Source: Ochromonas danica | Taxonomy: Eukaryota > Sar > Chrysophyceae > Chromulinales > Chromulinaceae | Direction: 5' to 3' | Assembly: GCA_015146655.1 (NCBI GenBank) | Contig: VKHL01000089.1 | Coordinates: forward strand, 54,833 to 118,832 | Length of the DNA: 64,000 bases | Shown here: positions 1 to 64,000 of the stretch, piece after piece | Layout: each line of letters starts with the position of its first letter | Numbering within the stretch: position 1 is the stretch's first letter | Made by a program: the position numbers and the translations under genes | Notes under the pieces: model-generated | Told to the model about the DNA's origin: nothing | The model's database searches: none | What the model saw: the letters and a program-made list of their open reading frames with translations, nothing else

Positions 1-227
1 CCTCTGAGTTGGTCGTCTTCGTGACCAGTTGACTATTGACTAATCGAGGGCGAATAATAACTAGATGAGTGGGCGTTTTCTTGGCTTTGGGAAAGCTTTT
101 GCTATCGCGATAGAGTATAATGGACATTGATCGATGCTTGTTAATTGGTTGGATTGGTCGCTGTTCAAAGAGTTTTATTTATGGACTTTGCGAGAGAGAA
201 GAGTTCAATGTTGACATGGAGACAGAC

Positions 228-293
228 TTCCAGAAAACCAGACCCAGACATCTGGAAGGTTCCAGAAGACCAAACTCTGCTTCTGGAACCTTC
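228..293 (+). promoter_or_regulatory. heat-shock element cluster upstream of HSP20
   Basis: Two perfect three-unit heat-shock elements lie here: GAAggTTCcaGAA at 255-267 and TTCtgGAAccTTC at 281-293. A two-unit element TTCcaGAA sits at 228-235. These are the inverted nGAAn pentamers bound by trimeric HSF. The block ends about 120 bp before the HSP20 start codon, so HSF-driven induction of that gene is a strong inference. Confidence 0.85.
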
Positions 294-413
294 TCTCCCC
301 TATCACGGCTTAAGTTAACAGTTGCAGGTTGACATGTCTGGGTGTGGTCACAATTAAACATCAACACGATAAACAAGAGACTTCGTTGCCCTTTTTCAGA
401 GATCGACCAAACC

Positions 414-1019
414 ATGATGAACCTAACACTACTTCAATCAGACCACGACTCACTCTTCTCATCATTCCACCCTTTCCAGGATTTGTTCTTCCAGGATGAA
501 TACTGGGACGACCTCTTCGCTCCCTTCCTAAGAGAATACCGCCAGAAAAACAAGCGACGCAGACTTCAACCACAAGCTAATAAGGAGAAAGCTGTAGTGC
601 AGCAGGAGCAGGAGGAGGTGGTGGAGGAGGAGGGGCCTTCATCGAATACCGTCGCAACACTTCCTGCGGCTGCTTTCATGTCAACTGACCTCATTGAGAC
701 TGATGATGCCTACCTCATACACATGGACCTCCCTGGCATCCCTCCCCAAGACATTGACATCTCTCTGCAGGCGGGAGAGAAGGCATCCATTCTCACCATC
801 CAGGCAGAGCGCAAGGCACTCTTCGATGATAAGAAAGACAAGGCACACAGTGTGGAGCGCGTCATTGGCAAGGTACAGAGGAGGATCCGCTTGCCAGGTA
901 ATGCAGACTGTGACCAGACACAGACGAGTTACAAGGAAGGAGTGCTGATGATCCGACTGGGTAAGAAGAAGCAGGAGACAGCTGAGAAGAAGCGCAAGTT
1001 GATCATTCAGACTGACTAA
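414..1019 (+). CDS. small heat shock protein, HSP20/alpha-crystallin family
   Basis: An ATP-independent holdase chaperone that binds unfolding proteins, probably cytosolic because no targeting signal is visible. The 201-residue product has a variable N-terminus rich in F and W, a basic/acidic linker with a poly-Glu run, and a C-terminal alpha-crystallin domain of about 95 residues. That domain opens with the ETDDAYLIHMDLPGI strand and ends with GVLMIRLGKK, which match the family's conserved ends. The basic tail KKRKLIIQTD lacks a clear IxI motif. The ATG at 414 is preferred over an upstream in-frame ATG at 342 because it sits right before the phenylalanine-rich start typical of HSP20. No intron is needed. 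The upstream heat-shock elements fit the identification. Confidence 0.9.
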   Translation: MMNLTLLQSDHDSLFSSFHPFQDLFFQDEYWDDLFAPFLREYRQKNKRRRLQPQANKEKAVVQQEQEEVVEEEGPSSNTVATLPAAAFMSTDLIETDDAYLIHMDLPGIPPQDIDISLQAGEKASILTIQAERKALFDDKKDKAHSVERVIGKVQRRIRLPGNADCDQTQTSYKEGVLMIRLGKKKQETAEKKRKLIIQTD

Positions 1020-2840
1020 CGAGGTGACTGAGAGTATGAAAAGTGTCATGATATCTCTTGTAGAAGATAGATAATGCTAATTCCTAGTTTAACAGAATAA
1101 TCACATTCTTCATATTGATGATGTATTTGAAGTATGAAAACTATATGATCAACCTTAATAGTACAATTTTTTATGTAGTGTTTAGTACTGTATAGTCTCT
1201 ACACACAGACTACTTACAACTTGCTGTACCACCCCTAGAGACTATGTCTGTGCTAGATGGCCAGAAAGCTAGAAAGCTTGAAGGCTAGATTTGGCCTGAT
1301 CACTCTCCACCACAAACAAGCACTGCTTGCTTGCTCGACACAATCAAATCACACCATCTCTGTAGACTTTTATCAGATGGAAGAGACTAAGATGTTGTGA
1401 GAGCTGGACCGGGGATTAACTTGAGCGATGGAGAGATAGGCTGAGTGTGCCTCAGCATCCAATTAGGTGAGTGAATGAACCATAGTCTGGTGTGTGTTGG
1501 TGGGAAGGGCTGGGGGTCAGTGCCATGGAGTTAGTCTGTGTGGGGGCAGAGAGAGAAAGGTGTTAATGATTCAAACAGTTCATCTGGTAGAGAGTGCAGT
1601 CCTTTGTGACGGCTACTCGATGAGATGGAACTAGATAAGGGATTTACATGAAACACACCATTTGCAGTATTTGACTGACTGCTCCCCCTCCTGCCTGCCC
1701 TACCCTACCTTACCCTACCCTGACCTGCTGTAATAGAATTGACTTGTGTGTGCATTACGTCATTAATCTCTTCTTTTGCTGTTTCTTAGACTAACCACGA
1801 CTGGCCAGCTGTGTATCACACGCGGTGGGTGGGCAAGTCACTGACTGACTGTAATGGGTGAGTGGAGGGTTGTCATCTTATCTCATGCTAATATCTGCTA
1901 CGCGTGCTGAGAGAGAGGAGGTCCAGAGAGGGTGGGGGAAGAAAAGGCTCAGTGATGAAGGAAACTTTTGGCTGTAGCTTAGTGTCCATCACGGACGCCA
2001 TGATTACCAAATATGCATCGCTGCGTTCTTCCTGAGAGCCTTTCCTTTACTGCTGCCTTCTCCACCCTTTGCCTCCTCTTCTCTTGTTGTTGTTCTTGTA
2101 CGGATGTGTTGGTTGCTCTGTTATTGTGGCTCTAATCAAGATTGTTGTTTTGATGTGATAGAGCTTATCCCAGTAAGTCACAAGGCTGTTTAAAGAACCA
2201 GTTGATGTCAAAACATGCGTGGTGTACACCACAACAGCAGATCGCAATCAATTGTTATCTCACTTTTTGCTGGGATTAGACTAGTTGCCAGTCTACGTTA
2301 ACAGCACATGCAAAAAGTGTAGACATGCTACAACGAGTATCCAAGTACACGGGATTAATATGCTGCTGATGGGCCTTGCCAAGGACAAATCTGTCCCTGT
2401 TCGTTCGCCAGGGTTTTTATCTCACTTTGTCATCATCATTAATAGTCATCTGGACTTTGTGTTTGTGCATGTTCTGACTTCGAATTATCACTTAAATTCA
2501 CAAAAGTCAATAAGTTAGAATGCTTCATAAATTTGTTCCTTCTCATGTCTCGGCAATATGATGGAGAGATCCATGGCATTGCAGTCTGTGAGATCATCTC
2601 GTGCAAGACAGCTTTAGAAGATAGAGTGACAAGAGTAATTTAAACGAAGATGACGAAGATAATTGATTCCATGGAATTGAATTGTTTTCCATACAGTACT
2701 TGTTAAGTTAAAGTCAATCTGTTGATGTTTGTGATTGATTTAATTCGATTGAGATTGTTTGGTCTGATTGCTTTCTGATTGCTATACACACACTCTGTGA
2801 TTGTAGTGGTGAACTCTGCTGGAATCTTACTCTCTTCTAA
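1020..2840. other. 1.8-kb stretch with no supported gene
   Basis: Only short reading frames without recognisable domains or codon bias occur here. The stretch holds T-rich and C-rich simple sequence, a degenerate CCCTA-rich tract near 1690-1720, and a TTCCATGGAA palindrome at 2667-2676. The last part is presumably promoter and 5' leader of the ankyrin gene. I found no RNA gene. Confidence 0.5.
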
Positions 2841-5800
2841 ATGCTCTTTAAAGTCTTTTCAAAGCAAAGCACAGCAAAGACTTTGTTGTTATCCAGTCAT
2901 TGCCGCTGTTATCACCACCACCCCACTTTCTCTCTGGCACTTCCAGCAGGCAGTGGAGAGGCGGTGCTGGCGGTGGAGGCTTGGAAGAACAGCAAAGCTG
3001 TGGCCTGGGCTGTGGCTGTCACTGAGGCTGTCCTGCCCCGCTGGCTGGGAATGTCTGCTGCGGTCGAAAAGCAATGGACCGCCGGTGTGCTCTTTTTGAG
3101 CGAGTCTGGTCAAGCAGGAAAAGGAGAAGCTGGGCTCACTGCTTCTCTTCCTCACTTATCAGACAAGCCACCGCGACCTGTGCGTCGTCAAGCCAAACCG
3201 AAAACGGAGCCAACCACTACCACTACTACCCCCTCTGCTAGTGCCAGTGCTACCACTGCTACTACTAACACTGCTGGTGATACTAGTGGTAGTGGTAGTG
3301 GTAGTGCTGGAAGAGGAGGTCGTCCTCCTCGAGAGAAAGCAAAGACATCAAGGAAAGGAGATGATGTAATAACCAGCGACACTGTCAAAACAACAACAAA
3401 GACACCCTCTGGCAGAAAGAAAACGAAATCTGCTTCACATACAAGCAATGAATCCGAAGAACCATCTCCTTCTGCCTCGTCCTCCACCTCACCTCCATTG
3501 TCATCCTCTTCCAAACCTTCTCCTTCTTCTCCACAAGGCCAAGAGTCGAAGATGATGATGACTGCCTTGTCCTCATTATCCTCCAATGAGGCAATGGAGC
3601 TGTTGAGACTATTAGGATGCTCGAAAGACTTACAAGCACATGACTCAGTGAATGGAGTCTTTCTACAACAACTCCAAGAAGTGCAGCAATTGAGAGCAAT
3701 TGGTGAGAACAAATATAAAGACAACAGGCTGAAAAGTGTTTTAAAAAAGATCAAACCATTACAAGAAGAGGGAATCTCAATGGAAATGATAGATGTTATA
3801 AGACAAAGATTGGTCAAGAAAGCTGAAGAAGATCAACTGGTTCTCTTCCAGACAATAAAGAAACAATTGCGACGGATGGCTGAGTGTGGAGATGTCACAT
3901 TAATAAAGAGACAGTTGGAAGCTTGTGGTGGAGGGATCGATCGCATCATCCCAGCAAGTGATATCAATCGTGGTTATACTGCTGACCTTATTGAAGCACC
4001 ATGGGGCAGGAGAAAGCAGGTACAGCCGACATGTCTCTGCTGCGCATTGATTGAATTGAATTGAATGGTATGGTATTGCTTGTTTGGTCACGCTATTTAG
4101 GGTGCGACGGTATTACACATCTCAGCATCTAGAGGTCATCATGACTTCGTCAAGTTGTTGTTACAACATCCAGACATCCAAGTCAACCAGACGGTGTCGT
4201 TGGTAAGTGACCGTTGATAGCTACGGGGTGAATGTACTAGTTTGTAATGAGACTGTTGTTTGATTAGATCGAATGGACTGCTCTCTATTTGGCTTGCTTT
4301 CAAGGTCATGCAAAAGTTGTACAAGCTTTGCTATCAGATGAACGAGTGGATATCAATCAAAGTGAACTAGTAAGTGTACACATCATTCTCCAACTGATAC
4401 ATAGTAGCAACAGATTGGTTGACAGTTGATGACTTCCATAATAGAACGATCTTTCTCCACTCTATACTGCCAGTCAGTGTGGTTACATCGACGTGGTGAA
4501 ACTCTTATTGTCTGATGCTCGTGTCGATGTAAACAAAGCCAGGAGAGTAAGTCGATCCATTCTATTCCTTAGCCACACATGGTCATAGAGGTTTGTTGTC
4601 ATGTCATGTAGTTAGGAGTTACTCCTCTCCATGCTGCTAGTCGAGATGGTCATGTTGAGGTTGTGAAGGTCTTGTTGTCAGATAAACGTGTGGATGTGAA
4701 TAGAGTGGATGTGGTAAGTGTACATGGTATAACATGGTGGTATATGGTTAGGGAGATTGTGTTAATGCAGTTCTCGCGGTGTAGGATGGGGCAACAGCGT
4801 TTTATACATCCTGTTATGAAGGACGTGTAGAAGTGGTGAAGGTCTTGTTGTCAGATAAACGTGTGGATGTGAATAGAGTTGATGTGGTAAGTGTACATGG
4901 TATAACATGGTGGTATATGGTTAGAGAGATTGTGTTAATGTGGTTCTCGCGGTGTAGGATGGCGCAACAGCGTTTTATAAATCCTGTTATAAAGGGCGTG
5001 TAGAAGTGGTGAAGCTCTTGTTGTCAGACAGTCGAGTGGACATTAACAAGGCCAACAAAGTAAACTATTGCCTTGTTAAGACTCAGACTGTTTATCGTGT
5101 TAATCTCATGGTTTCTGTCTGTCTGTGTCATTAGAATGGCTGGAGTCCACTCTTTGCTGCTTCTGCAGACGTTGTGAAGGTATTGCTGTCTGATAGACGA
5201 GTTGATGTAAACCAGGTGGATGAGGTGAGTGACTGACTTGACGGTCTAATAAGACGTGTTCTTCATGTGCTCTTGCTCTTTGTTTGTTTGTAGAAAGGAA
5301 TGACTCCACTCATTGCAGCATGTGCTGTGGGCCGTACTGAGGTTGTCAAAGTATTGTTATCTAGTAGTGATGTCGATGTCAACAGAAAAACCAAGGTAAA
5401 CTGTGTGTTAACACTCTATCTCACGTTGTAGTCTAACCTCATCTTTGCTATTGTGTGTGTGTATGTTTGTTTGTTTGTTGTGATTAGGATGGATGGATTG
5501 CCAGCGCGAATGGACCTGCTCTCGACATTGCCAGCGCGATTGGATCTGCTCTCGACATTGCCAGCGCGATTGCATCTGATGTTATGAAGGTTTTGTTGGT
5601 CTAGACCTGCTGGTAGGATAGGATAGGATGGTACTAATACTCTTTCCAATCTGCTACATATTGTCTAGGATGGTTTTTCTGCCTTGTTTGTTGCGATTTT
5701 CCTGGGTTCTGTGGACACAGTGAAGGTCTTGCTAGCTGACAATCGAGTTGATGTAGACAAGGTGGGGATGGTAAGACTGATTCAATGCATTGGCTTCCAA

Positions 5801-6144
5801 TCTGTTATGTGCTAAGAATGCAGTGTTTTGTTTGGTGGATTAGTTTGGAATGTCTCCCCTCTTCCTAGCCTGTGTAATGGGACAAGTCGAGGTGGTAAAG
5901 GTCTTCTTGTCAGATAGTCGAATAGACGTGAACAAATGCCAATGGGTAAGCAATCTCTTTCCATTACTTCCTTCTCCTGCTGGACATGAACGATCTAATT
6001 AATAATGCATATGCCTGTTGTCTCTTTGATTAGAATGGCATCCCAGTAGTCCATTTGACAGGGTCTGAGGAGATCAAACAGTTATTGAAAGAGAAAACAG
6101 TGAAAATGGAGAAGAAAGGCTTCTGGGGAGGAGGACTGTTTTGA
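2841..6144 (+). CDS. ankyrin-repeat protein with one repeat per exon
   Basis: Unknown partner; ankyrin repeats mediate protein-protein contacts. Exon 1 (2841-4019) encodes a Thr/Ser/Pro-rich, low-complexity region and then a helical segment. Twelve exons follow: 4101-4202, 4268-4369, 4445-4546, 4612-4713, 4785-4886, 4958-5059, 5135-5224, 5294-5395, 5488-5598, 5669-5770, 5844-5945 and 6034-6144. All introns are phase 0, and nine of the exons are exactly 102 nt, encoding one 34-residue unit with the pattern (D/N)G-x-(S/T)-x-L-x-x-A ... VVKVLLSD-x-RVDVN. The last exon encodes a short basic tail ending in GGGLF. The spliced frame is open for 802 residues. The start is uncertain: the first 100 residues are hydrophobic and unlike the rest, so the true start may be internal or in an unseen exon. 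The 5488 exon is aberrant (internal tandem repeat, weak donor gtctag). Confidence 0.75.
4612..4957 (+). repeat. tandem duplication of an ankyrin exon plus its intron
   Basis: Two adjacent 173-bp units, 4612-4784 and 4785-4957, each hold one 102-nt ankyrin exon and a 71-nt intron. The two introns differ at only about three positions, and the 3' two thirds of the exons are nearly identical. The following exon (4958) also begins almost identically to the second one. This is direct evidence for recent repeat gain by exon-intron unit duplication. Confidence 0.9.
5497..5583 (+). repeat. 30-bp coding minisatellite inside an ankyrin exon
   Basis: About 2.9 copies of a 30-bp unit (5497-5526, 5527-5556, partial 5557-5583) encode IAS-A-x-G-x-ALD repeats in frame. 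The expansion replaces the usual ankyrin helix spacing, and the exon lacks the SD-x-RVDVN tail of its neighbours. Confidence 0.85.
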
Positions 6145-7143
6145 GGATGACCTACACTACAGTGCAGTAGACTACTCTAGACATGTCATCACTCTAGACT
6201 ACTGTAGTAAATTTATCATACTGTAGTGTCTGTACGAGGTTGGTTGGTTGTTGCAATTGTAGTTACAAGATAGGGAAGAAGAAGAAGAAGTCAAGCAGAG
6301 GAGGAGTGTGTCGTCATTTAATAGAAGATTAAAGGACAGCCCCAGTCAACCTCGCGATCTAATCACATCACACTAGTCTAGTCTACACGCTGATTGTTGT
6401 ATACATCGCCTATTACTATAGGAATAGGCTAGGTTAGGTTAGGTTAGGGTATATTACTACTAGACCGAGTCTATAACTAGGTTAGGGTTAGGTTTGAATC
6501 TTTCCTTTGCTTGCTACCTGCCGTTATTGTTGTTGTTGTTCATGTTGTTGTTCATGTTGTTGTTGTTGTGATCATCAGGCATGGTCTACCTGCAATAACA
6601 ATTACAACGTATAACATAAAATATTAAATAAATAATAAATAATAATACTTGTAATACTAATAATACTACTACTACTAGTACTTGTACTAGTACTTGTAAT
6701 CCCACTACTGTAGATCTAGTAGTACACAAGTATTAGCATTAGTAATAGTAGTAGTAGTACTAGGTTAGTTTAGCTAGCTAATTGATCATTCTTTGTTATG
6801 ACTATGATAGTATGATATGACAATATGACTGTAATACCTTATCCTAACAATACTGTAAGACCAGCAAGGTCTCCATTATGACCATGTTGATAATAATAAT
6901 AATAATAATAATAATAAGCAAACTACTGTATATTGTTTGTTTGATGAGATTATTCATTCAAAGGAGAGGAAGCAACAGCAGGCAAGCAGAAGCAAATCAA
7001 CCAAATCCAAGAATAATCAATCCATCAAACCATTTGATAATCTATTCTACAATGACTACTGCTAGACTACTACTAGACTACTGCTAGACTACCACTACTT
7101 ACAATGAGATGTGATGTGTTGTAGCAATGAGATCATGAGGAGC
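6145..7143. other. 1-kb AT-rich intergenic stretch with simple repeats
   Basis: No gene is supported between the 3' ends of the ankyrin gene and the ABC transporter. It contains GTTAG/TTAGGG-like telomere-type motifs at about 6430-6450 and 6480-6495, GTT-rich tracts, ACT/AGT-rich stretches and an (AAT)n microsatellite at 6891-6917. The two genes converge here. Confidence 0.6.
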
Positions 7144-10100
7144 TTAGATGTGTGTATGATGCTCACCATGATGATGATGTTGATCATGTTGATGATGTCT
7201 GAGGGTCTCCTCGTGTCGATTACGTACAACATCCATAAATGCTGCTTTACGATCATCACCTAATTCATCAATAAAGCCTTTAAAGAGACGAGGGGAGGAG
7301 GATAAGGCATCTTTCTCATTTTCTCCGTCTCGCAATAATTCCATTGGAGTGCCAACTTCAGCAACTTTCCCATAAGCCATAACAACGACAAGGTCATAGT
7401 CTGCAATAGTTTCTAGACGATGAGCAATAGTTAACACTGTACAATCTTTGAATTCTTCACGAATCGTACGTTGAATCTTGGCATCTGTTAGACTATCCAC
7501 ACTAGCCGTTGCCTATTCCCCCAGCCACACCAAACAACAACAAACAAACACAATTATGATAACAATGAGAACAATAGCAGGTCAAGACAAGACAAGACAA
7601 GGTATTACTTACCTCATCCATGACAATAACTTTAGACTTCCTTAATAAAGCACGTGCAATACAAATCAATTGTCTTTGTCCAACAGAAATATTTTCACCA
7701 CGTTCAGATATATTACATTGTAATTGATTAGGAAACTTATTCATTACATCATCTAATAAATGAACACGTGCTAATGCTTCTAAAATCTCATCATCTTGAT
7801 ATTGATCAAAAGGATCTAAATTCTCTCTTAATGTTCCAGAAAACATAAAAGGATCTTGTGGTATAATCGTAATTTGTGAACGTAAGATATGTAATGGAAT
7901 AGATTGAATATTAACACCATCAATTTCAATCGTAGATGATGAATCAATTTCAACAATTCGAAAGAGTGCTAACATAAGAGAACTCTTTCCTGCAGCTGTT
8001 CGTCCACAAATACCAACTTTAGATCCACCAGGAATTTTCAAATTTAATCCATTTAGTACATATGGAAGATCAGGACGATATTTAAGAAAGACATTTTGTA
8101 AAATAAGATGACCATGTTGTGGCCAATGGACAAGTTGATCTAAAGGATATGATGTGATCATTTCATCTGATGCTTCTGTTTCAACGCCTTCTTCTAACGC
8201 CACTTGTTCATTATCAATCTTATCTGTTATACTATTGTTATTCTCATCATCATTGATTAGAGGTGATTCATATGATTTACAAATGACTTTCTCATGAAGA
8301 ATATTCTTGAAAACAAGTAATCTTTCAACAGATGTCATATTTGTTTCTGTTTCAATTGTCATACGAACTGTCCATTGTAATAATGCTGTCAATTGTAAAG
8401 AATAGACTAATGCAATACCAATTAGATTACTATTGGTTGAATTACCTGATTCTTTTAAAATAGCAGCAAGAATGGCAACAAAGAAAGTACACATATTAGA
8501 AATTAAATCTAATCGTAAGGCAAGCCAACGTGAAGCAAACCAAAAGACAAAGAAATTTCCAATATGTTGATTAATCAAATGATTAAATTTCAATGTAAAA
8601 ATCTCTGTATATTGAAAGGCTTTAATTGTTGTTAATCCTTGTAAGATTTCTGTAAATAATGAATAAATAGGTGAACGTGATATATTATCTAAACGTTTCA
8701 TTTCACGTGATGATTTACGAAAGAAGTTTTGTATAATAAGAAAGATAAAACATAATGGAATGAATAAGATAATGAAATAAGTTGATGATGTTAAACAAAC
8801 GATAACAATTGCTAACACAGCAAAACAATTTTGTAATGTTTGTAAGAAGAAATCTGGTAATAAAGCATCTAAATTATCAAAATCTTTTGTAAATCGATTT
8901 AAAATTCTTCCCATAGGTGTAATATCAAAATAGAGATTAATCGGTGCATTAAAGACATTAATTAATAATGTTTGATGTAAAGAATAAGATGATCCAAGAC
9001 AGACAAAGACAAAGAGAAGAGATCTTAATACTGTTATTAATACAGTCCCCCATGTTAATACAATGAAATAGACTTTATAAAAGTCATATGAATATTTATA
9101 TTTGGCAATTCCTTGTTCATCTTCTGCCCAATAACCAACCCATAAGTCACATAAGACACGTGTTCCTTGAGATAGAGAGAAGAGAGCAAAGATTAGCAAG
9201 CCTACAATAAATCCTTTCACTTGTTGATCATTCCAATAAAACCATTTCCCTTGACCTTCCTCATCATCCTCGTCATCTCCTCCTCGTTCTTGTTGTTCCT
9301 TCACCTTCTCTTCTTCTTGTCTATTCTTTCCATACTGCGTATGATGATGATGATGATAGTGGCTATGGTGGTGGTGATGATGATGATGATGGATAACAAT
9401 CTGATTGCCTTGTTGTTCATAATGACGATTAATATTCGCTTCATTGACTTTCTTCAAACGATTCTCCCAATTACTACCATTACCATTACCACGTTCTCGT
9501 CGCCTTTGTCGTCGTTGTGCTAAGAAATGTGCAAAGAAGGTAAAGGCATTGGAGAAGTACTCCACATAGGTGGAGAAGGCAACGGCACCTTTCTCTCGAT
9601 CCTCTGCTGTCATGAGATCTTGTGCATGATGACGCTTTTGTTCAATTGTTTCATAATTAGCTCGAAACAATGACTTTCCCTTTGTTAGATCATCATCATC
9701 ATCATCATCATCATCATTGTCTTTACCATCCTCTTCTTCTCGTTGTTGTTCTCGTTGTTGTTGTTGCATGGCCTTGGCAAGGCTGTCCACGTCGTCGTCG
9801 TTGTTGTTGTTATTATTATTGATCTCATTGTTATTGTTGTTTTTAGAGGAATTGTTAAGACCAAGAGCATATTCAGGATATTCTTCTATAATACTTTGAT
9901 AATCTCCTACACGATGAATTTGTCCATCTTTCAATACAATAATCTTTTGAAAATAAGGTAGATAATGATAGTTACTAGATAGACAAACTATCTTAGCTTT
10001 ATCTTCTAAATGTGATGAGGTAATAGCTTGTTGGAATAATGCCTTACCAACATGAACATCTACACTTGCTAAGGCATCATCAAAGATATACAATTCAATG

Positions 10101-12016
10101 GGTGATGGTGATGAAGAAGGTGGAGAGACTTTCTTCGTCTCTTCTGATAGATTTTGTATGAATGTTTCATAATGTAATGGTAGATGATATCCTGCATAAA
10201 GTGCACGTGCTATAGAGACTCTAGCCTTTTGTCCTCCTGACAGATTTAATCCTCTTTCTCCTATATAAGTATAGTCAGCATTAGGTAAGACTAAGAGATC
10301 ATTCGTCATCTGAGAATGATCAATCGTATCAATATATTCATTCTCATGTAAAGTAGAGTTAAATAAGACATTTTGATGGAGACTTGTATTACAAATCCAA
10401 TGTTCTTGTGCAACATAAGCAATACGTGTATTAAATGTTTCTAATGATCCTTCTCGTGTTATCATTTGACCTAATATAGCAGAGATTAATGAAGTCTTAC
10501 CACTACCAACAGATCCTACAATTGCAATGAAATCTGATGCGAACACATCCAATGAGATGTTAGATAAAGCATATGATTCTGTTTGACCATCCCAAGCAAA
10601 AGAAGCATCTTTGATAGAGATTAACAACTTCTTCTTGCCTTTCTCATTTACAACATGTCCTGAAGGAAGAGACAGCAAGGGATAGCTTTCCTTGTCATTC
10701 TCTTCGTTACTCTGCTCTAGATCATTACCATTACGAACCTCTTCTTGATGGGAAGCAGTAGCAGTGGTAGTAGCATTAGCATTAGCATTAGCAGGTGCAT
10801 CTGTGAGAAGTGGTCGTTGATCCTCTTCTTCCAGTAAGAGATACTTTGAAATACGACGTAATGAAACACGTGACTCTTGCCAGCTAGCAAAGGCCATGGG
10901 AGTAATACTAAATGGCATGCGAATGACATTGAGCAGAGCATAGAGGGTATAGACACGAGAGACTGTCAACTTCCCACCCATGCCAATATGAACCATAAAC
11001 AACGAAAAGGCAATCACAATAGGACCTACAAACATGATGATCGTGTTAATCATCTTTAACAATTGAAACTTTGTCAAATGTTTTACTTCTTGAGCACGAA
11101 TATGTTCAATACGATGTGCAGTAGCACTTTCCCAAGCATAAAACTTTAAAATACGAATACCTTGTAATGATTCATTAATCAATTTTGTTCGTTCATCTGT
11201 AAATCGCATTTGTTTAGATCGTACAGCACCAATTTGTTTACCAACATAACCTTGTATCACAATGATAATTAACATGACAATAAAGGCTACAACCGCTGCT
11301 ACACCAACATTATCAATTAATAAAGCCATAGCAACAATCGCCATAATCGGTCCAGCCCAAATCCAATTCACAAAGATTACACCATACCAAACACGTTCGG
11401 CATCTGCACTGATCATAGTAACCTTCTCTCCCATCGTATACTTTGCTCTGGAAGTACTAGATAATCGTAAAGACTTATCAAAGACAGCTGCAATTGTGGC
11501 AATTTTCATTTGCATACCAGATAAGGAGATATAATAGAAACTTATACTTTGTACAATACCATTCAATATACAAATGAAACCAAAGACACATACTAAAGCA
11601 AATCCATTCTTTATACCATAAGTACTTTCATCTGAAGAACCAGCAAGATAAGAGAGAATATCACTGACAAAGTAAGGTTGCATTAACATGATACCAACAT
11701 AAGGAATAAAGAAGATAGAAGAAGACAGAATATCTCGATTAAATGCATGAAACATTGCATTACCAACATTAGCATGTTCTCCTTTCTTTTGGATTTCTTT
11801 TCCCCAAGCTATTTTAAATTGTTTCAAAACATAACTAGCACGGAAATCATGTGGTACAGGAGGAATATCAGATGCTTCTAAAGGACGATTATATCCTAAT
11901 AAGATGAGAGGATTAATCCAAAGAAAGAAGATACGACCTAACCAAGAGGATTTGTCATAGAGACTGTGGTCTTTTGGGATGAGAATGTCAGGCGATCCAA
12001 ACAACCATTCCCACAT
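7144..12016 (-). CDS. ABC transporter, ABCC (MRP) subfamily full transporter
   Basis: An ATP-driven exporter, probably of organic anions or conjugates at the plasma or vacuolar membrane. Two exons: 12016-7613 and 7512-7144, joined in phase 0 inside NBD2 Walker B (VIVMDE | ATASVD); total 1590 residues. Order: short N-terminus without TMD0, TMD1, NBD1 (Walker [10 protein letters not shown] near residue 500, signature [15 protein letters not shown] near 590, Walker [12 protein letters not shown] near 645), a long low-complexity linker, TMD2, and NBD2 (Walker [10 protein letters not shown] near 1340, signature ISVGQRQ near 1444). NBD1 has D-D instead of D-E after Walker B, the usual ABCC degenerate site. 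The linker contains Asn, Asp and Glu runs and a His run near residues 875-893; the C-terminus is also His-rich. Start chosen at the ATG just before [10 protein letters not shown]. Substrate cannot be told from sequence. Confidence 0.93.
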
Positions 12017-12219
12017 GATATACTGGGGGTATACTACTGGTAGTATTAGCTAAAGCTTCTAGATTATCATCATCATTGTGATTGTCATTGTGATTGTCAT
12101 TATTATTTTACAAGACTATGAGAGGATGAATAGAATTGTTCTTACCAAATACAAGAGGAGAAAAGGGTGAGAGTGAGAGATGGTCTCTGTCAGTCAGTCA
12201 ATCTATCTGATCTGTTTGC

Positions 12220-12252
<33 letters not shown>

Positions 12253-13009
12253 GTTTGTCTTACAGAAGAAATGTTTTTGAAACCTTCTCGTTGACAAAGA
12301 GAATGACTAATAAAGGAAGATAAAGATGAGCTGTCTGATCTTCTCAGAGTAGTCTAGATCTGCTGATTGCAGTCTATTTCTGTGGAAATCAAGTGGTGGT
12401 CACTCTACTGTCTTCTCACCTCCTCCTCGCAATCGTGCTTCCAATCCAATGGAATGCAAGTTCCCGTCTCTAGACTCAAATTAGCAGGTTGGCTTAACGT
12501 TAGATAGTGTAATAATAATGGTATGTTAATATGAGTACTAAAAGAAGAATATATATTGAGTGCTTGGATGTTAATGATTACTACTACAAGTATGTTGTAA
12601 TGTCAATTTTAAATCCCATTTACATGGAATCCATGGATTGGTCTTCATTCCATGGATTCCACAGAGATTCCACTCGCTCATTGCTCAATTGCTACTTCAA
12701 TCAACATTCATGCGGTAATGTCGGGAACAGTTTTTGATGGATGCGAATGATGAGTCCGAGTGGATGTATAGCAAACTGAACTAAGAATTAGTGCACTTGA
12801 GGCTCCTGGCCATGGAGTTTGCAATAATCAACACGAGTTAGTTGTCTTTAACAAGGACAGACAGTCGTGGCTAACAAAACAAGTTACAGAGTTGGACCAG
12901 CAAAATAACGGAGAAGACAGTGAGCAAAGTAACAGTGTATCATCAACCTTTACAACTAATTAGACGACGACAACCACTACCACTCCTCATCGGATCAACT
13001 ATTACAAGT
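12017..13009. other. intergenic region with a TGGAATCCATGGA inverted repeat
   Basis: No gene is supported. It holds the promoter of the ABC transporter, a (TTG)n tract near 12220-12260, and a perfect 12-bp inverted repeat (12626-12637 and 12649-12660, 11-nt loop) centred on CCATGG cores. Confidence 0.5.
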
Positions 13010-14928
13010 TTAATATCTATGCCAGTAAGATCTTCTGCGGATCCAGTTGTAGTCAGGCAACTCATAGATTGGACCAATGGCGGCCAAAGCATGGTCTTCG
13101 TCGTTGATGAACTTGTTAGCAGTCTTCTTCACGTCATCAACTGTTAAGGCATCGATGCGAGCAAAGAGCTCAGCATTAGAGATTCTGCGGCCATAGGTGA
13201 GCATCTGGCGACCAATGTCCTCAGCAATGTTGGAAAAGGAATCCAACTGGATCAACATGTTAGCCTTGAGTTGAGTCTTAGCTCTCTGAACCTCATCCTC
13301 AGTGACATTGTGAGTGAGACGGACAAGGTTGCTCAATGTGTACCACATGGCATCGTCGAGCTTGTTATCAGGGGCAGTCAAGTAAATACCGAAGAGACCA
13401 GTGTCCTTATAGCAAGTGTTGAAGGTCATGAAGGAGTGAGCCAAGTCGTTCTCAGCAACATCCACAGCCAACTTCGAACCAGCATTTCTACCAGCAGCAG
13501 AGGTGCGATCCCAAGAACCCAGAATGGTCTGCATCAACATCAAAGGGAAGGAGTACTCAGAGGTCCAAGAAGCTCCCTCGAAGGCCAAAGCAATGTGAGC
13601 TTCCTATTCATCACATCAAAACACACAATCAGCATCATCACACAGAACATCAACGATCTTATATATATCACACAGCACCCAACATAATAACAATCAATCA
13701 CACACAATAGCTTGTACTCAGATAGTGGTGCATGTTCTATGTCGTTCATTATGACACCCATTCAGAACAGGTCTGTAATATGGGAACATGATCATCAACG
13801 TACTCCGCCATTATATATCCAGGATAATAGGCTATCCCCAGCCTAGCTTTACCAACAACATACATACTATGCTATACTATCCCAACTCATCGCTTACCTT
13901 CATGCTATCATAGCGGATTCTCTTGTCAGAGCCAGTGAAAAAGACAGGATCAGCCTTCACAAGGCCATTGCCAGTCTTCAGGCCACCGAAGTGCTTGTTG
14001 GTGAGGTCCACAAGCTGCTTGTGATCCACAGCACCAGCTGCAGCAATCACGAAGCGATCAGCGGTGTAGTGAGTGTCGATGTAGTTCTGAAGATCAGTGC
14101 GAGAAAGGTTGCGGATGTTCTCATTGGGGCCTAAGATGGTTCTACCCAAGCCAGTGCCTTGGAAAGCAGTAGCATGGAGCTCATCGAGGATGACCTCTTC
14201 GTATTGCTTGCCCACCTCCACACTCTCACGAAGGATCACATCACGCTCTCTGGCGATAGCAGCCTCATCCAAAGTAGCATTCTGCAAGATATCAGCCAAG
14301 ATCTCAACGGCCTTAGGCACATCATTCTTGAAAACACGAGCATAATAGACAGTCTGCTCTCTGGAGGTGTAGGCGTTCAAGTGACCACCCATGTTCTCAA
14401 TCTCCTTCTCCAGCTGAACTTGAGTCCTGTTCTTGGTACCCTTGAAGGCCATGTGCTCAAGGAAGTGAGCAGCACCGTTGTTCTGGGCAGTCTCATATCT
14501 GCTGCCAGCATCAATCCAGACACCAATAGCGGCAGTCTCACCATAGGCAGTCTGTTTAACACACCACACCGTCCATTACCTTCCAAAAATACATCTTTAA
14601 ATTTTATTAAGCTATCCTACCTCAGAAGCAACGCGCACACCATTGCCGAGCTTGGTCACCTCAGTGACGGGTGCAGAGGCAGCAAAAGGTGGGATGACAG
14701 GGCCATTGGAAAGAGAACGAAGAGAGGTCTTCAGACCCTAAAATGAAGCATTAAGAATATATTGCATGAGCAAATTTATTTGATAAGGAGATCTGATAAA
14801 TAGAAGAGATAGAGGTTGAGTTGCCGTCTGTCTGCTGCACTCCATCGTCTACTTGGCAAAACAACAACAAAAACCACAACAAAACAATTTTTAATTTTTT
14901 GTACCTTTTTAGCAAATCTTGTAAGCAT
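13010..14928 (-). CDS. PMPCB: mitochondrial processing peptidase beta subunit
   Basis: The catalytic metallopeptidase subunit that cleaves presequences from imported mitochondrial proteins in the matrix. Four exons: 14928-14905, 14737-14621, 14551-13898 and 13603-13010, which splice in frame to 462 residues, the usual family size. The start MLTRFAKK plus the next exon forms a basic, Ser-rich amphipathic presequence. The M16 zinc site HFLEH (in [12 protein letters not shown]) is intact, followed by the distal Glu region [20 protein letters not shown], so this is an active beta subunit, not the Gly-loop alpha subunit. The first exon is only eight codons long. In many eukaryotes this protein doubles as complex III core 1; the sequence alone does not decide that. 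It is divergent from the EF-P gene. Confidence 0.93.
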
Positions 14929-15243
14929 TTTCTTTAAGAAGTTGAAACAAGTCAAGCTAAAATAACAAGACAATTGCCGGCGTGATAGCAAACAAGGTTC
15001 TCTATCTTGTTGTCCATAGCGAGGGAGTCACCCCACCACTCCACAACTCCGCTGATGGGGGGTCTTTTCGGTTTTCGAATATTCGTACCGCCTGATGTGA
15101 AAATACAAAAGTACTGAAATACGAAAGTACGGAACTACGGAAATGGCCAATTCGTGCGTCGTTGCTCTGCTGGCGGGCGAGTTGTTGATGATTGAGATCA
15201 TCATCATCGTCCTTGCCATTCATCTCCATTAATAACTATTACA
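14929..15243. promoter_or_regulatory. 315-bp divergent promoter region, MPP-beta / EF-P
   Basis: The start codons of two organelle-targeted proteins face away from each other across this stretch. It contains a small cluster of AAAGTAC(T/G)GAA-type direct repeats near 15105-15140. No known motif is assigned, and shared regulation is an inference. Confidence 0.4.
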
Positions 15244-16040
15244 ATGTATTCTGGAGTATTTTTGGCAATTGTTGTTATTTTGTTGTCAACCATCCCAACT
15301 TCAGCTTTTAGATTAAATTCTGTGTCAAGATTTGGCAAGAATTTGCTCTCCAAGACTGTCTTAGGGGCGACCACTGCAGACTTCAAGAATGGCATGACCT
15401 TTGAGATCGGTAATAGACTGCATTGATTCTTGCTAGTGTACCCATGGAGAATGCATGGATTTACTTGGCTGGTTCTGTATGAGCCTTGGAGTGCATCTTC
15501 TCATGTTATCTCTTGCTTGTCTTGCTTGCAGATGGCGTTCCTGTGAGATTAATGGAGTTTCTTCATGTGAAGCCTGGCAAAGGATCTGCATTCGTGCGTA
15601 CTAAGATTAAGAACTTGACTAACGGCAGTGTGCAGGAGCGCACATTCCGCGCGGGAGAGTCGATCCAATTGGCGGAAGTGACCAAGACAGACATGCAGTA
15701 TACCTACACTGACGGAAATAGCATTTGCTTTATGAATATGGAAACTTTTGAAGAGGAACGCATTGACAAATCGATGATTTCGAACGAGAAGCTTCTTCTG
15801 GAAGGCCTCAGCTGCCAAGTGAGTGTATTTAATGGTAAAGTGATTGATGTGGTTCTTCCACAGCAAGTCACTTATACTGTTGCTGAGACTGCTCCTAACT
15901 TCAAAGGCAACACTGCTACTGGTGGCCAGAAGCCTGCTACTCTTAACTCGGGTGCTGTTGTTAATGTGCCCATGTTCATTGAAGTGGGAGAGAAGATTGT
16001 TGTCTCCACTGCTGATTGCAAGTACATTAGTAGGGCTTAA
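15244..16040 (+). CDS. efp: plastid-targeted elongation factor P (bacterial type)
   Basis: Relieves ribosome stalling at polyproline, here presumably in the plastid. Two exons, 15244-15409 and 15532-16040, joined in phase 1 for 224 residues. The N-terminus is a hydrophobic signal peptide (MYSGVFLAIVVILLSTIPTSA) followed by F at the cleavage site and a basic, Ser-rich transit-like stretch. This is the bipartite ASAFAP-like signal of stramenopile and other red complex plastids. The mature part has the three EF-P beta-barrel domains. The loop KPGKGSAF carries the lysine that is modified in bacterial EF-P. Eukaryotic cytosolic eIF5A is a different, shorter protein. An EF-P of alpha-proteobacterial origin for mitochondria is less likely because of the signal peptide. 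Confidence 0.88.
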
Positions 16041-16278
16041 ATAGAATCTTATTATATATTTGAGTTTTTTTCGTTTTGGTGAATCACCCTTCTTCACCTT
16101 GATAGGAGCACTTTCTCCACACATGGATGAACTATTTGATTGTGCTCCAAAACCAGTACATTCTTGATCAGTAGAGTTCCGGATTTGGATTTCGAAAAAA
16201 ATGCGGGATGAAATGATCCTCAAAACCGCATTATTTGATTTCAAACTGAAGGTTTTGCATTATAAAAGTCTAATGTCA

Positions 16279-16315
16279 GGGAGGGGACCCCAATAATGGG
16301 AGGGGACCCCAATAA
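16279..16315 (+). repeat. two tandem copies of a GGAGGGGACCCCAATAA unit
   Basis: Two near-perfect direct repeats of about 19 bp (16280-16296 and 16299-16315), each containing the palindrome GGGGACCCC, lie about 150 bp upstream of the beta-COP start. A TTCCATGGAATTCCATGGAA palindrome follows at 16328-16347. Position suggests a promoter element; function unknown. Confidence 0.6.
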
Positions 16316-16465
16316 ATTGTCGAGATTTCCATGGAATTCCATGGAATGGTCTCTCAGTCTCAGTGCGGTGTCACTGTGCTGTGGGAAGGCGAAGGCTTTG
16401 GCTTTGTTGTTGGGCAGAGACCTCATCGTCCTCATCCCCTCGATCTTCACCTCAAAGCATCGAAG

Positions 16466-19400
16466 ATGACTTCTGCAATTGATAAAAATTGCACTTTTCT
16501 TATTCTTAATGAAAGATCTTCTTCAGTCACTCAAGAAGAAATTTGTAAAGATTTAGAATCCAGTGATGTTCAATTAAAGATCAGGTGAGAAGGATTGTTT
16601 TGCTGTTTTCACCTTTTCTTCCTTCCGTCAAACCATGGAACCATCTCTTACTGTTTAATTCTCTTCTTCTTCTTCTTCTTCTTCTTCTTCTTCTATTGCT
16701 ACTATTTTCTTCTCATAGAGGTTTGAAAAATGCGATTCTGGCATTAATGGCAAATGAGAACTTGCCGCGTGTTCTCATGACTGTCATTCGGTAAGTACTC
16801 TCTCTCTCTCTTTCTGTCAGTCTCTGTCTAGTGCTCTGTCTAGTTGTCTCTATATCGAGTAGTCTCTCTGTCTACTAGTCTGTCAGGTCTTCTGTCTAGT
16901 AGTCTGTATTTTCTGTCCCTGCCATGACAGCAAACCCTCCGCAAGCCCTCTATTTCCTCTGTTGTGTTATTGTCGTTGTTGTTGTTGTTGTTGTTGTTCT
17001 TATTTTCAAATACACTCTCCTCGTACTCATTGCTGATCTATGTATATGTCTGGTATACAGATTCTGTATCACACAAGATGATCATGAGCTCAAGAAGACC
17101 TTGATGCTTTACTGGGAAATTGTTCCAAAATATGGAGCAGATGGCAAGCTATTACCTGAGATGATCTTAGTATGCAATGCTCTGCGTAATGATCTTATCA
17201 GTCCTAATGAATATGTTCGTGGCTCCATGTTGCGCTTCTTGAGTAAAGTTCGTGAGTTTGAATTGTTGGAACCTCTCATTCCCTCTGTTAAACAATGCTT
17301 AGAACATCGTCATGCATATGTACGACGACATGCCTTCCTTGCTGCCTACAGTATTCATCATCATTTTGGTGAGCAATTACTACCTGATGGAACAGAGATT
17401 ATCGAGAAGTTGATCGCCACAGAAAGTGATTCATCATCACGTAGAATGGCTTTTTTATTTATGGTCAATGAATCAGAGGCCATGGCTATTGACTATCTGA
17501 CCAACCATGTAGATGATATTAAGAGCTTTGGTGATGGCTTTGCTTTATTAGTCTTGGAATTGTCAAGAAAGGTCTGTCGTCGTGATCCCAATCAAAAGGC
17601 ACGCTTTGTCCGTTGCTTGTTCGACATGTTGAAAAGCGATAGCACTGCCGTGTCTTATGAAGCTGCATGGACTTTAGTTTCTTTATCAACTGCTCCTACA
17701 GCTGTTCGTGCTGCAGCCCAGACTTACGCAACCATCTTGACAACTTCTAGTGATAACAATGTGAAACTCATTGTTTTGGATCGTTTGACGGAGTTGAGAA
17801 AGTTCCATTACAAGGTCGTGCAGGAGATTTTATTAGATATTCTACGTGTTCTCTCCACTCCCAATATTACCATTTGTAAGAAAACCTTGTCTTTGACGGT
17901 CGATTTGGTATCTCCCCGAAACATTGAAGAGGTCATGTTGCTGTTGAAGAGAGAAGTCATTCGTGCCCAAGAGACGGAGATGGAGCATAGTGAAGAATAC
18001 AAGAATGCCTTGATCTCTACTATTCATAAGTGTGCTACTAAGTTCGCGGAGGTAGCAGACAGTGTAGTCTTGGTGCTCTTGGATTTCTTATCTGGTGAAG
18101 GAGGATATAATGTCATGGTCTGTGTGAAGAGTATTGTCGAGCAGTACCCTGCTTTCCGTCCTTCCATCTTGCGCAAGGTCATTGACAACTTGGATGAGAT
18201 TACACATGGTGATGCAATGCGTGTAGCCTTGTGGGTTCTTGGTGAGTATGCAGACACCATCGACCCCTCTGCTGGACAGAATATGTTATTTGATGCTTTC
18301 GAAGCAATCAAAGTTCTTGTAGGTGATGCTCCTTTCCCTTCTTTAAAGGATGGTGAGACTGTTATAAGTAAACGCGCGGAAGAAAGTGCGGTTTCTGCAA
18401 CTACTTTAGTAACGAAGAATATTGTTCTGGCAGATGGCACTTATGCTTCTGTGACATCCCAAGAGACCGTACATAATGCAGACACTAACACGGATGTGAA
18501 AATGTCTCATATGCGCAAGTTGATTTGCATGGGTGATATCCTTCTTGGTACTGTTGCGGCTGTGGCTTTGACTAAATTGGTCCTGAAAACCTCTCCTTCC
18601 GATGAGCAATCAGGTCGCTTGACATTGGACACTTTATTGGTTGCATCAGGTATTGGACATTTGGCGGAAACGAGACGCAATGGTCGTGTTGGTGTTCATG
18701 CTGACTGTCTCGATCGTTTGTCTCAATGCTGTCGCGTCTTGTTGGATCCTGCTTTGCGTGATATTCTCGAGCCCATCTTTTTGCGTTCTTGCCAAGATGC
18801 TTATAGTAATCTTGTGGCGAAGGAGAAAGTGGTGAAGAACCAGCAATTGGAGAACTCTATCAAGAAAGGCAAAGCATCTCAACCTGACGATCTCATTCAG
18901 TTCCGTCAATTGCGATCTTTGGCCGTTCAAGGTGGTCTTGAAATGGATCTTATGGATGCGGATGATATCTCTCGAGCTATTGGTAAAGATAGCAGTGCAT
19001 TAGAAGAAGCTGGCAAACTTCGTCATATCTATCAACTCACGGGTTATAGTGATCCTGTCTATGCTGAGGCTTCCGTGACAGTTCATGATTATGATATTGT
19101 CTTGGAGATGTTGATTATTAATCGTACACCCAATACCTTGACTAACCTAACTGTGGAGTTGGCTACTATGGGTGATTTAAAGATCTTGGAACGTCCCCAA
19201 GCTGTTACTATTGGACCATTGGATGAACGAAGAATGAGAACAAATATCAAAGTCTCTTCTACCGAGACCAGTCATGTCTTTGGTACCATTGTCTTTGATA
19301 ATGCGTCTAATGCACAACGCACTTATGTCAATCTGAATGATATTCAGTTAGATATCATGGATTATATTCGTGCAGGAGAATGCAGACATGATGATTTCCG

Positions 19401-19815
19401 TGCCATGTGGGAAGAATTTGAATGGGAAAACAAAGTTGCCATCAATACCAATATCACCGATTTGCATGCTTTCTTGCAACATATTATTCTCAGCACAAAT
19501 ATGTCTTGCCTGACTCCACTGGATGACTTGGAGGATAATGGGCATGCTACTAATTTCCTTGCTGCCAATCTTTATGCACGATCTGTCTTTGGAGAAGATG
19601 CTTTGGTGAATGTCTCTGTGGAGAAGAAAGAAGAGGAAGGTGGCAAATTGGGTGGTTATATCCGTATTCGTTCGAAGACACAAGGAATTGCCCTGTCATT
19701 AGGCGATCGCATCACTGCGGTCCAGCGTTTGACAGGCGGAGATAAGGAAAATAATGGTGCTGCTTTGCCTGCTGCTGGCGCTACGACTGTTGCGCCAGCT
19801 GTGGAGGAGCATTAG
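16466..19815 (+). CDS. COPB1: coatomer subunit beta (beta-COP)
   Basis: Large subunit of the COPI F-subcomplex that coats Golgi-derived vesicles and works with Arf1. Three exons, 16466-16584, 16719-16790 and 17061-19815, splice to 981 residues, close to the usual 950. The N-terminal two thirds is an adaptin-like HEAT solenoid, with conserved LMTVIRF, YWEIVPKYG, GSMLRFLSKVREFELLEPL and CLEHRHAYVRRHAF. The C-terminus holds the appendage domain, including the QLTGYSDPVYAEA and PQAVTIGPLDERR regions typical of beta-COP. Introns 1 and 2 are pyrimidine-rich (long CTT and TTG/CTGT tracts). A short Ala/Val-rich tail ends the protein. Confidence 0.95.
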
Positions 19816-19971
19816 ATACAGTAGCTGGTCGAGATTAGGCCCTGATAACATTTAAGTCATTCTTTCCTCTTGATCAGTTTTGTCGACCCCTTTGTTCACG
19901 CACACCAGGGATTTACGGTTTATCGGGTATGTACATACTGTAGCTGTTCTATCTATCTATCGTCGCACAAC

Positions 19972-22900
19972 TTAAACATAGCTAACGTCCGCAAAGAACT
20001 TCACTTGTCCGTCGTAGCCTGCACTCGCAACTTGAGGAAGCAATGGATGGAAAGCCACCGAGGTCACAACATCCTTGTGTCCCATATGCTTTATATATCC
20101 TTTCTGAACGAACATGTCGTAGATATAGACGCTATTGTCTTCGGACCCAGTGGCAATATATTTGCAATTGGGAGAAATGGCATTGTGTATAGTTTCCCTT
20201 CTATGGACATGATCAGCATAGTATTGAGATACCGCACTAGTCCGTAGATCATACAACAAGATACGTCCATCTGGAGCATTTGTTAGGTACATGCTATAAG
20301 CTTGCCGAGGAAGGGAAACATGCTTGGAAGGAGTAGGTAAGGTAATAGACGACAAGTTCTTTTCATGTCCATGCTGGAAGGACCTTGCAGTCGCTCCCGT
20401 CTCAGCGTCTAAAATATGCATTTGCCTAGGTAACATTATACAAGACGACGATTAAAAAATCCATCAGTCATTGCCAAGATGCAAAACAAAGGCCCTACTT
20501 GTCGGAGGTTGAGACCAAAATTAAAGGAGATTGGACTGTGTTGAGGGCTGCCAATGCGCAAACATTGTGACTCTCACCATCTGTACAGAGTATGTACTGT
20601 ATAATAAGCTGTGTTTGTTTAATTTGCAGAAGTGGGAAATATCGCTTACTACTTTGGAAGTCCCACTTGTGGTGAAGCTTGTAGCTTCCAGTGTGTAGAA
20701 ATCGAGTCAAGTCGTTTGTATTATGCTCATTGCTAGTGGGATCAACATTGTATTTGTACATCAAAACTGTAGATTTCACCGCCTAAACAATTCTATTAGT
20801 CCAACAACAAACTGCAACAGATAGACTATACTGATCGATGTGAATACTTACCAGAAGAACAAATCGATCGTGATAGAAGTAGATAGCATGCTTTATTTCC
20901 TCCCCATAAGGTTTGTTGCGACTTTTAGAAGTACCTCCACCTAAAGAAATTGAAGGAGGTGGTTTACTTGTATACTTGGTGACAGTGCTATTACCGTTGC
21001 TTGAAATTGAGCGATCAAATGTGTTATATACAGCATCGGCCTGTTTATACAAATGTGAAAAGGTCACCAATGAGGTGTCCGTCTTGCTCTCTGACCATAT
21101 TCGTGCTGTTTGATCACGTGAAGCTGACAATAAAGAATACTTCTCATTTACATTCCTCAAATGAGAAAACTGCACGGATGTGACAGCATTGTCATGCCCA
21201 CTGAACGTGATAGATTCATATTGATTCCTTTGATTATTCTTGGGCATTTTCAATGAAACAATAGTGTGATTATGGCAAGCCAATGCCAAACGACTACCAT
21301 CAGCGCAAAAGTTCATGTGATAGATTGGACTGTTCACAGGCATGGCTCCATTGGTTTTCCCACTCATCCGTTCTGGATAATCCAAATGTGCCTGATAGAG
21401 GTTCATCATTTCGCAATCCATTGGATACATTCTAATCTTATGTCCGCCAACAGGTAATTTAGATTGTGCACTGGCCATACGAGGTGCAGATGTTGACCTA
21501 ACTCCATTTCCTCTTGCAACTTTTGGAGCAACTCCATTATAGCGACGTGGAGGCTGTTTATTACTATTTTGTCCATATCCAGAAGATTTAATATTCTTAT
21601 GAAATGTGACAGGCTGATCGACAATTTGCCCAAGGCTGTTTCTGCGTGGAGCTTCCCAATCTCCACGGCTGCGGATTCTAGCGCTATTGCTGCTATCAGG
21701 CTTTAAAGCACTACTGGAGGATGTTCGTTTAACCGAACCTACTCCAGGTTTTACACTTAAACTTTCACCTCGCTCAATAGCTAATAAAGATCCCTCCCTC
21801 ATATTGTCCACGGGTCGAAAGAAATCTATTTCTTCCCCCAGTATTTCTTCTTCTTCTTCTCTGTATGACACTCTAGTGTTAGTATTAGTCATATTATCCT
21901 GCGCTACTTCTTGTATATCCTCTTCCATCTGTCTTCGATGTATACTTGAAGTCATATCTTTCTCCGCTAGTCTATGCTGTTGTATATATTGGTGGGGTCC
22001 ATTAGTATCTGTTATTTCATCAAAAGCAAGTTCATGTTCAGCCAGTTGGCCAAAGCAGAGACTTGTTTGTTCGTTTAGCTGAAGAATGAGATTCATGCCA
22101 TGTCCATCATCGTGAAATAAGGCTTTAGCCGATATAATAGACATATCAAACCCGAGAAGCTTCCAAGGAATGTAACGACGTGGTCGTAAAGCCTGTACCA
22201 AACAGAAAGTTAATGTTAGGATTTCTATTTCACATCGTATCGTAAATGCCCCTTTGGAGGCAAAGGCTCTCTCACCTCATCACAAACGACAATACCAACC
22301 GATGTTAGTATGCAAGTCTTTTGAATACAGTCTAATCGCTGAGGATGAGCAGCAACGACTACTGAGAAAGGAATAAGACTCGTGGTAGATGATGTTGATG
22401 ATGATGATCCACCACCATGTGTTGTATGTTTGATCGCTCTGTTCAATGGCAACCATGCTTCCTCATGACAACTACTATACAAAGATCTTCCTCCATCAAA
22501 ACCTTCCCATCTCAGACGGTATTGTCGTATTTGAGAACTATACAATAAGTACAGTAGATTGAAATCAGGGAAATACTCTATCCTTTGGATGACTTCCCCG
22601 ACATTCTCTACACTGACATCTTCCCGTCCAATTAGCATAACATGATTGTCTGCTAGAGTGAATATCTATTAACAAAACCAGGTCGTCATTATCATCCATT
22701 AACATAGACTACTACCAACAAATAACAACTTACCAATAACACTCCTTGATGTAACACAACTATGACAAATGTCTGTGCAAGACGGACTTCAATAGTCACA
22801 TCAGCTATGTCTATGGGAGTATCTCGAGGGATATAGTCATGAAGATTCATCACTTGAAGAGCATTTAGTTCGTCATCCCATATCTCTATGATGGTCTTAA

Positions 22901-23321
22901 ACCACACAGCAAGACGACAACATTCACTAGAGAGAAACAACTTGACACCATGAATCCTCTCTTTCATGATAGAAGAAGAACGATCATGTACCATCTCAAC
23001 TCGACTCAAAGGATCTCTCATGACAAAGAGATGATGAACCATGAGTTGATTTGTAGTGAAGAGGACGAGGACGACAGCGACTGTCTTCTCATCCATCTGA
23101 TAGCATTGACTGACAAGACCTTCATATCCTCCTAGTGGAAGCTCTTTATGGTAAAGTGAGGAGACTTCATTCAAGAAACTGAAGTTTTCAGTTTGCATGG
23201 TATCCATGCCCTCCCAGAGGGAGAGGTAAGGTCTGGCCTGCTGCCTCTTATCATCATATTCAATTGCGGCGATGAAGGGCCAAGAGAAGGAAAAGCTCTT
23301 AATGGCACTGTCTCCAGTCAT
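19972..23321 (-). CDS. WD40-repeat protein, WDR27-like
   Basis: Function unknown in the family; WD40 propellers are scaffolds. Five exons, 23321-22734, 22665-22276, 22192-20852, 20782-20499 and 20425-19972, splice to 1018 residues with consistent phases. The C-terminus contains clear WD units: SGHDNAVTSVQFSH ... SASRDQTARIW, then YLTNAPDGRILLYDLRT, YIATGSEDNSVYIYDM and MGHKDVVTSVAFHP. The last 120 residues resemble human WDR27 in order and spacing, as far as I can recall that protein. The N-terminal propeller is degenerate. A Ser/Arg-rich, probably disordered insertion lies between the two propellers. It could instead be another tandem-propeller protein. It converges on beta-COP with 156 bp between. 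Confidence 0.65.
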
Positions 23322-23690
23322 CCTTAGACCGACACTCTATCAACAGATACTCTAGAGACCTCTCCAATTGACTGAGGTTGTCAATCTAATTTGATCATTT
23401 TCTATCTGGGTATTTGGAGATTTGGTCTGGATATTTGGTCTGGATATTTGGTCTGTATATAATGCCCACTAGAAAGTTACAAGAGTTTGGTGTTACAGTA
23501 TAAGAATTAACCTTTCAGTGTTGCATACTTTTCTATTATATTAAAAGCAACAATGGCATTACAAGAGACGAGATGTAATTCAAAAGCTCTATTAGCCATG
23601 GAACACATTCGCTCAGAATGGTTGCTAATGTCAATCAAGGGGGACAGGATAATAGCCAGGCTGTCAGGTCATAGATAGAGTTGACCTGTT
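23322..23690. other. intergenic region with short tandem repeat
   Basis: Holds the promoter of the WD40 gene and the 3' flank of the EEP gene. Three tandem copies of a 13-14-bp ATTTGGTCTGGAT unit lie at about 23419-23459. No gene is seen. Confidence 0.5.
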
Positions 23691-24605
23691 TTAGAGATGC
23701 TTCACATTAATAGTGGAGATAATAGCCCAGTGGTCAGAAGCATATTGCTGCTTGTCGCCATAGACATACATATCCACTGTCCAATCCTTGGTCTCGTAGG
23801 ATGCAATAGAAGGATTAGCAGCAAAGAAGATATGATCAATAGATTCATTATAATCATAATCTGGTAGAGGAGAAAGATTCGAAGCAACAACATGACTTGG
23901 TGAGAAGAAATACGAATCTTGTAAATAGACTTCTGCTGAGGTGTTAGTCAGGATAGAGTAGGCATTGTTATTCGCAGTCTTGCTATTGAAGTCACCAGTC
24001 CATAGCACAGGATATTCCTTTGCTAATGGAGCTGTAAATTGCAACAATTCCTTGGCACTTTCCACACAATCAACATCCTTTCCTTCTAGATCATCTCCAT
24101 GATCAAAGTGAGTAGTACCAAAATAAAACAATGAATGATCTTCTTTATCCTCTAGTAAAGCATAGATAGCAATACGTGGAACAGCAAAACGATCAAATCC
24201 GATAGGAATAGAAGCATTAGGTCCTAACCAGAAATGATTGATTGATTTCACTCTAAATCGATCCTCTTTATAGAAGATAGTAGCATCAGGATAGGCTCCC
24301 CATGGAAGCCAAGTGACATTATTATCAAAGAGAGCACGGTATCCTTTGGGTAGTAATTGGTAGACATCCGCAGGGAAGATTGGCTCTTGGATTCCAATAA
24401 GGTCTGGATTATAACGAGAAAAGGTATCTTTCTCATTTTGTACACGTTCATTCCAAGAGGCACCATTTTCATGTTTTAAGTCACAAAAGCGGCAATCAAT
24501 ATTGAACGACATGATCTTCACTTCTCCTGCTTGTCCAACATGAAACAAAGCAAGGAAGCAGAAGAAGAAGCATAATAAGGTCATCATAGCAGCAAAACTT
24601 CTCAT
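23691..24605 (-). CDS. secreted endonuclease/exonuclease/phosphatase (EEP) family protein
   Basis: A metal-dependent phosphodiesterase of the DNase I/sphingomyelinase fold; substrate unknown. The 304-residue single-exon product starts with a clear signal peptide (MRSFAAMMTLLCFFFCFLALFHVGQA). Catalytic motifs appear in order: SFNID, IGIQEP (metal-binding Glu), GTTHFDH, WTGDFNSK (Asp and Asn) and SDHWAI (general-base Asp-His). All key residues are present, so it should be active. Four N-x-S/T sites fit a secreted or vacuolar glycoprotein. The ATG at 24605 is chosen over one 13 codons upstream because it starts the signal peptide. It is divergent from the next gene across 284 bp. Confidence 0.82.
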   Translation of the reverse strand: MRSFAAMMTLLCFFFCFLALFHVGQAGEVKIMSFNIDCRFCDLKHENGASWNERVQNEKDTFSRYNPDLIGIQEPIFPADVYQLLPKGYRALFDNNVTWLPWGAYPDATIFYKEDRFRVKSINHFWLGPNASIPIGFDRFAVPRIAIYALLEDKEDHSLFYFGTTHFDHGDDLEGKDVDCVESAKELLQFTAPLAKEYPVLWTGDFNSKTANNNAYSILTNTSAEVYLQDSYFFSPSHVVASNLSPLPDYDYNESIDHIFFAANPSIASYETKDWTVDMYVYGDKQQYASDHWAIISTINVKHL

Positions 24606-24889
24606 TCTGGTGAGGTCTATAGACGAGGATGGAATGAAGATCAAGAGTGAATAGTCTGGTGGTGGTTGATACTGCAGTCTCTGTCTGGTCTGTTTGTTTG
24701 TCTTAGTCCATTGCCACAGTCTAACAAGATTCGATTCATTCCTGCTGTAGATTCACTACCCCCCTCTCACCAAAATCAACTATTAGGGTTTACAAATCAT
24801 AAATCCCATAACAGACAAGATTGGCAGATTCTACCGGAACATGAACTTAAGAAGTCGTTAACTTAAGAAAAAGAGTCCCAGTAGACTAA

Positions 24890-25784
24890 ATGAGATTGAA
24901 TGTGATGATGACAATGTGGTGCATTTCCTGGATATTGATAATTACCTGCTTGGCAAGAAATGTAGCCTATTCATATCGCTTTCCTTTACCTTTTACACAA
25001 GGAATCAAGGATGGAAGACTAGAAATAGCAATGAGAACCAGTCCAAGCCTTCTTGCCCATCTATCCACACCATCTACTACTATCACCACTTTGCAAGACC
25101 TTGAGAACCATGCTATTCATGCTTGCAATATCACTCTCAGACCAACTGTGACAGGCCCCTTCCTCAGACTGGAGGCCTATGCCCCCGGCTATGCTGGCTT
25201 CTCACCTGTGTTAGTGGGCTACCTCACTGCCTTCCTGCGACCAGGCAGTCTCCTCCACTTAGGTGAGTTACCTTAGACCCTCTCATCCCTCTTCCTCTCT
25301 CACGATTCTCTCTCAGATACCATCCAAGTGAAGAATCGTCGACAGGTGAAGCACTTCCATCGTGCTGGCTGGACTGTGGATGGTCCAGGTATTTCCTTCC
25401 TCATGGGTGCATGGGCTACCCTCTGGGCATATGAAAAGGGATGTAAGACAGCTCAACTCTTAGCTGTTTATGACTCTGAGCATATGCATCGAGTGCTCTG
25501 TCGCTTGTACGAAAGGTAGGCGTCCCCTATGGAGTCATTCACTCCGCTGATCGCTGATCGCTGATCGCTGATCGAACACTGATATGATGATGTATTTGAC
25601 TAGCTTCGGATTCACTACAATTCGTGAAGTTGGGGATGATTGGACTAGTATAGCAGATCGCCTTGTCTGGGGTGCAAGAGGTACCTTAATGGAAGCTGAT
25701 CTTGCAACATGTTTGTCTCTGCTCAAGTCCATCCCCAAACATGAGGATGTCGCCAAATCCACTGAATCAAATAGATCAGATTAG
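24890..25784 (+). CDS. GNAT-like protein with N-terminal signal sequence
   Basis: Not firmly recognised. Three exons, 24890-25262, 25317-25515 and 25604-25784, splice in frame to 250 residues. The N-terminus has a hydrophobic segment (MWCISWILIITCLA) followed by AYSYRFPLPF, which resembles a signal peptide plus plastid transit start with an aromatic residue near the cleavage site. The second half has a GNAT-type layout: DGPGISFLMGAWATLWAYEKGCKTAQLLAV, then LYESFGFTTIREVG, like the acetyl-CoA loop and the YxxxGF strand of acetyltransferases. The Q/R-x-x-G-x-G/A loop is degenerate (VDGPGI), so activity is uncertain. Intron 2 contains TGATCGC tandem repeats. It may act in the plastid; that is inference. 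Confidence 0.5.
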
Positions 25785-25867
25785 TATGAGAAAGACAAGA
25801 TGTATATACTGTGTATGAATAAGCATAAGCAGCTACCCTTCCCTGCTAGGTTAAGCGAGTTGTATTG

Positions 25868-27308
25868 TTATGTGAAGCAGCAGGCGTTGGGTGGCGTGCT
25901 CTGCGCTATGCACAGCAGCAGTTCATCCAAAGACATTCTCAACACCTTGACTGACAAAGCAATCTTACCAACGCTATTGCTATTTCTTTCGACCATGTCA
26001 TGTCTTCCACTTGGCAGTGGAACACAATCATGCCAGGCGGATGTCTTGTATGATGGATGAGCTTCCTGCAATGGTCCAACAGCCACAGTAGCAACATGGC
26101 GATCATCCAGAAACAAGGTATGGAACCTAGATAATACCACACTCAACTTAGTCCATAAGAAGGAAGCGTAGCCAACAAGAGATTGCTGTCTCTTACTTCC
26201 AATCCCATCGATCTTCTCCTGCAATCTTCACTTTCGCATTTCCTCCTTGTGAACCAATTTCCACAGAAAACTCCACCTGTATACATTCAATACCATATAA
26301 GAACGATCACAAGCATCATCAACAATAGCAAAGATTACCTGCTGTAGATCATATCCCAAGCCCAGGCCGATTGCTTTGACAAATGCTTCTTTGAGACTCC
26401 AATAGATGAAAAACAGTCGATACTGCTCTTGTTCAGAGGACAGCCTACACAGACATATAGATGGATAGGTCAGCAGTAGGACAAAGAGGCACTCTAACTG
26501 GGTTATCTTACCCAAGCAATGTCTCTTGTTCTCTCTTCGTCAGCTGGTCAGTGAACATTTCCAAGTATTCTGAGAAAGGTATAGGACTAGCAGGTCGAGT
26601 GGTGATGTCCACTATATCCAATCCAATCTACTTCATCAACCACAATTCATTAATAAGAACAAAGATGAAGGAGAAGGAAGGCACGGGATCTGACCAGGTA
26701 GTGACCGTGTCCTACAATTCCCACATAGTCTCCATGATGAGACAGATTGAAGTTCCAGAAGGAATAGTTGGAAGATGAAGAAGGAAGGACAAGGTAAGGC
26801 TTATTCTATCAATCACAGTGATAATCACAGCAAAGGGTTAGAGGGAGGGGGTGAGGTTGCACAGGTATCTATTACAATGACGAAAACATGGAACACAAAC
26901 AGAGGAACACAGAGATAGAGAGATAGACTGAGCAAGTGGAATCAACGCGTCCAAACGTACATGTAAGGTATATAGAGTAGGATGGTGAGGAAGGGATAGG
27001 AGAGAAGAGAAGAGCACTCAATCAACTAGTCTAGCACTCACCTCAGCTGAGCGTTGGATGGAAAACTGTGTGATTTCTAACTCTCTACGAATAAGAGCAC
27101 GAATGAGTATCTTTCCTAGAATAGATCGTTTCCTATCTTCCAGAAAGACATATTTGTTGATATCACGTTGTTCCTCGACAGAGAAGGAAGGCAATAGAGA
27201 AGACATCTTCCTCTCATCCAATCCTTCATCATGAATGTCTGCTAGAAGAAGAGTGAGATTGAGATCCACTCCTTCAGATGGCTCACTACTATTACTACTA
27301 CTAGTCAT
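25868..27308 (-). CDS. 4'-phosphopantetheinyl transferase (Sfp/AASDHPPT type)
   Basis: Transfers the phosphopantetheine arm of CoA to a serine on acyl or peptidyl carrier proteins. Six exons, 27308-27042, 26805-26695, 26627-26512, 26444-26339, 26276-26197 and 26126-25868, splice to 312 residues. Motifs in order: GKILIRALI near residue 66, NKPYL, FNLSHHGDYVGIVG, the magnesium motif IGLDIVDI, and WSLKEAFVKAIGLGLGYDL with the catalytic Glu and Lys. The order and spacing match the long eukaryotic/Sfp type, not the short AcpS type. The C-terminal 60 residues extend beyond the family core. One donor (after residue 126, gtcaga) is weak. The gene converges with the GNAT-like gene, 83 bp between stops. 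A cytosolic location is assumed because no signal peptide is seen. Confidence 0.88.
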
Positions 27309-27654
27309 CTCACTTCTTTATACACAACAGAGGAACAGGATCATCCAGCAGCTGACACTCTCAATGTTGTTCAGATGATTTTTATTGATTTCCACATCTG
27401 CTGACTTGTTGGATGTTGAGAGTTAAAACTCGTTATTTAGGAGTTTTCCACAGTTTTGCTGTCACTTTTTATCACTGCGGTCTACTGTCCTTCATAGGTG
27501 AACCGATTGCCATAACTCTATGCCAGACAACAGCATACATAATACAGTACTGTCCTGTAGACTGTAGATTACAGAACTACATCGGCTATATGCTATCAAT
27601 CTAATGCTAGAAACAAATTGTATATAATGAGTAAAGTGTACACACTAACAGAAA
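27309..27654. other. 346-bp intergenic stretch
   Basis: Holds the 5' flank of the phosphopantetheinyl transferase and the 3' flank of the next gene, both on the minus strand. I see no further feature. Confidence 0.5.
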
Positions 27655-29073
27655 TCATTGAGGATGTTTAGAAAGAAAAGCACCAACTTCAAGTCGGAGA
27701 TAATCAAACAAATCCATCGTATCCCCCATGCCTAAACCTAACTTCTCTTGGAGTACATTCACTTGTGTCGTCGCTGCTGAGGCTGCAGATGTTGTAAAAG
27801 AGGGTGTGATCAGCGAAGAAAGTAAAATCTCACCGATCGGTCTTAACAATCTCATTGCCGGTCTGGTCAGCTTAAACTGCTTGGAGATGATCCTCTTTCC
27901 CTCAGCACTCACATCGGCAGCATCTAACAGTTCTTCAATGCTGGAGATGCTCCTGTGTTCTTCTAGGAAATCCGCCAGATTATCACGATTCTTATCGTCT
28001 ACTAGCACATGTGCTAGTGATAACCCGTTCAGTGCATAACGTGCGCGTTTGTTAGATGGGGGTTCCGTCTTCACATCCGATTTGTCACATGCGACCTCTT
28101 GAGTCATCGAATCTGCTTGTTCCAGCTGTTCTTTAGGATGATTATGTTGCTTAGGGGATTTGACCTTGTGATGTTCAATCAGAGAGTTAGAGTTAGCTGC
28201 ACTTGTAGCTCTCTCTGTCAGCGCTTCTTTGTTTCGCACATCTCCTTGCGAGATTTCTGTCCTTTTTCTCTTATTCTCAACGTTATTAACGTGCTCTACA
28301 TTCTGAGTGGTGGACTGTAGTAAGTCATTGGCTGGTAATGCATCTGCTTCAGATGATCCTGCCTCTCTTCTTTCATCCTCGACATAACATTGCTCTAGTG
28401 ATGAAGAAGACTGAGTAGCCATCTCTGTTGGATTGATAACAGCTTGGGAAGCAGTAGACACAGGCTGTGATAATGTAGTACTACATGCTATCTTGGAACT
28501 CTTCCTCGGCTTTTTCTTCATTTTCACCTCAACAGAAGAAAGACCACGTGCTATTTTCATAAACTCAGGTAATATATCGTCTTTTTCTTCATCAGGAGGA
28601 AGAGCTTCAAGGATTTTACTTAATTGTGCTTTATAAGCCACTTTAAGTCTATGCATAGAGAAAGGTTGGAAAGGTTGCCATCTTGGATCCTCTAATAGGT
28701 TATTGTATACTTGATTCCAATTGATAACAGCTGTATCATCTTGAAAAGTAAGAGATTCCAGACAAGTATTAAAAAGGGATAGCTTGAGTAAATTACTGTC
28801 AGAGAAGGTCAAACGATCAAATCGGAAATTCGTTCTTTTCTTGTCATCTGCTGTTTGTCCATTTTCTTCGTCAGATGGATCTGGATCATCTTCATCTTGT
28901 TGTTGTTTATTTCTATCATGCGTGGACGTCCTTGGCGTACCATTAGTAGAAGTAACCAGTAAAGCAGCCACACGAAATCTTTCTGAGTTATTCTGAGAGG
29001 GATGAGAACTAATTGATTTTACAGAGGAATCACCCATGGAGGTAATATCTCTCTGTTGTGTTGGTTCGGACAT
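27655..29073 (-). CDS. unidentified acidic/low-complexity protein
   Basis: Not recognised. A single exon encodes 472 residues. The N-terminal 75 residues are Ser/Asp/Gln-rich. A folded segment follows at about 85-160 with regularly spaced aromatics (FDRLTFSDSN, INWNQVYNNLLEDPRW, FSMHRLKVAYKAQL), which looks like a helical SANT/Myb-like module. The middle is Ser/Thr/Lys-rich with KKKPRKSSK and ENKRKRTE, which could serve as nuclear localisation signals. A predicted helical C-terminus begins near 340 (LNGLSLAHVLVDDKNRDNLADFL). A nuclear, perhaps chromatin-linked role next to CENP-C is only a guess. The ATG at 29073 is the first in frame. Confidence 0.6.
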   Translation of the reverse strand: MSEPTQQRDITSMGDSSVKSISSHPSQNNSERFRVAALLVTSTNGTPRTSTHDRNKQQQDEDDPDPSDEENGQTADDKKRTNFRFDRLTFSDSNLLKLSLFNTCLESLTFQDDTAVINWNQVYNNLLEDPRWQPFQPFSMHRLKVAYKAQLSKILEALPPDEEKDDILPEFMKIARGLSSVEVKMKKKPRKSSKIACSTTLSQPVSTASQAVINPTEMATQSSSSLEQCYVEDERREAGSSEADALPANDLLQSTTQNVEHVNNVENKRKRTEISQGDVRNKEALTERATSAANSNSLIEHHKVKSPKQHNHPKEQLEQADSMTQEVACDKSDVKTEPPSNKRARYALNGLSLAHVLVDDKNRDNLADFLEEHRSISSIEELLDAADVSAEGKRIISKQFKLTRPAMRLLRPIGEILLSSLITPSFTTSAASAATTQVNVLQEKLGLGMGDTMDLFDYLRLEVGAFLSKHPQ

Positions 29074-29278
29074 TTTCTTTGGATATGATGTCCAATGTCA
29101 GCAATCTGGCAATATCATCGAGTGTTGTGTTGCGATCATCTGCTTGATCCTAAACTGTCACATGGCATAAACTGATTGTCGATTTTCCTAACAGGCAACA
29201 ATAACTTATAAATACTAAAACATGACTTTTCAGCAGTCTCCCACAAAAAAACAGACCGTCATTATTAACTTTAGCTTA

Positions 29279-32107
29279 TTAATGCGATGCAACAACAGTG
29301 GCACCTGACACAGATGACCCAACTTCTTCATTAGGCTCCTCAATAGGTTGTACAACAACAAAGAAAAGTTGCGCAGCAAGAGCAACTGAGTGATTCTGAA
29401 GGCGATACATATTTCCGGGGGGAACATAAAAGCTGTCACCTGGTGATAAAAGAACACGTTGAGCTAATTGGTCGTCCCAGTCCTCTGTAGAAGGATCTGC
29501 CAAACCAAACTCTAATGCTTTTTCTTGGCCTGAAGAGACAAAGAAGATCTGCGCATATTTACCAACTAGTTCAGCATCTTTGACTCCTTGTGGAGGGAGA
29601 TCAAGATAACCTGCAATCCATCCTGAAATCTCTCGTTTGATTTCAGGAATAACAAAAGTATGTCCAGCTAAGCCAGATTTACTATCACCAGGAACAAGTG
29701 GACGTAGTGGAGGCATAGCAGACCGCAGATTGACAACTCGTTGCTCAGTGGGTTGCTCTTTGTAGATGTCCCATGTCTGCAAAACCTTTTCTTTGGTACC
29801 ATCGATATAGCGAACTTTTGCAGGTAACTTCACTGGAGGAAGACTTTTTGCCTTCTTATTATCTCCTTCCCATTCTGCGTCTTCATCATCTGATTCATAT
29901 AGCTTCTTCTCCACTTTAGTTGGACGAGCTCTTTTCTTGTTGGCTTTACTATTTGCCATTCTCCTAGGCTTCTTTGGAGTAGGCTCAGCCTCGTATAAAC
30001 CAACAAGAGTCCCATCCTCATATTTGGGTCGTTCATTCTTCCAGAAATTAAATCTACGTCCTTTGGTCGCTCTTTTGGATATTCTTGTTGCACCTTCTTC
30101 ATTTTCAGATTCATCTTCATCACTTTCCACAGAATCATCAAGAGCCATGGAATCTTGTAATAGTTGCTCCACTTCTCTATTTCGCTTTGACATCTTCTGT
30201 TTTTTTGTTAATGCTTTTGTCTGTTCTAGCAGTTTCTTACCAGCATATTTCTTGTTAGCACTACTAATAGTCTCGAGGTAAGACTCGTCAATGAATGACT
30301 TTGAAACTTCTCCCTCAGTTACTCCTTCTTCATCATCGTCATCCAACTGTTGCTTGGTTCCTTTTCCTTTACGACCTTTTGTTGGAGAGGGTGTAGACTC
30401 ATCAACATCCTCATCAGAAGGCTGCGCTGCTTCTGCTTCTTCTTCGCTGTCGAGATGGAAGGAAGCATCAGAAACTCGATGGCCGCGAATAAAGTCATTT
30501 GATCCAGGAGTAGGCAAAACTAAAGAAGCTCGCCTGCTTTGAGGAGTTCTAACAGCAGAGACTTCGGGTGTACGGCGAAGAGTACTATGTTTGGCACTAC
30601 TGACTGGGGTAGTGCCTGGAACAGTGCCAGGAGTTGTTCGCACAGAAGTTTCAGGAGTGGTGGCTGCAACTGTCGAAGCAGAGTTAATGGAAGAACGTCT
30701 GCTAGATTGCATGGATGATGGATCATGTACACTTGGAGAGAGATTCGATTCCTCATGCTCTTCCATTTCTTCCGCCAGTTCTGGCGACTGTTCATTACTA
30801 AAGACATCATCCATTCCAGGCGTCATTCCTGCACCTTGTTCTTCATCTTGACCATTCTCCTCTCCAACAATAGGTGAGAGATCCATACCAGCTCCAAAGC
30901 TCACTCTTCGACCTGACATAGTGGAGGGTCTGCCAGGTTTCTTGATACTGCTCAATAAGGGAGTCTCCAACTGTTTCATTGTAGCATCTGCTTCATCATC
31001 TTCTATTTGACCTCCTCCTTCCTCGCCCTCTTGTTGTTGCACCTCCACTACTTCTGTCTTGTGTTGGACAGTGAGCAGTGGACTCATTAAAGACGAGTTA
31101 TCAGTCAATCGACTAATCTCAAGACCAGGAGAATGCATATTCTTATCCTGCAAACTCTTTTGACTACTATCAGTTCCGGCTATAGTAGAGATCAAAGAGC
31201 TCTTTCGACCACGAATAGACGTCTTAGTCGCCTTGGAAGCAAATGACAAATCACCCAATCCAGAGGATGCAACAGAATTGATAAACACCCCCAGACTTTC
31301 ATCAGCATGAATAGAGGAAGGGGTGGGGATCTTGAGAGTGTCTTCCTCTACAGAGCTCTCTATTGAAGCAGGTGACAAAGGAATGGTAATCTCTGCTTGA
31401 GTGGGGGAGGCAGTGGAGTTTAGGATAGAAGGACGATTGTCTTCATTCTCAGGCTCAGTGGAGGCATCATCTTCACTGTCATCCAACTCACTCTCTTCTT
31501 CCACCTCTTCTTCAATCTCCACTATGTACACAGTGACACATACATACCCCAGAGTCAGTCCACACTATCAAATGACTAAACCATATGGCAAGGCAGAGTC
31601 TTACTCACCTGAGATGTCACTAGCAGTCTCAAAGTTGAACTCTCCCTCTGACTCCGAGTCTTCACCAGGTAAAGGAATCGCCTCTGACTGACTACTTGCT
31701 TTGATACTTCTGAAAATCTTGGAGATCAAGTACTCAGAGATCGGGAACTGTAACTTCTCTAGTAGATAACCAAGAACACCATTAGCACTGCATCATCAAC
31801 AATGAAAATACCAATAATATGGAGAGCATATAGAGATCAGTACAGATGAAAGTTGGATGTGGTTGGTATAGTATGATATATGATAATGTTGGTGATGATG
31901 ATATGGGGTATAGTCAGTTGATAGTAGGGGACAAGGGGAAGTTTGCAATAGGAGGCAGAGCGTAGAGAGTAGAGAGTAGAGAGTAGAGACAAGGTAGGGA
32001 AGCAGAGAAGACATTCACTCACCGGTAGTCTTCCAGAAGACATCCATGTCATCAAATCCTTCCTCATCCTTAGGAACTCCTGATAGAAGACTTTCTAATC
32101 GATCCAT
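29279..32107 (-). CDS. centromere protein C (CENP-C/Mif2) homologue
   Basis: Kinetochore protein that binds CENP-A nucleosomes and links them to the outer kinetochore. Three exons, 32107-32023, 31758-31609 and 31521-29279, splice to 825 residues. Near residue 565 it has the CENP-C motif: RISKRATKGRRFNFWKNER, with the Arg cluster that reads the histone acidic patch and the aromatic pair that contacts the CENP-A tail. The C-terminus (from about residue 700) is a cupin: GHTFVIPEIKR, then LLSPGDSFYVPPGNMYRLQNHS, the Mif2/CENP-C dimerisation fold. The N-terminal 500 residues are acidic and Ser/Thr-rich with many S/T-P sites, and a TTPETSVRTTPGTVPGTTP-like cluster. The acceptor of exon 2 was chosen by phase; an alternative strong-looking AG 41 bp upstream puts a stop in frame. 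Confidence 0.87.
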
Positions 32108-32881
32108 TTCGACTTCTAAACTTCTTTCTTATTTATTCTCTTGTTATAGGATAGTTAATAGGTTGAGAGAATCCCTAGTATAGGATAAGAGCAATTCAGT
32201 CAGATTGAAAGCAAACCAAACCAACTCCAACGACCAAACTAGCCTTTTAGCCTGGGAATCTAGCCTACAGTCATAACGGTGCGATCTCTTCTACTAGACT
32301 ACATACATTTAAATAAAGCAAAGAGACTAGAATAGGCATTACTTTAATTACTGTTTCTCTAAGGACTAATGAGAAATAAGAGCTTTCAAGTCATCATTCT
32401 TCATCAAGTAGTCTAATCTAATCTAGTAGCTAATGTGATTAATCCATGCCGTGGATTGAGATTCATATATCATGACATATGCACCTTTATGAATAATTTA
32501 TTGGCTATTGCAGATCATTTGTCGTCGTTCAAATCCAGAGCCAAGTGAATAAGAATCAAGACACATCTATTCTTCATAGATGATGGTCTTCTCGATTTCA
32601 TTGCTAAGTAGAGTACATCTTCTTCAAATCTTACGCTAGATTTCATCATTAATTCTATATACAAGAAGGTGTCAGCGGTTTAAAGATTATCATTTTGATA
32701 TTATATATATACTGTACAATAATGAACGCAGATGGTAGGGTTAAGTTCAATCGAAATTAGACACTAACAAGCAGTCATTGGACAATTAGTAGTGGAGACT
32801 TACCAGATGGGAATATACGAGAAGTCAACCATCACAACACTTTCTCTTAAATGACTATATCTTGATGTATATGTCTTGCGG
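32108..32881. other. 774-bp intergenic region
   Basis: AT-rich region between the CENP-C start and the 3' end of the glycosyltransferase gene, both on the minus strand. It must contain the CENP-C promoter. No gene, RNA or repeat is recognised. Confidence 0.5.
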
Positions 32882-34723
32882 CTATTTATTATTGCGACTC
32901 TGTCGATTCCTCCAGTCCAACCCAAATGGACAAATGCCGAAATAATTATAATGTCGTACACACATGGCTCTGATGAACAGCTCAGCTGACTCTGAACCAC
33001 CATGACCAATGAAACCTTCACATCGTTGAAGGATTCGTATAGTACTCATTAAATGGACTCCACCTGCAGTACCCAATTTACTGCGAAAATACTGATAGTC
33101 ATGACTATGTACCCGCATGGCTGCTTCTTTGGAAGGAGTGATAACCAATACTCGCCATCCATTGAGTTGCTGTTTGGTGAGAGAGAGGGTAGCATTTCGA
33201 ACATGTTCATGATCGTCCGTAGCAATTATAATTGTACGAATTGGTAGTGCAGATCCCACTAATCTCTGTGCTTTTGCCAAAACACCCTTCACTGTCATAT
33301 CAATAAAAGGCACACCCCCACAACCAAGATCATCTCCTTCATCACCTATCTTACTGCAATAGTCACTAATATTGGTCACATGGTCAGGAATTGCTCGGTC
33401 ACCTCTTCGCATATGTACAGCAATACATCGATCATGATTAAAATCAAACTTATTCTCCATAGCAAACAAGCGGATGGCTGCATCAATCCGAGCACGATAA
33501 AATACATTTGGACGAAGGAGGAATAGATGCATATATATACTTTTAGCAGTTTGTCCTAGACGATGTCTATCTTCATGATGGAAAAGCTTGTTAGGTTGTG
33601 ATCGAAAGATTTCCGGCAACTGCTTCACATCAGGATGATTATTATACCACACCTTTTGAAGCTCATTTCGTGGATTATTTACAATAGTATCCTTAATCTT
33701 TTTGACTCCAACCCCTGATGTGCTTGCTGATGTAAACCAATCAAAAGGAAACTCACGTACACAGTCATATTTACGGCATGAAGTGACTTCAGAAGGTGTA
33801 GAACAGTTTGTGAGAGGTAGAAAAGCACAAAGCCATCGATTAGCCAAAGTACAATCTTCTGCTGAGATGAACGGTAGATCGTCTAATGGATAAGGCCTAT
33901 TTGTTGTAGATATATAAGTAGAAAGAACAGCAAAAGGATGATTGTAATGAGCATCAAAATAAGTGGTAAGAACAGATCCATATCCAGGATGTTGGAAGTT
34001 ATATTTTCCTAAAAACATAGCTGACTGTTGACAGGTTGTTTCTAATAAAGGATATTGAACTAAAGCAACATAGGTTAAATAATCTTCATAGATGGAAGGT
34101 GTACGAAATAATGTCATGGATAGAAATTTCTCTTTTTTACTTGGTTGAGATTGTATTGTTGTTGTTGTTCTAGTACTAGTGGTAGTACTAGTAGTAGTAG
34201 TAGGAAAACCTTCTTCTACAATATACCACCATGGACGAGATGTCATCCAAAAATCCATAAAATGTCCTATCGTATAGGCTATCTGACTTGAATAGGTAAT
34301 AGTAATCTTGCGAATACTACGATGATGATCATGATGATCATCCACTAGACTTAGCTTAGACATCAGAGAGTCATCTGTAAAGTCTTCCTCATCTTCTACG
34401 ATCTCTAGAGATAATTGTTGACATTGTGAAGAAGAAGGAAGAGGAGCAGGAAAACAATTTATTATTTCATTCTCATAGTCGACACATGTTATATTGTTGG
34501 CGGTGTTGTTGGTGTCATGGTTAGTATGAGAAGATGATGAAATACCATTATTACTATTACAAAAATATTCATCTTGTATCTCTTCAATATGGTCATTAAT
34601 CGTTATCCCCATTACAGTCATAAGATAACTATTATGTGTGCTGAGAAGTAGTAGAAGTGTACCAAGTAGAAGGATGAGATTGTTCTTCCCAGCAGATAGT
34701 ATTGTTATTGTTGGAGATCTCAT
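32882..34723 (-). CDS. FUT8-like (GT23-type) fucosyltransferase family protein
   Basis: Probably a Golgi type II glycosyltransferase. A single exon encodes 613 residues: a short basic N-terminus, a hydrophobic anchor at about 12-37 (NNLILLLGTLLLLLSTHN), a long lumenal stem with several N-x-S/T sites, and a C-terminal domain. That domain contains CIAVHMRRGDRAIPDH near residue 435, equivalent to the VHVRRTDK nucleotide-sugar motif of alpha-1,6-fucosyltransferases. It continues with IIIATDDHEHVRNA and ILQRCEGFIGHGGSESAELFIRAM, matching the ATDDP and DIHFLSQADFLVCTFSS regions in position. GDP-fucose as donor is inferred from this pattern. No SH3-like domain of animal FUT8 is evident. The acceptor is unknown. 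The lumenal stem has Thr and Asp/His-rich runs. Confidence 0.65.
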   Translation of the reverse strand: MRSPTITILSAGKNNLILLLGTLLLLLSTHNSYLMTVMGITINDHIEEIQDEYFCNSNNGISSSSHTNHDTNNTANNITCVDYENEIINCFPAPLPSSSQCQQLSLEIVEDEEDFTDDSLMSKLSLVDDHHDHHRSIRKITITYSSQIAYTIGHFMDFWMTSRPWWYIVEEGFPTTTTSTTTSTRTTTTIQSQPSKKEKFLSMTLFRTPSIYEDYLTYVALVQYPLLETTCQQSAMFLGKYNFQHPGYGSVLTTYFDAHYNHPFAVLSTYISTTNRPYPLDDLPFISAEDCTLANRWLCAFLPLTNCSTPSEVTSCRKYDCVREFPFDWFTSASTSGVGVKKIKDTIVNNPRNELQKVWYNNHPDVKQLPEIFRSQPNKLFHHEDRHRLGQTAKSIYMHLFLLRPNVFYRARIDAAIRLFAMENKFDFNHDRCIAVHMRRGDRAIPDHVTNISDYCSKIGDEGDDLGCGGVPFIDMTVKGVLAKAQRLVGSALPIRTIIIATDDHEHVRNATLSLTKQQLNGWRVLVITPSKEAAMRVHSHDYQYFRSKLGTAGGVHLMSTIRILQRCEGFIGHGGSESAELFIRAMCVRHYNYFGICPFGLDWRNRQSRNNK

Positions 34724-34990
34724 TTTTTTTTCTTCTTTCTACTATCAGGAATATAATATATGAATAGAGGACTACTGTAGTGCCTAATAGTAATGGAAAC
34801 TTTCAACACCCTCCAAATTAACAGTTCAAGGACTAATTCCAATGAACGACTTGCGCTGTTTTATATTTAACGTGGTACTCGGAAACTTGCGCCGTGGAAA
34901 CTTGGGATTTTGGCCTCCCAAATGTGACCGTTTCCAGAAACTTGCGATTTTTTTTCGCAAACGCAAGTCACCGACTCCCATATAGCATAA

Positions 34991-36219
34991 GTGAAATATG
35001 TCCACACAGTCTTCTTCTCTAACTTCTTCTCTCCACCCGCCAACCCAAAGAGATGGTTGAGGGATCATATCACTAAATGCCGCGATAAACTTGAGGATGA
35101 TTACAAGTTGAAACAAGAACGGCAGTTGAAACTGGACTCCGATAAGGCGCTGAGGATGGCGAAGAAGAAAAATGAAGCACGAAGACTTCAAAGGAAAATA
35201 AAGAGAAACCAAGAACAATTAGAAGAAGCGGCTGGGGGATAATGTGCTACATTTTGACGATGAGGAAGAAGATAAAGTAAGAGGTGCTGGCGCTTCAAAG
35301 AAAACCTGGGTTCGTCGTCCTNNNNNNNNNNNNNNNNNNNNNNNNNNNNNNNNNNNNNNNNNNNNNNNNNNNNNNNNNNNNNNNNNNNNNNNNNNNNNNN
35401 NNNNNNNNNNNNNNNNNNNNNNNNNNNNNNNNNNNNNNNNNNNNNNNNNNNNNNNNNNNNNNNNNNNNNNNNNNNNNNNNNNNNNNNNNNNNNNNNNNNN
35501 NNNNNNNNNNNNNNNNNNNNNNNNNNNNNNNNNNNNNNNNNNNNNNNNNNNNNNNNNNNNNNNNNNNNNNNNNNNNNNNNNNNNNNNNNNNNNNNNNNNN
35601 NNNNNNNNNNNNNNNNNNNNNNNNNNNNNNNNNNNNNNNNNNNNNNNNNNNNNNNNNNNNNNNNNNNNNNNNNNNNNNNNNNNNNNNNNNNNNNNNNNNN
35701 NNNNNNNNNNNNNNNNNNNNNNNNNNNNNNNNNNNNNNNNNNNNNNNNNNNNNNNNNNNNNNNNNNNNNNNNNNNNNNNNNNNNNNNNNNNNNNNNNNNN
35801 NNNNNNNNNNNNNNNNNNNNNNNNNNNNNNNNNNNNNNNNNNNNNNNNNNNNNNNNNNNNNNNNNNNNNNNNNNNNNNNNNNNNNNNNNNNNNNNNNNNN
35901 NNNNNNNNNNNNNNNNNNNNNNNNNNNNNNNNNNNNNNNNNNNNNNNNNNNNNNNNNNNNNNNNNNNNNNNNNNNNNNNNNNNNNNNNNNNNNNNNNNNN
36001 NNNNNNNNNNNNNNNNNNNNNNNNNNNNNNNNNNNNNNNNNNNNNNNNNNNNNNNNNNNNNNNNNNNNNNNNNCTGATGCTCAAGTTATTCGCCGCGGTG
36101 GAGCATCCAAGAAGTGTTATTCTTGCGCCAAATTTACCCCGATCACTTTTATGTTCGAGGACAATAAGCGGAAAGTGTGGAAGTGCCGCGACTGCTGGTT
36201 CGATGAACCTGAACCATAA
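34991..36219 (+). CDS. unidentified gene interrupted by an assembly gap
   Basis: Not recognised. Before the gap a basic, helical segment (RWLRDHITKCRDKLEDDYKL ... RLQRKIKRNQEQLEEAAGG) runs to a stop at 35240. The next frame continues directly as DNVLHFDDEEEDKVRGAGASKK. A one-base deletion in the GGGGG run at 35233-35237 would explain the break, so a sequencing error next to the gap is likely. After the gap the frame gives DAQVIRRGGASKKCYSCAKF ... VWKCRDCWFDEPEP with two CxxC pairs about 23 residues apart, a probable zinc ribbon, ending at 36219. The GASKK string occurs on both sides of the gap. The start is uncertain and a 5' exon may be missing. Confidence 0.5.
35322..36073. other. assembly gap (752 N)
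   Basis: A run of 752 unresolved bases. It lies inside the preceding gene; reading frames drawn across it carry no information. Confidence 1.
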
Positions 36220-36437
36220 GTAGATATGTTTTAGGTTGTTAGTTTTTAATAGATTTAGTGTTGAACTTCGCAGGTCGGAGATGTAAACAAATATGAGGCA
36301 AATCTCTCTTGTCTTCGTTTCAAAAATTCAATATTCATTTCACACAATTGCAAAGCATTGGCTATATATTAAATAATACTAGATATGTTCATAACATATT
36401 ATTATCTTTCAATTAATATTGAAGTATTACAAAAATG

Positions 36438-36735
36438 TCTGTGTGGAGTGTGCAATTTACCGGTAAAATGGAGTAATTGGAACAACCTGAGTGTCAGATA
36501 CTTGGGTCACGAGTTCGATTCCTGCAATCTCTGCTTTCTGTGTGCTTTTCCCTTTGTGTACCTTTTTGCGCTTTATATTCAGTTACTTGGGACCAAAGGG
36601 TCAAATCCCAAGTATATGCTATCCCAAGTTTCCGAGTATTACGTTATAGGATATCGTATCGTATCGTTTCTTAACCGATACGATACCAATACTGGTCTCG
36701 ATCGGTAGTCTCAAAAACCGAGACGAGACTAAACG
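36438..36735 (+). repeat. hairpin-rich region with a tRNA-like (SINE-like) segment
   Basis: TGGAGTAATTGG at 36469-36480 resembles a tRNA A box, and GAGTTCGATTCC at 36511-36522 matches a B box. Their 42-nt spacing is that of a tRNA gene, but the acceptor and T stems do not pair, so this may be a degenerate tRNA or tRNA-derived SINE head. Downstream are several perfect inverted repeats: ACTTGGGA at 36585/36606, an 11-bp GTATCGTATCG stem at 36656-36686 with a 9-nt loop, and nested GTCTCG/AGTCTC stems at 36695-36730. No gene is seen. Confidence 0.4.
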
Positions 36736-36838
36736 CCACCTGTTTTAATAATGTAATTCCTTAAAAGTTGGCATGAAGTGGATATCCAGAAGATATCGGA
36801 TATCGCAACAAATAGACTACATACAACAAACAATAAGA

Positions 36839-38235
36839 ATGGAGTCAATTCTATCTGATGGTTATCTATGGGCTAAGACCATCCCATACACCAACCAACC
36901 CAAAGTTCATACTTTAGAACTTGATTATAATATTGACTCCATCTTCAACTATTCCGAATTCTATCATTCCTTATCCCCATCTGAACAAGAGCTTTACTTC
37001 CTTCCTGATGAATTTCAAACAGGTGATATAGTCACAGTCAATGGCTTTGTCCGTGGTGTGGGATCCTGCTATGTCGTCTGGTTACACAGTGGTCTCTTCA
37101 CTAATCCAGTTTTCACTCAAAAGCATCGCCGCCATCCACAAGAAGAATACACAGTAGGTGCTAAGAGGTCAACCACAGCAGAAGTTGACCTAGATCAATA
37201 TCCTCTGACAGATGAAGAATGGCTTAGATTGAGAGATCTGTTAGGGTCTGACCTGGCAGGAGATGATTATGACGCTTTCCTGCAAAAGTTAAGCGATCTC
37301 TTGCAAGAGAAATCTCCTGACTTGCTAGAAGCTATTAAAAATGATGGAGAGATGACATTTTTCTCGGCGATCACGTCTTTGCGATTCCCTGTAAGCATTG
37401 CTTTAGTCTACTACCATATAATAATGAATGCCATGACTTCATTCACTTGTTGTTGTTGTTATTGTTGTTGATAATGATGGTGGTGGTGGTGTTGGTATTG
37501 ATGTGCTTGTTGTTTTTCATACTTTAGGAGGATAGTCAGGCCAAGAAGAAGGAGAACGATGAAGAGGAGGATGCTGATGAAGAAGATGAGGAAGAGGAAG
37601 AGGAGCAGGAAGATGAGGAAGATGTAAAGCAAAGCTTTCTCCAGGAAAAGGCAACTAACAATGCTTCCTCATACTTCTTTAAGAATGCTCCATCCGCTAA
37701 ATGGCCACGATTGATTAAGCGTAAGAACCTGCAACCACTAGCAAAGGTGTCATTTATGCAGTGCTATCTATTCCGCCATCTTGATGAGTATGGTTATGCT
37801 GCACCTTCTGCTTTATCCATGGCTACCACGAGTTATATGAATGGTTTGGGGGGAGATGGAATTGCTCGTATAGTAGATCTTGCACTCTTACCTCCTCCTT
37901 TACGTCAAGAGACAGAGCTTGGTCAAGTACTAGATAAGATCTTGTCATATCTACCTAAAAAGCACCGTGGAAAAGATTACATTGTAGACATTAACACGGA
38001 AGGATCTAATCAGATGGTATGGTTTTCTGATGTGGAAGAGGCTGGGCAATACTATTCTGGTGATGCTCTTGTGACATTTGTAAAGACACGAGAAATGTTC
38101 CGTGAGCATGCTAGACTGATGAAAGAGGAGTTACAGACGTTCTTATCACAGCAATCTGATCGTGATCTGCAGAATCTTTCTATCGAGGAGGTGGACGATC
38201 TGCTTTCTCAATTGCTCCCAGTATTGACCAATTAA
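36839..38235 (+). CDS. unidentified protein with acidic central run
   Basis: Not recognised. Two exons, 36839-37390 and 37528-38235, join in phase 0 for 419 residues. The N-terminal half has DLDQYPLTDEEWLRLRDLLG and a helical DDYDAFLQKLSDLL segment. A Glu/Asp-rich run follows at the start of exon 2. The C-terminal half is globular (SSYFFKNAPSAKWPRLIKRKN, IARIVDLALLPPPLRQETELG) and ends in helices (LIKRK ... IEEVDDLLSQLLPVLTN). The ATG at 36839 is preferred to one at 36773 that would add a basic segment without obvious character. The last 77 codons and the 3' flank are duplicated at 40273-40725, indicating a rearrangement just downstream. Confidence 0.75.
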
Positions 38236-38403
38236 ATCTATCTATGAAAGTATGTTAGCATTAGTATAGGCCATGAGATTATTGACTCAGACTGGCAATC
38301 ATTGTTAGAAGGTTAGAAGCCATATCGATATTGCCAGCATTACAACAACAACTCTCGTAATGATAATTTACGCTTACTTGTTACACTTTAATCTATGGAT
38401 GAA
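38005..38403 (+). repeat. segmental duplication, copy 1 (gene 3' end and 3' flank)
   Basis: Nearly identical to 40273-40725, starting at TCTAATCAGATGG within the coding exon. Relative to copy 2 it carries three extra coding bases (GAT) and lacks about 60-80 bp of AT-rich 3' flank. Similarity stops exactly where the telomere-type repeats begin. Confidence 0.93.
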
Positions 38404-38420
38404 CCCTAACCCTAACCCTA
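38404..38420 (+). repeat. interstitial telomere-type repeat (CCCTAA)3
   Basis: Three perfect CCCTAA units directly abut the right end of duplication copy 1. Copy 2 lacks them and continues with a different sequence. This is the pattern expected if a break was healed by telomere-repeat addition or capture. Confidence 0.8.
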
Positions 38421-38616
38421 TGAATAGAACACCTAAAATCTTTAGAATGGCAGTCCAGAGGAATTTCCATGAAATGGATTTTTTTGTGCAGAGAAACTGC
38501 CATAAGTGAGAAATTCAGAGTTAAAAGTTGCAGTTTAGCATTAAAAATAACAACCATGGGTTGTGGTGCAAACCAAATTTCCCCTAAAACCATATTTTTC
38601 CGCCTCTCGATGCTCA

Positions 38617-40275
38617 ATGCTCAGTCAGGATCTCTTCGAGTGCGTTGCAGTGAAAATCGCCTTCCCCGAGGACGATGATGCTCCGGCTGTCGCTCATGTT
38701 GGGGTGGAGCCTGTGGTGATCGCTCCTGTGGTGGAGAAGGCTGCTACTCCAGCTCCTGCGCCAAAGGTGGTCGCTCTCGCCACCATCGCTGCGGACAACA
38801 AGCAGCCCTTCTCCGGTGTGTGGCAGCTGACTGCTCTGTACGAACCCAAGAACACTTTGGTTGAGCACAACCCCAACACTCTGTGGATTCAGGCCAAGAG
38901 CGGCGTGTACGTGGATCTGCGTGTTCCCTCTGTGGAGGTTGTGGAAAACGACAGTCTGTCCTCGGCCTCTGGCGACGAGCAGGGCAAGGAGACCTCCGCC
39001 CCTGCCACCACTCAGGTGGCACCTCATGACAAGAGACAGATCAAGTCCTTCGCGGGTCGCTCTGTGTACACGCGTGACAATGCCCATCTGGCTTGGACCC
39101 GCTCGGTGGACTTTCGCGGCATCCCCACGCAGGATGTGGGCGCCATGCAGCTGCTGGTCGGCGAGCAGACCGTTATCGAGGAGTCAGTCTTGCCCGGAGA
39201 CGATTTCAGAGAGGTCTGGACCAAAGTGGCGGCTCCAGTGGCTGTGGTGGAGGCCCCAGTCGTCGCACCAGTGGTTCCCGTCGTCCCAGCCAAGTCCTGG
39301 TCCAAGATTGTGGCCCCTGTTGTAGCTGAGGTCGAGAAGAAGGCCCCAGTCAAGGCGGCGGCCCCCAAGGAGGTCGAGGAGCCATACGATGAGCGGGCGG
39401 AGGTGTCTGCCGTTCTCACCCGCGCTGTTAAACAGGCTGTGGTGCCAGTTCCCAAGCCTGTGGTGAAGGTCACCGCTGGATCCAAGAAGGACATCAAGGT
39501 CGCTGTCCCTGCCCCCGTTATGGCTACCGCGCCCGTGTTCGAGGAGGTTGGCTTCTTCGTGTCTATGGATGGTTTCTTCGCTTTGACGCTGAACCTCCGA
39601 GGCAAGTCCCGTGCGGCGGTGCCATCTGTGGAAGAGTTGAGAAACTACTTTAATCCACCCGTGACGGCCCCTGTTGAGGTGAATCCTGAAGCTGCCCCCG
39701 CACCAGTGGAGAAGGAGAAAGAAGAGAAGGTCAAGACCGTCTTCTCGTACGCAAACATCGCTAAGAAGGTCGTGGACGCCCCTGTCGCACAGAGCAACGC
39801 CTCCAAGACCTCCAAGATCGCAGCCTCTACCCCCAAGCTGACCACTGCGGAGATCGAGACCTATCTGGCGCAGTACGTGACTGTGTTCGGCACTTCACAC
39901 AACTTCAAGGTGCTGCACGCCACGGACGCCACCTTTGTCGGCAAGGCGCTCTTCGACCTGCGTGTGCCTGTCTCCCACGGCGAGAACAAAGTGTCTGCTG
40001 TCAAGATCACCGATCTGCTGGTGGAATGCGTCTGGAAGGTGGAGAGCGGTCGCCTGCACAAGGACGTGCTCAAGGCGATCAAGAAGCCAGTCACCCCAGT
40101 GCAGAAACAGGGACACCATGGCCAGCAGAAGCAGCAGCACGCGAGTGGAGACTTCAAGACCCGTGGTGAGAGAGGCCACAACGACAACAGAAACCTCCAC
40201 AATAGCGGCGGTAACGGAAATGGTGACAACAGACCTCGCAGCGAGAATGCTGCAGGTCAACACACAAGCGTCTAA
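38617..40275 (+). CDS. G+C-rich Ala/Val/Pro-rich protein of unknown function
   Basis: Not recognised. About 552 residues in one exon. Codons end mostly in G or C, unlike both neighbouring genes, though beta-tubulin in this window shows a similar bias, so strong expression could also explain it. Order: a globular part at about 45-205 with FSGVWQLTALYEP, LWIQAKSGVYVDLRVP and LAWTRSVDFRG, resembling the W-x-Q-x-x-S-x-x-x-D-x-R pattern of calycin/lipocalin-like beta-barrel proteins; an APVV/KAAAP-rich linker; a second part with FVSMDGFFALTLNLRG; a third with AEIETYLAQYV ... FDLRVP; and a Gln/Gly/Asn/Arg-rich tail (GQQKQQHASGDFKTRGERG). Such a tail suggests RNA binding. The start could lie at an upstream in-frame ATG (38563). 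The stop codon TAA is supplied by duplication copy 2, so the original C-terminus may be lost. Confidence 0.65.
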   Translation: MLSQDLFECVAVKIAFPEDDDAPAVAHVGVEPVVIAPVVEKAATPAPAPKVVALATIAADNKQPFSGVWQLTALYEPKNTLVEHNPNTLWIQAKSGVYVDLRVPSVEVVENDSLSSASGDEQGKETSAPATTQVAPHDKRQIKSFAGRSVYTRDNAHLAWTRSVDFRGIPTQDVGAMQLLVGEQTVIEESVLPGDDFREVWTKVAAPVAVVEAPVVAPVVPVVPAKSWSKIVAPVVAEVEKKAPVKAAAPKEVEEPYDERAEVSAVLTRAVKQAVVPVPKPVVKVTAGSKKDIKVAVPAPVMATAPVFEEVGFFVSMDGFFALTLNLRGKSRAAVPSVEELRNYFNPPVTAPVEVNPEAAPAPVEKEKEEKVKTVFSYANIAKKVVDAPVAQSNASKTSKIAASTPKLTTAEIETYLAQYVTVFGTSHNFKVLHATDATFVGKALFDLRVPVSHGENKVSAVKITDLLVECVWKVESGRLHKDVLKAIKKPVTPVQKQGHHGQQKQQHASGDFKTRGERGHNDNRNLHNSGGNGNGDNRPRSENAAGQHTSV

Positions 40276-40498
40276 TCAGATGGTATGGCTTTCTGTGGAA
40301 GAGGCTGGGCAATACTATTCTGGTGATGCTCTTGTGACATTTGTAAAGATACGAGAAATGTTCCGTGAGCATGCTAGACTGATGAAAGAGGAGTTACAGA
40401 CGTTCTTATCACAGCAATCTGATCGTGATCTGCAGAATCTTTCTATCGAGGAGGTGGACGATCTGCTTTCTCAATTGCTCCCAGTATTGACCAATTAA
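40273..40498 (+). pseudogene. duplicated 3' fragment of the 36839-38235 gene
   Basis: Encodes the last 75 codons of the upstream gene with one substituted codon and a three-base deletion, ending at the same stop. It has no start or promoter of its own. It overlaps the end of the G+C-rich gene in another frame, where the fragment's TAA bases close that gene. Confidence 0.8.
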
Positions 40499-40725
40499 AT
40501 CTATCTATTATCATATTATACATATAATATGACGAGATATGAAAGTATATTAGCACTAGGTCTATAAATAGATAAAATTGCACTAGTATAGGCCATGAGA
40601 TTATTGACTCAGACTGGCAATTATTGTTAGAAGGTTAGAAGCCATATCGATTTAGCCAGCATTACAACAACAACTCTCGTAATCATAATTTACGCTTGCT
40701 TGTTACACTTTAGTCTATGGATGAA
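40273..40725 (+). repeat. segmental duplication, copy 2
   Basis: Matches 38005-38403 across coding end and 3' flank, with an extra AT-rich stretch (about 40514-40590) in the flank. Similarity ends at ATGGATGAA (40717-40725). Confidence 0.92.
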
Positions 40726-40774
40726 TATACTAATAAAGAGTGAGAGAACGATGTAGTACAAGATCCTCAGTGAA

Positions 40775-42063
40775 TTACACGGAAGTGAGAGAGCTGCTGT
40801 CTCGAAAGTGAACAATCTCTTGCTCTGTCTGGTAGTTCTTTTGAATCGTATCATGTGCTGGCGTTCTAGCATCTTCATCTTCTCTATCAGATAATGGCAT
40901 AAATAAAGGTTCTCCCCTTCTTTCCTTGACAATCATGTAGATGATGAAGCAAACAAAGACTATCAATGCCACCGCACCAATGGCAATGCCAGCATAAGCT
41001 CCATCACTGAGGACAGGTCCTGAAGAACCACCACTTCTCTTGGTATAAAATGTCGACCCGGAAGCTAATGCAAAACAAGAGAAAACGAATGCTTGACTAC
41101 GACCTTGACCTTGGTAAGATGCGTCAACAACAAAGTAGGGTTCACTTCCTTCCGTGTTGCCGCTAATAACCGAGCCAAGGACACCATCACTACTCGCATA
41201 ATAAGTCCTAGTAAATCCATTGAATGGAGTCGTGCTAGAATTATAAGCCTTCACAAGCTGTGCAGAGATTGCCTCTATTTTGATTTGTAGGTTAGAGTTA
41301 GCAACTGTCGAACAGGTCAATAGATTCTCTCACCATAGTACTCTGGCCAGAAACCAGTAGGTGGATCCACTTGGTAGTTACCCGTATTATCCCAGTTCAC
41401 ATTACCCAAAGAAGCGATGCGAATGGTCCCTCTCACAAACCATTCCTCCGTCGCAACCTCAGTCAGAGAAGGGAATGGGTAGTAGTCTGCCTCAGCCATA
41501 CAACTGTTAGCCTCAGTCACTACCATAGGTGCATTATCGCGAGCAAATTGGAAAGGTCCACCACTCTCCAAGACTCTCACGATAGCAGCATCTGAAGAGG
41601 TAACAACAAACACACACATACACATGCATGCATGCATACAAATGTATCAGAAGAATGAACTGATCACTGACTGGAGCAAACGATGGTTACCTAAGGCTTT
41701 ACGTAGTAAACTAGATGAATTAGGTGCAAGGAGGATCGCTTGTGGAGAGAGGATGCCTGATGAGAACTGATTGAATCCACTAGGTGGAATCTGTGTGAGC
41801 AAACCAGCCAACAGAGTGCCATTGGAGATCATGTGACTCAACTGATCCACAGTAGAGACAACCACAGGCTCCACAGTCGATGGCAAAGTATTCTTAACCA
41901 CGATATAGTTACCCATTGAGAGGAAGCCCACTTTACGATTGGGTCCTTCTTCAATGGCATCATAAAGTTCCGAGAGATTCTCAATCTCTGCATGAACTAG
42001 ATGTTGACCAATAACAACAAGGAAGAGGAAGCACAGAAGAAGAAGCTGGTGATAATAGGTCAT
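40775..42063 (-). CDS. single-pass membrane protein with solute-binding-protein-like ectodomain
   Basis: Function unknown; the layout suggests a receptor or sensor. Three exons, 42063-41691, 41591-41334 and 41274-40775, splice to 376 residues. It starts with a signal peptide (MTYYHQLLLLCFLFLVVIGQHLVHA), followed by an ectodomain of about 270 residues. Patterns such as LLAGLLTQIPPSG, SPQAILLAPNSSSLLRKALDAAIVRVLESGG and WFVRGTIR suggest a periplasmic-binding (SBP family 3-like) fold. A single transmembrane helix (AYAGIAIGAVALIVFVCFIIYMIV) is followed by a 45-residue cytosolic tail with acidic and Ser-rich segments. The family call rests on general pattern, not on a diagnostic motif. Confidence 0.55.
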
Positions 42064-42609
42064 AGTACAGTCAGTAGACAGCAGTCCTTTCTATGCTTAA
42101 CTCTGCTTTGTTGTGGTTGTTCTTGCAATCGTCCATTTCCATTCCGAAGCACTACGAGGTTGAATGAGTGGAGACCTCGTCACCCAGGAGGGGGTTGTAG
42201 GTCAGAAAAGAAGAGTTTCGAATGCGGAGATGACGACCTTTTCCAAAATCAGTGGTGGAATAGTAGTGGAATGGTGGTGGAATGGTGGAGTGGGGGATTG
42301 GATTCCATCATTTCATATCATGCAAAGTTATGAAGAAGAAGTTATGCTTGATGGGTTTTCTGAAGTCTTGTTTCATTCAATAAACCTTAACACAGGAAAA
42401 AACACAACAAAGGAAATTATTCGAGCTCACTGCAAGAGAGTTGCTTCGATCTATTCGAAGCATCGGTTCCTCTAAACCTCAATACATAAACCAACCGTAG
42501 TCTGGTTGCTGATCATACATAATAGATAGGATATTAATAACAGATGTGCACAAACCATAAACAAGATTCTCAAATGAAGACGAAGAAGCAGATAATTTGA
42601 ACTCAACCA
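42064..42609. other. 546-bp intergenic region
   Basis: Upstream of the receptor-like gene and downstream of the permease, both minus strand. A GGTGGAATGG-type imperfect repeat lies near 42251-42305. An open frame of 103 codons (42164-42475, plus) lacks domain or codon support and is not called. Confidence 0.45.
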
Positions 42610-44818
42610 TCAATCCACGACGTCTAACACATCCTGCCAAGGCAAAGTACAAACATGCTCTACCATCGCGTTATCTGGAGCTATTTGATAGCATGGCAAG
42701 CCCCGCTGATGACGCTTGCTTTGATAGTCAAGCGTCGGATGATTCCTAACTTGACTATCAATCAATTCAGACGATATGCTGAACAGAGAATCTTTGTCAT
42801 AGGTAGCATGGACAGCAGTAGTTGCATTTTGCTCTCCTTCAGGCTGTCGCGCATGTCGCTCTGACTTCGCGTTATCCTCTGGCGTGTAGCCTCGATAGCT
42901 ATTATCATCCCTTTTCTGCTCCCTTTTCTTTACTATTGCTGTACCAGTTGGTAGATTGGCAGTAAATGTCACATTCGAACGGATTCGGAACATTCGAGAA
43001 ACATATGCCGCCGCACCACTTAACCTATCCAAATATCCATGCTGGGCATGATTTGCCCTTAGAAGTACAGATGGGATTCGCGTGTTCGATGAAGTGGGTG
43101 TAGGTAGCGCTTGTCGTTTGCGCCGCCGACGGGTGGCATTGGCTAATGTCGCAAAGACAGACACACAACACACAAATAAGCTACGAACAACAACAAAGTG
43201 GATCAAGTAATAGCGGGAAAATCCTCCTACCATTGATAACATAGGCTTGGAACATGACCTTCTGCTCCAGCAAGGAGAATACTTGCTTTGAGTTTACTTG
43301 CCAGAAATACCAAATGGTCAGAAAGATCAGATATATCGCGAAAAGCACATACATCATAATCAACCGGGGATAGAAGTTCAACATACAGCATACATAAGCG
43401 AGGAACATTGCTAAGCTGTAATATGCCAAAATAGGCCCCACAGGCTGAGTAAACATGCGTGGTAATGAAGAAAGATGCTTACGAAACCTCAAAAACGAAA
43501 CCAAAATAATCATCTCAATAAATAGGCCAGCGGTGTGGCCAAGACCAGAGAGCGCCCATAGCACCTTCTCATCGACAACGAAGTGGCATATACAGAGAAA
43601 GCCAAACGTCAACCCTGCTCCCACTAGCAAAGCCATGTAGGGGATCTGATCAGGACCATGTGAATAGCGAAGCACGCTAAGAGAGAGACCACTCTCAGCC
43701 ATTGATCGCATTTGGATGCTGTAGACATATGTTACGGCCGATGTGGTTGCAATGGAAGCTGGAATGCCTAGCAGTCTGGCCGCTCTCCGAGTAATATGCA
43801 GCCCCTTGGCATAGCCGTAAGAAAAGGCATTTACCTCAGGAAGAGCGAAGTAGGAAACCCCAGGAGCATTACAACCTACGATGATCGTCAATAGCAGCGC
43901 ATTGGCTGCCACAATCCCAAAGGACCAAAGAAAGGAACGTGGAATAGTCTTTCTGGGCTGTTGTAGTGAGAAATGCACGGGTTTATATGTGGTTAGCAAA
44001 AGATACTGTTAGAGAGATAACAAGAATCCCCTCACCTCGGAGGCATCACCGCAAGCCATCGGCAACAATGGTAACATGTCGAACATGATAACTGGATAGC
44101 CAAAGTACTTAAAATATCGGCGAGCATTGAGATCACCATCTAGCATCCCTCCACCATATCGTTCACAGTCCACACAAGGGATAGTAACTGCATAGTAAAT
44201 ACAGAACAAGGCTATTACAATGACCATCGTGATGACATTGCTTCTCCAGAAGTGTTTGACTTCGAAGATGTTTACCATCAAGGTCCACATCAACAATAAT
44301 ATCCAAAAGAGCAGAGCATAATGACGTGATATGCCCAGCCATGCTATGATATCTTGACCTGCAAATAATAAAAAGAAGGCTGCATAGGTGATGCTGAGCA
44401 TCATCTCACAACATGCCACTAGGTAGCCGAAGTACGGACCCATCGTCACCCGCACGATACCATAGAGACCACCACCAAAGGGAAGAGCAGACGTCATCTC
44501 TGCAATACAGAGGATGTTGGAGAGGTATACCGAGCCACACACGAAGACAGCCAGCAGATATTCTATCGTTCCTGCTGATAACCCATTATTCCAACCATAG
44601 AACTGACTCCCCGACACCAGGGCCAACCCTAAGTCAAAGAAGAGGAGACAACACAGTCAGCATGTCATAGGCGAAGGCCAGGAAGAGAGAGATGGACGGC
44701 TTACCTAGTAGAGTGACTTCCCACGTAGGGTGCCCACTCTTCTCTCACACATCTTGTCATTCAAAGAATCATTACCTTCTTCCTCTACCATCACTCACCT
44801 AAAGTATGTGCAATTCAT
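42610..44818 (-). CDS. amino acid permease, APC superfamily
   Basis: Membrane transporter for amino acids or amines. Five exons, 44818-44799, 44736-44705, 44628-44036, 43957-43231 and 43142-42610, splice to 634 residues. The first conserved helix reads TWEVTLLGLALVSGSQFYGWNNGLSAG, like the SGxxFGWN motif of ethanolamine/yeast-type APC members. The next, AEMTSALPFGGGLYGIVRVTMGP, matches the APC consensus AELA-xxxPxxGG-Y-x-x-x-x-x-x-GP. About twelve hydrophobic segments follow, ending near residue 455, then a long basic cytosolic tail (RRRRKRQ). The two 5' micro-exons (20 and 32 nt) were placed by phase and are the least certain part; the core from 44628 is solid. Confidence 0.8.
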
Positions 44819-45115
44819 TTAACTTCTTTGAGGTGATTGACGCTGCTGCCATTTGTCCACACAGACCACCAACGAAACAAACAATCGCTTGCCTCTAATT
44901 CCGAGGGACAAAGTGACAGAAGTCTAGACCCGAACATTGTGATTGCAACGGTGGGCGGCGATGTTTGGAACGTGTGAGCAAAGCTCTAAAATGCTATAGT
45001 GATCCGTGCAAGAATTGATAAAATATCTACCAATAGTTGATAAAGATAACAAAAGATTTAAATCGACATCAGGTGCTTAACCAATACACACAGCGCACTA
45101 TATGCTAGACAGCAT

Positions 45116-46703
<1,588 letters not shown>

Positions 46704-46987
46704 TTAGTTGACTTGGAGAGTGATTGTGTCTGTTCAGCAGCGGCGGGGGCGTGACCAGCGGGGGACGCACAGGGTGGGAGGACAGAATCTTGAGGCGGTG
46801 GAGGACGGCAGAAGCGGAAGTGACGGTTTGAAACGACAAAATTTGACTTTTGAAACTCATTTGACTAACGGTCAGTGGGAAGTTAACATTTGAAAAGAGT
46901 GAAACGCTTGGTGTTGATGATGGTTTGGTGTTGATGGACGTGGAGAATGATGTAAAACGGTTCAAGTGCTATGTAAAACGGTTTTGA

Positions 46988-47127
46988 TATAATGGGTTCT
47001 GCCGATTTGTATCACTGATACTATTTGGACTACTTATACTATTGAAATAGTATACGGTTCGACCCTACACAATTTGGACTACTTATACTATTTGGTCTCC
47101 CTATACAAATCGGCAGAACCCGTTATA
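46988..47127. mobile_element. 140-bp MITE with 25-bp terminal inverted repeats
   Basis: Terminal repeats at 46988-47012 and 47103-47127 are reverse complements with one mismatch in 25; the inner 19 bases (GGGTTCTGCCGATTTGTAT) pair perfectly. The ends read TA...TA, so TA target duplication as in Tc1/mariner elements is possible. Inside are two copies of a TTTGGACTACTTATACTATT unit. There is no reading frame; it would need a transposase in trans. It lies between the tubulin promoter and the 3' end of the next gene. Confidence 0.8.
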
Positions 47128-47209
47128 ACCAGGCATAGCTGTTTGACGTAATTCAAATCGCAAAAAATAACATAATGTTGTAGTAATATTGAAAAATTAA
47201 AAATGGCAG

Positions 47210-49189
47210 TTAGTGAGGAACTTTTTCCTCCAAGCCTTCTAACACTGGAGAACTTGTATCCTTTTGTACATTAGCGAAGCAGTCAGGTACGAAAGTTCGC
47301 TCGGAAATCCCATCAAAAATATCTTTAGCGTACTCCAAACAAATAGGAGGATCTTGTGTTTTAAGAGTGGAGCTCATATCGTTGAAAACTATTGTGTCAC
47401 CAATACTTTCACAGCGACCAACACCATCACACCAATCTGACGAGAAAGTATCCAACATATCATCGAAATCATCAGATCCATCGTCGTCCAAGTCGAAGAA
47501 GGAAAGATCGCCATCATTTTCTTCTTCTTCTTCATCATCCATGTCATCATCACCATCTTCTTCATCATTCGAATCCACATCATCATCATCGTCGTCGTCG
47601 TCATCATCATACTCGTCGTCTCCATCAAGTTCTGTCCGCATATCATTACCATTACCACCGAACTCCGCCATAGATGACATATCGTAAGATTCAAGGGGCT
47701 CGAAAACTTCCGACACATAGGCGAGAACGAGCATCTGTTCGTGGGCAATTGATCGCGGAAAGAGATCTGATGCATAAAGGGGTCGCAAAAAAGGTTTTCG
47801 ACTCGCCAACTTGGAGCTTAAATCGTCCATATTCATCTTGATGCAAGGAACGGACATGCTTATAGGAGCACTGTCAAAGCCATCCACGAAAAAGTCAACC
47901 ATATCCTCCGAATCTTTCTTTTCACCCAAAGAAGGTTTTGGAACACCTCGAAGATTAACATCTTTTGAATCTAAATAAAGCGGAGTTGATATCTCAGAGA
48001 GATATGGGTATAGTGGGCGATACATAGCGAGAGTTGATAACGGCAAACTAAACGCTTTGCGATCACTGCTGTAATAATCGCTTATGAAACGAGAAGCCAA
48101 GTCAGGATGAGTCATCTGCATAGGAACCTCCAAAAATATAGTGATACATTCAATCATATAGTCCAATACTTCAGTTGGTAATACCTTGCCTTGAGGGGGG
48201 AGTTGTAAGTCGGTAGTAGGGACCACAGATGTTGAGGGAGAGGACGAGGATGATGTTGGCTCGTCTTCACTGCTTGCTTTCTCAATAGAAGAGAAAGAAG
48301 TAGCAGTAGTACCATCATGAATATCAAAGATTTCCTTGTTGGTATTATCAAAAGCCTTTTTGTCTAGTAAAACCTGTTTGTAATTCTTTAATGTGGTCTC
48401 CATTTGTAACATGCCCCTCATCTCGCTTTTACTTAATCGCGCATTTGATAGTGCACGACGAATTCTTGCTTTCAATATATCTTGTAATAGACGCAGAAGA
48501 TCTCGAGGTGAAGGAGGCTCTTTGCGATTCAGGAAGAAATAGCGATCCAATAGTTCAGCAAAGGCCAGCACACTACCTGACATAATCAATGGTTCCACCA
48601 CCATCTGGAGAAGTTGTTGTGTGGGATGATGATATTCTAACACTTCTTTCATATAGCTAATATGACAATGTTGGGCTGTTTTATCAACAAAATGATGTAA
48701 TGCCTTACGATCAAGGAAATGATTCTCTTTTTTAATTTCCAAGAAGCAAAGATAGGCCATATCCAGATTATCATGTTCTAGAAATCCTTCTAATAGCTCC
48801 AACAAGCTAGAATAGAGAGCATTTGCAGCGCTAGTACTAGTATTATTAGTAGAGGTTGTAGTTGTTGTAGTAGAAGAGGCGTGTTTGACACATCTCAAGA
48901 TATCGAGGACATTGTCTAAATCTGCGGGATTCGACAATTCTTCAGATGAACTATAGAGATCAGCAATGATCTTCTCTATTTTATATTCTTTTATTATTTT
49001 AGGTAAATTTGATGCATGCTTTTCATGCCATAGTTTGGTTAATTGAGTGGTAAGAGAATGATGATCACCATTGCTTGCCAGAGTATGTAAGAGATTCTTA
49101 TCATCAATGGAAAGACAAGAAAACAAACGATAAATCGTCCATCTAGCAGATGGAAGAGCTCGTTTATACTTCTGAACTGTTGTAAACAT
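47210..49189 (-). CDS. unidentified protein, helical N-terminus and acidic C-terminus
   Basis: Not recognised. A single exon encodes 659 residues. The N-terminal 270 residues look all-helical with paired helices (LLELLEGFLEHDNLDMAYLC, ISYMKEVLEYHHPTQQLLQM, GSVLAFAELLDRYFFLN), in the style of degenerate PPR/TPR repeats. The start (MFTTVQKYKRALPSARWTIYRL) is basic and could be a mitochondrial presequence. A Ser/Thr-rich stretch follows, then folded sequence. The C-terminal third has long Asp/Glu runs (around residues 520-560). Such runs are unusual in a mitochondrial protein, so location is open. Confidence 0.65.
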   Translation of the reverse strand: MFTTVQKYKRALPSARWTIYRLFSCLSIDDKNLLHTLASNGDHHSLTTQLTKLWHEKHASNLPKIIKEYKIEKIIADLYSSSEELSNPADLDNVLDILRCVKHASSTTTTTTSTNNTSTSAANALYSSLLELLEGFLEHDNLDMAYLCFLEIKKENHFLDRKALHHFVDKTAQHCHISYMKEVLEYHHPTQQLLQMVVEPLIMSGSVLAFAELLDRYFFLNRKEPPSPRDLLRLLQDILKARIRRALSNARLSKSEMRGMLQMETTLKNYKQVLLDKKAFDNTNKEIFDIHDGTTATSFSSIEKASSEDEPTSSSSSPSTSVVPTTDLQLPPQGKVLPTEVLDYMIECITIFLEVPMQMTHPDLASRFISDYYSSDRKAFSLPLSTLAMYRPLYPYLSEISTPLYLDSKDVNLRGVPKPSLGEKKDSEDMVDFFVDGFDSAPISMSVPCIKMNMDDLSSKLASRKPFLRPLYASDLFPRSIAHEQMLVLAYVSEVFEPLESYDMSSMAEFGGNGNDMRTELDGDDEYDDDDDDDDDDVDSNDEEDGDDDMDDEEEEENDGDLSFFDLDDDGSDDFDDMLDTFSSDWCDGVGRCESIGDTIVFNDMSSTLKTQDPPICLEYAKDIFDGISERTFVPDCFANVQKDTSSPVLEGLEEKVPH

Positions 49190-49622
49190 CTAGAAAGAGT
49201 ATATATAAATTATTTATTCTTTGACCTATCTCATGGAAGGCATGAGAAGGGAAGGGAGAAGGGAATGCTGCTGGATGGAAGATGTTCACCACAGCAGCAG
49301 CACTACACAAATTCTTACTGTGCGTGGGAACTCCCCTCTCTCAATGCGGTGCTTTCTCTAATTGGATTGCTTTCTCTTGATTGATGACTATTGTCAGTCG
49401 CAACTTTGTCGGTAATCTAATCGAGTTTATCATTTAAAAGTTACCGCTAATTGGCGCCGTGTGCGCTTTATCTTGGACAATGTTAGTTGGGTTTAAACTG
49501 TTCTCGCAAGATTATTGTTTAGACGCCCCCAACTTTTACAGCATTCAATGGTTATTGTAAATGCGATAGATTATTAACTACTTACAGAAATAGTATACAC
49601 ACAATAGTGTAATGTATTATAG
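49190..49622. other. 433-bp intergenic region
   Basis: Contains the 5' flank of the preceding minus-strand gene and the 3' flank of the kinase gene. No further feature is seen. Confidence 0.5.
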
Positions 49623-50944
49623 TTAGACCATGTTGGCAGCGTTTGTTGAAAAAGGATCAAAATCCAGAGAAGAAGGAGCAGTCGAATGAGGCAAGGTCGA
49701 CATGGACAACGTGGTGAGGATGTCCTTGACAAACATTCTGTCTGTGATAGGTTTCTTCAATATCACATGGGCCAAATCATAGACAAACGCATCATCCGAA
49801 TTGCTGTGATAAGTGGGTGGCATGGGAATGTCGGAAAGTACTCTCAAAGCACTGCATTCGACCACCTTCACATCGTCAGTATTTCCAATAAACTCGCATT
49901 CAAAAGGTGAATAACCAAACCAGAGCGCGAATAGAAGACATCCCAAAGCCCATACATCCGTTCTACACCATGCGTAAGGCAGAGAAGAAGAATAGTGTGT
50001 CAGTCGTGGTCATGAATAACACAACGAAAACGAAAACGAGATCTCATTTACCTGCAGTCCAACTTCATACCCTTCACAGGATCAAATAGTTCGGGAGCTC
50101 GATAGGAAGCAGTGCAAAACTCTGCCGCCTCATCAATTACCATCAATACCTGTCACATCCCACCAGAAACCTTTTCATCACAAACATTGCATGCTGTAAA
50201 TAAGGACATGAAAAATGAGACGTACATCTTTTCGACTATTGAGCACACGATCAGCTCGCCGGACAGATCCAAGATCAGTTAAGATAGCTTTGCCAGAATC
50301 ACTCACCAGTACATTCTGCGCACACAACCATCACTGTGAGAGAGGGAAGAGTAAGGGGAGAATGTGGGACACATGGTCACCTCTGGCTTGATATCAAAAT
50401 GAACATGACTTGGAGCATAGTCATGCAACACTTGGACAGCTTCACAGAGAGAATGGAACCATTTCAACACAACACCTTTGAGTGAAGGCTTTTTCTTTGC
50501 TCCAGAGAGAATCAAATTCAGCTCATCGCGCATACTACCACGTTGATGGTAGGGAAATAATAGGTACATGACTGCTTTATTGTCCTCTACTCGCTCAGCA
50601 TAGTCAATGAGTCTGATGATATGTGGATGAGTGAACTTGTTGTACGCTTCTACCTCATTGCGTGCCATGTTTGCCAAGTCAAGCGATTGTAAGAGCATTC
50701 GCTTAAGAGCATATCGTCGATTGGGTTGCTTTTGATCCGCTGCTTGATAGACGGTACTGAAGGCACCTTCACCAATACTCTGATTCTTCTTACCTATCGT
50801 CTTCACAGAGATTTGCGTTTTAGTGAATGATACCATTAATCCGGATTCCATTAATCCTTGTAGAAAATCTATGATAGACCGCCACCATTGAAGGAGAAAG
50901 GAAGGGACAAGTGACATGATATCACTGACTATGGAATTCATCAT
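49623..50944 (-). CDS. STK16-like Ser/Thr kinase (NAK family)
   Basis: Predicted Golgi/secretory-pathway kinase by homology. Four exons, 50944-50381, 50315-50226, 50149-50052 and 49962-49623, splice to 363 residues. Kinase motifs in order: glycine loop IGEGAFSTVY, catalytic Lys in ALKRM, alpha-C Glu in NEVEAYNKF, catalytic loop HVHFDIKPENVL, DLG in place of DFG (as in STK16), SYRAPELF and TDVWALGCLLFALWFGYSPFE. The catalytic loop has HFD where HRD is normal; the Asp and Lys are kept, so activity is expected, but the Arg that usually reads activation-loop phosphate is lost. A hydrophobic N-terminus (LVPSFLLQWWRSIIDFLQGLM) may attach it to membrane. The start is the first true ATG. Confidence 0.85.
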
Positions 50945-50985
50945 TGTTGTTGTTGTGTTCCATAACCATTCCACGTGTCAATTCC

Positions 50986-52644
50986 ATGGAAGTATCTTTC
51001 CCTCAGCTTGTCCAGTTGTCAACAAAAGCAAACATTGAAAGATTGGCAATGGCTTCAGCTTTGTTGATTCGCTGTATGGTTGCCCTATGGGGCCATTCTG
51101 GTCAAGGCAATCCACCTATGTTTGGTGATTTCGAAGCGCATCGACATTGGATGGAAATCACTACCAATCTGCCTCTGCGTGATTGGTATCGCCAGACAGC
51201 CCAGAACGATCTGCTCTACTGGGGACTTGACTATCCGCCTCTTATGGCTTATCTCTCCTGGGTATTTGGCAAGTTCTCTGAGTTCTTTGTACCTGGCATG
51301 ATCGAGTTGGAGAAGTCACGAGGATTGGAGAATGTGGAAACGAAAACATTCATGCGAGGGACTGTATTAGTGGGTGATTGTCTTCTTGTCTTACCAGTAC
51401 TCTTCTACCTCTCTTCAAAATGTCTATTCTCCTCCATCTCAACAAGCTCTACTACTGCCAATAATAGTACACTGAGGACGAGTTGGAGATCTCCCTTGGT
51501 TCCTCTCTTTGTAGCACTCACTCCTGCCCTATTGCTTGTGGATCATGGTCATTTTCAATACAACGGTCTCTGCCTTGCCTTGTCTGTTTTCGCTGCGGAA
51601 TGTATTGTTCGTGATAGAGACCTGTTGGCTAGTTTCTGTTTTTGTCTTGCTCTGAACGTCAAACAGATGGCACTCTATTATGCTCCAGTCTTCTTCATTG
51701 CATTGTTGAGAAAGTGTTTCGCCAAGCCCACCACAGCGCAAGCTCTTTATCATCTCTGTCTTGTGGGAGGCACTGTTATTGCGACTTTTGCTGTACTTTG
51801 GCTCCCTTTCTGTCTCTCAGCAGCTCAACAAGAGGAGGAAGGAAATGGCGAAAGTACAACACAGCTGTGCCTATCATCCCTTGGTGCTGTGCTTTCGCGT
51901 CAATTTCCATTCCAAAGAGGAATTTTTGAAGATAAGGTTGCTAATCTTTGGTATGCCTCATCTGTCCTCATCGACTATCGCACCTTCCTGTCAGTTCCGC
52001 AGCTGGTTCGCCTCAGCCTTTGTGCCACCTTATCATTTCTTGCCCCGGTTCTCTTTTTCTTGTGGCGAGGCCATCCGCTCTCTCGACCACATGTCAATCT
52101 TGCACTGATGAACAGTGCCTTGGCCTTCTTCCTGGCTTCTTTTCAAGTACACGAGAAGTCTATTCTGTTGGCATTACTACCTGGAGCATTATTAGTGGGT
52201 CTGGATATAGACCTAGCAGCTTGGTTGCAAGTGGTTGGCTGCTTTACTCTTTTTCCGCTTCTCCGTAGAGATGGTCTGGTTATACCATACCTCGCTCTCA
52301 GTGTTTTGTACATGGTACTGATAGAGGAGCTAGGACGACAGATTGGTAATGCCAGGCAGCAGAAATCTGAGATGGAATTAGAGGAAGAGGAGAAGGTGAG
52401 ACCTCCTTGGACACGTCACATCATGTGGAGTACTTGTTTGCAAGTTCTTCGATGGTTAAGCTATGTGGGAATGGTAATTCTGCATGTTTTGGAAGCTTTT
52501 CTTCCTCCACCTGCTCGCTATCCAGACCTCTACCCCGCTCTCTTCGCTATCTTTGGTGCCGCACACTTTCTTCTCTTCTACTTGCTTGGCTTGACTTGGC
52601 AGTACTCCCTCACGTCTGTCAGTACGAAGTCCAAGGCTCAATAG
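50986..52644 (+). CDS. ALG6: dolichyl-P-glucose: Man9GlcNAc2-PP-dolichol alpha-1,3-glucosyltransferase
   Basis: Adds the first glucose to the lipid-linked oligosaccharide on the lumenal side of the ER, before N-glycan transfer. A single exon encodes 552 residues with about ten hydrophobic segments. Signature regions: GNPPMFGDFEAHRHWMEITTNLPLRDWY (with the catalytic Asp in the first lumenal loop), WGLDYPPLMAYLSW, DHGHFQYNGLCL, LNVKQMALYYAPVFF, RGIFEDKVANLWY and FQVHEKSILL. These match ALG6 better than ALG8, whose corresponding loops differ. The ATG at 50986 lies only 41 bp from the divergent kinase start. Confidence 0.93.
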   Translation: MEVSFPQLVQLSTKANIERLAMASALLIRCMVALWGHSGQGNPPMFGDFEAHRHWMEITTNLPLRDWYRQTAQNDLLYWGLDYPPLMAYLSWVFGKFSEFFVPGMIELEKSRGLENVETKTFMRGTVLVGDCLLVLPVLFYLSSKCLFSSISTSSTTANNSTLRTSWRSPLVPLFVALTPALLLVDHGHFQYNGLCLALSVFAAECIVRDRDLLASFCFCLALNVKQMALYYAPVFFIALLRKCFAKPTTAQALYHLCLVGGTVIATFAVLWLPFCLSAAQQEEEGNGESTTQLCLSSLGAVLSRQFPFQRGIFEDKVANLWYASSVLIDYRTFLSVPQLVRLSLCATLSFLAPVLFFLWRGHPLSRPHVNLALMNSALAFFLASFQVHEKSILLALLPGALLVGLDIDLAAWLQVVGCFTLFPLLRRDGLVIPYLALSVLYMVLIEELGRQIGNARQQKSEMELEEEEKVRPPWTRHIMWSTCLQVLRWLSYVGMVILHVLEAFLPPPARYPDLYPALFAIFGAAHFLLFYLLGLTWQYSLTSVSTKSKAQ

Positions 52645-53084
52645 TGGGTGCTAATGACCATTGCTACCCTTCAATCCACTACATCCTTGTAAGTATCTAA
52701 CCGTGACTGAGTATTCGTTTATGTTGAGTTTCTATGTATAGTCATAGTCTAGACAAATCGAGAACATCGCAAATAACGCGAACCATTGCAACAGCACAAT
52801 CAGCTTGAGAAGACAAAGTTAGCATTGTTGGTATTTGATAGCAGCGTAAGAACGTTGTTTGAAAATAATGATAGGTTTAACAACACTATTATAACGACAG
52901 TATATGAAGAAAGAATAGATTTGAGCGTTGATTTTCGCTTTGCACGAGCTGACAGCCTTGAAGAATGAAGCAATAGCTGTTACAACCTGAGTTTAAAAAG
53001 ACCTAAACTACTAGATCTCCAGGTTCACCATCTAGATCACTGAGCTTTTCCTTTTGATTGGCATTGATTTGATAGTGAGATAGC
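52645..53084. other. 440-bp intergenic region
   Basis: Between ALG6 and the FAM98 gene, both plus strand. No additional feature is recognised. Confidence 0.5.
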
Positions 53085-54422
53085 ATGGAGATCACCAGTC
53101 AAACCATCGAAGCCTTGAACTTGAAGTTGAACAATGTCACTTCCTATTTACTGAAAGTTTCCCCTGAAGATCGAAGTGATGATGATTTTCAGTTTCTTCA
53201 CTGGGGGACAGATAGTGGTGATCATAGAGAACATGTTCTCCGAGTCTCTCAAGCCCTTCTGTTGGCCTTGAGAAGACTTGAAGAAGAAGATCTCACAATC
53301 TATTCCCTCTTAGGACTACCTCAGACCATAGAAGAAGTCTATGAAAGAGTCATAGATCGTCATCCTCCTTTCACTATTAATCAATCTAATTTAGATTATC
53401 GTCTACTTCATTTCCTGGTCACTGAATTACAAGGTAGTATCCTATTGAAAAGAAAGGAAAGAAAGAGTCAGTCTTCTCAACCTTCTCCTCCTCCTCCTCC
53501 ACCACCATCTGAGGCAGTAGTGATTCAATCTGAATATCAAGACAATGGATCTTTACCTTATCACTTACTAGACCTCTCCACTTTCCTTCATATTAACCAA
53601 CCCTCTTCTTCCTCTTCTTCTACTATGAAGATGACTGTAGTAGAGGAATTAGACTTAGTCTATAAGAAAGTAGAAGGTCTACTTGAAGAGAATGTCTTCT
53701 CTCTACAACAGACCACTTCCTCTCGTCGTCTACTTGATGCATTACCATCTCCTACTATTGACCAACAAAACCTTGTTAAATTACTTAGTGAGAAGTTTTA
53801 TGGTGATTTTGCATTACGTCGTCAAATGATCTTAGAACGATTAGATGTTACCTTACAGACCTTTCTTGGCGGAGAAGAAGCAATAGAAGGAGGGGGAGGA
53901 GGGGAGAAAGGTAGTGCATTACAGGCTGCTATTGACCGATATCGTGATCATTTGAAGGTGGAACCATCGTGTCGATATGGACTAGAAGAGGCTCTGGTAG
54001 CACCAGTCAGTCTCTTAGAGGAGGTCTCAGCGGGTGTTAGTCGCCGTGTCTCAACATCCAGTCATCTTGTGAAGAAAGCTGTATTAGGTGCTGTCCCAGA
54101 TCGTGGAGGTAGAGTAAATGACATACGTGTTTCTTCGTTAAAGCCAATGGCAATGAAAGGAGGGCGTGGAGATGGACGAGGAGGAGGTTATGGAAGACAT
54201 GGTGGAAGAGGAGGAGGACGAGGAGGTGGTGGTGGTAGAGGCAAGTCATCCAGGTCTGAGAAAGATTCTAATGATCAAGAGAAGGATCAAGGAAAAGGCC
54301 AGGGCAATGGTAGAGTCGTAGAAGTAGTCCCTGCTGATAGTAGCACCGGGACACAGTCATCAGATGGAGGGAAAGGTAGTGGTCGTGATAAACCTCCTCA
54401 CTTCAAGCGTCGAAGACATTAA
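53085..54422 (+). CDS. FAM98-family protein
   Basis: Homologues bind RNA; animal FAM98B is part of the tRNA-splicing ligase complex with RTCB and DDX1. A single exon encodes 445 residues. The N-terminal domain (about 1-130) has LLDYRLLHFLVTELQGSILL-like sequence of the CH-like domain. A poly-Pro run and a middle helical region follow, with FYGDFALRRQMILERLDVTLQTF, equivalent to the EYEVRRKLLIKRLDVTVQSF region of FAM98A. Then comes the family hallmark AVLGAVPDRGGRVNDIR, and a Gly/Arg-rich RGG tail. The hallmark is a close match to VPDRGGRPNEI, which makes the call firm. The RGG tail fits RNA binding. Confidence 0.88.
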   Translation: MEITSQTIEALNLKLNNVTSYLLKVSPEDRSDDDFQFLHWGTDSGDHREHVLRVSQALLLALRRLEEEDLTIYSLLGLPQTIEEVYERVIDRHPPFTINQSNLDYRLLHFLVTELQGSILLKRKERKSQSSQPSPPPPPPPSEAVVIQSEYQDNGSLPYHLLDLSTFLHINQPSSSSSSTMKMTVVEELDLVYKKVEGLLEENVFSLQQTTSSRRLLDALPSPTIDQQNLVKLLSEKFYGDFALRRQMILERLDVTLQTFLGGEEAIEGGGGGEKGSALQAAIDRYRDHLKVEPSCRYGLEEALVAPVSLLEEVSAGVSRRVSTSSHLVKKAVLGAVPDRGGRVNDIRVSSLKPMAMKGGRGDGRGGGYGRHGGRGGGRGGGGGRGKSSRSEKDSNDQEKDQGKGQGNGRVVEVVPADSSTGTQSSDGGKGSGRDKPPHFKRRRH

Positions 54423-54923
54423 AGTCCACATTACATTGCTATTGTAACTCCTAAGACAAAAAATGAAAAGCATGTGTTTTCATGACAATATCAACCATGT
54501 CTCCTGATTGAGCTTGTATAGAGTGACACACGGTTTAGTTGTTTGAATTGTTGACGGGAAGTTAAAGTTAATGATCACTTCAACGCTAATTGAAATAGAA
54601 CGCATTACAGAGAAATAACAAGATTGAGAGTAAATAAAATAGAGAAAACGGACTAAAGCATGTGAAGAAGGTAAGGGGTAGACTAGAGGGTATTAAATCT
54701 CAGCCAAGCTTCAGTCGAGGTATAGTGATATAGGTACATACTTTGCTAGTCTGCTGCTGTTGTTGTTGGTCGTTGCTGGTCGTTAAAGAATTTGTTGTTA
54801 ATCTCGACTAATTTGAAAGCAATGGAGAATTCAGATATAGTACGTAGAAACAAACAAAAGCCAAGTGTAATACCTAAAAGAAATAAGCACGTTATATTCC
54901 ATCTATGACCAACGACATTCATC
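54423..54923. other. 501-bp intergenic region upstream of tRNA-Ala
   Basis: AT-rich sequence with a TTG/CTG-rich tract near 54750-54790. No gene is seen. Confidence 0.5.
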
Positions 54924-54995
54924 GGGCGCTTAGCTCAGGGGTAGAGTGGTCGCTTTGCATGCGATAGGTCGAGGGTTCAATTCCCTCAGTGTCCA
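54924..54995 (+). tRNA. tRNA-Ala (anticodon UGC)
   Basis: A 72-nt cloverleaf without intron. The seven acceptor pairs form, including the G3-U70 wobble that specifies alanine. D arm GCTC/GAGT, anticodon stem GTCGC/GCGAT with loop TTTGCAT (anticodon TGC), T arm GAGGG-TTCAATT-CCCTC, discriminator A. A TTTT Pol III terminator follows at 54999-55002. CCA is not encoded. Confidence 0.97.
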
Positions 54996-55102
54996 TCCTT
55001 TTGCCTCTCACACACCCAAACAACATCTATTTGGACACCCTCAGTCATTCATGAACAACAAGAGTGCTTTTGCTATTCGTATTGTTTTGCTTCATCACTA
55101 GA

Positions 55103-55920
55103 ATGAATAATATCCAAGAACAATGGCATCAAATCAAATCCATAGAGGAGAAGCGTAGACTTCGTTCTAGTACAATTTTCTTACGAAATCGTGCCTTTTG
55201 GAAAGAGTTGGTGAATTATCAACGAGAAAGCTATCTAGATGGGAAGGAACTACTAGAGTTTATGAAGAGAAAGCAAGGTGTTTTAAGTCGATTTAGCAAG
55301 CTGTTGAAAGACTATGAACAACCTAATCTTACCCAAAACAACAGTGAACTAACACAAAGGAAAAGTGCAGGTTATCTGGCTAAGAAAGCCGTGCAGTCGA
55401 TTGATGATGGTCAGGCAACACTTTATAGTGAGACTGCTCAAGCAATTGATCGAGAAGTAGTGCAGACCTTCACTGACCGTCTGACCACTTATCAACAAGA
55501 ACGATTGAGACTATCAGACCATGCCAAGACCCTCTTTGTAGCTTGGATCTTGTTAGATGGTCGTGTTCATGATTGCTATCAAAGGTTACTCGAAGCAGTT
55601 AGTGGGGGAGGGACTGCTAACAACCCATCTGCTGCTACTGCTACCACTACCATTACATCCGAATCATCAGCTTATGGTAGTGGCTGTGGACGACGAGATA
55701 AATGGATTCTCTATGCACGTTATTGTCTTGCAGTGCAAAAGTTTGAATCTCTTATGAACTATTGCCATCAGAAGTTTCATCTTCTCTTTAACTTAGCACG
55801 AGATATGGAAAGTGCGAGAGTTCATTTTATTACACGATCTGCTGGTGAGACATTTGATCACATCACTATTGTAATTGTATCTTTACTATGAAAGCTTCAC
55901 TTACAGTTTTCGTTACCTAC

Positions 55921-55962
<42 letters not shown>

Positions 55963-57521
55963 AGAGCTCTTCTTAAAGAAGTTGCTAACCTTGTCTCAAC
56001 AAGGTGTCACCATCCACAGTGCTGCTACAGGTAGGTAGTAATGTTATGCATCACGACAATATACTGTACAGACAGACTCTCATGCTTTAGTGTTGCTGCA
56101 GGTTCACTGGCATCTATACAACAACAATTAGCCTCATTAGAACGACCACTTCATGAAGAATTAGCTGAACGAGTTATGGAAAACAGCCCTGAACGAGCTA
56201 ACTTCTCACTCTATGCAGACTATCTACTACATCGATCTTCTCAAAGTCATGATGATGACTTCCCTTCTCCCTCTATCACAGTGTCAGATGGTGGTGACAT
56301 GACTGCTGCTGCTACTACTACTACCACACAGCAGCCAGGTAGTAGTAGTAGTAGTAGAAAAGGCAGTGATCCAGAAAGTCTGTTTACAGTAAATGATTCC
56401 AACACAGTCACCGAGACTATGGGGGGAGACAATACAACAGCACCACAGCAGAGAATGACGACGACGACGACGACGACGATGATGTTGTCACATCCATTAC
56501 AGAATGATTGTTTCTTGTATAAAGCCTTTCTCTTTTTGAAAGAAGAAAGCAATATGCTTTATGGGTCATTATGGTCTCCTATCTTAGTTCTGATTACTAA
56601 AGATAAAGTTTTGCATTATTTTGATCTACAAGTTACTTCTCCAACTGCTACTGCTTCTAGTGTTTCGGTTGGTAGTAATACTACTAATACAACTACTAGT
56701 CCATCATCATCATCATCATTATCTCAATCATTGGGTAGTGGGAAGAGAAAGAAATATGGTGGTATTCTTGGAGCTTATCAAAGTTTTGTTCAAGACCATA
56801 ACAAGCAGTGCTATGAAGATGATCTGATCAAACCTTTCGATCCCACACTACGACCTGCTAATACCACAACTACCTCTGCAGCTGCTCCTGTTGGTAGTAC
56901 TCGTACTCCCATCGGAGCTACAGGGCAGGTAACAACAAAAGCAACAACAGCAGGAGGAGATAGTAGTAGTGGTGGTAGCAGTGGTAATTTGGTGGAAGAG
57001 AATCATCGAGTAGTTGATAATGATCTCTTCTATCAATTAATTCAAACAATCGATTGGAAAGATATTGAAGAGAATAATAAAGCAGTCATAGATCGGTAAG
57101 TCTCACTCACCTTCTCCTCCCTCATGACATTGTATTCCATTAACACCGTGTGGTGGTGAGTTAGTGTTGTAGATCAATATCTCCACACAGAGAGTACTTT
57201 CTTAGAGCCTACCATGACGATGGAGATCTCTCTTTGTTCCTACACCTTCACTCCCAATCCTATCCCCACAGAGAATATCATCACTATCATAGAGAAGCAA
57301 CCATATTATGGATTTCTCACTGGATTGACTTTTGGTGCCTGGCAAAGCTATACAGAGAGAACGTAAGTGAGAACACAACTTTACTTCCTTCACCTTGTCT
57401 TTGTTGATCGCTGATGAGTGTGATGGTCTGCCTGTCTTCTAGGGTGGTATTGAAAGGAAGGAATCAACAAGATTGTACAGAGTTCATTACATTATTGACT
57501 CAAGTGCAAAGCTTGGGATGA
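55103..57521 (+). CDS. PH-domain protein with N-terminal coiled (BAR-like) region
   Basis: Probably a membrane-associated adaptor. Five exons, 55103-55844, 55965-56030, 56102-57095, 57165-57362 and 57443-57521, splice to 692 residues with consistent phases. The first 300 residues are long amphipathic helices (AFWKELVNYQRESYLDGKELLEFMKRKQ, FTDRLTTYQQERLRLSDHAK, CHQKFHLLFNLARDMESARVHF), similar in style to BAR/AH domains. A Thr/Ser-rich linker follows. From about residue 450 a PH domain is visible: FLYKAFLFLKEESNMLYGSLWSPILVLITKDKVLHYFD at the start, then a large insertion of low complexity, then STFLEPTMTMEISLCSYTF and YTERTVVLKGRNQQDCTEFITLLTQ at the end. The split PH domain is unusual. Specificity cannot be predicted. 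Intron 1 holds a (GT)n run. Confidence 0.65.
55924..55961 (+). repeat. (GT)19 dinucleotide repeat in intron 1
   Basis: An uninterrupted GT run ends three bases before the AG acceptor of exon 2, so it replaces the usual polypyrimidine tract. Length variation could affect splicing. Confidence 0.95.
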
Positions 57522-58865
57522 GTTTGTCCTAATAATCTTTCTCTGATTCTCTTGTAAAGTGGGTGCAAGTAAATCTTCATTTTGTTTGAATCAATTCCGC
57601 ATGACTTAGTTTAACAATAATCAACCATCAGTTTTAAATCTCATCTAAAGTTAGACTATTGCTGGGAGAATACATTACAGTCCATCATTCTATGATGACT
57701 TCTACTGTGATGTCTTGTCTTCTGCTTGTTCCATCTCAGACACACACAGGCTAGACTGGCCTGCCAGTTGCTGTCTCGGAGAAGAGTCCATTATATTAAA
57801 CCTACAAGGAAAGCATAGCAAACACAGTTAGCATCACATCTCAAACTATGAAGTAACCCAGACATAAGAGAGACAAGACAGTATAGTATATACAATAACA
57901 TGGACAGACATATTACATACAATGTTGACAAAGAATGAATTCGACCTAAGGTGCTGTTACATCTGCTTTTACAGACATGGTACATTCTAATTCCATCCTT
58001 CCTAATCACATTTTGAGATAGGAAAGACTTCATCAGAATGGAACCACAGGCAGTCACTAGGCTTTCATCACTTTGTACAAGATTTGATTTTGCTATTTCT
58101 GAACGGACCATCAGACCATGTAATTTCATTCTGTGGTTAGCTGGAATAGCATACAGAGAGACATATAGACAGACACATAGACAGACAGACACAAAGGCTT
58201 GTTATTTTACCTCTTCTTTGTCAAGCATCTAAAGGAGGATGAACCATGTATGTTCATGTTGTCATCCCCCTTTGCCTTTCAAAATAAGGACATGTCATGT
58301 TTCGAATGAAGGCGTCTAGTGAGTAGCAACAACAACAACAACCATCATCATCATCATCATCACCATTCCTAGTTCATGAGTGGCCAGACATTGTTTGATT
58401 GTGTTTGATTGTGTTTGATTGTGATGTGTTGGTTCTTCTGTGTTGGTTCTTGTGTGGTGGACAGCAGAGCACAGCAGAAAACGACTTTAGCATAAGTCGA
58501 CTTTACCTTCCACCACCTCCTTTTCCCGCGGAAATAGTACTTCTCACTGATCATGCAGTAGACATCAAGGTACAGACAGTACACTAACTACTGTAGCTGT
58601 ATGGTATACTATAGGTAATCAACAACAAGATGGAATGAAGTAAACGGCATCGCTGTTTAATCTTATATTTTATTCTTTATTTATTTTATTCGTTGAAGAC
58701 AAGAAAATAAACATATCCAATAATACTTCAGAAAGAGAGCATGATTGGGAAGGATACACTTTCCTTCTTTTCTTTTCTTATCCACACCGTGATGACACAA
58801 GGTTAGTTAGTTGGTTGACTAGCAATGGAATAGAATACAATGTGTCAGGTCTCCTCTCCTCTCCT
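57522..58865. other. 1.3-kb region between convergent genes, no gene called
   Basis: Long for a convergent interval in this compact region. It contains a minus-strand open frame of 133 codons (57791-58192) with a Cys-rich middle but no recognisable domain, an ACAG-rich tract near 58155-58190, ACA/ATC repeats near 58325-58365 and three copies of a TGTTTGATTG unit at 58393-58422. A spliced gene here cannot be excluded. Confidence 0.4.
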
Positions 58866-61145
58866 CTACCAATAGTTGGTGCAGTACTCAGAAGCATACT
58901 GACATCCAATATTGTCAGGAACAGGACTGCGTACACGTGCTTGATGTTTCTCAACATAAGTCAAAGATCTGCCCTTGATCTGAGCAGCAAGTTGTTCAGA
59001 GGAACTATCCCAAAGATCCATCAAATCACTGCGGGCTTTGGCATAAGTTGGGAAACACTCAGACGAGAGAATCTTGCGCGCTTCAACAGTCTTGCCAGCA
59101 TTCAACAAGGACTTGATCTGTAAAGTGAGGAAAGCATCAGGCACGTACTCCTTGAGATAACCTCCTTCTTGAACCTCCGTGACGAAAGCAGCCATTTCAT
59201 CATACCACAACTGCTGCTGAAGGAAGAAGGAGATCTCAGTGATGAGATTCAAAGTCAGACGTTGGTAAGCATCCTTGTCACCCTTCCAGCTCTGATGGAG
59301 TATCTTCCAAGCATTTTGATAATGCGGCCAGGCTTCCTGAGGAGTTTGAGACATCACAGCAAGACAACGTTCCGCAAGAGGATTGGCCAACAAAGTGTTG
59401 GATTGAGTGAAGTAGGCAATGGTATCATCAATAGATCCTCTCTCAGCAAAGGCAATACCAAGATGTAAAGCATGTAACCAAGTCATTCCTTGCACTTGAA
59501 CACTGTTTTGAACAACCTTCAACCAACGATCAGTGGTCTGATAAGACAATGGCAACTTCTTCAAGGTCTCGTCAGAGAAACGTTGTTCTTGGAGTAACTC
59601 TAACCAAGGTTGGGCTTCCTTATATCCCAGAGAACCCTTAGGAGGCAAAGAGAAAGACAAACCAGGGGCTAAAGGACGACCCAAAAGCATTTCTTCCAGA
59701 GCACCCCAAGGCTGTCCTTGTACCAACACTTCACTAGGAGGCAAGGTAGACACATCAGCAAGGAAACTATCGACATCCTTGAAGGTGTCTTTAGACTGTC
59801 CATTAGAACTGGAAATCCAATCATCAATGTGCTTCAGAGCAGAGGCATAGTCAGCACGAAGAGTTTGTTGATCTCCTTTGTAGCCCTTGAACCACTCCGT
59901 CCATTGCAAAATGCTCTCCTTTGGAACAGGGAAGTTCTGCATTTGAGTAGGAGCAGGTCCAACTTGTAACTCAGTGTAATCACCTTGCCTGCGTCCACCA
60001 CCAGCAAGGAAGTCTTGCATGAAGCGTCCAGGTCCAGACTGTCCCCAAGTGTAGAACTTCGTTCCATTCAATGGATGACCATGGATATAGACAAATCCAG
60101 CATCATCTTCTTGGTTATGACCAATATAAGGAGTGTAGACAGTATCAGGAATACGAAGGAACATATCACCAATCTGATGATTACCCAGATAGCTGTTGTC
60201 AGTCATCCATGCATTCTGATAACCAGCGAAGGAGGCATTCTCAATAGCTTCAGCAAACCAAGGCCAAGGAGCATTACGCATGGGGTCACGAGAGGTCTCA
60301 GCAACATGCGTAGCAGGAGTATAAATACGAGTACTAGGCTTAGCATCAACAGCCACGCAAGTCCACCAATAACCACGCAAGTCAACCTCCGTAGGATTAG
60401 TAATACGAGGATGAGCATAGAAGGTTTGATTGGCTACAAGCATATCTACTTGCCAAACTGTACCATTGTAACGGTCAAACTCATAAACACGCACGACAGG
60501 ACCACGTGTAGTATCGACACGAGCCATGTAGACTTGTGTCTCTGAAAAGGCAGAGTGACCAATGATACCAGGGGACCAATTCCATTCTGCACCACCTGCT
60601 GCCCAAGCTTTCAAAGCACCAATATTAGCTGGTTGATGTGCACGATTATTATAGAGAAGATCTTTGCCACGTTGCTTATCATAGATTGCCCATACTTTTC
60701 CATCATATTGAGGTGTAATGGTTACTTTCAAATCTTGATCTTCTAATAACCATACAGGGATATCTTCTGATTTACGATCACATGTCCATAAATCTTGTGT
60801 AAGATAAGGTAATTGAGGACTACGCATATCTTCCATAGCACCATCAAAGATATCATCACCACAAGAATCATCTGGTGAGAAAGGTTTGGGTGTACCACGA
60901 CCACCACCAATTTTCACACCTACTGAACCACCTTCAATAGAACCTTGTTGGAACATGAAGTTAGGTAAAAGATTACCAGGAAGTGTATCACTATTTAGAA
61001 TGTTCATAGTGGATTGTTTCAAGGTGGCTGAAGAAGTTACAACAGAAGATTTTCCTTGAACTTCATGAGTAGCTGAGACACTAGTAGTAGTAGCATCTAA
61101 GAAGGTAGCAATAAACCATAAGAGGAAAGCTGGACGAAGCAGCAT
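58866..61145 (-). CDS. secreted DUF5107 protein with TPR-like C-terminus
   Basis: Likely secreted or vacuolar and carbohydrate-related, by analogy: DUF5107 is a beta-sandwich domain found with tetratricopeptide repeats in bacterial and some eukaryotic proteins. A single exon encodes 759 residues, beginning with a signal peptide (MLLRPAFLLWFIATFLDATTTSVSA). The DUF5107-like part (about 100-400) contains ITPQYDGKVWAIYDKQRGKDLLYNN, GGAEWNWSPGIIGHSA and NPTEVDLRGYWWTCVAVDA. The C-terminal 280 residues are helical pairs (LHALHLGIAFAERGSIDDTIAYFTQS, AWPHYQNAWKILHQSWKGDKDAYQRL), consistent with TPRs. The ATG at 61145 is chosen because it starts the signal peptide; the frame is open for 44 codons further upstream. 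Horizontal origin from bacteria is possible. Confidence 0.8.
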   Translation of the reverse strand: MLLRPAFLLWFIATFLDATTTSVSATHEVQGKSSVVTSSATLKQSTMNILNSDTLPGNLLPNFMFQQGSIEGGSVGVKIGGGRGTPKPFSPDDSCGDDIFDGAMEDMRSPQLPYLTQDLWTCDRKSEDIPVWLLEDQDLKVTITPQYDGKVWAIYDKQRGKDLLYNNRAHQPANIGALKAWAAGGAEWNWSPGIIGHSAFSETQVYMARVDTTRGPVVRVYEFDRYNGTVWQVDMLVANQTFYAHPRITNPTEVDLRGYWWTCVAVDAKPSTRIYTPATHVAETSRDPMRNAPWPWFAEAIENASFAGYQNAWMTDNSYLGNHQIGDMFLRIPDTVYTPYIGHNQEDDAGFVYIHGHPLNGTKFYTWGQSGPGRFMQDFLAGGGRRQGDYTELQVGPAPTQMQNFPVPKESILQWTEWFKGYKGDQQTLRADYASALKHIDDWISSSNGQSKDTFKDVDSFLADVSTLPPSEVLVQGQPWGALEEMLLGRPLAPGLSFSLPPKGSLGYKEAQPWLELLQEQRFSDETLKKLPLSYQTTDRWLKVVQNSVQVQGMTWLHALHLGIAFAERGSIDDTIAYFTQSNTLLANPLAERCLAVMSQTPQEAWPHYQNAWKILHQSWKGDKDAYQRLTLNLITEISFFLQQQLWYDEMAAFVTEVQEGGYLKEYVPDAFLTLQIKSLLNAGKTVEARKILSSECFPTYAKARSDLMDLWDSSSEQLAAQIKGRSLTYVEKHQARVRSPVPDNIGCQYASEYCTNYW

Positions 61146-61700
61146 GGTTAAGGGAAAGGTGAAGGGCGAAGGGCGAAGGGTGAAGGGTAGGATAGGGTAT
61201 GGAGCAGTTGATTGTGGCAAAGCAAAGGACAACACAGAGAGACAGCGACAGGAACACAGACAGACAGACAGACACACGGAACCTGAAAATCGAAAACCCA
61301 GGTTGAAGTCGAAAATCCGAAAAATCCCCCTTTGATCTCCGCGTTTATTCGAAAAGTCCCCCTTTATCGAGTGCTTTTACTCTTGTTGCTTGGCATTGAA
61401 AAACCTGCTGGATATACACGGTAACTCAGGTGTTCCAAAAGTTAGATTTGTGAGCCATGTCAAGCCATAGCAGTTATGAGAATCTTTTGCCATCACCCGG
61501 CCCTTCACCTTCATTTGGAGAGTGATACGAATACCTTGGTTTTAAGAAAGACCTGAAGTTAAACGAGCTTAACAGTGGACACTAAACATAATGAAAATGC
61601 CACATGGGTTCAAAAGTCCTTTTCGTTCTACTGTGTCTGTATTTGCAACAACTCCTGGAGTTAAAGCTTGCTATGTAGGATATTCCACTTACAACAAATG
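61146..61700. other. 555-bp intergenic region
   Basis: Holds the promoter of the DUF5107 gene, with GAAGGGC/GAAGGGT short tandem repeats at about 61157-61190, and the 3' flank of COQ8. CAGA repeats occur near 61258-61275. No gene is seen. Confidence 0.5.
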
Positions 61701-63353
61701 CTAATCAAATTTGTAATTTCTAAAGACATCTTCCAACATATCTCTACACGTAATATTTGCTTTCAACTTAATACAAAGTAAGAAAGCACCTGCTAGCTTA
61801 CGATGTAAAGAATAAGCTTCCGTTGGTGGAGGTGTTAAACGATACTTCATAAAAGTACCACCATATTGACTAATACGAGAACTCATTTGAGAGTTGGCAA
61901 AGTCAAAAGGCTCATTCTTTAAGAAAGGCTCACCCACCACTAATCCTGCTTCTACATGTGCATCCACAAATTCTTGTGATTCATCTCCTGTGAGGAAACC
62001 TAACTCTTGAGAGATTTTCAAAATCGTATCTCGATCTCTATTAGCAGCAGCCCAAACAAGTCGCATATATCCATCTACAAAGGTCTTCGAATAGGATCGT
62101 GCAGCACCAAAATCAATCAGATAAATGGTACGACTTGGATCATCATAAAGAAAGTTGGCAAAGTTAGGATCAGATTGAATGAATCTCCAATTGAATAGTT
62201 CACGAATAGTCATCAACAAGACAGTTCGAGCAATAGCATTACGTACAGGTTGAGAATAATTTGCTGCTTTATCAATGGATACTCCAGGAACCAATCGACT
62301 GGTAAGAATGCGAGAAGTTGAAAATGCCGGGAAGATCTCTGGCACTTGTGTATGTTTTCGTAGAATAGGATCATTTAACACAAGTTCACGGTATTTCATT
62401 TGACTAGCAGCTTCTTGTACATAGTCACATTCTTCACCTAACTCAGATCTGGCCACAGAGATGATATTATCAATGAAGAGACCTGGAGGAAGTAAACCTG
62501 TCACTTTGACTAGTCGTTTCAAGTTATCTAAATCACTCTCAATTGATTCTGCTACACCTGGATATTGAATTTTCAAAGCTACTGCAGTTCCATCTTTTAA
62601 AACAGCACGATGAACTTGACCAATAGAAGCAGCTGCAATAGGCACAGGATTGAATTCTGTGAAATGAGATCTCCAATCACTTCCCAGTTGAGACACTAAC
62701 TGTGCTTCTAATTGACGTTGTGGCATATAGTCAGCAGCTTGTTTAACACGATCTAAGGCTTTAGCAAGAGCAGGTGGTAGACTATTTTCATCTTGAATAC
62801 TGAGCATTTGTCCCAATTTCAACGCTGCACCACGCATACGACACAATGATTCAGCCAACCGCTCAGCACTTTCATCTGATAGAGAGTGGGGCTGCTCACT
62901 CCCAGAAAGGACATGTGAAGCTCGTCCCACTGCTTCACCAATGGCCAATCGCACTGCTAGACCTCCAAAGCCCATCATTCGACTAAATGGTGTGGCAGGA
63001 ACAGCACGTTCTCGCATTAACTTGGCAACACTATCTCGCTCATTCTCTTGTGCATTTACTTTAGCATTATGTGCTTGATCCACTTCAGTGACTTGATCAA
63101 ATCCAATGGGATCTCGTTCCTCATTCATCCCTGTTCTGGAGGCTTTCTCTTTGCCTTCATCTTCTGCATTAGTAGTAGTAGTAGAAGACTTTCTGGATGT
63201 GAAATCACTACTAGCATCTTGTGCAAGCTTAATCAATTCGGAGAGATGATAAGTTGCTCGTTCTACACGCCATTGGACTTCTGGTCGACTTTTCTTGATC
63301 ACTTGATCCACAACAAGTTTGGCACCACGAAGAACACGAGAGTAATCTGCCAT
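61701..63353 (-). CDS. COQ8: COQ8/ADCK (ABC1, UbiB) atypical kinase
   Basis: Atypical kinase/ATPase that supports coenzyme Q biosynthesis in mitochondria. A single exon encodes 550 residues. Hallmarks: the KxGQ motif in ALKLGQMLSIQDE near residue 179, the Ala-rich loop AAASIGQVH near 240 that replaces the glycine-rich loop, Lys in VALKIQYPG, EECDYVQEA, QSDPNFANF near 398, and DFGAAR near 417. The KxGQ motif and AAAS loop place it with COQ8/ADCK3, rather than plastid ABC1K members. The N-terminus (MADYSRVLRGAKLVVDQVIKK) is amphipathic and could be a presequence. A disordered Ser/Glu-rich stretch lies at about 45-100. Confidence 0.93.
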   Translation of the reverse strand: MADYSRVLRGAKLVVDQVIKKSRPEVQWRVERATYHLSELIKLAQDASSDFTSRKSSTTTTNAEDEGKEKASRTGMNEERDPIGFDQVTEVDQAHNAKVNAQENERDSVAKLMRERAVPATPFSRMMGFGGLAVRLAIGEAVGRASHVLSGSEQPHSLSDESAERLAESLCRMRGAALKLGQMLSIQDENSLPPALAKALDRVKQAADYMPQRQLEAQLVSQLGSDWRSHFTEFNPVPIAAASIGQVHRAVLKDGTAVALKIQYPGVAESIESDLDNLKRLVKVTGLLPPGLFIDNIISVARSELGEECDYVQEAASQMKYRELVLNDPILRKHTQVPEIFPAFSTSRILTSRLVPGVSIDKAANYSQPVRNAIARTVLLMTIRELFNWRFIQSDPNFANFLYDDPSRTIYLIDFGAARSYSKTFVDGYMRLVWAAANRDRDTILKISQELGFLTGDESQEFVDAHVEAGLVVGEPFLKNEPFDFANSQMSSRISQYGGTFMKYRLTPPPTEAYSLHRKLAGAFLLCIKLKANITCRDMLEDVFRNYKFD

Positions 63354-63617
63354 ACTGTGATGATGATGATGATGAAAGCGAGGGAAAGAAGGAAGAAAGG
63401 AAGAAGATAGCGTGACTTGCGAGGACAGTAATGGTAGAACTGAGCAGGTCAGCGAGCAAGTCGTGATGATGATGATGATGGTCTCTTCTCACACTCCCAG
63501 TGGAGGAGAGAAACCACTTCTTCGAACAAAACCAGTTTATTAACTTAAATAGATTATAGTCTAATTTATAAGTGCCATACGCATACTTTTGTCTATGCAC
63601 GCCATCTTTTGACCAAA

Positions 63618-64000
63618 ATGATACGCAGTTACAAATTCATGATTCTACTCATATTGTGCCTCTACCTGCTCCTTTCCCCCGGTGGTTCTTGGAGATTATT
63701 GAATTACCACGTTGGAACTCTGCATATGGTGGCCGACAAGAGAGTATTTCGGCCCTCCACGAGACGTCAAGCTTCAGCAGCCAATGTCAACGTCAATCAA
63801 AATGACAATGATCGGCGAGGCATCATATTTTGTTGCTTCGTTTAACTTTCCCAAGGCAGGGTGATCTTGTCATTGATCATTGCGAAATTAAGTAACGCGT
63901 ATCTCTTCCAGTCATATTTACCCTCGCCAAACCTCTTTTGGTGACCATCCATATCTTGAGACCTTCGGTTACTCTTTGGGTCAGCCGTATGTGTGGCATC
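63618..64000 (+). CDS. first exon(s) of a signal-peptide-bearing preprotein, cut by window end
   Basis: Not recognised; partial. It starts with a hydrophobic signal peptide (MIRSYKFMILLILCLYLLLSPGGS) followed by WRLLNYHVGTLH and a basic Arg/Ser-rich segment (RVFRPSTRRQASA), the composition of a bipartite plastid presequence. The first frame meets a stop at 63843. A plausible exon 2 starts at 63912 after ctcttccag and reads HIYPRQTSFGDHPYLETFGY to the window end. I could not fix the donor of exon 1. It is divergent from COQ8, 264 bp between starts. Confidence 0.45.

Follow-up and report, generated by a model that had tools for sequence, protein, structure and literature searches.

The window analyzed here, a stretch of 64,000 nucleotides from Ochromonas danica, lies on contig C89 of an assembly of 31.2 Mb in 337 contigs, and it contains a gene whose 3' end is present twice. 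Read along the forward strand, the locus consists of copy 1 of this gene end, a short telomere tract, a piece of a dispersed repeat, a G+C-rich open reading frame (ORF), copy 2 of the gene end, and, from 40732 on, a single-copy right flank (Table 1). The upstream gene is here called gene A, and a Pfam search with its last coding stretch gave no family with an E value of 1 or better; position 37711 is the beginning of the listed ORF only and should not be read as the start of gene A.

Table 1. Positions of the features of the locus within the window
Feature	Position	Strand	Basis and remarks
Gene A (upstream gene), last coding stretch	37711..38235	+	ORF listing; frame open up to the stop codon
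Copy 1, gene A last codons and 3' flank	38005..38403	+	Self-comparison, alignment
Interstitial telomeric tract, AACCCT x3.2, period 6, 19 bp	38402..38420	+	Repeat finding; ATGAA at both edges
ATGAATA right of the tract	38420..38426	+	Alignment; identical to 40721-40727, where copy 2 runs on
Truncated dispersed-repeat piece	38438..38569	+	Own-genome search; 14 other matches in the assembly
G+C-rich ORF, 552 codons counted from the in-frame ATG that first follows the repeat piece	38617..40275	+	ORF listing
Copy 2, gene A fragment without upstream coding sequence	40271..40725	+	Self-comparison, alignment

As the original prediction had it, the gene's 3' end, a segment of about 400 bp, recurs about 2.3 kb away. 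Copy 2 exceeds copy 1 by 56 bp, due to gaps in the non-coding part. A block of 215 nt (38031-38245 against 40294-40508, spacing 2263) is 100% identical by rounding, with one mismatch in the alignment, and a further block (38258-38403 against 40580-40725, spacing 2322) is 95% identical; the longest stretch identical in both copies is 158 bp. Over an alignment of 38003-38403, the coding part of the copies has 226 matches, 4 mismatches, and 3 gap columns, against 160, 8, and 59, respectively, in the non-coding part. Two of the four coding mismatches are the two bases to the left of a shared TCTAATC. The assembly contains no match to the duplicated segment beyond these two places. Within 40509-40579, the non-coding part of copy 2 has two stretches that are missing from copy 1, one of them with the 7-bp direct repeat GCACTAG at its two ends, an arrangement that would fit a slippage deletion in copy 1.

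The telomere tract and the two joints

The tract that meets the end of copy 1 (38402-38420 against 38403) is internal and is built of the genome's own telomere repeat. Arrays of CCCTAA/TTAGGG, the terminal repeat of this genome, stand at contig ends, as telomeres would be expected to. Eleven of the 12 contig ends tested carry 76-78 bp of it, with the sequence at L077 going on after a variant base, and the remaining end, L066, was not amenable to this test but shows 77 bp in its sequence. A 17-base pattern of three telomere repeats gives 279 matches on one strand of the assembly and 227 on the other, these being overlapping matches that count each array many times, and the same pattern read backwards gives 0 and 1. 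The window holds one CCCTAACCCTAA, and none of 100 shuffles gave any.

At least 11 further isolated internal tracts of telomere repeat are present in the genome, and because such tracts recur, the tract in the window is one of a class. The 12 isolated arrays that we compared were picked by eye and include the one in the window (L059), with clustered, long, and near-terminal arrays excluded. A 5-bp direct repeat lies at the edges of two of them, ATGAA in the window and TAGGC at L009, and the remaining 10 have no flanking direct repeat of at least 4 bp. Among mismatched pairs of flanks, 5 of 132 reach 5 bp, and at 4 bp or more the count is 9 of 132 against 2 of the 12 tracts. The comparison of 2/12 with 5/132 for 5-bp repeats, with the window tract among the two, is suggestive at most. 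No direct duplication of 20 bp or more spans any of the 12 tracts within flanks of up to 1.5 kb, a reach that misses the duplication in the window itself, copy 2 lying further off, and that gives no frequency for this arrangement; the flanks at L062 share an 18-bp match, and those at L022 have two inverted matches. Arrays of other kinds are also found. On contig C6, an internal telomere array (L010:1480-1565) starts with a short head-to-head piece (TTTAGGGTTAACCCTAG), as would be expected of a fusion or an inverted insertion, and on contig C256 (L064:1464-1765) there are long internal degenerate CCCTAA repeats with interspersed variants, unlike the short isolated tracts.

The similarity of copy 1 was originally described as ending exactly at (CCCTAA)3 and that of copy 2 as beginning exactly inside the last codons of the G+C-rich ORF. 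The tract does stand at the edge of copy 1, and the stop codon of the ORF does lie inside the sequence common to both copies, but "exactly" is slightly too strong in each case. At the left joint, the ATGAATA that follows the tract is also the continuation of copy 2, a match as good as which is reached in 0.7% of 20000 placements made at random. At the right joint, 9 of the 14 bases to the left of the exact start of copy 2 agree, in addition to a shared TCTAA, and 0.3% of positions in 30000-44000 equal this agreement (1.7, 0.4, and 0.8% of positions for windows of 10, 20, and 30 bases). Each of these matches is modest, and together they would fit a formation of both joints at short homologies. 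Reading the joints by eye, we saw no poly(A) run at the right end of copy 2 and no target-site duplication around it, so that by eye copy 2 lacks the marks of a retroposed 3' end of gene A. A separate empty site was not found in the assembly.

The G+C-rich gene and the repeat at its side

A search of the genome with 38404-40272 returned the entire stretch once and 14 further matches, all of them within query positions 35-172 and at 75-89% identity. In seven repeat copies that were compared, the match ends at 38551-38557 in six and at 38569 in the seventh (L008). Because the truncated repeat has these 14 other matches, the left edge of the insert is native, and the insert is therefore at least partly native. 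Two longer copies, L004:1457-3007 and L005:1457-2901 (about 1.55 and 1.45 kb), have 42-bp inverted ends that look hairpin-like by eye. We take the dispersed repeat to be a putative non-autonomous DNA transposon, ORFs having been listed for three of its copies (L005, L007, and L008). The repeat piece and the gene as one whole transposon is not supported, since the piece in the window is without the inverted ends of L004 and L005. The ORF protein occurs once in the genome, and therefore no other repeat copy carries the ORF.

The listed open frame of the G+C-rich ORF is 38563-40275. Its composition departs from its surroundings as had been predicted: counted from the ATG at 38617, GC is 0.59 and GC3 is 0.71, against GC3 of 0.26 and 0.37 in two window neighbours that we chose for contrast, with values up to 0.58-0.61 in other open frames of the window (not checked as genes). 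Six nuclear-type housekeeping genes (EF-1A, three HSP70, actin, and tubulin) have GC3 of 0.50-0.65, all below the ORF. Tubulin was confirmed by Pfam, the others were picked by motif from family searches, and the set excludes the AT-rich HSP70 genes at L084-L086, the AT-rich EF-Tu at L048, and an elongation-factor-like gene at L051 (GC3 0.54). The AT-rich EF-Tu and DnaK-type genes (L048, L084, L085, and L086, on contigs C202, C311, and C319) have GC3 of 0.14-0.17 and look organellar or bacterial, so that sequence from outside the nuclear genome may be included in the assembly.

The closest approach to a known family is a match to HRI1 (E 0.0041) whose 17.3 bits fall below the family cut-off of 27. 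The HRI1 search found no match in the organism's own genome and none in 14 control genomes, and the ORF protein has no match among PDB sequences at E up to 1. A single-sequence fold had a mean pLDDT of 32.8 and was discarded. The original prediction had suggested a genome search for a second, complete copy of this gene; none was found in the assembly, the ORF being single-copy by DNA and by protein.

Proposed break repair and the alternatives to it

In our favoured reading, the simplest one overall and one to which we attach moderate confidence, the locus records an untidy repair of a double-strand break in which telomere repeats were captured, partly native DNA was joined in, and the end of gene A was left duplicated. 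The break would have fallen immediately downstream of gene A, and DNA with a transposon fragment and the G+C-rich gene would have been joined into it, with telomere repeats added at the left joint as part of the same event. If the right joint then fell back into the last codons of gene A, about 400 bp of its 3' end would have come to stand on both sides. Either microhomology end-joining or template switching would fit as the route of repair. Gene A retains an open frame in its last coding stretch and has its own 3' flank in copy 1, and the G+C-rich gene, which stops in copy 2, probably takes the non-coding tail of copy 2 as its 3' end. Break repair with telomere-repeat capture was among the original interpretations as well, and it fits the use of the genome's own terminal repeat, the recurrence of internal tracts, and the short homologies at both joints. 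The accompanying claim that the gene came from elsewhere has no more than half support: a native repeat fragment stands at the left edge of the insert, whereas searches for a donor of the ORF in the assembly came back empty. A simple copied patch would therefore need a donor that is lost, unassembled, or outside this genome, and the lack of one speaks against a patch of this plain kind.

Alternatively, the G+C-rich gene may have stood beside gene A all along, with copy 2 as the later arrival. If copy 2 was inserted later, downstream of an old neighbour, and the tract is a separate break-repair insertion, then the ATGAATA to the right of the tract would look like the resumption of an older sequence that the tract had interrupted, and the gene can be native since housekeeping genes lean the same way in composition. 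This would require, however, that the tract merely happened to land right on the boundary of the duplicated segment, and the right end of copy 2 is without the poly(A) run looked for by eye; we consider such a history unlikely. Derivation of the gene from another organism would account for a GC3 above that of all six housekeeping genes and for a codon choice that uniform usage (log-likelihood of −1.193 per codon) describes slightly better than the pooled housekeeping model does (−1.232). Composition does not show a foreign origin, though, because actin, tubulin, EF-1A, and HSP70 lean in the same direction, and a foreign origin proposed by composition alone is weakened accordingly. The gene also adjoins the native repeat piece, and scans whose reach is limited to close relatives confirmed none of 5 pattern matches in viral contigs and none of 71 in prokaryote contigs. 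A foreign source is in our estimation very improbable.

The assembler may have joined two alleles, collapsed a tandem array whose unit is about 2.27 kb, or threaded a small circle or array through the duplicate, a somewhat unlikely account that nevertheless has points in its favour. A graph assembler with a word length of 77 can be inferred because the telomeric contig ends are near-uniformly 76-78 bp long, and the 158 bp identical between the copies exceed this length. The copies also diverge more in their non-coding part (8/168, with 59 gap columns) than in their coding part (4/230, with 3), much as alleles could, but the difference in mismatches is not significant (Fisher p = 0.13). Against an assembly effect, the joints are free of N runs, searches of the assembly brought up no further allele of either the segment or the right flank, and sequence differences between the copies lie to either side of the 158 identical bp, so that paired reads could separate them. 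In the assembly graph the duplicate would form a loop, and the number of turns taken, or an alternative circle, would need read pairs or depth to discern. The remaining explanation is that a broken chromosome end, with telomere, repeat piece, and gene, was captured whole, or that two ends fused, with the tract as a remnant of the cap. CCCTAA on the + strand is the left-end orientation, as at four telomeric contig starts (L042-L045); the tract lies 196 bp from the ATG of the ORF, and the array at L045 has an ATG at a distance of 90 bp; and where contig C66 ends, its telomere array starts no more than 2 bases from the point at which a 111-bp match to another contig stops. That match (L047:2839-2949 against L042:2688-2796, 91% identity to an internal stretch of contig C27) is possibly a telomere addition at duplicated sequence. 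The tract in the window, however, is 19 bp long and resembles the other isolated internal tracts, a second end of gene A would need an extra step, and ATGAATA to the right of the tract would be chance. No match to the window of at least 40 bp (E up to 1e-6) was found in 13 telomere-end loci of 1.6-3 kb, which represent part of the genome's ends. We regard the capture of an end as quite improbable, and the fusion of chromosome ends raised in the original prediction is not favoured, since there is one short array in one orientation and neither strand of the window has a further CCCTAACCCTAA.

If break repair of the proposed kind did take place, it would hand a captured gene a ready-made 3' end and leave its neighbour unharmed, and a duplicated 3' end can in this way render an insertion beside a gene harmless. 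The locus would then be a readable scar, and telomere-repeat capture of the mammalian kind, together with duplication of gene ends, would also shape the compact genome of a microbial eukaryote. That telomerase often acts on internal breaks here, with repair able to move or duplicate gene ends and this locus as a gene-sized example, is a wider proposal that we regard as doubtful. The locus overturns no rule.

Comparison with known repair scars

Short interstitial telomeric sequences at double-strand breaks are known in mammals, and microhomology-mediated template switching gives both tandem duplication and templated insertion. The direct duplication around an insert and the short homology at the joints would liken this locus to the products of template switching. 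TTAGGG is listed among algal telomere repeats in the part of the survey drawn on here (PMC6410037), and among the listed titles of open-access papers on telomere tracts in protists and algae we found no such case.

For the horse, the sections of the study used here describe telomere repeats inserted at break sites that also underwent duplication, deletion, or complex rearrangement (PMC7215372), and of 66 tract insertions, 3 had a duplication alone and 19 had complex changes (PMC7215372, Table 5). As in the short interstitial telomeric sequences of horse and human treated in those sections, the window has a short exact tract of the genome's own repeat between otherwise unrelated sequences, what may be a short direct repeat at the edge, and a rearranged flank; unlike them, its tract is accompanied by some 1.85 kb of gene-bearing DNA and by a direct duplication of 400 bp (PMC7215372).

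In human cells, break repair with inserted patches that show microhomology is described in the relevant part of PMC5110952. The locus resembles the class 2 templated sequence insertions set out there in having a patch at a presumed break, possible microhomology at the joints, and no poly(A) seen by eye, and it differs from them in its long flanking duplication and in that a template was not found elsewhere in the assembly (PMC5110952). With respect to the template that defines class 2, the ORF is single-copy by DNA and protein, and only the repeat piece has other places in the genome. As far as the portions of these studies drawn on here extend, parts of the locus appear to be already known from mammalian break repair, and each part of it is an already known kind of repair scar.
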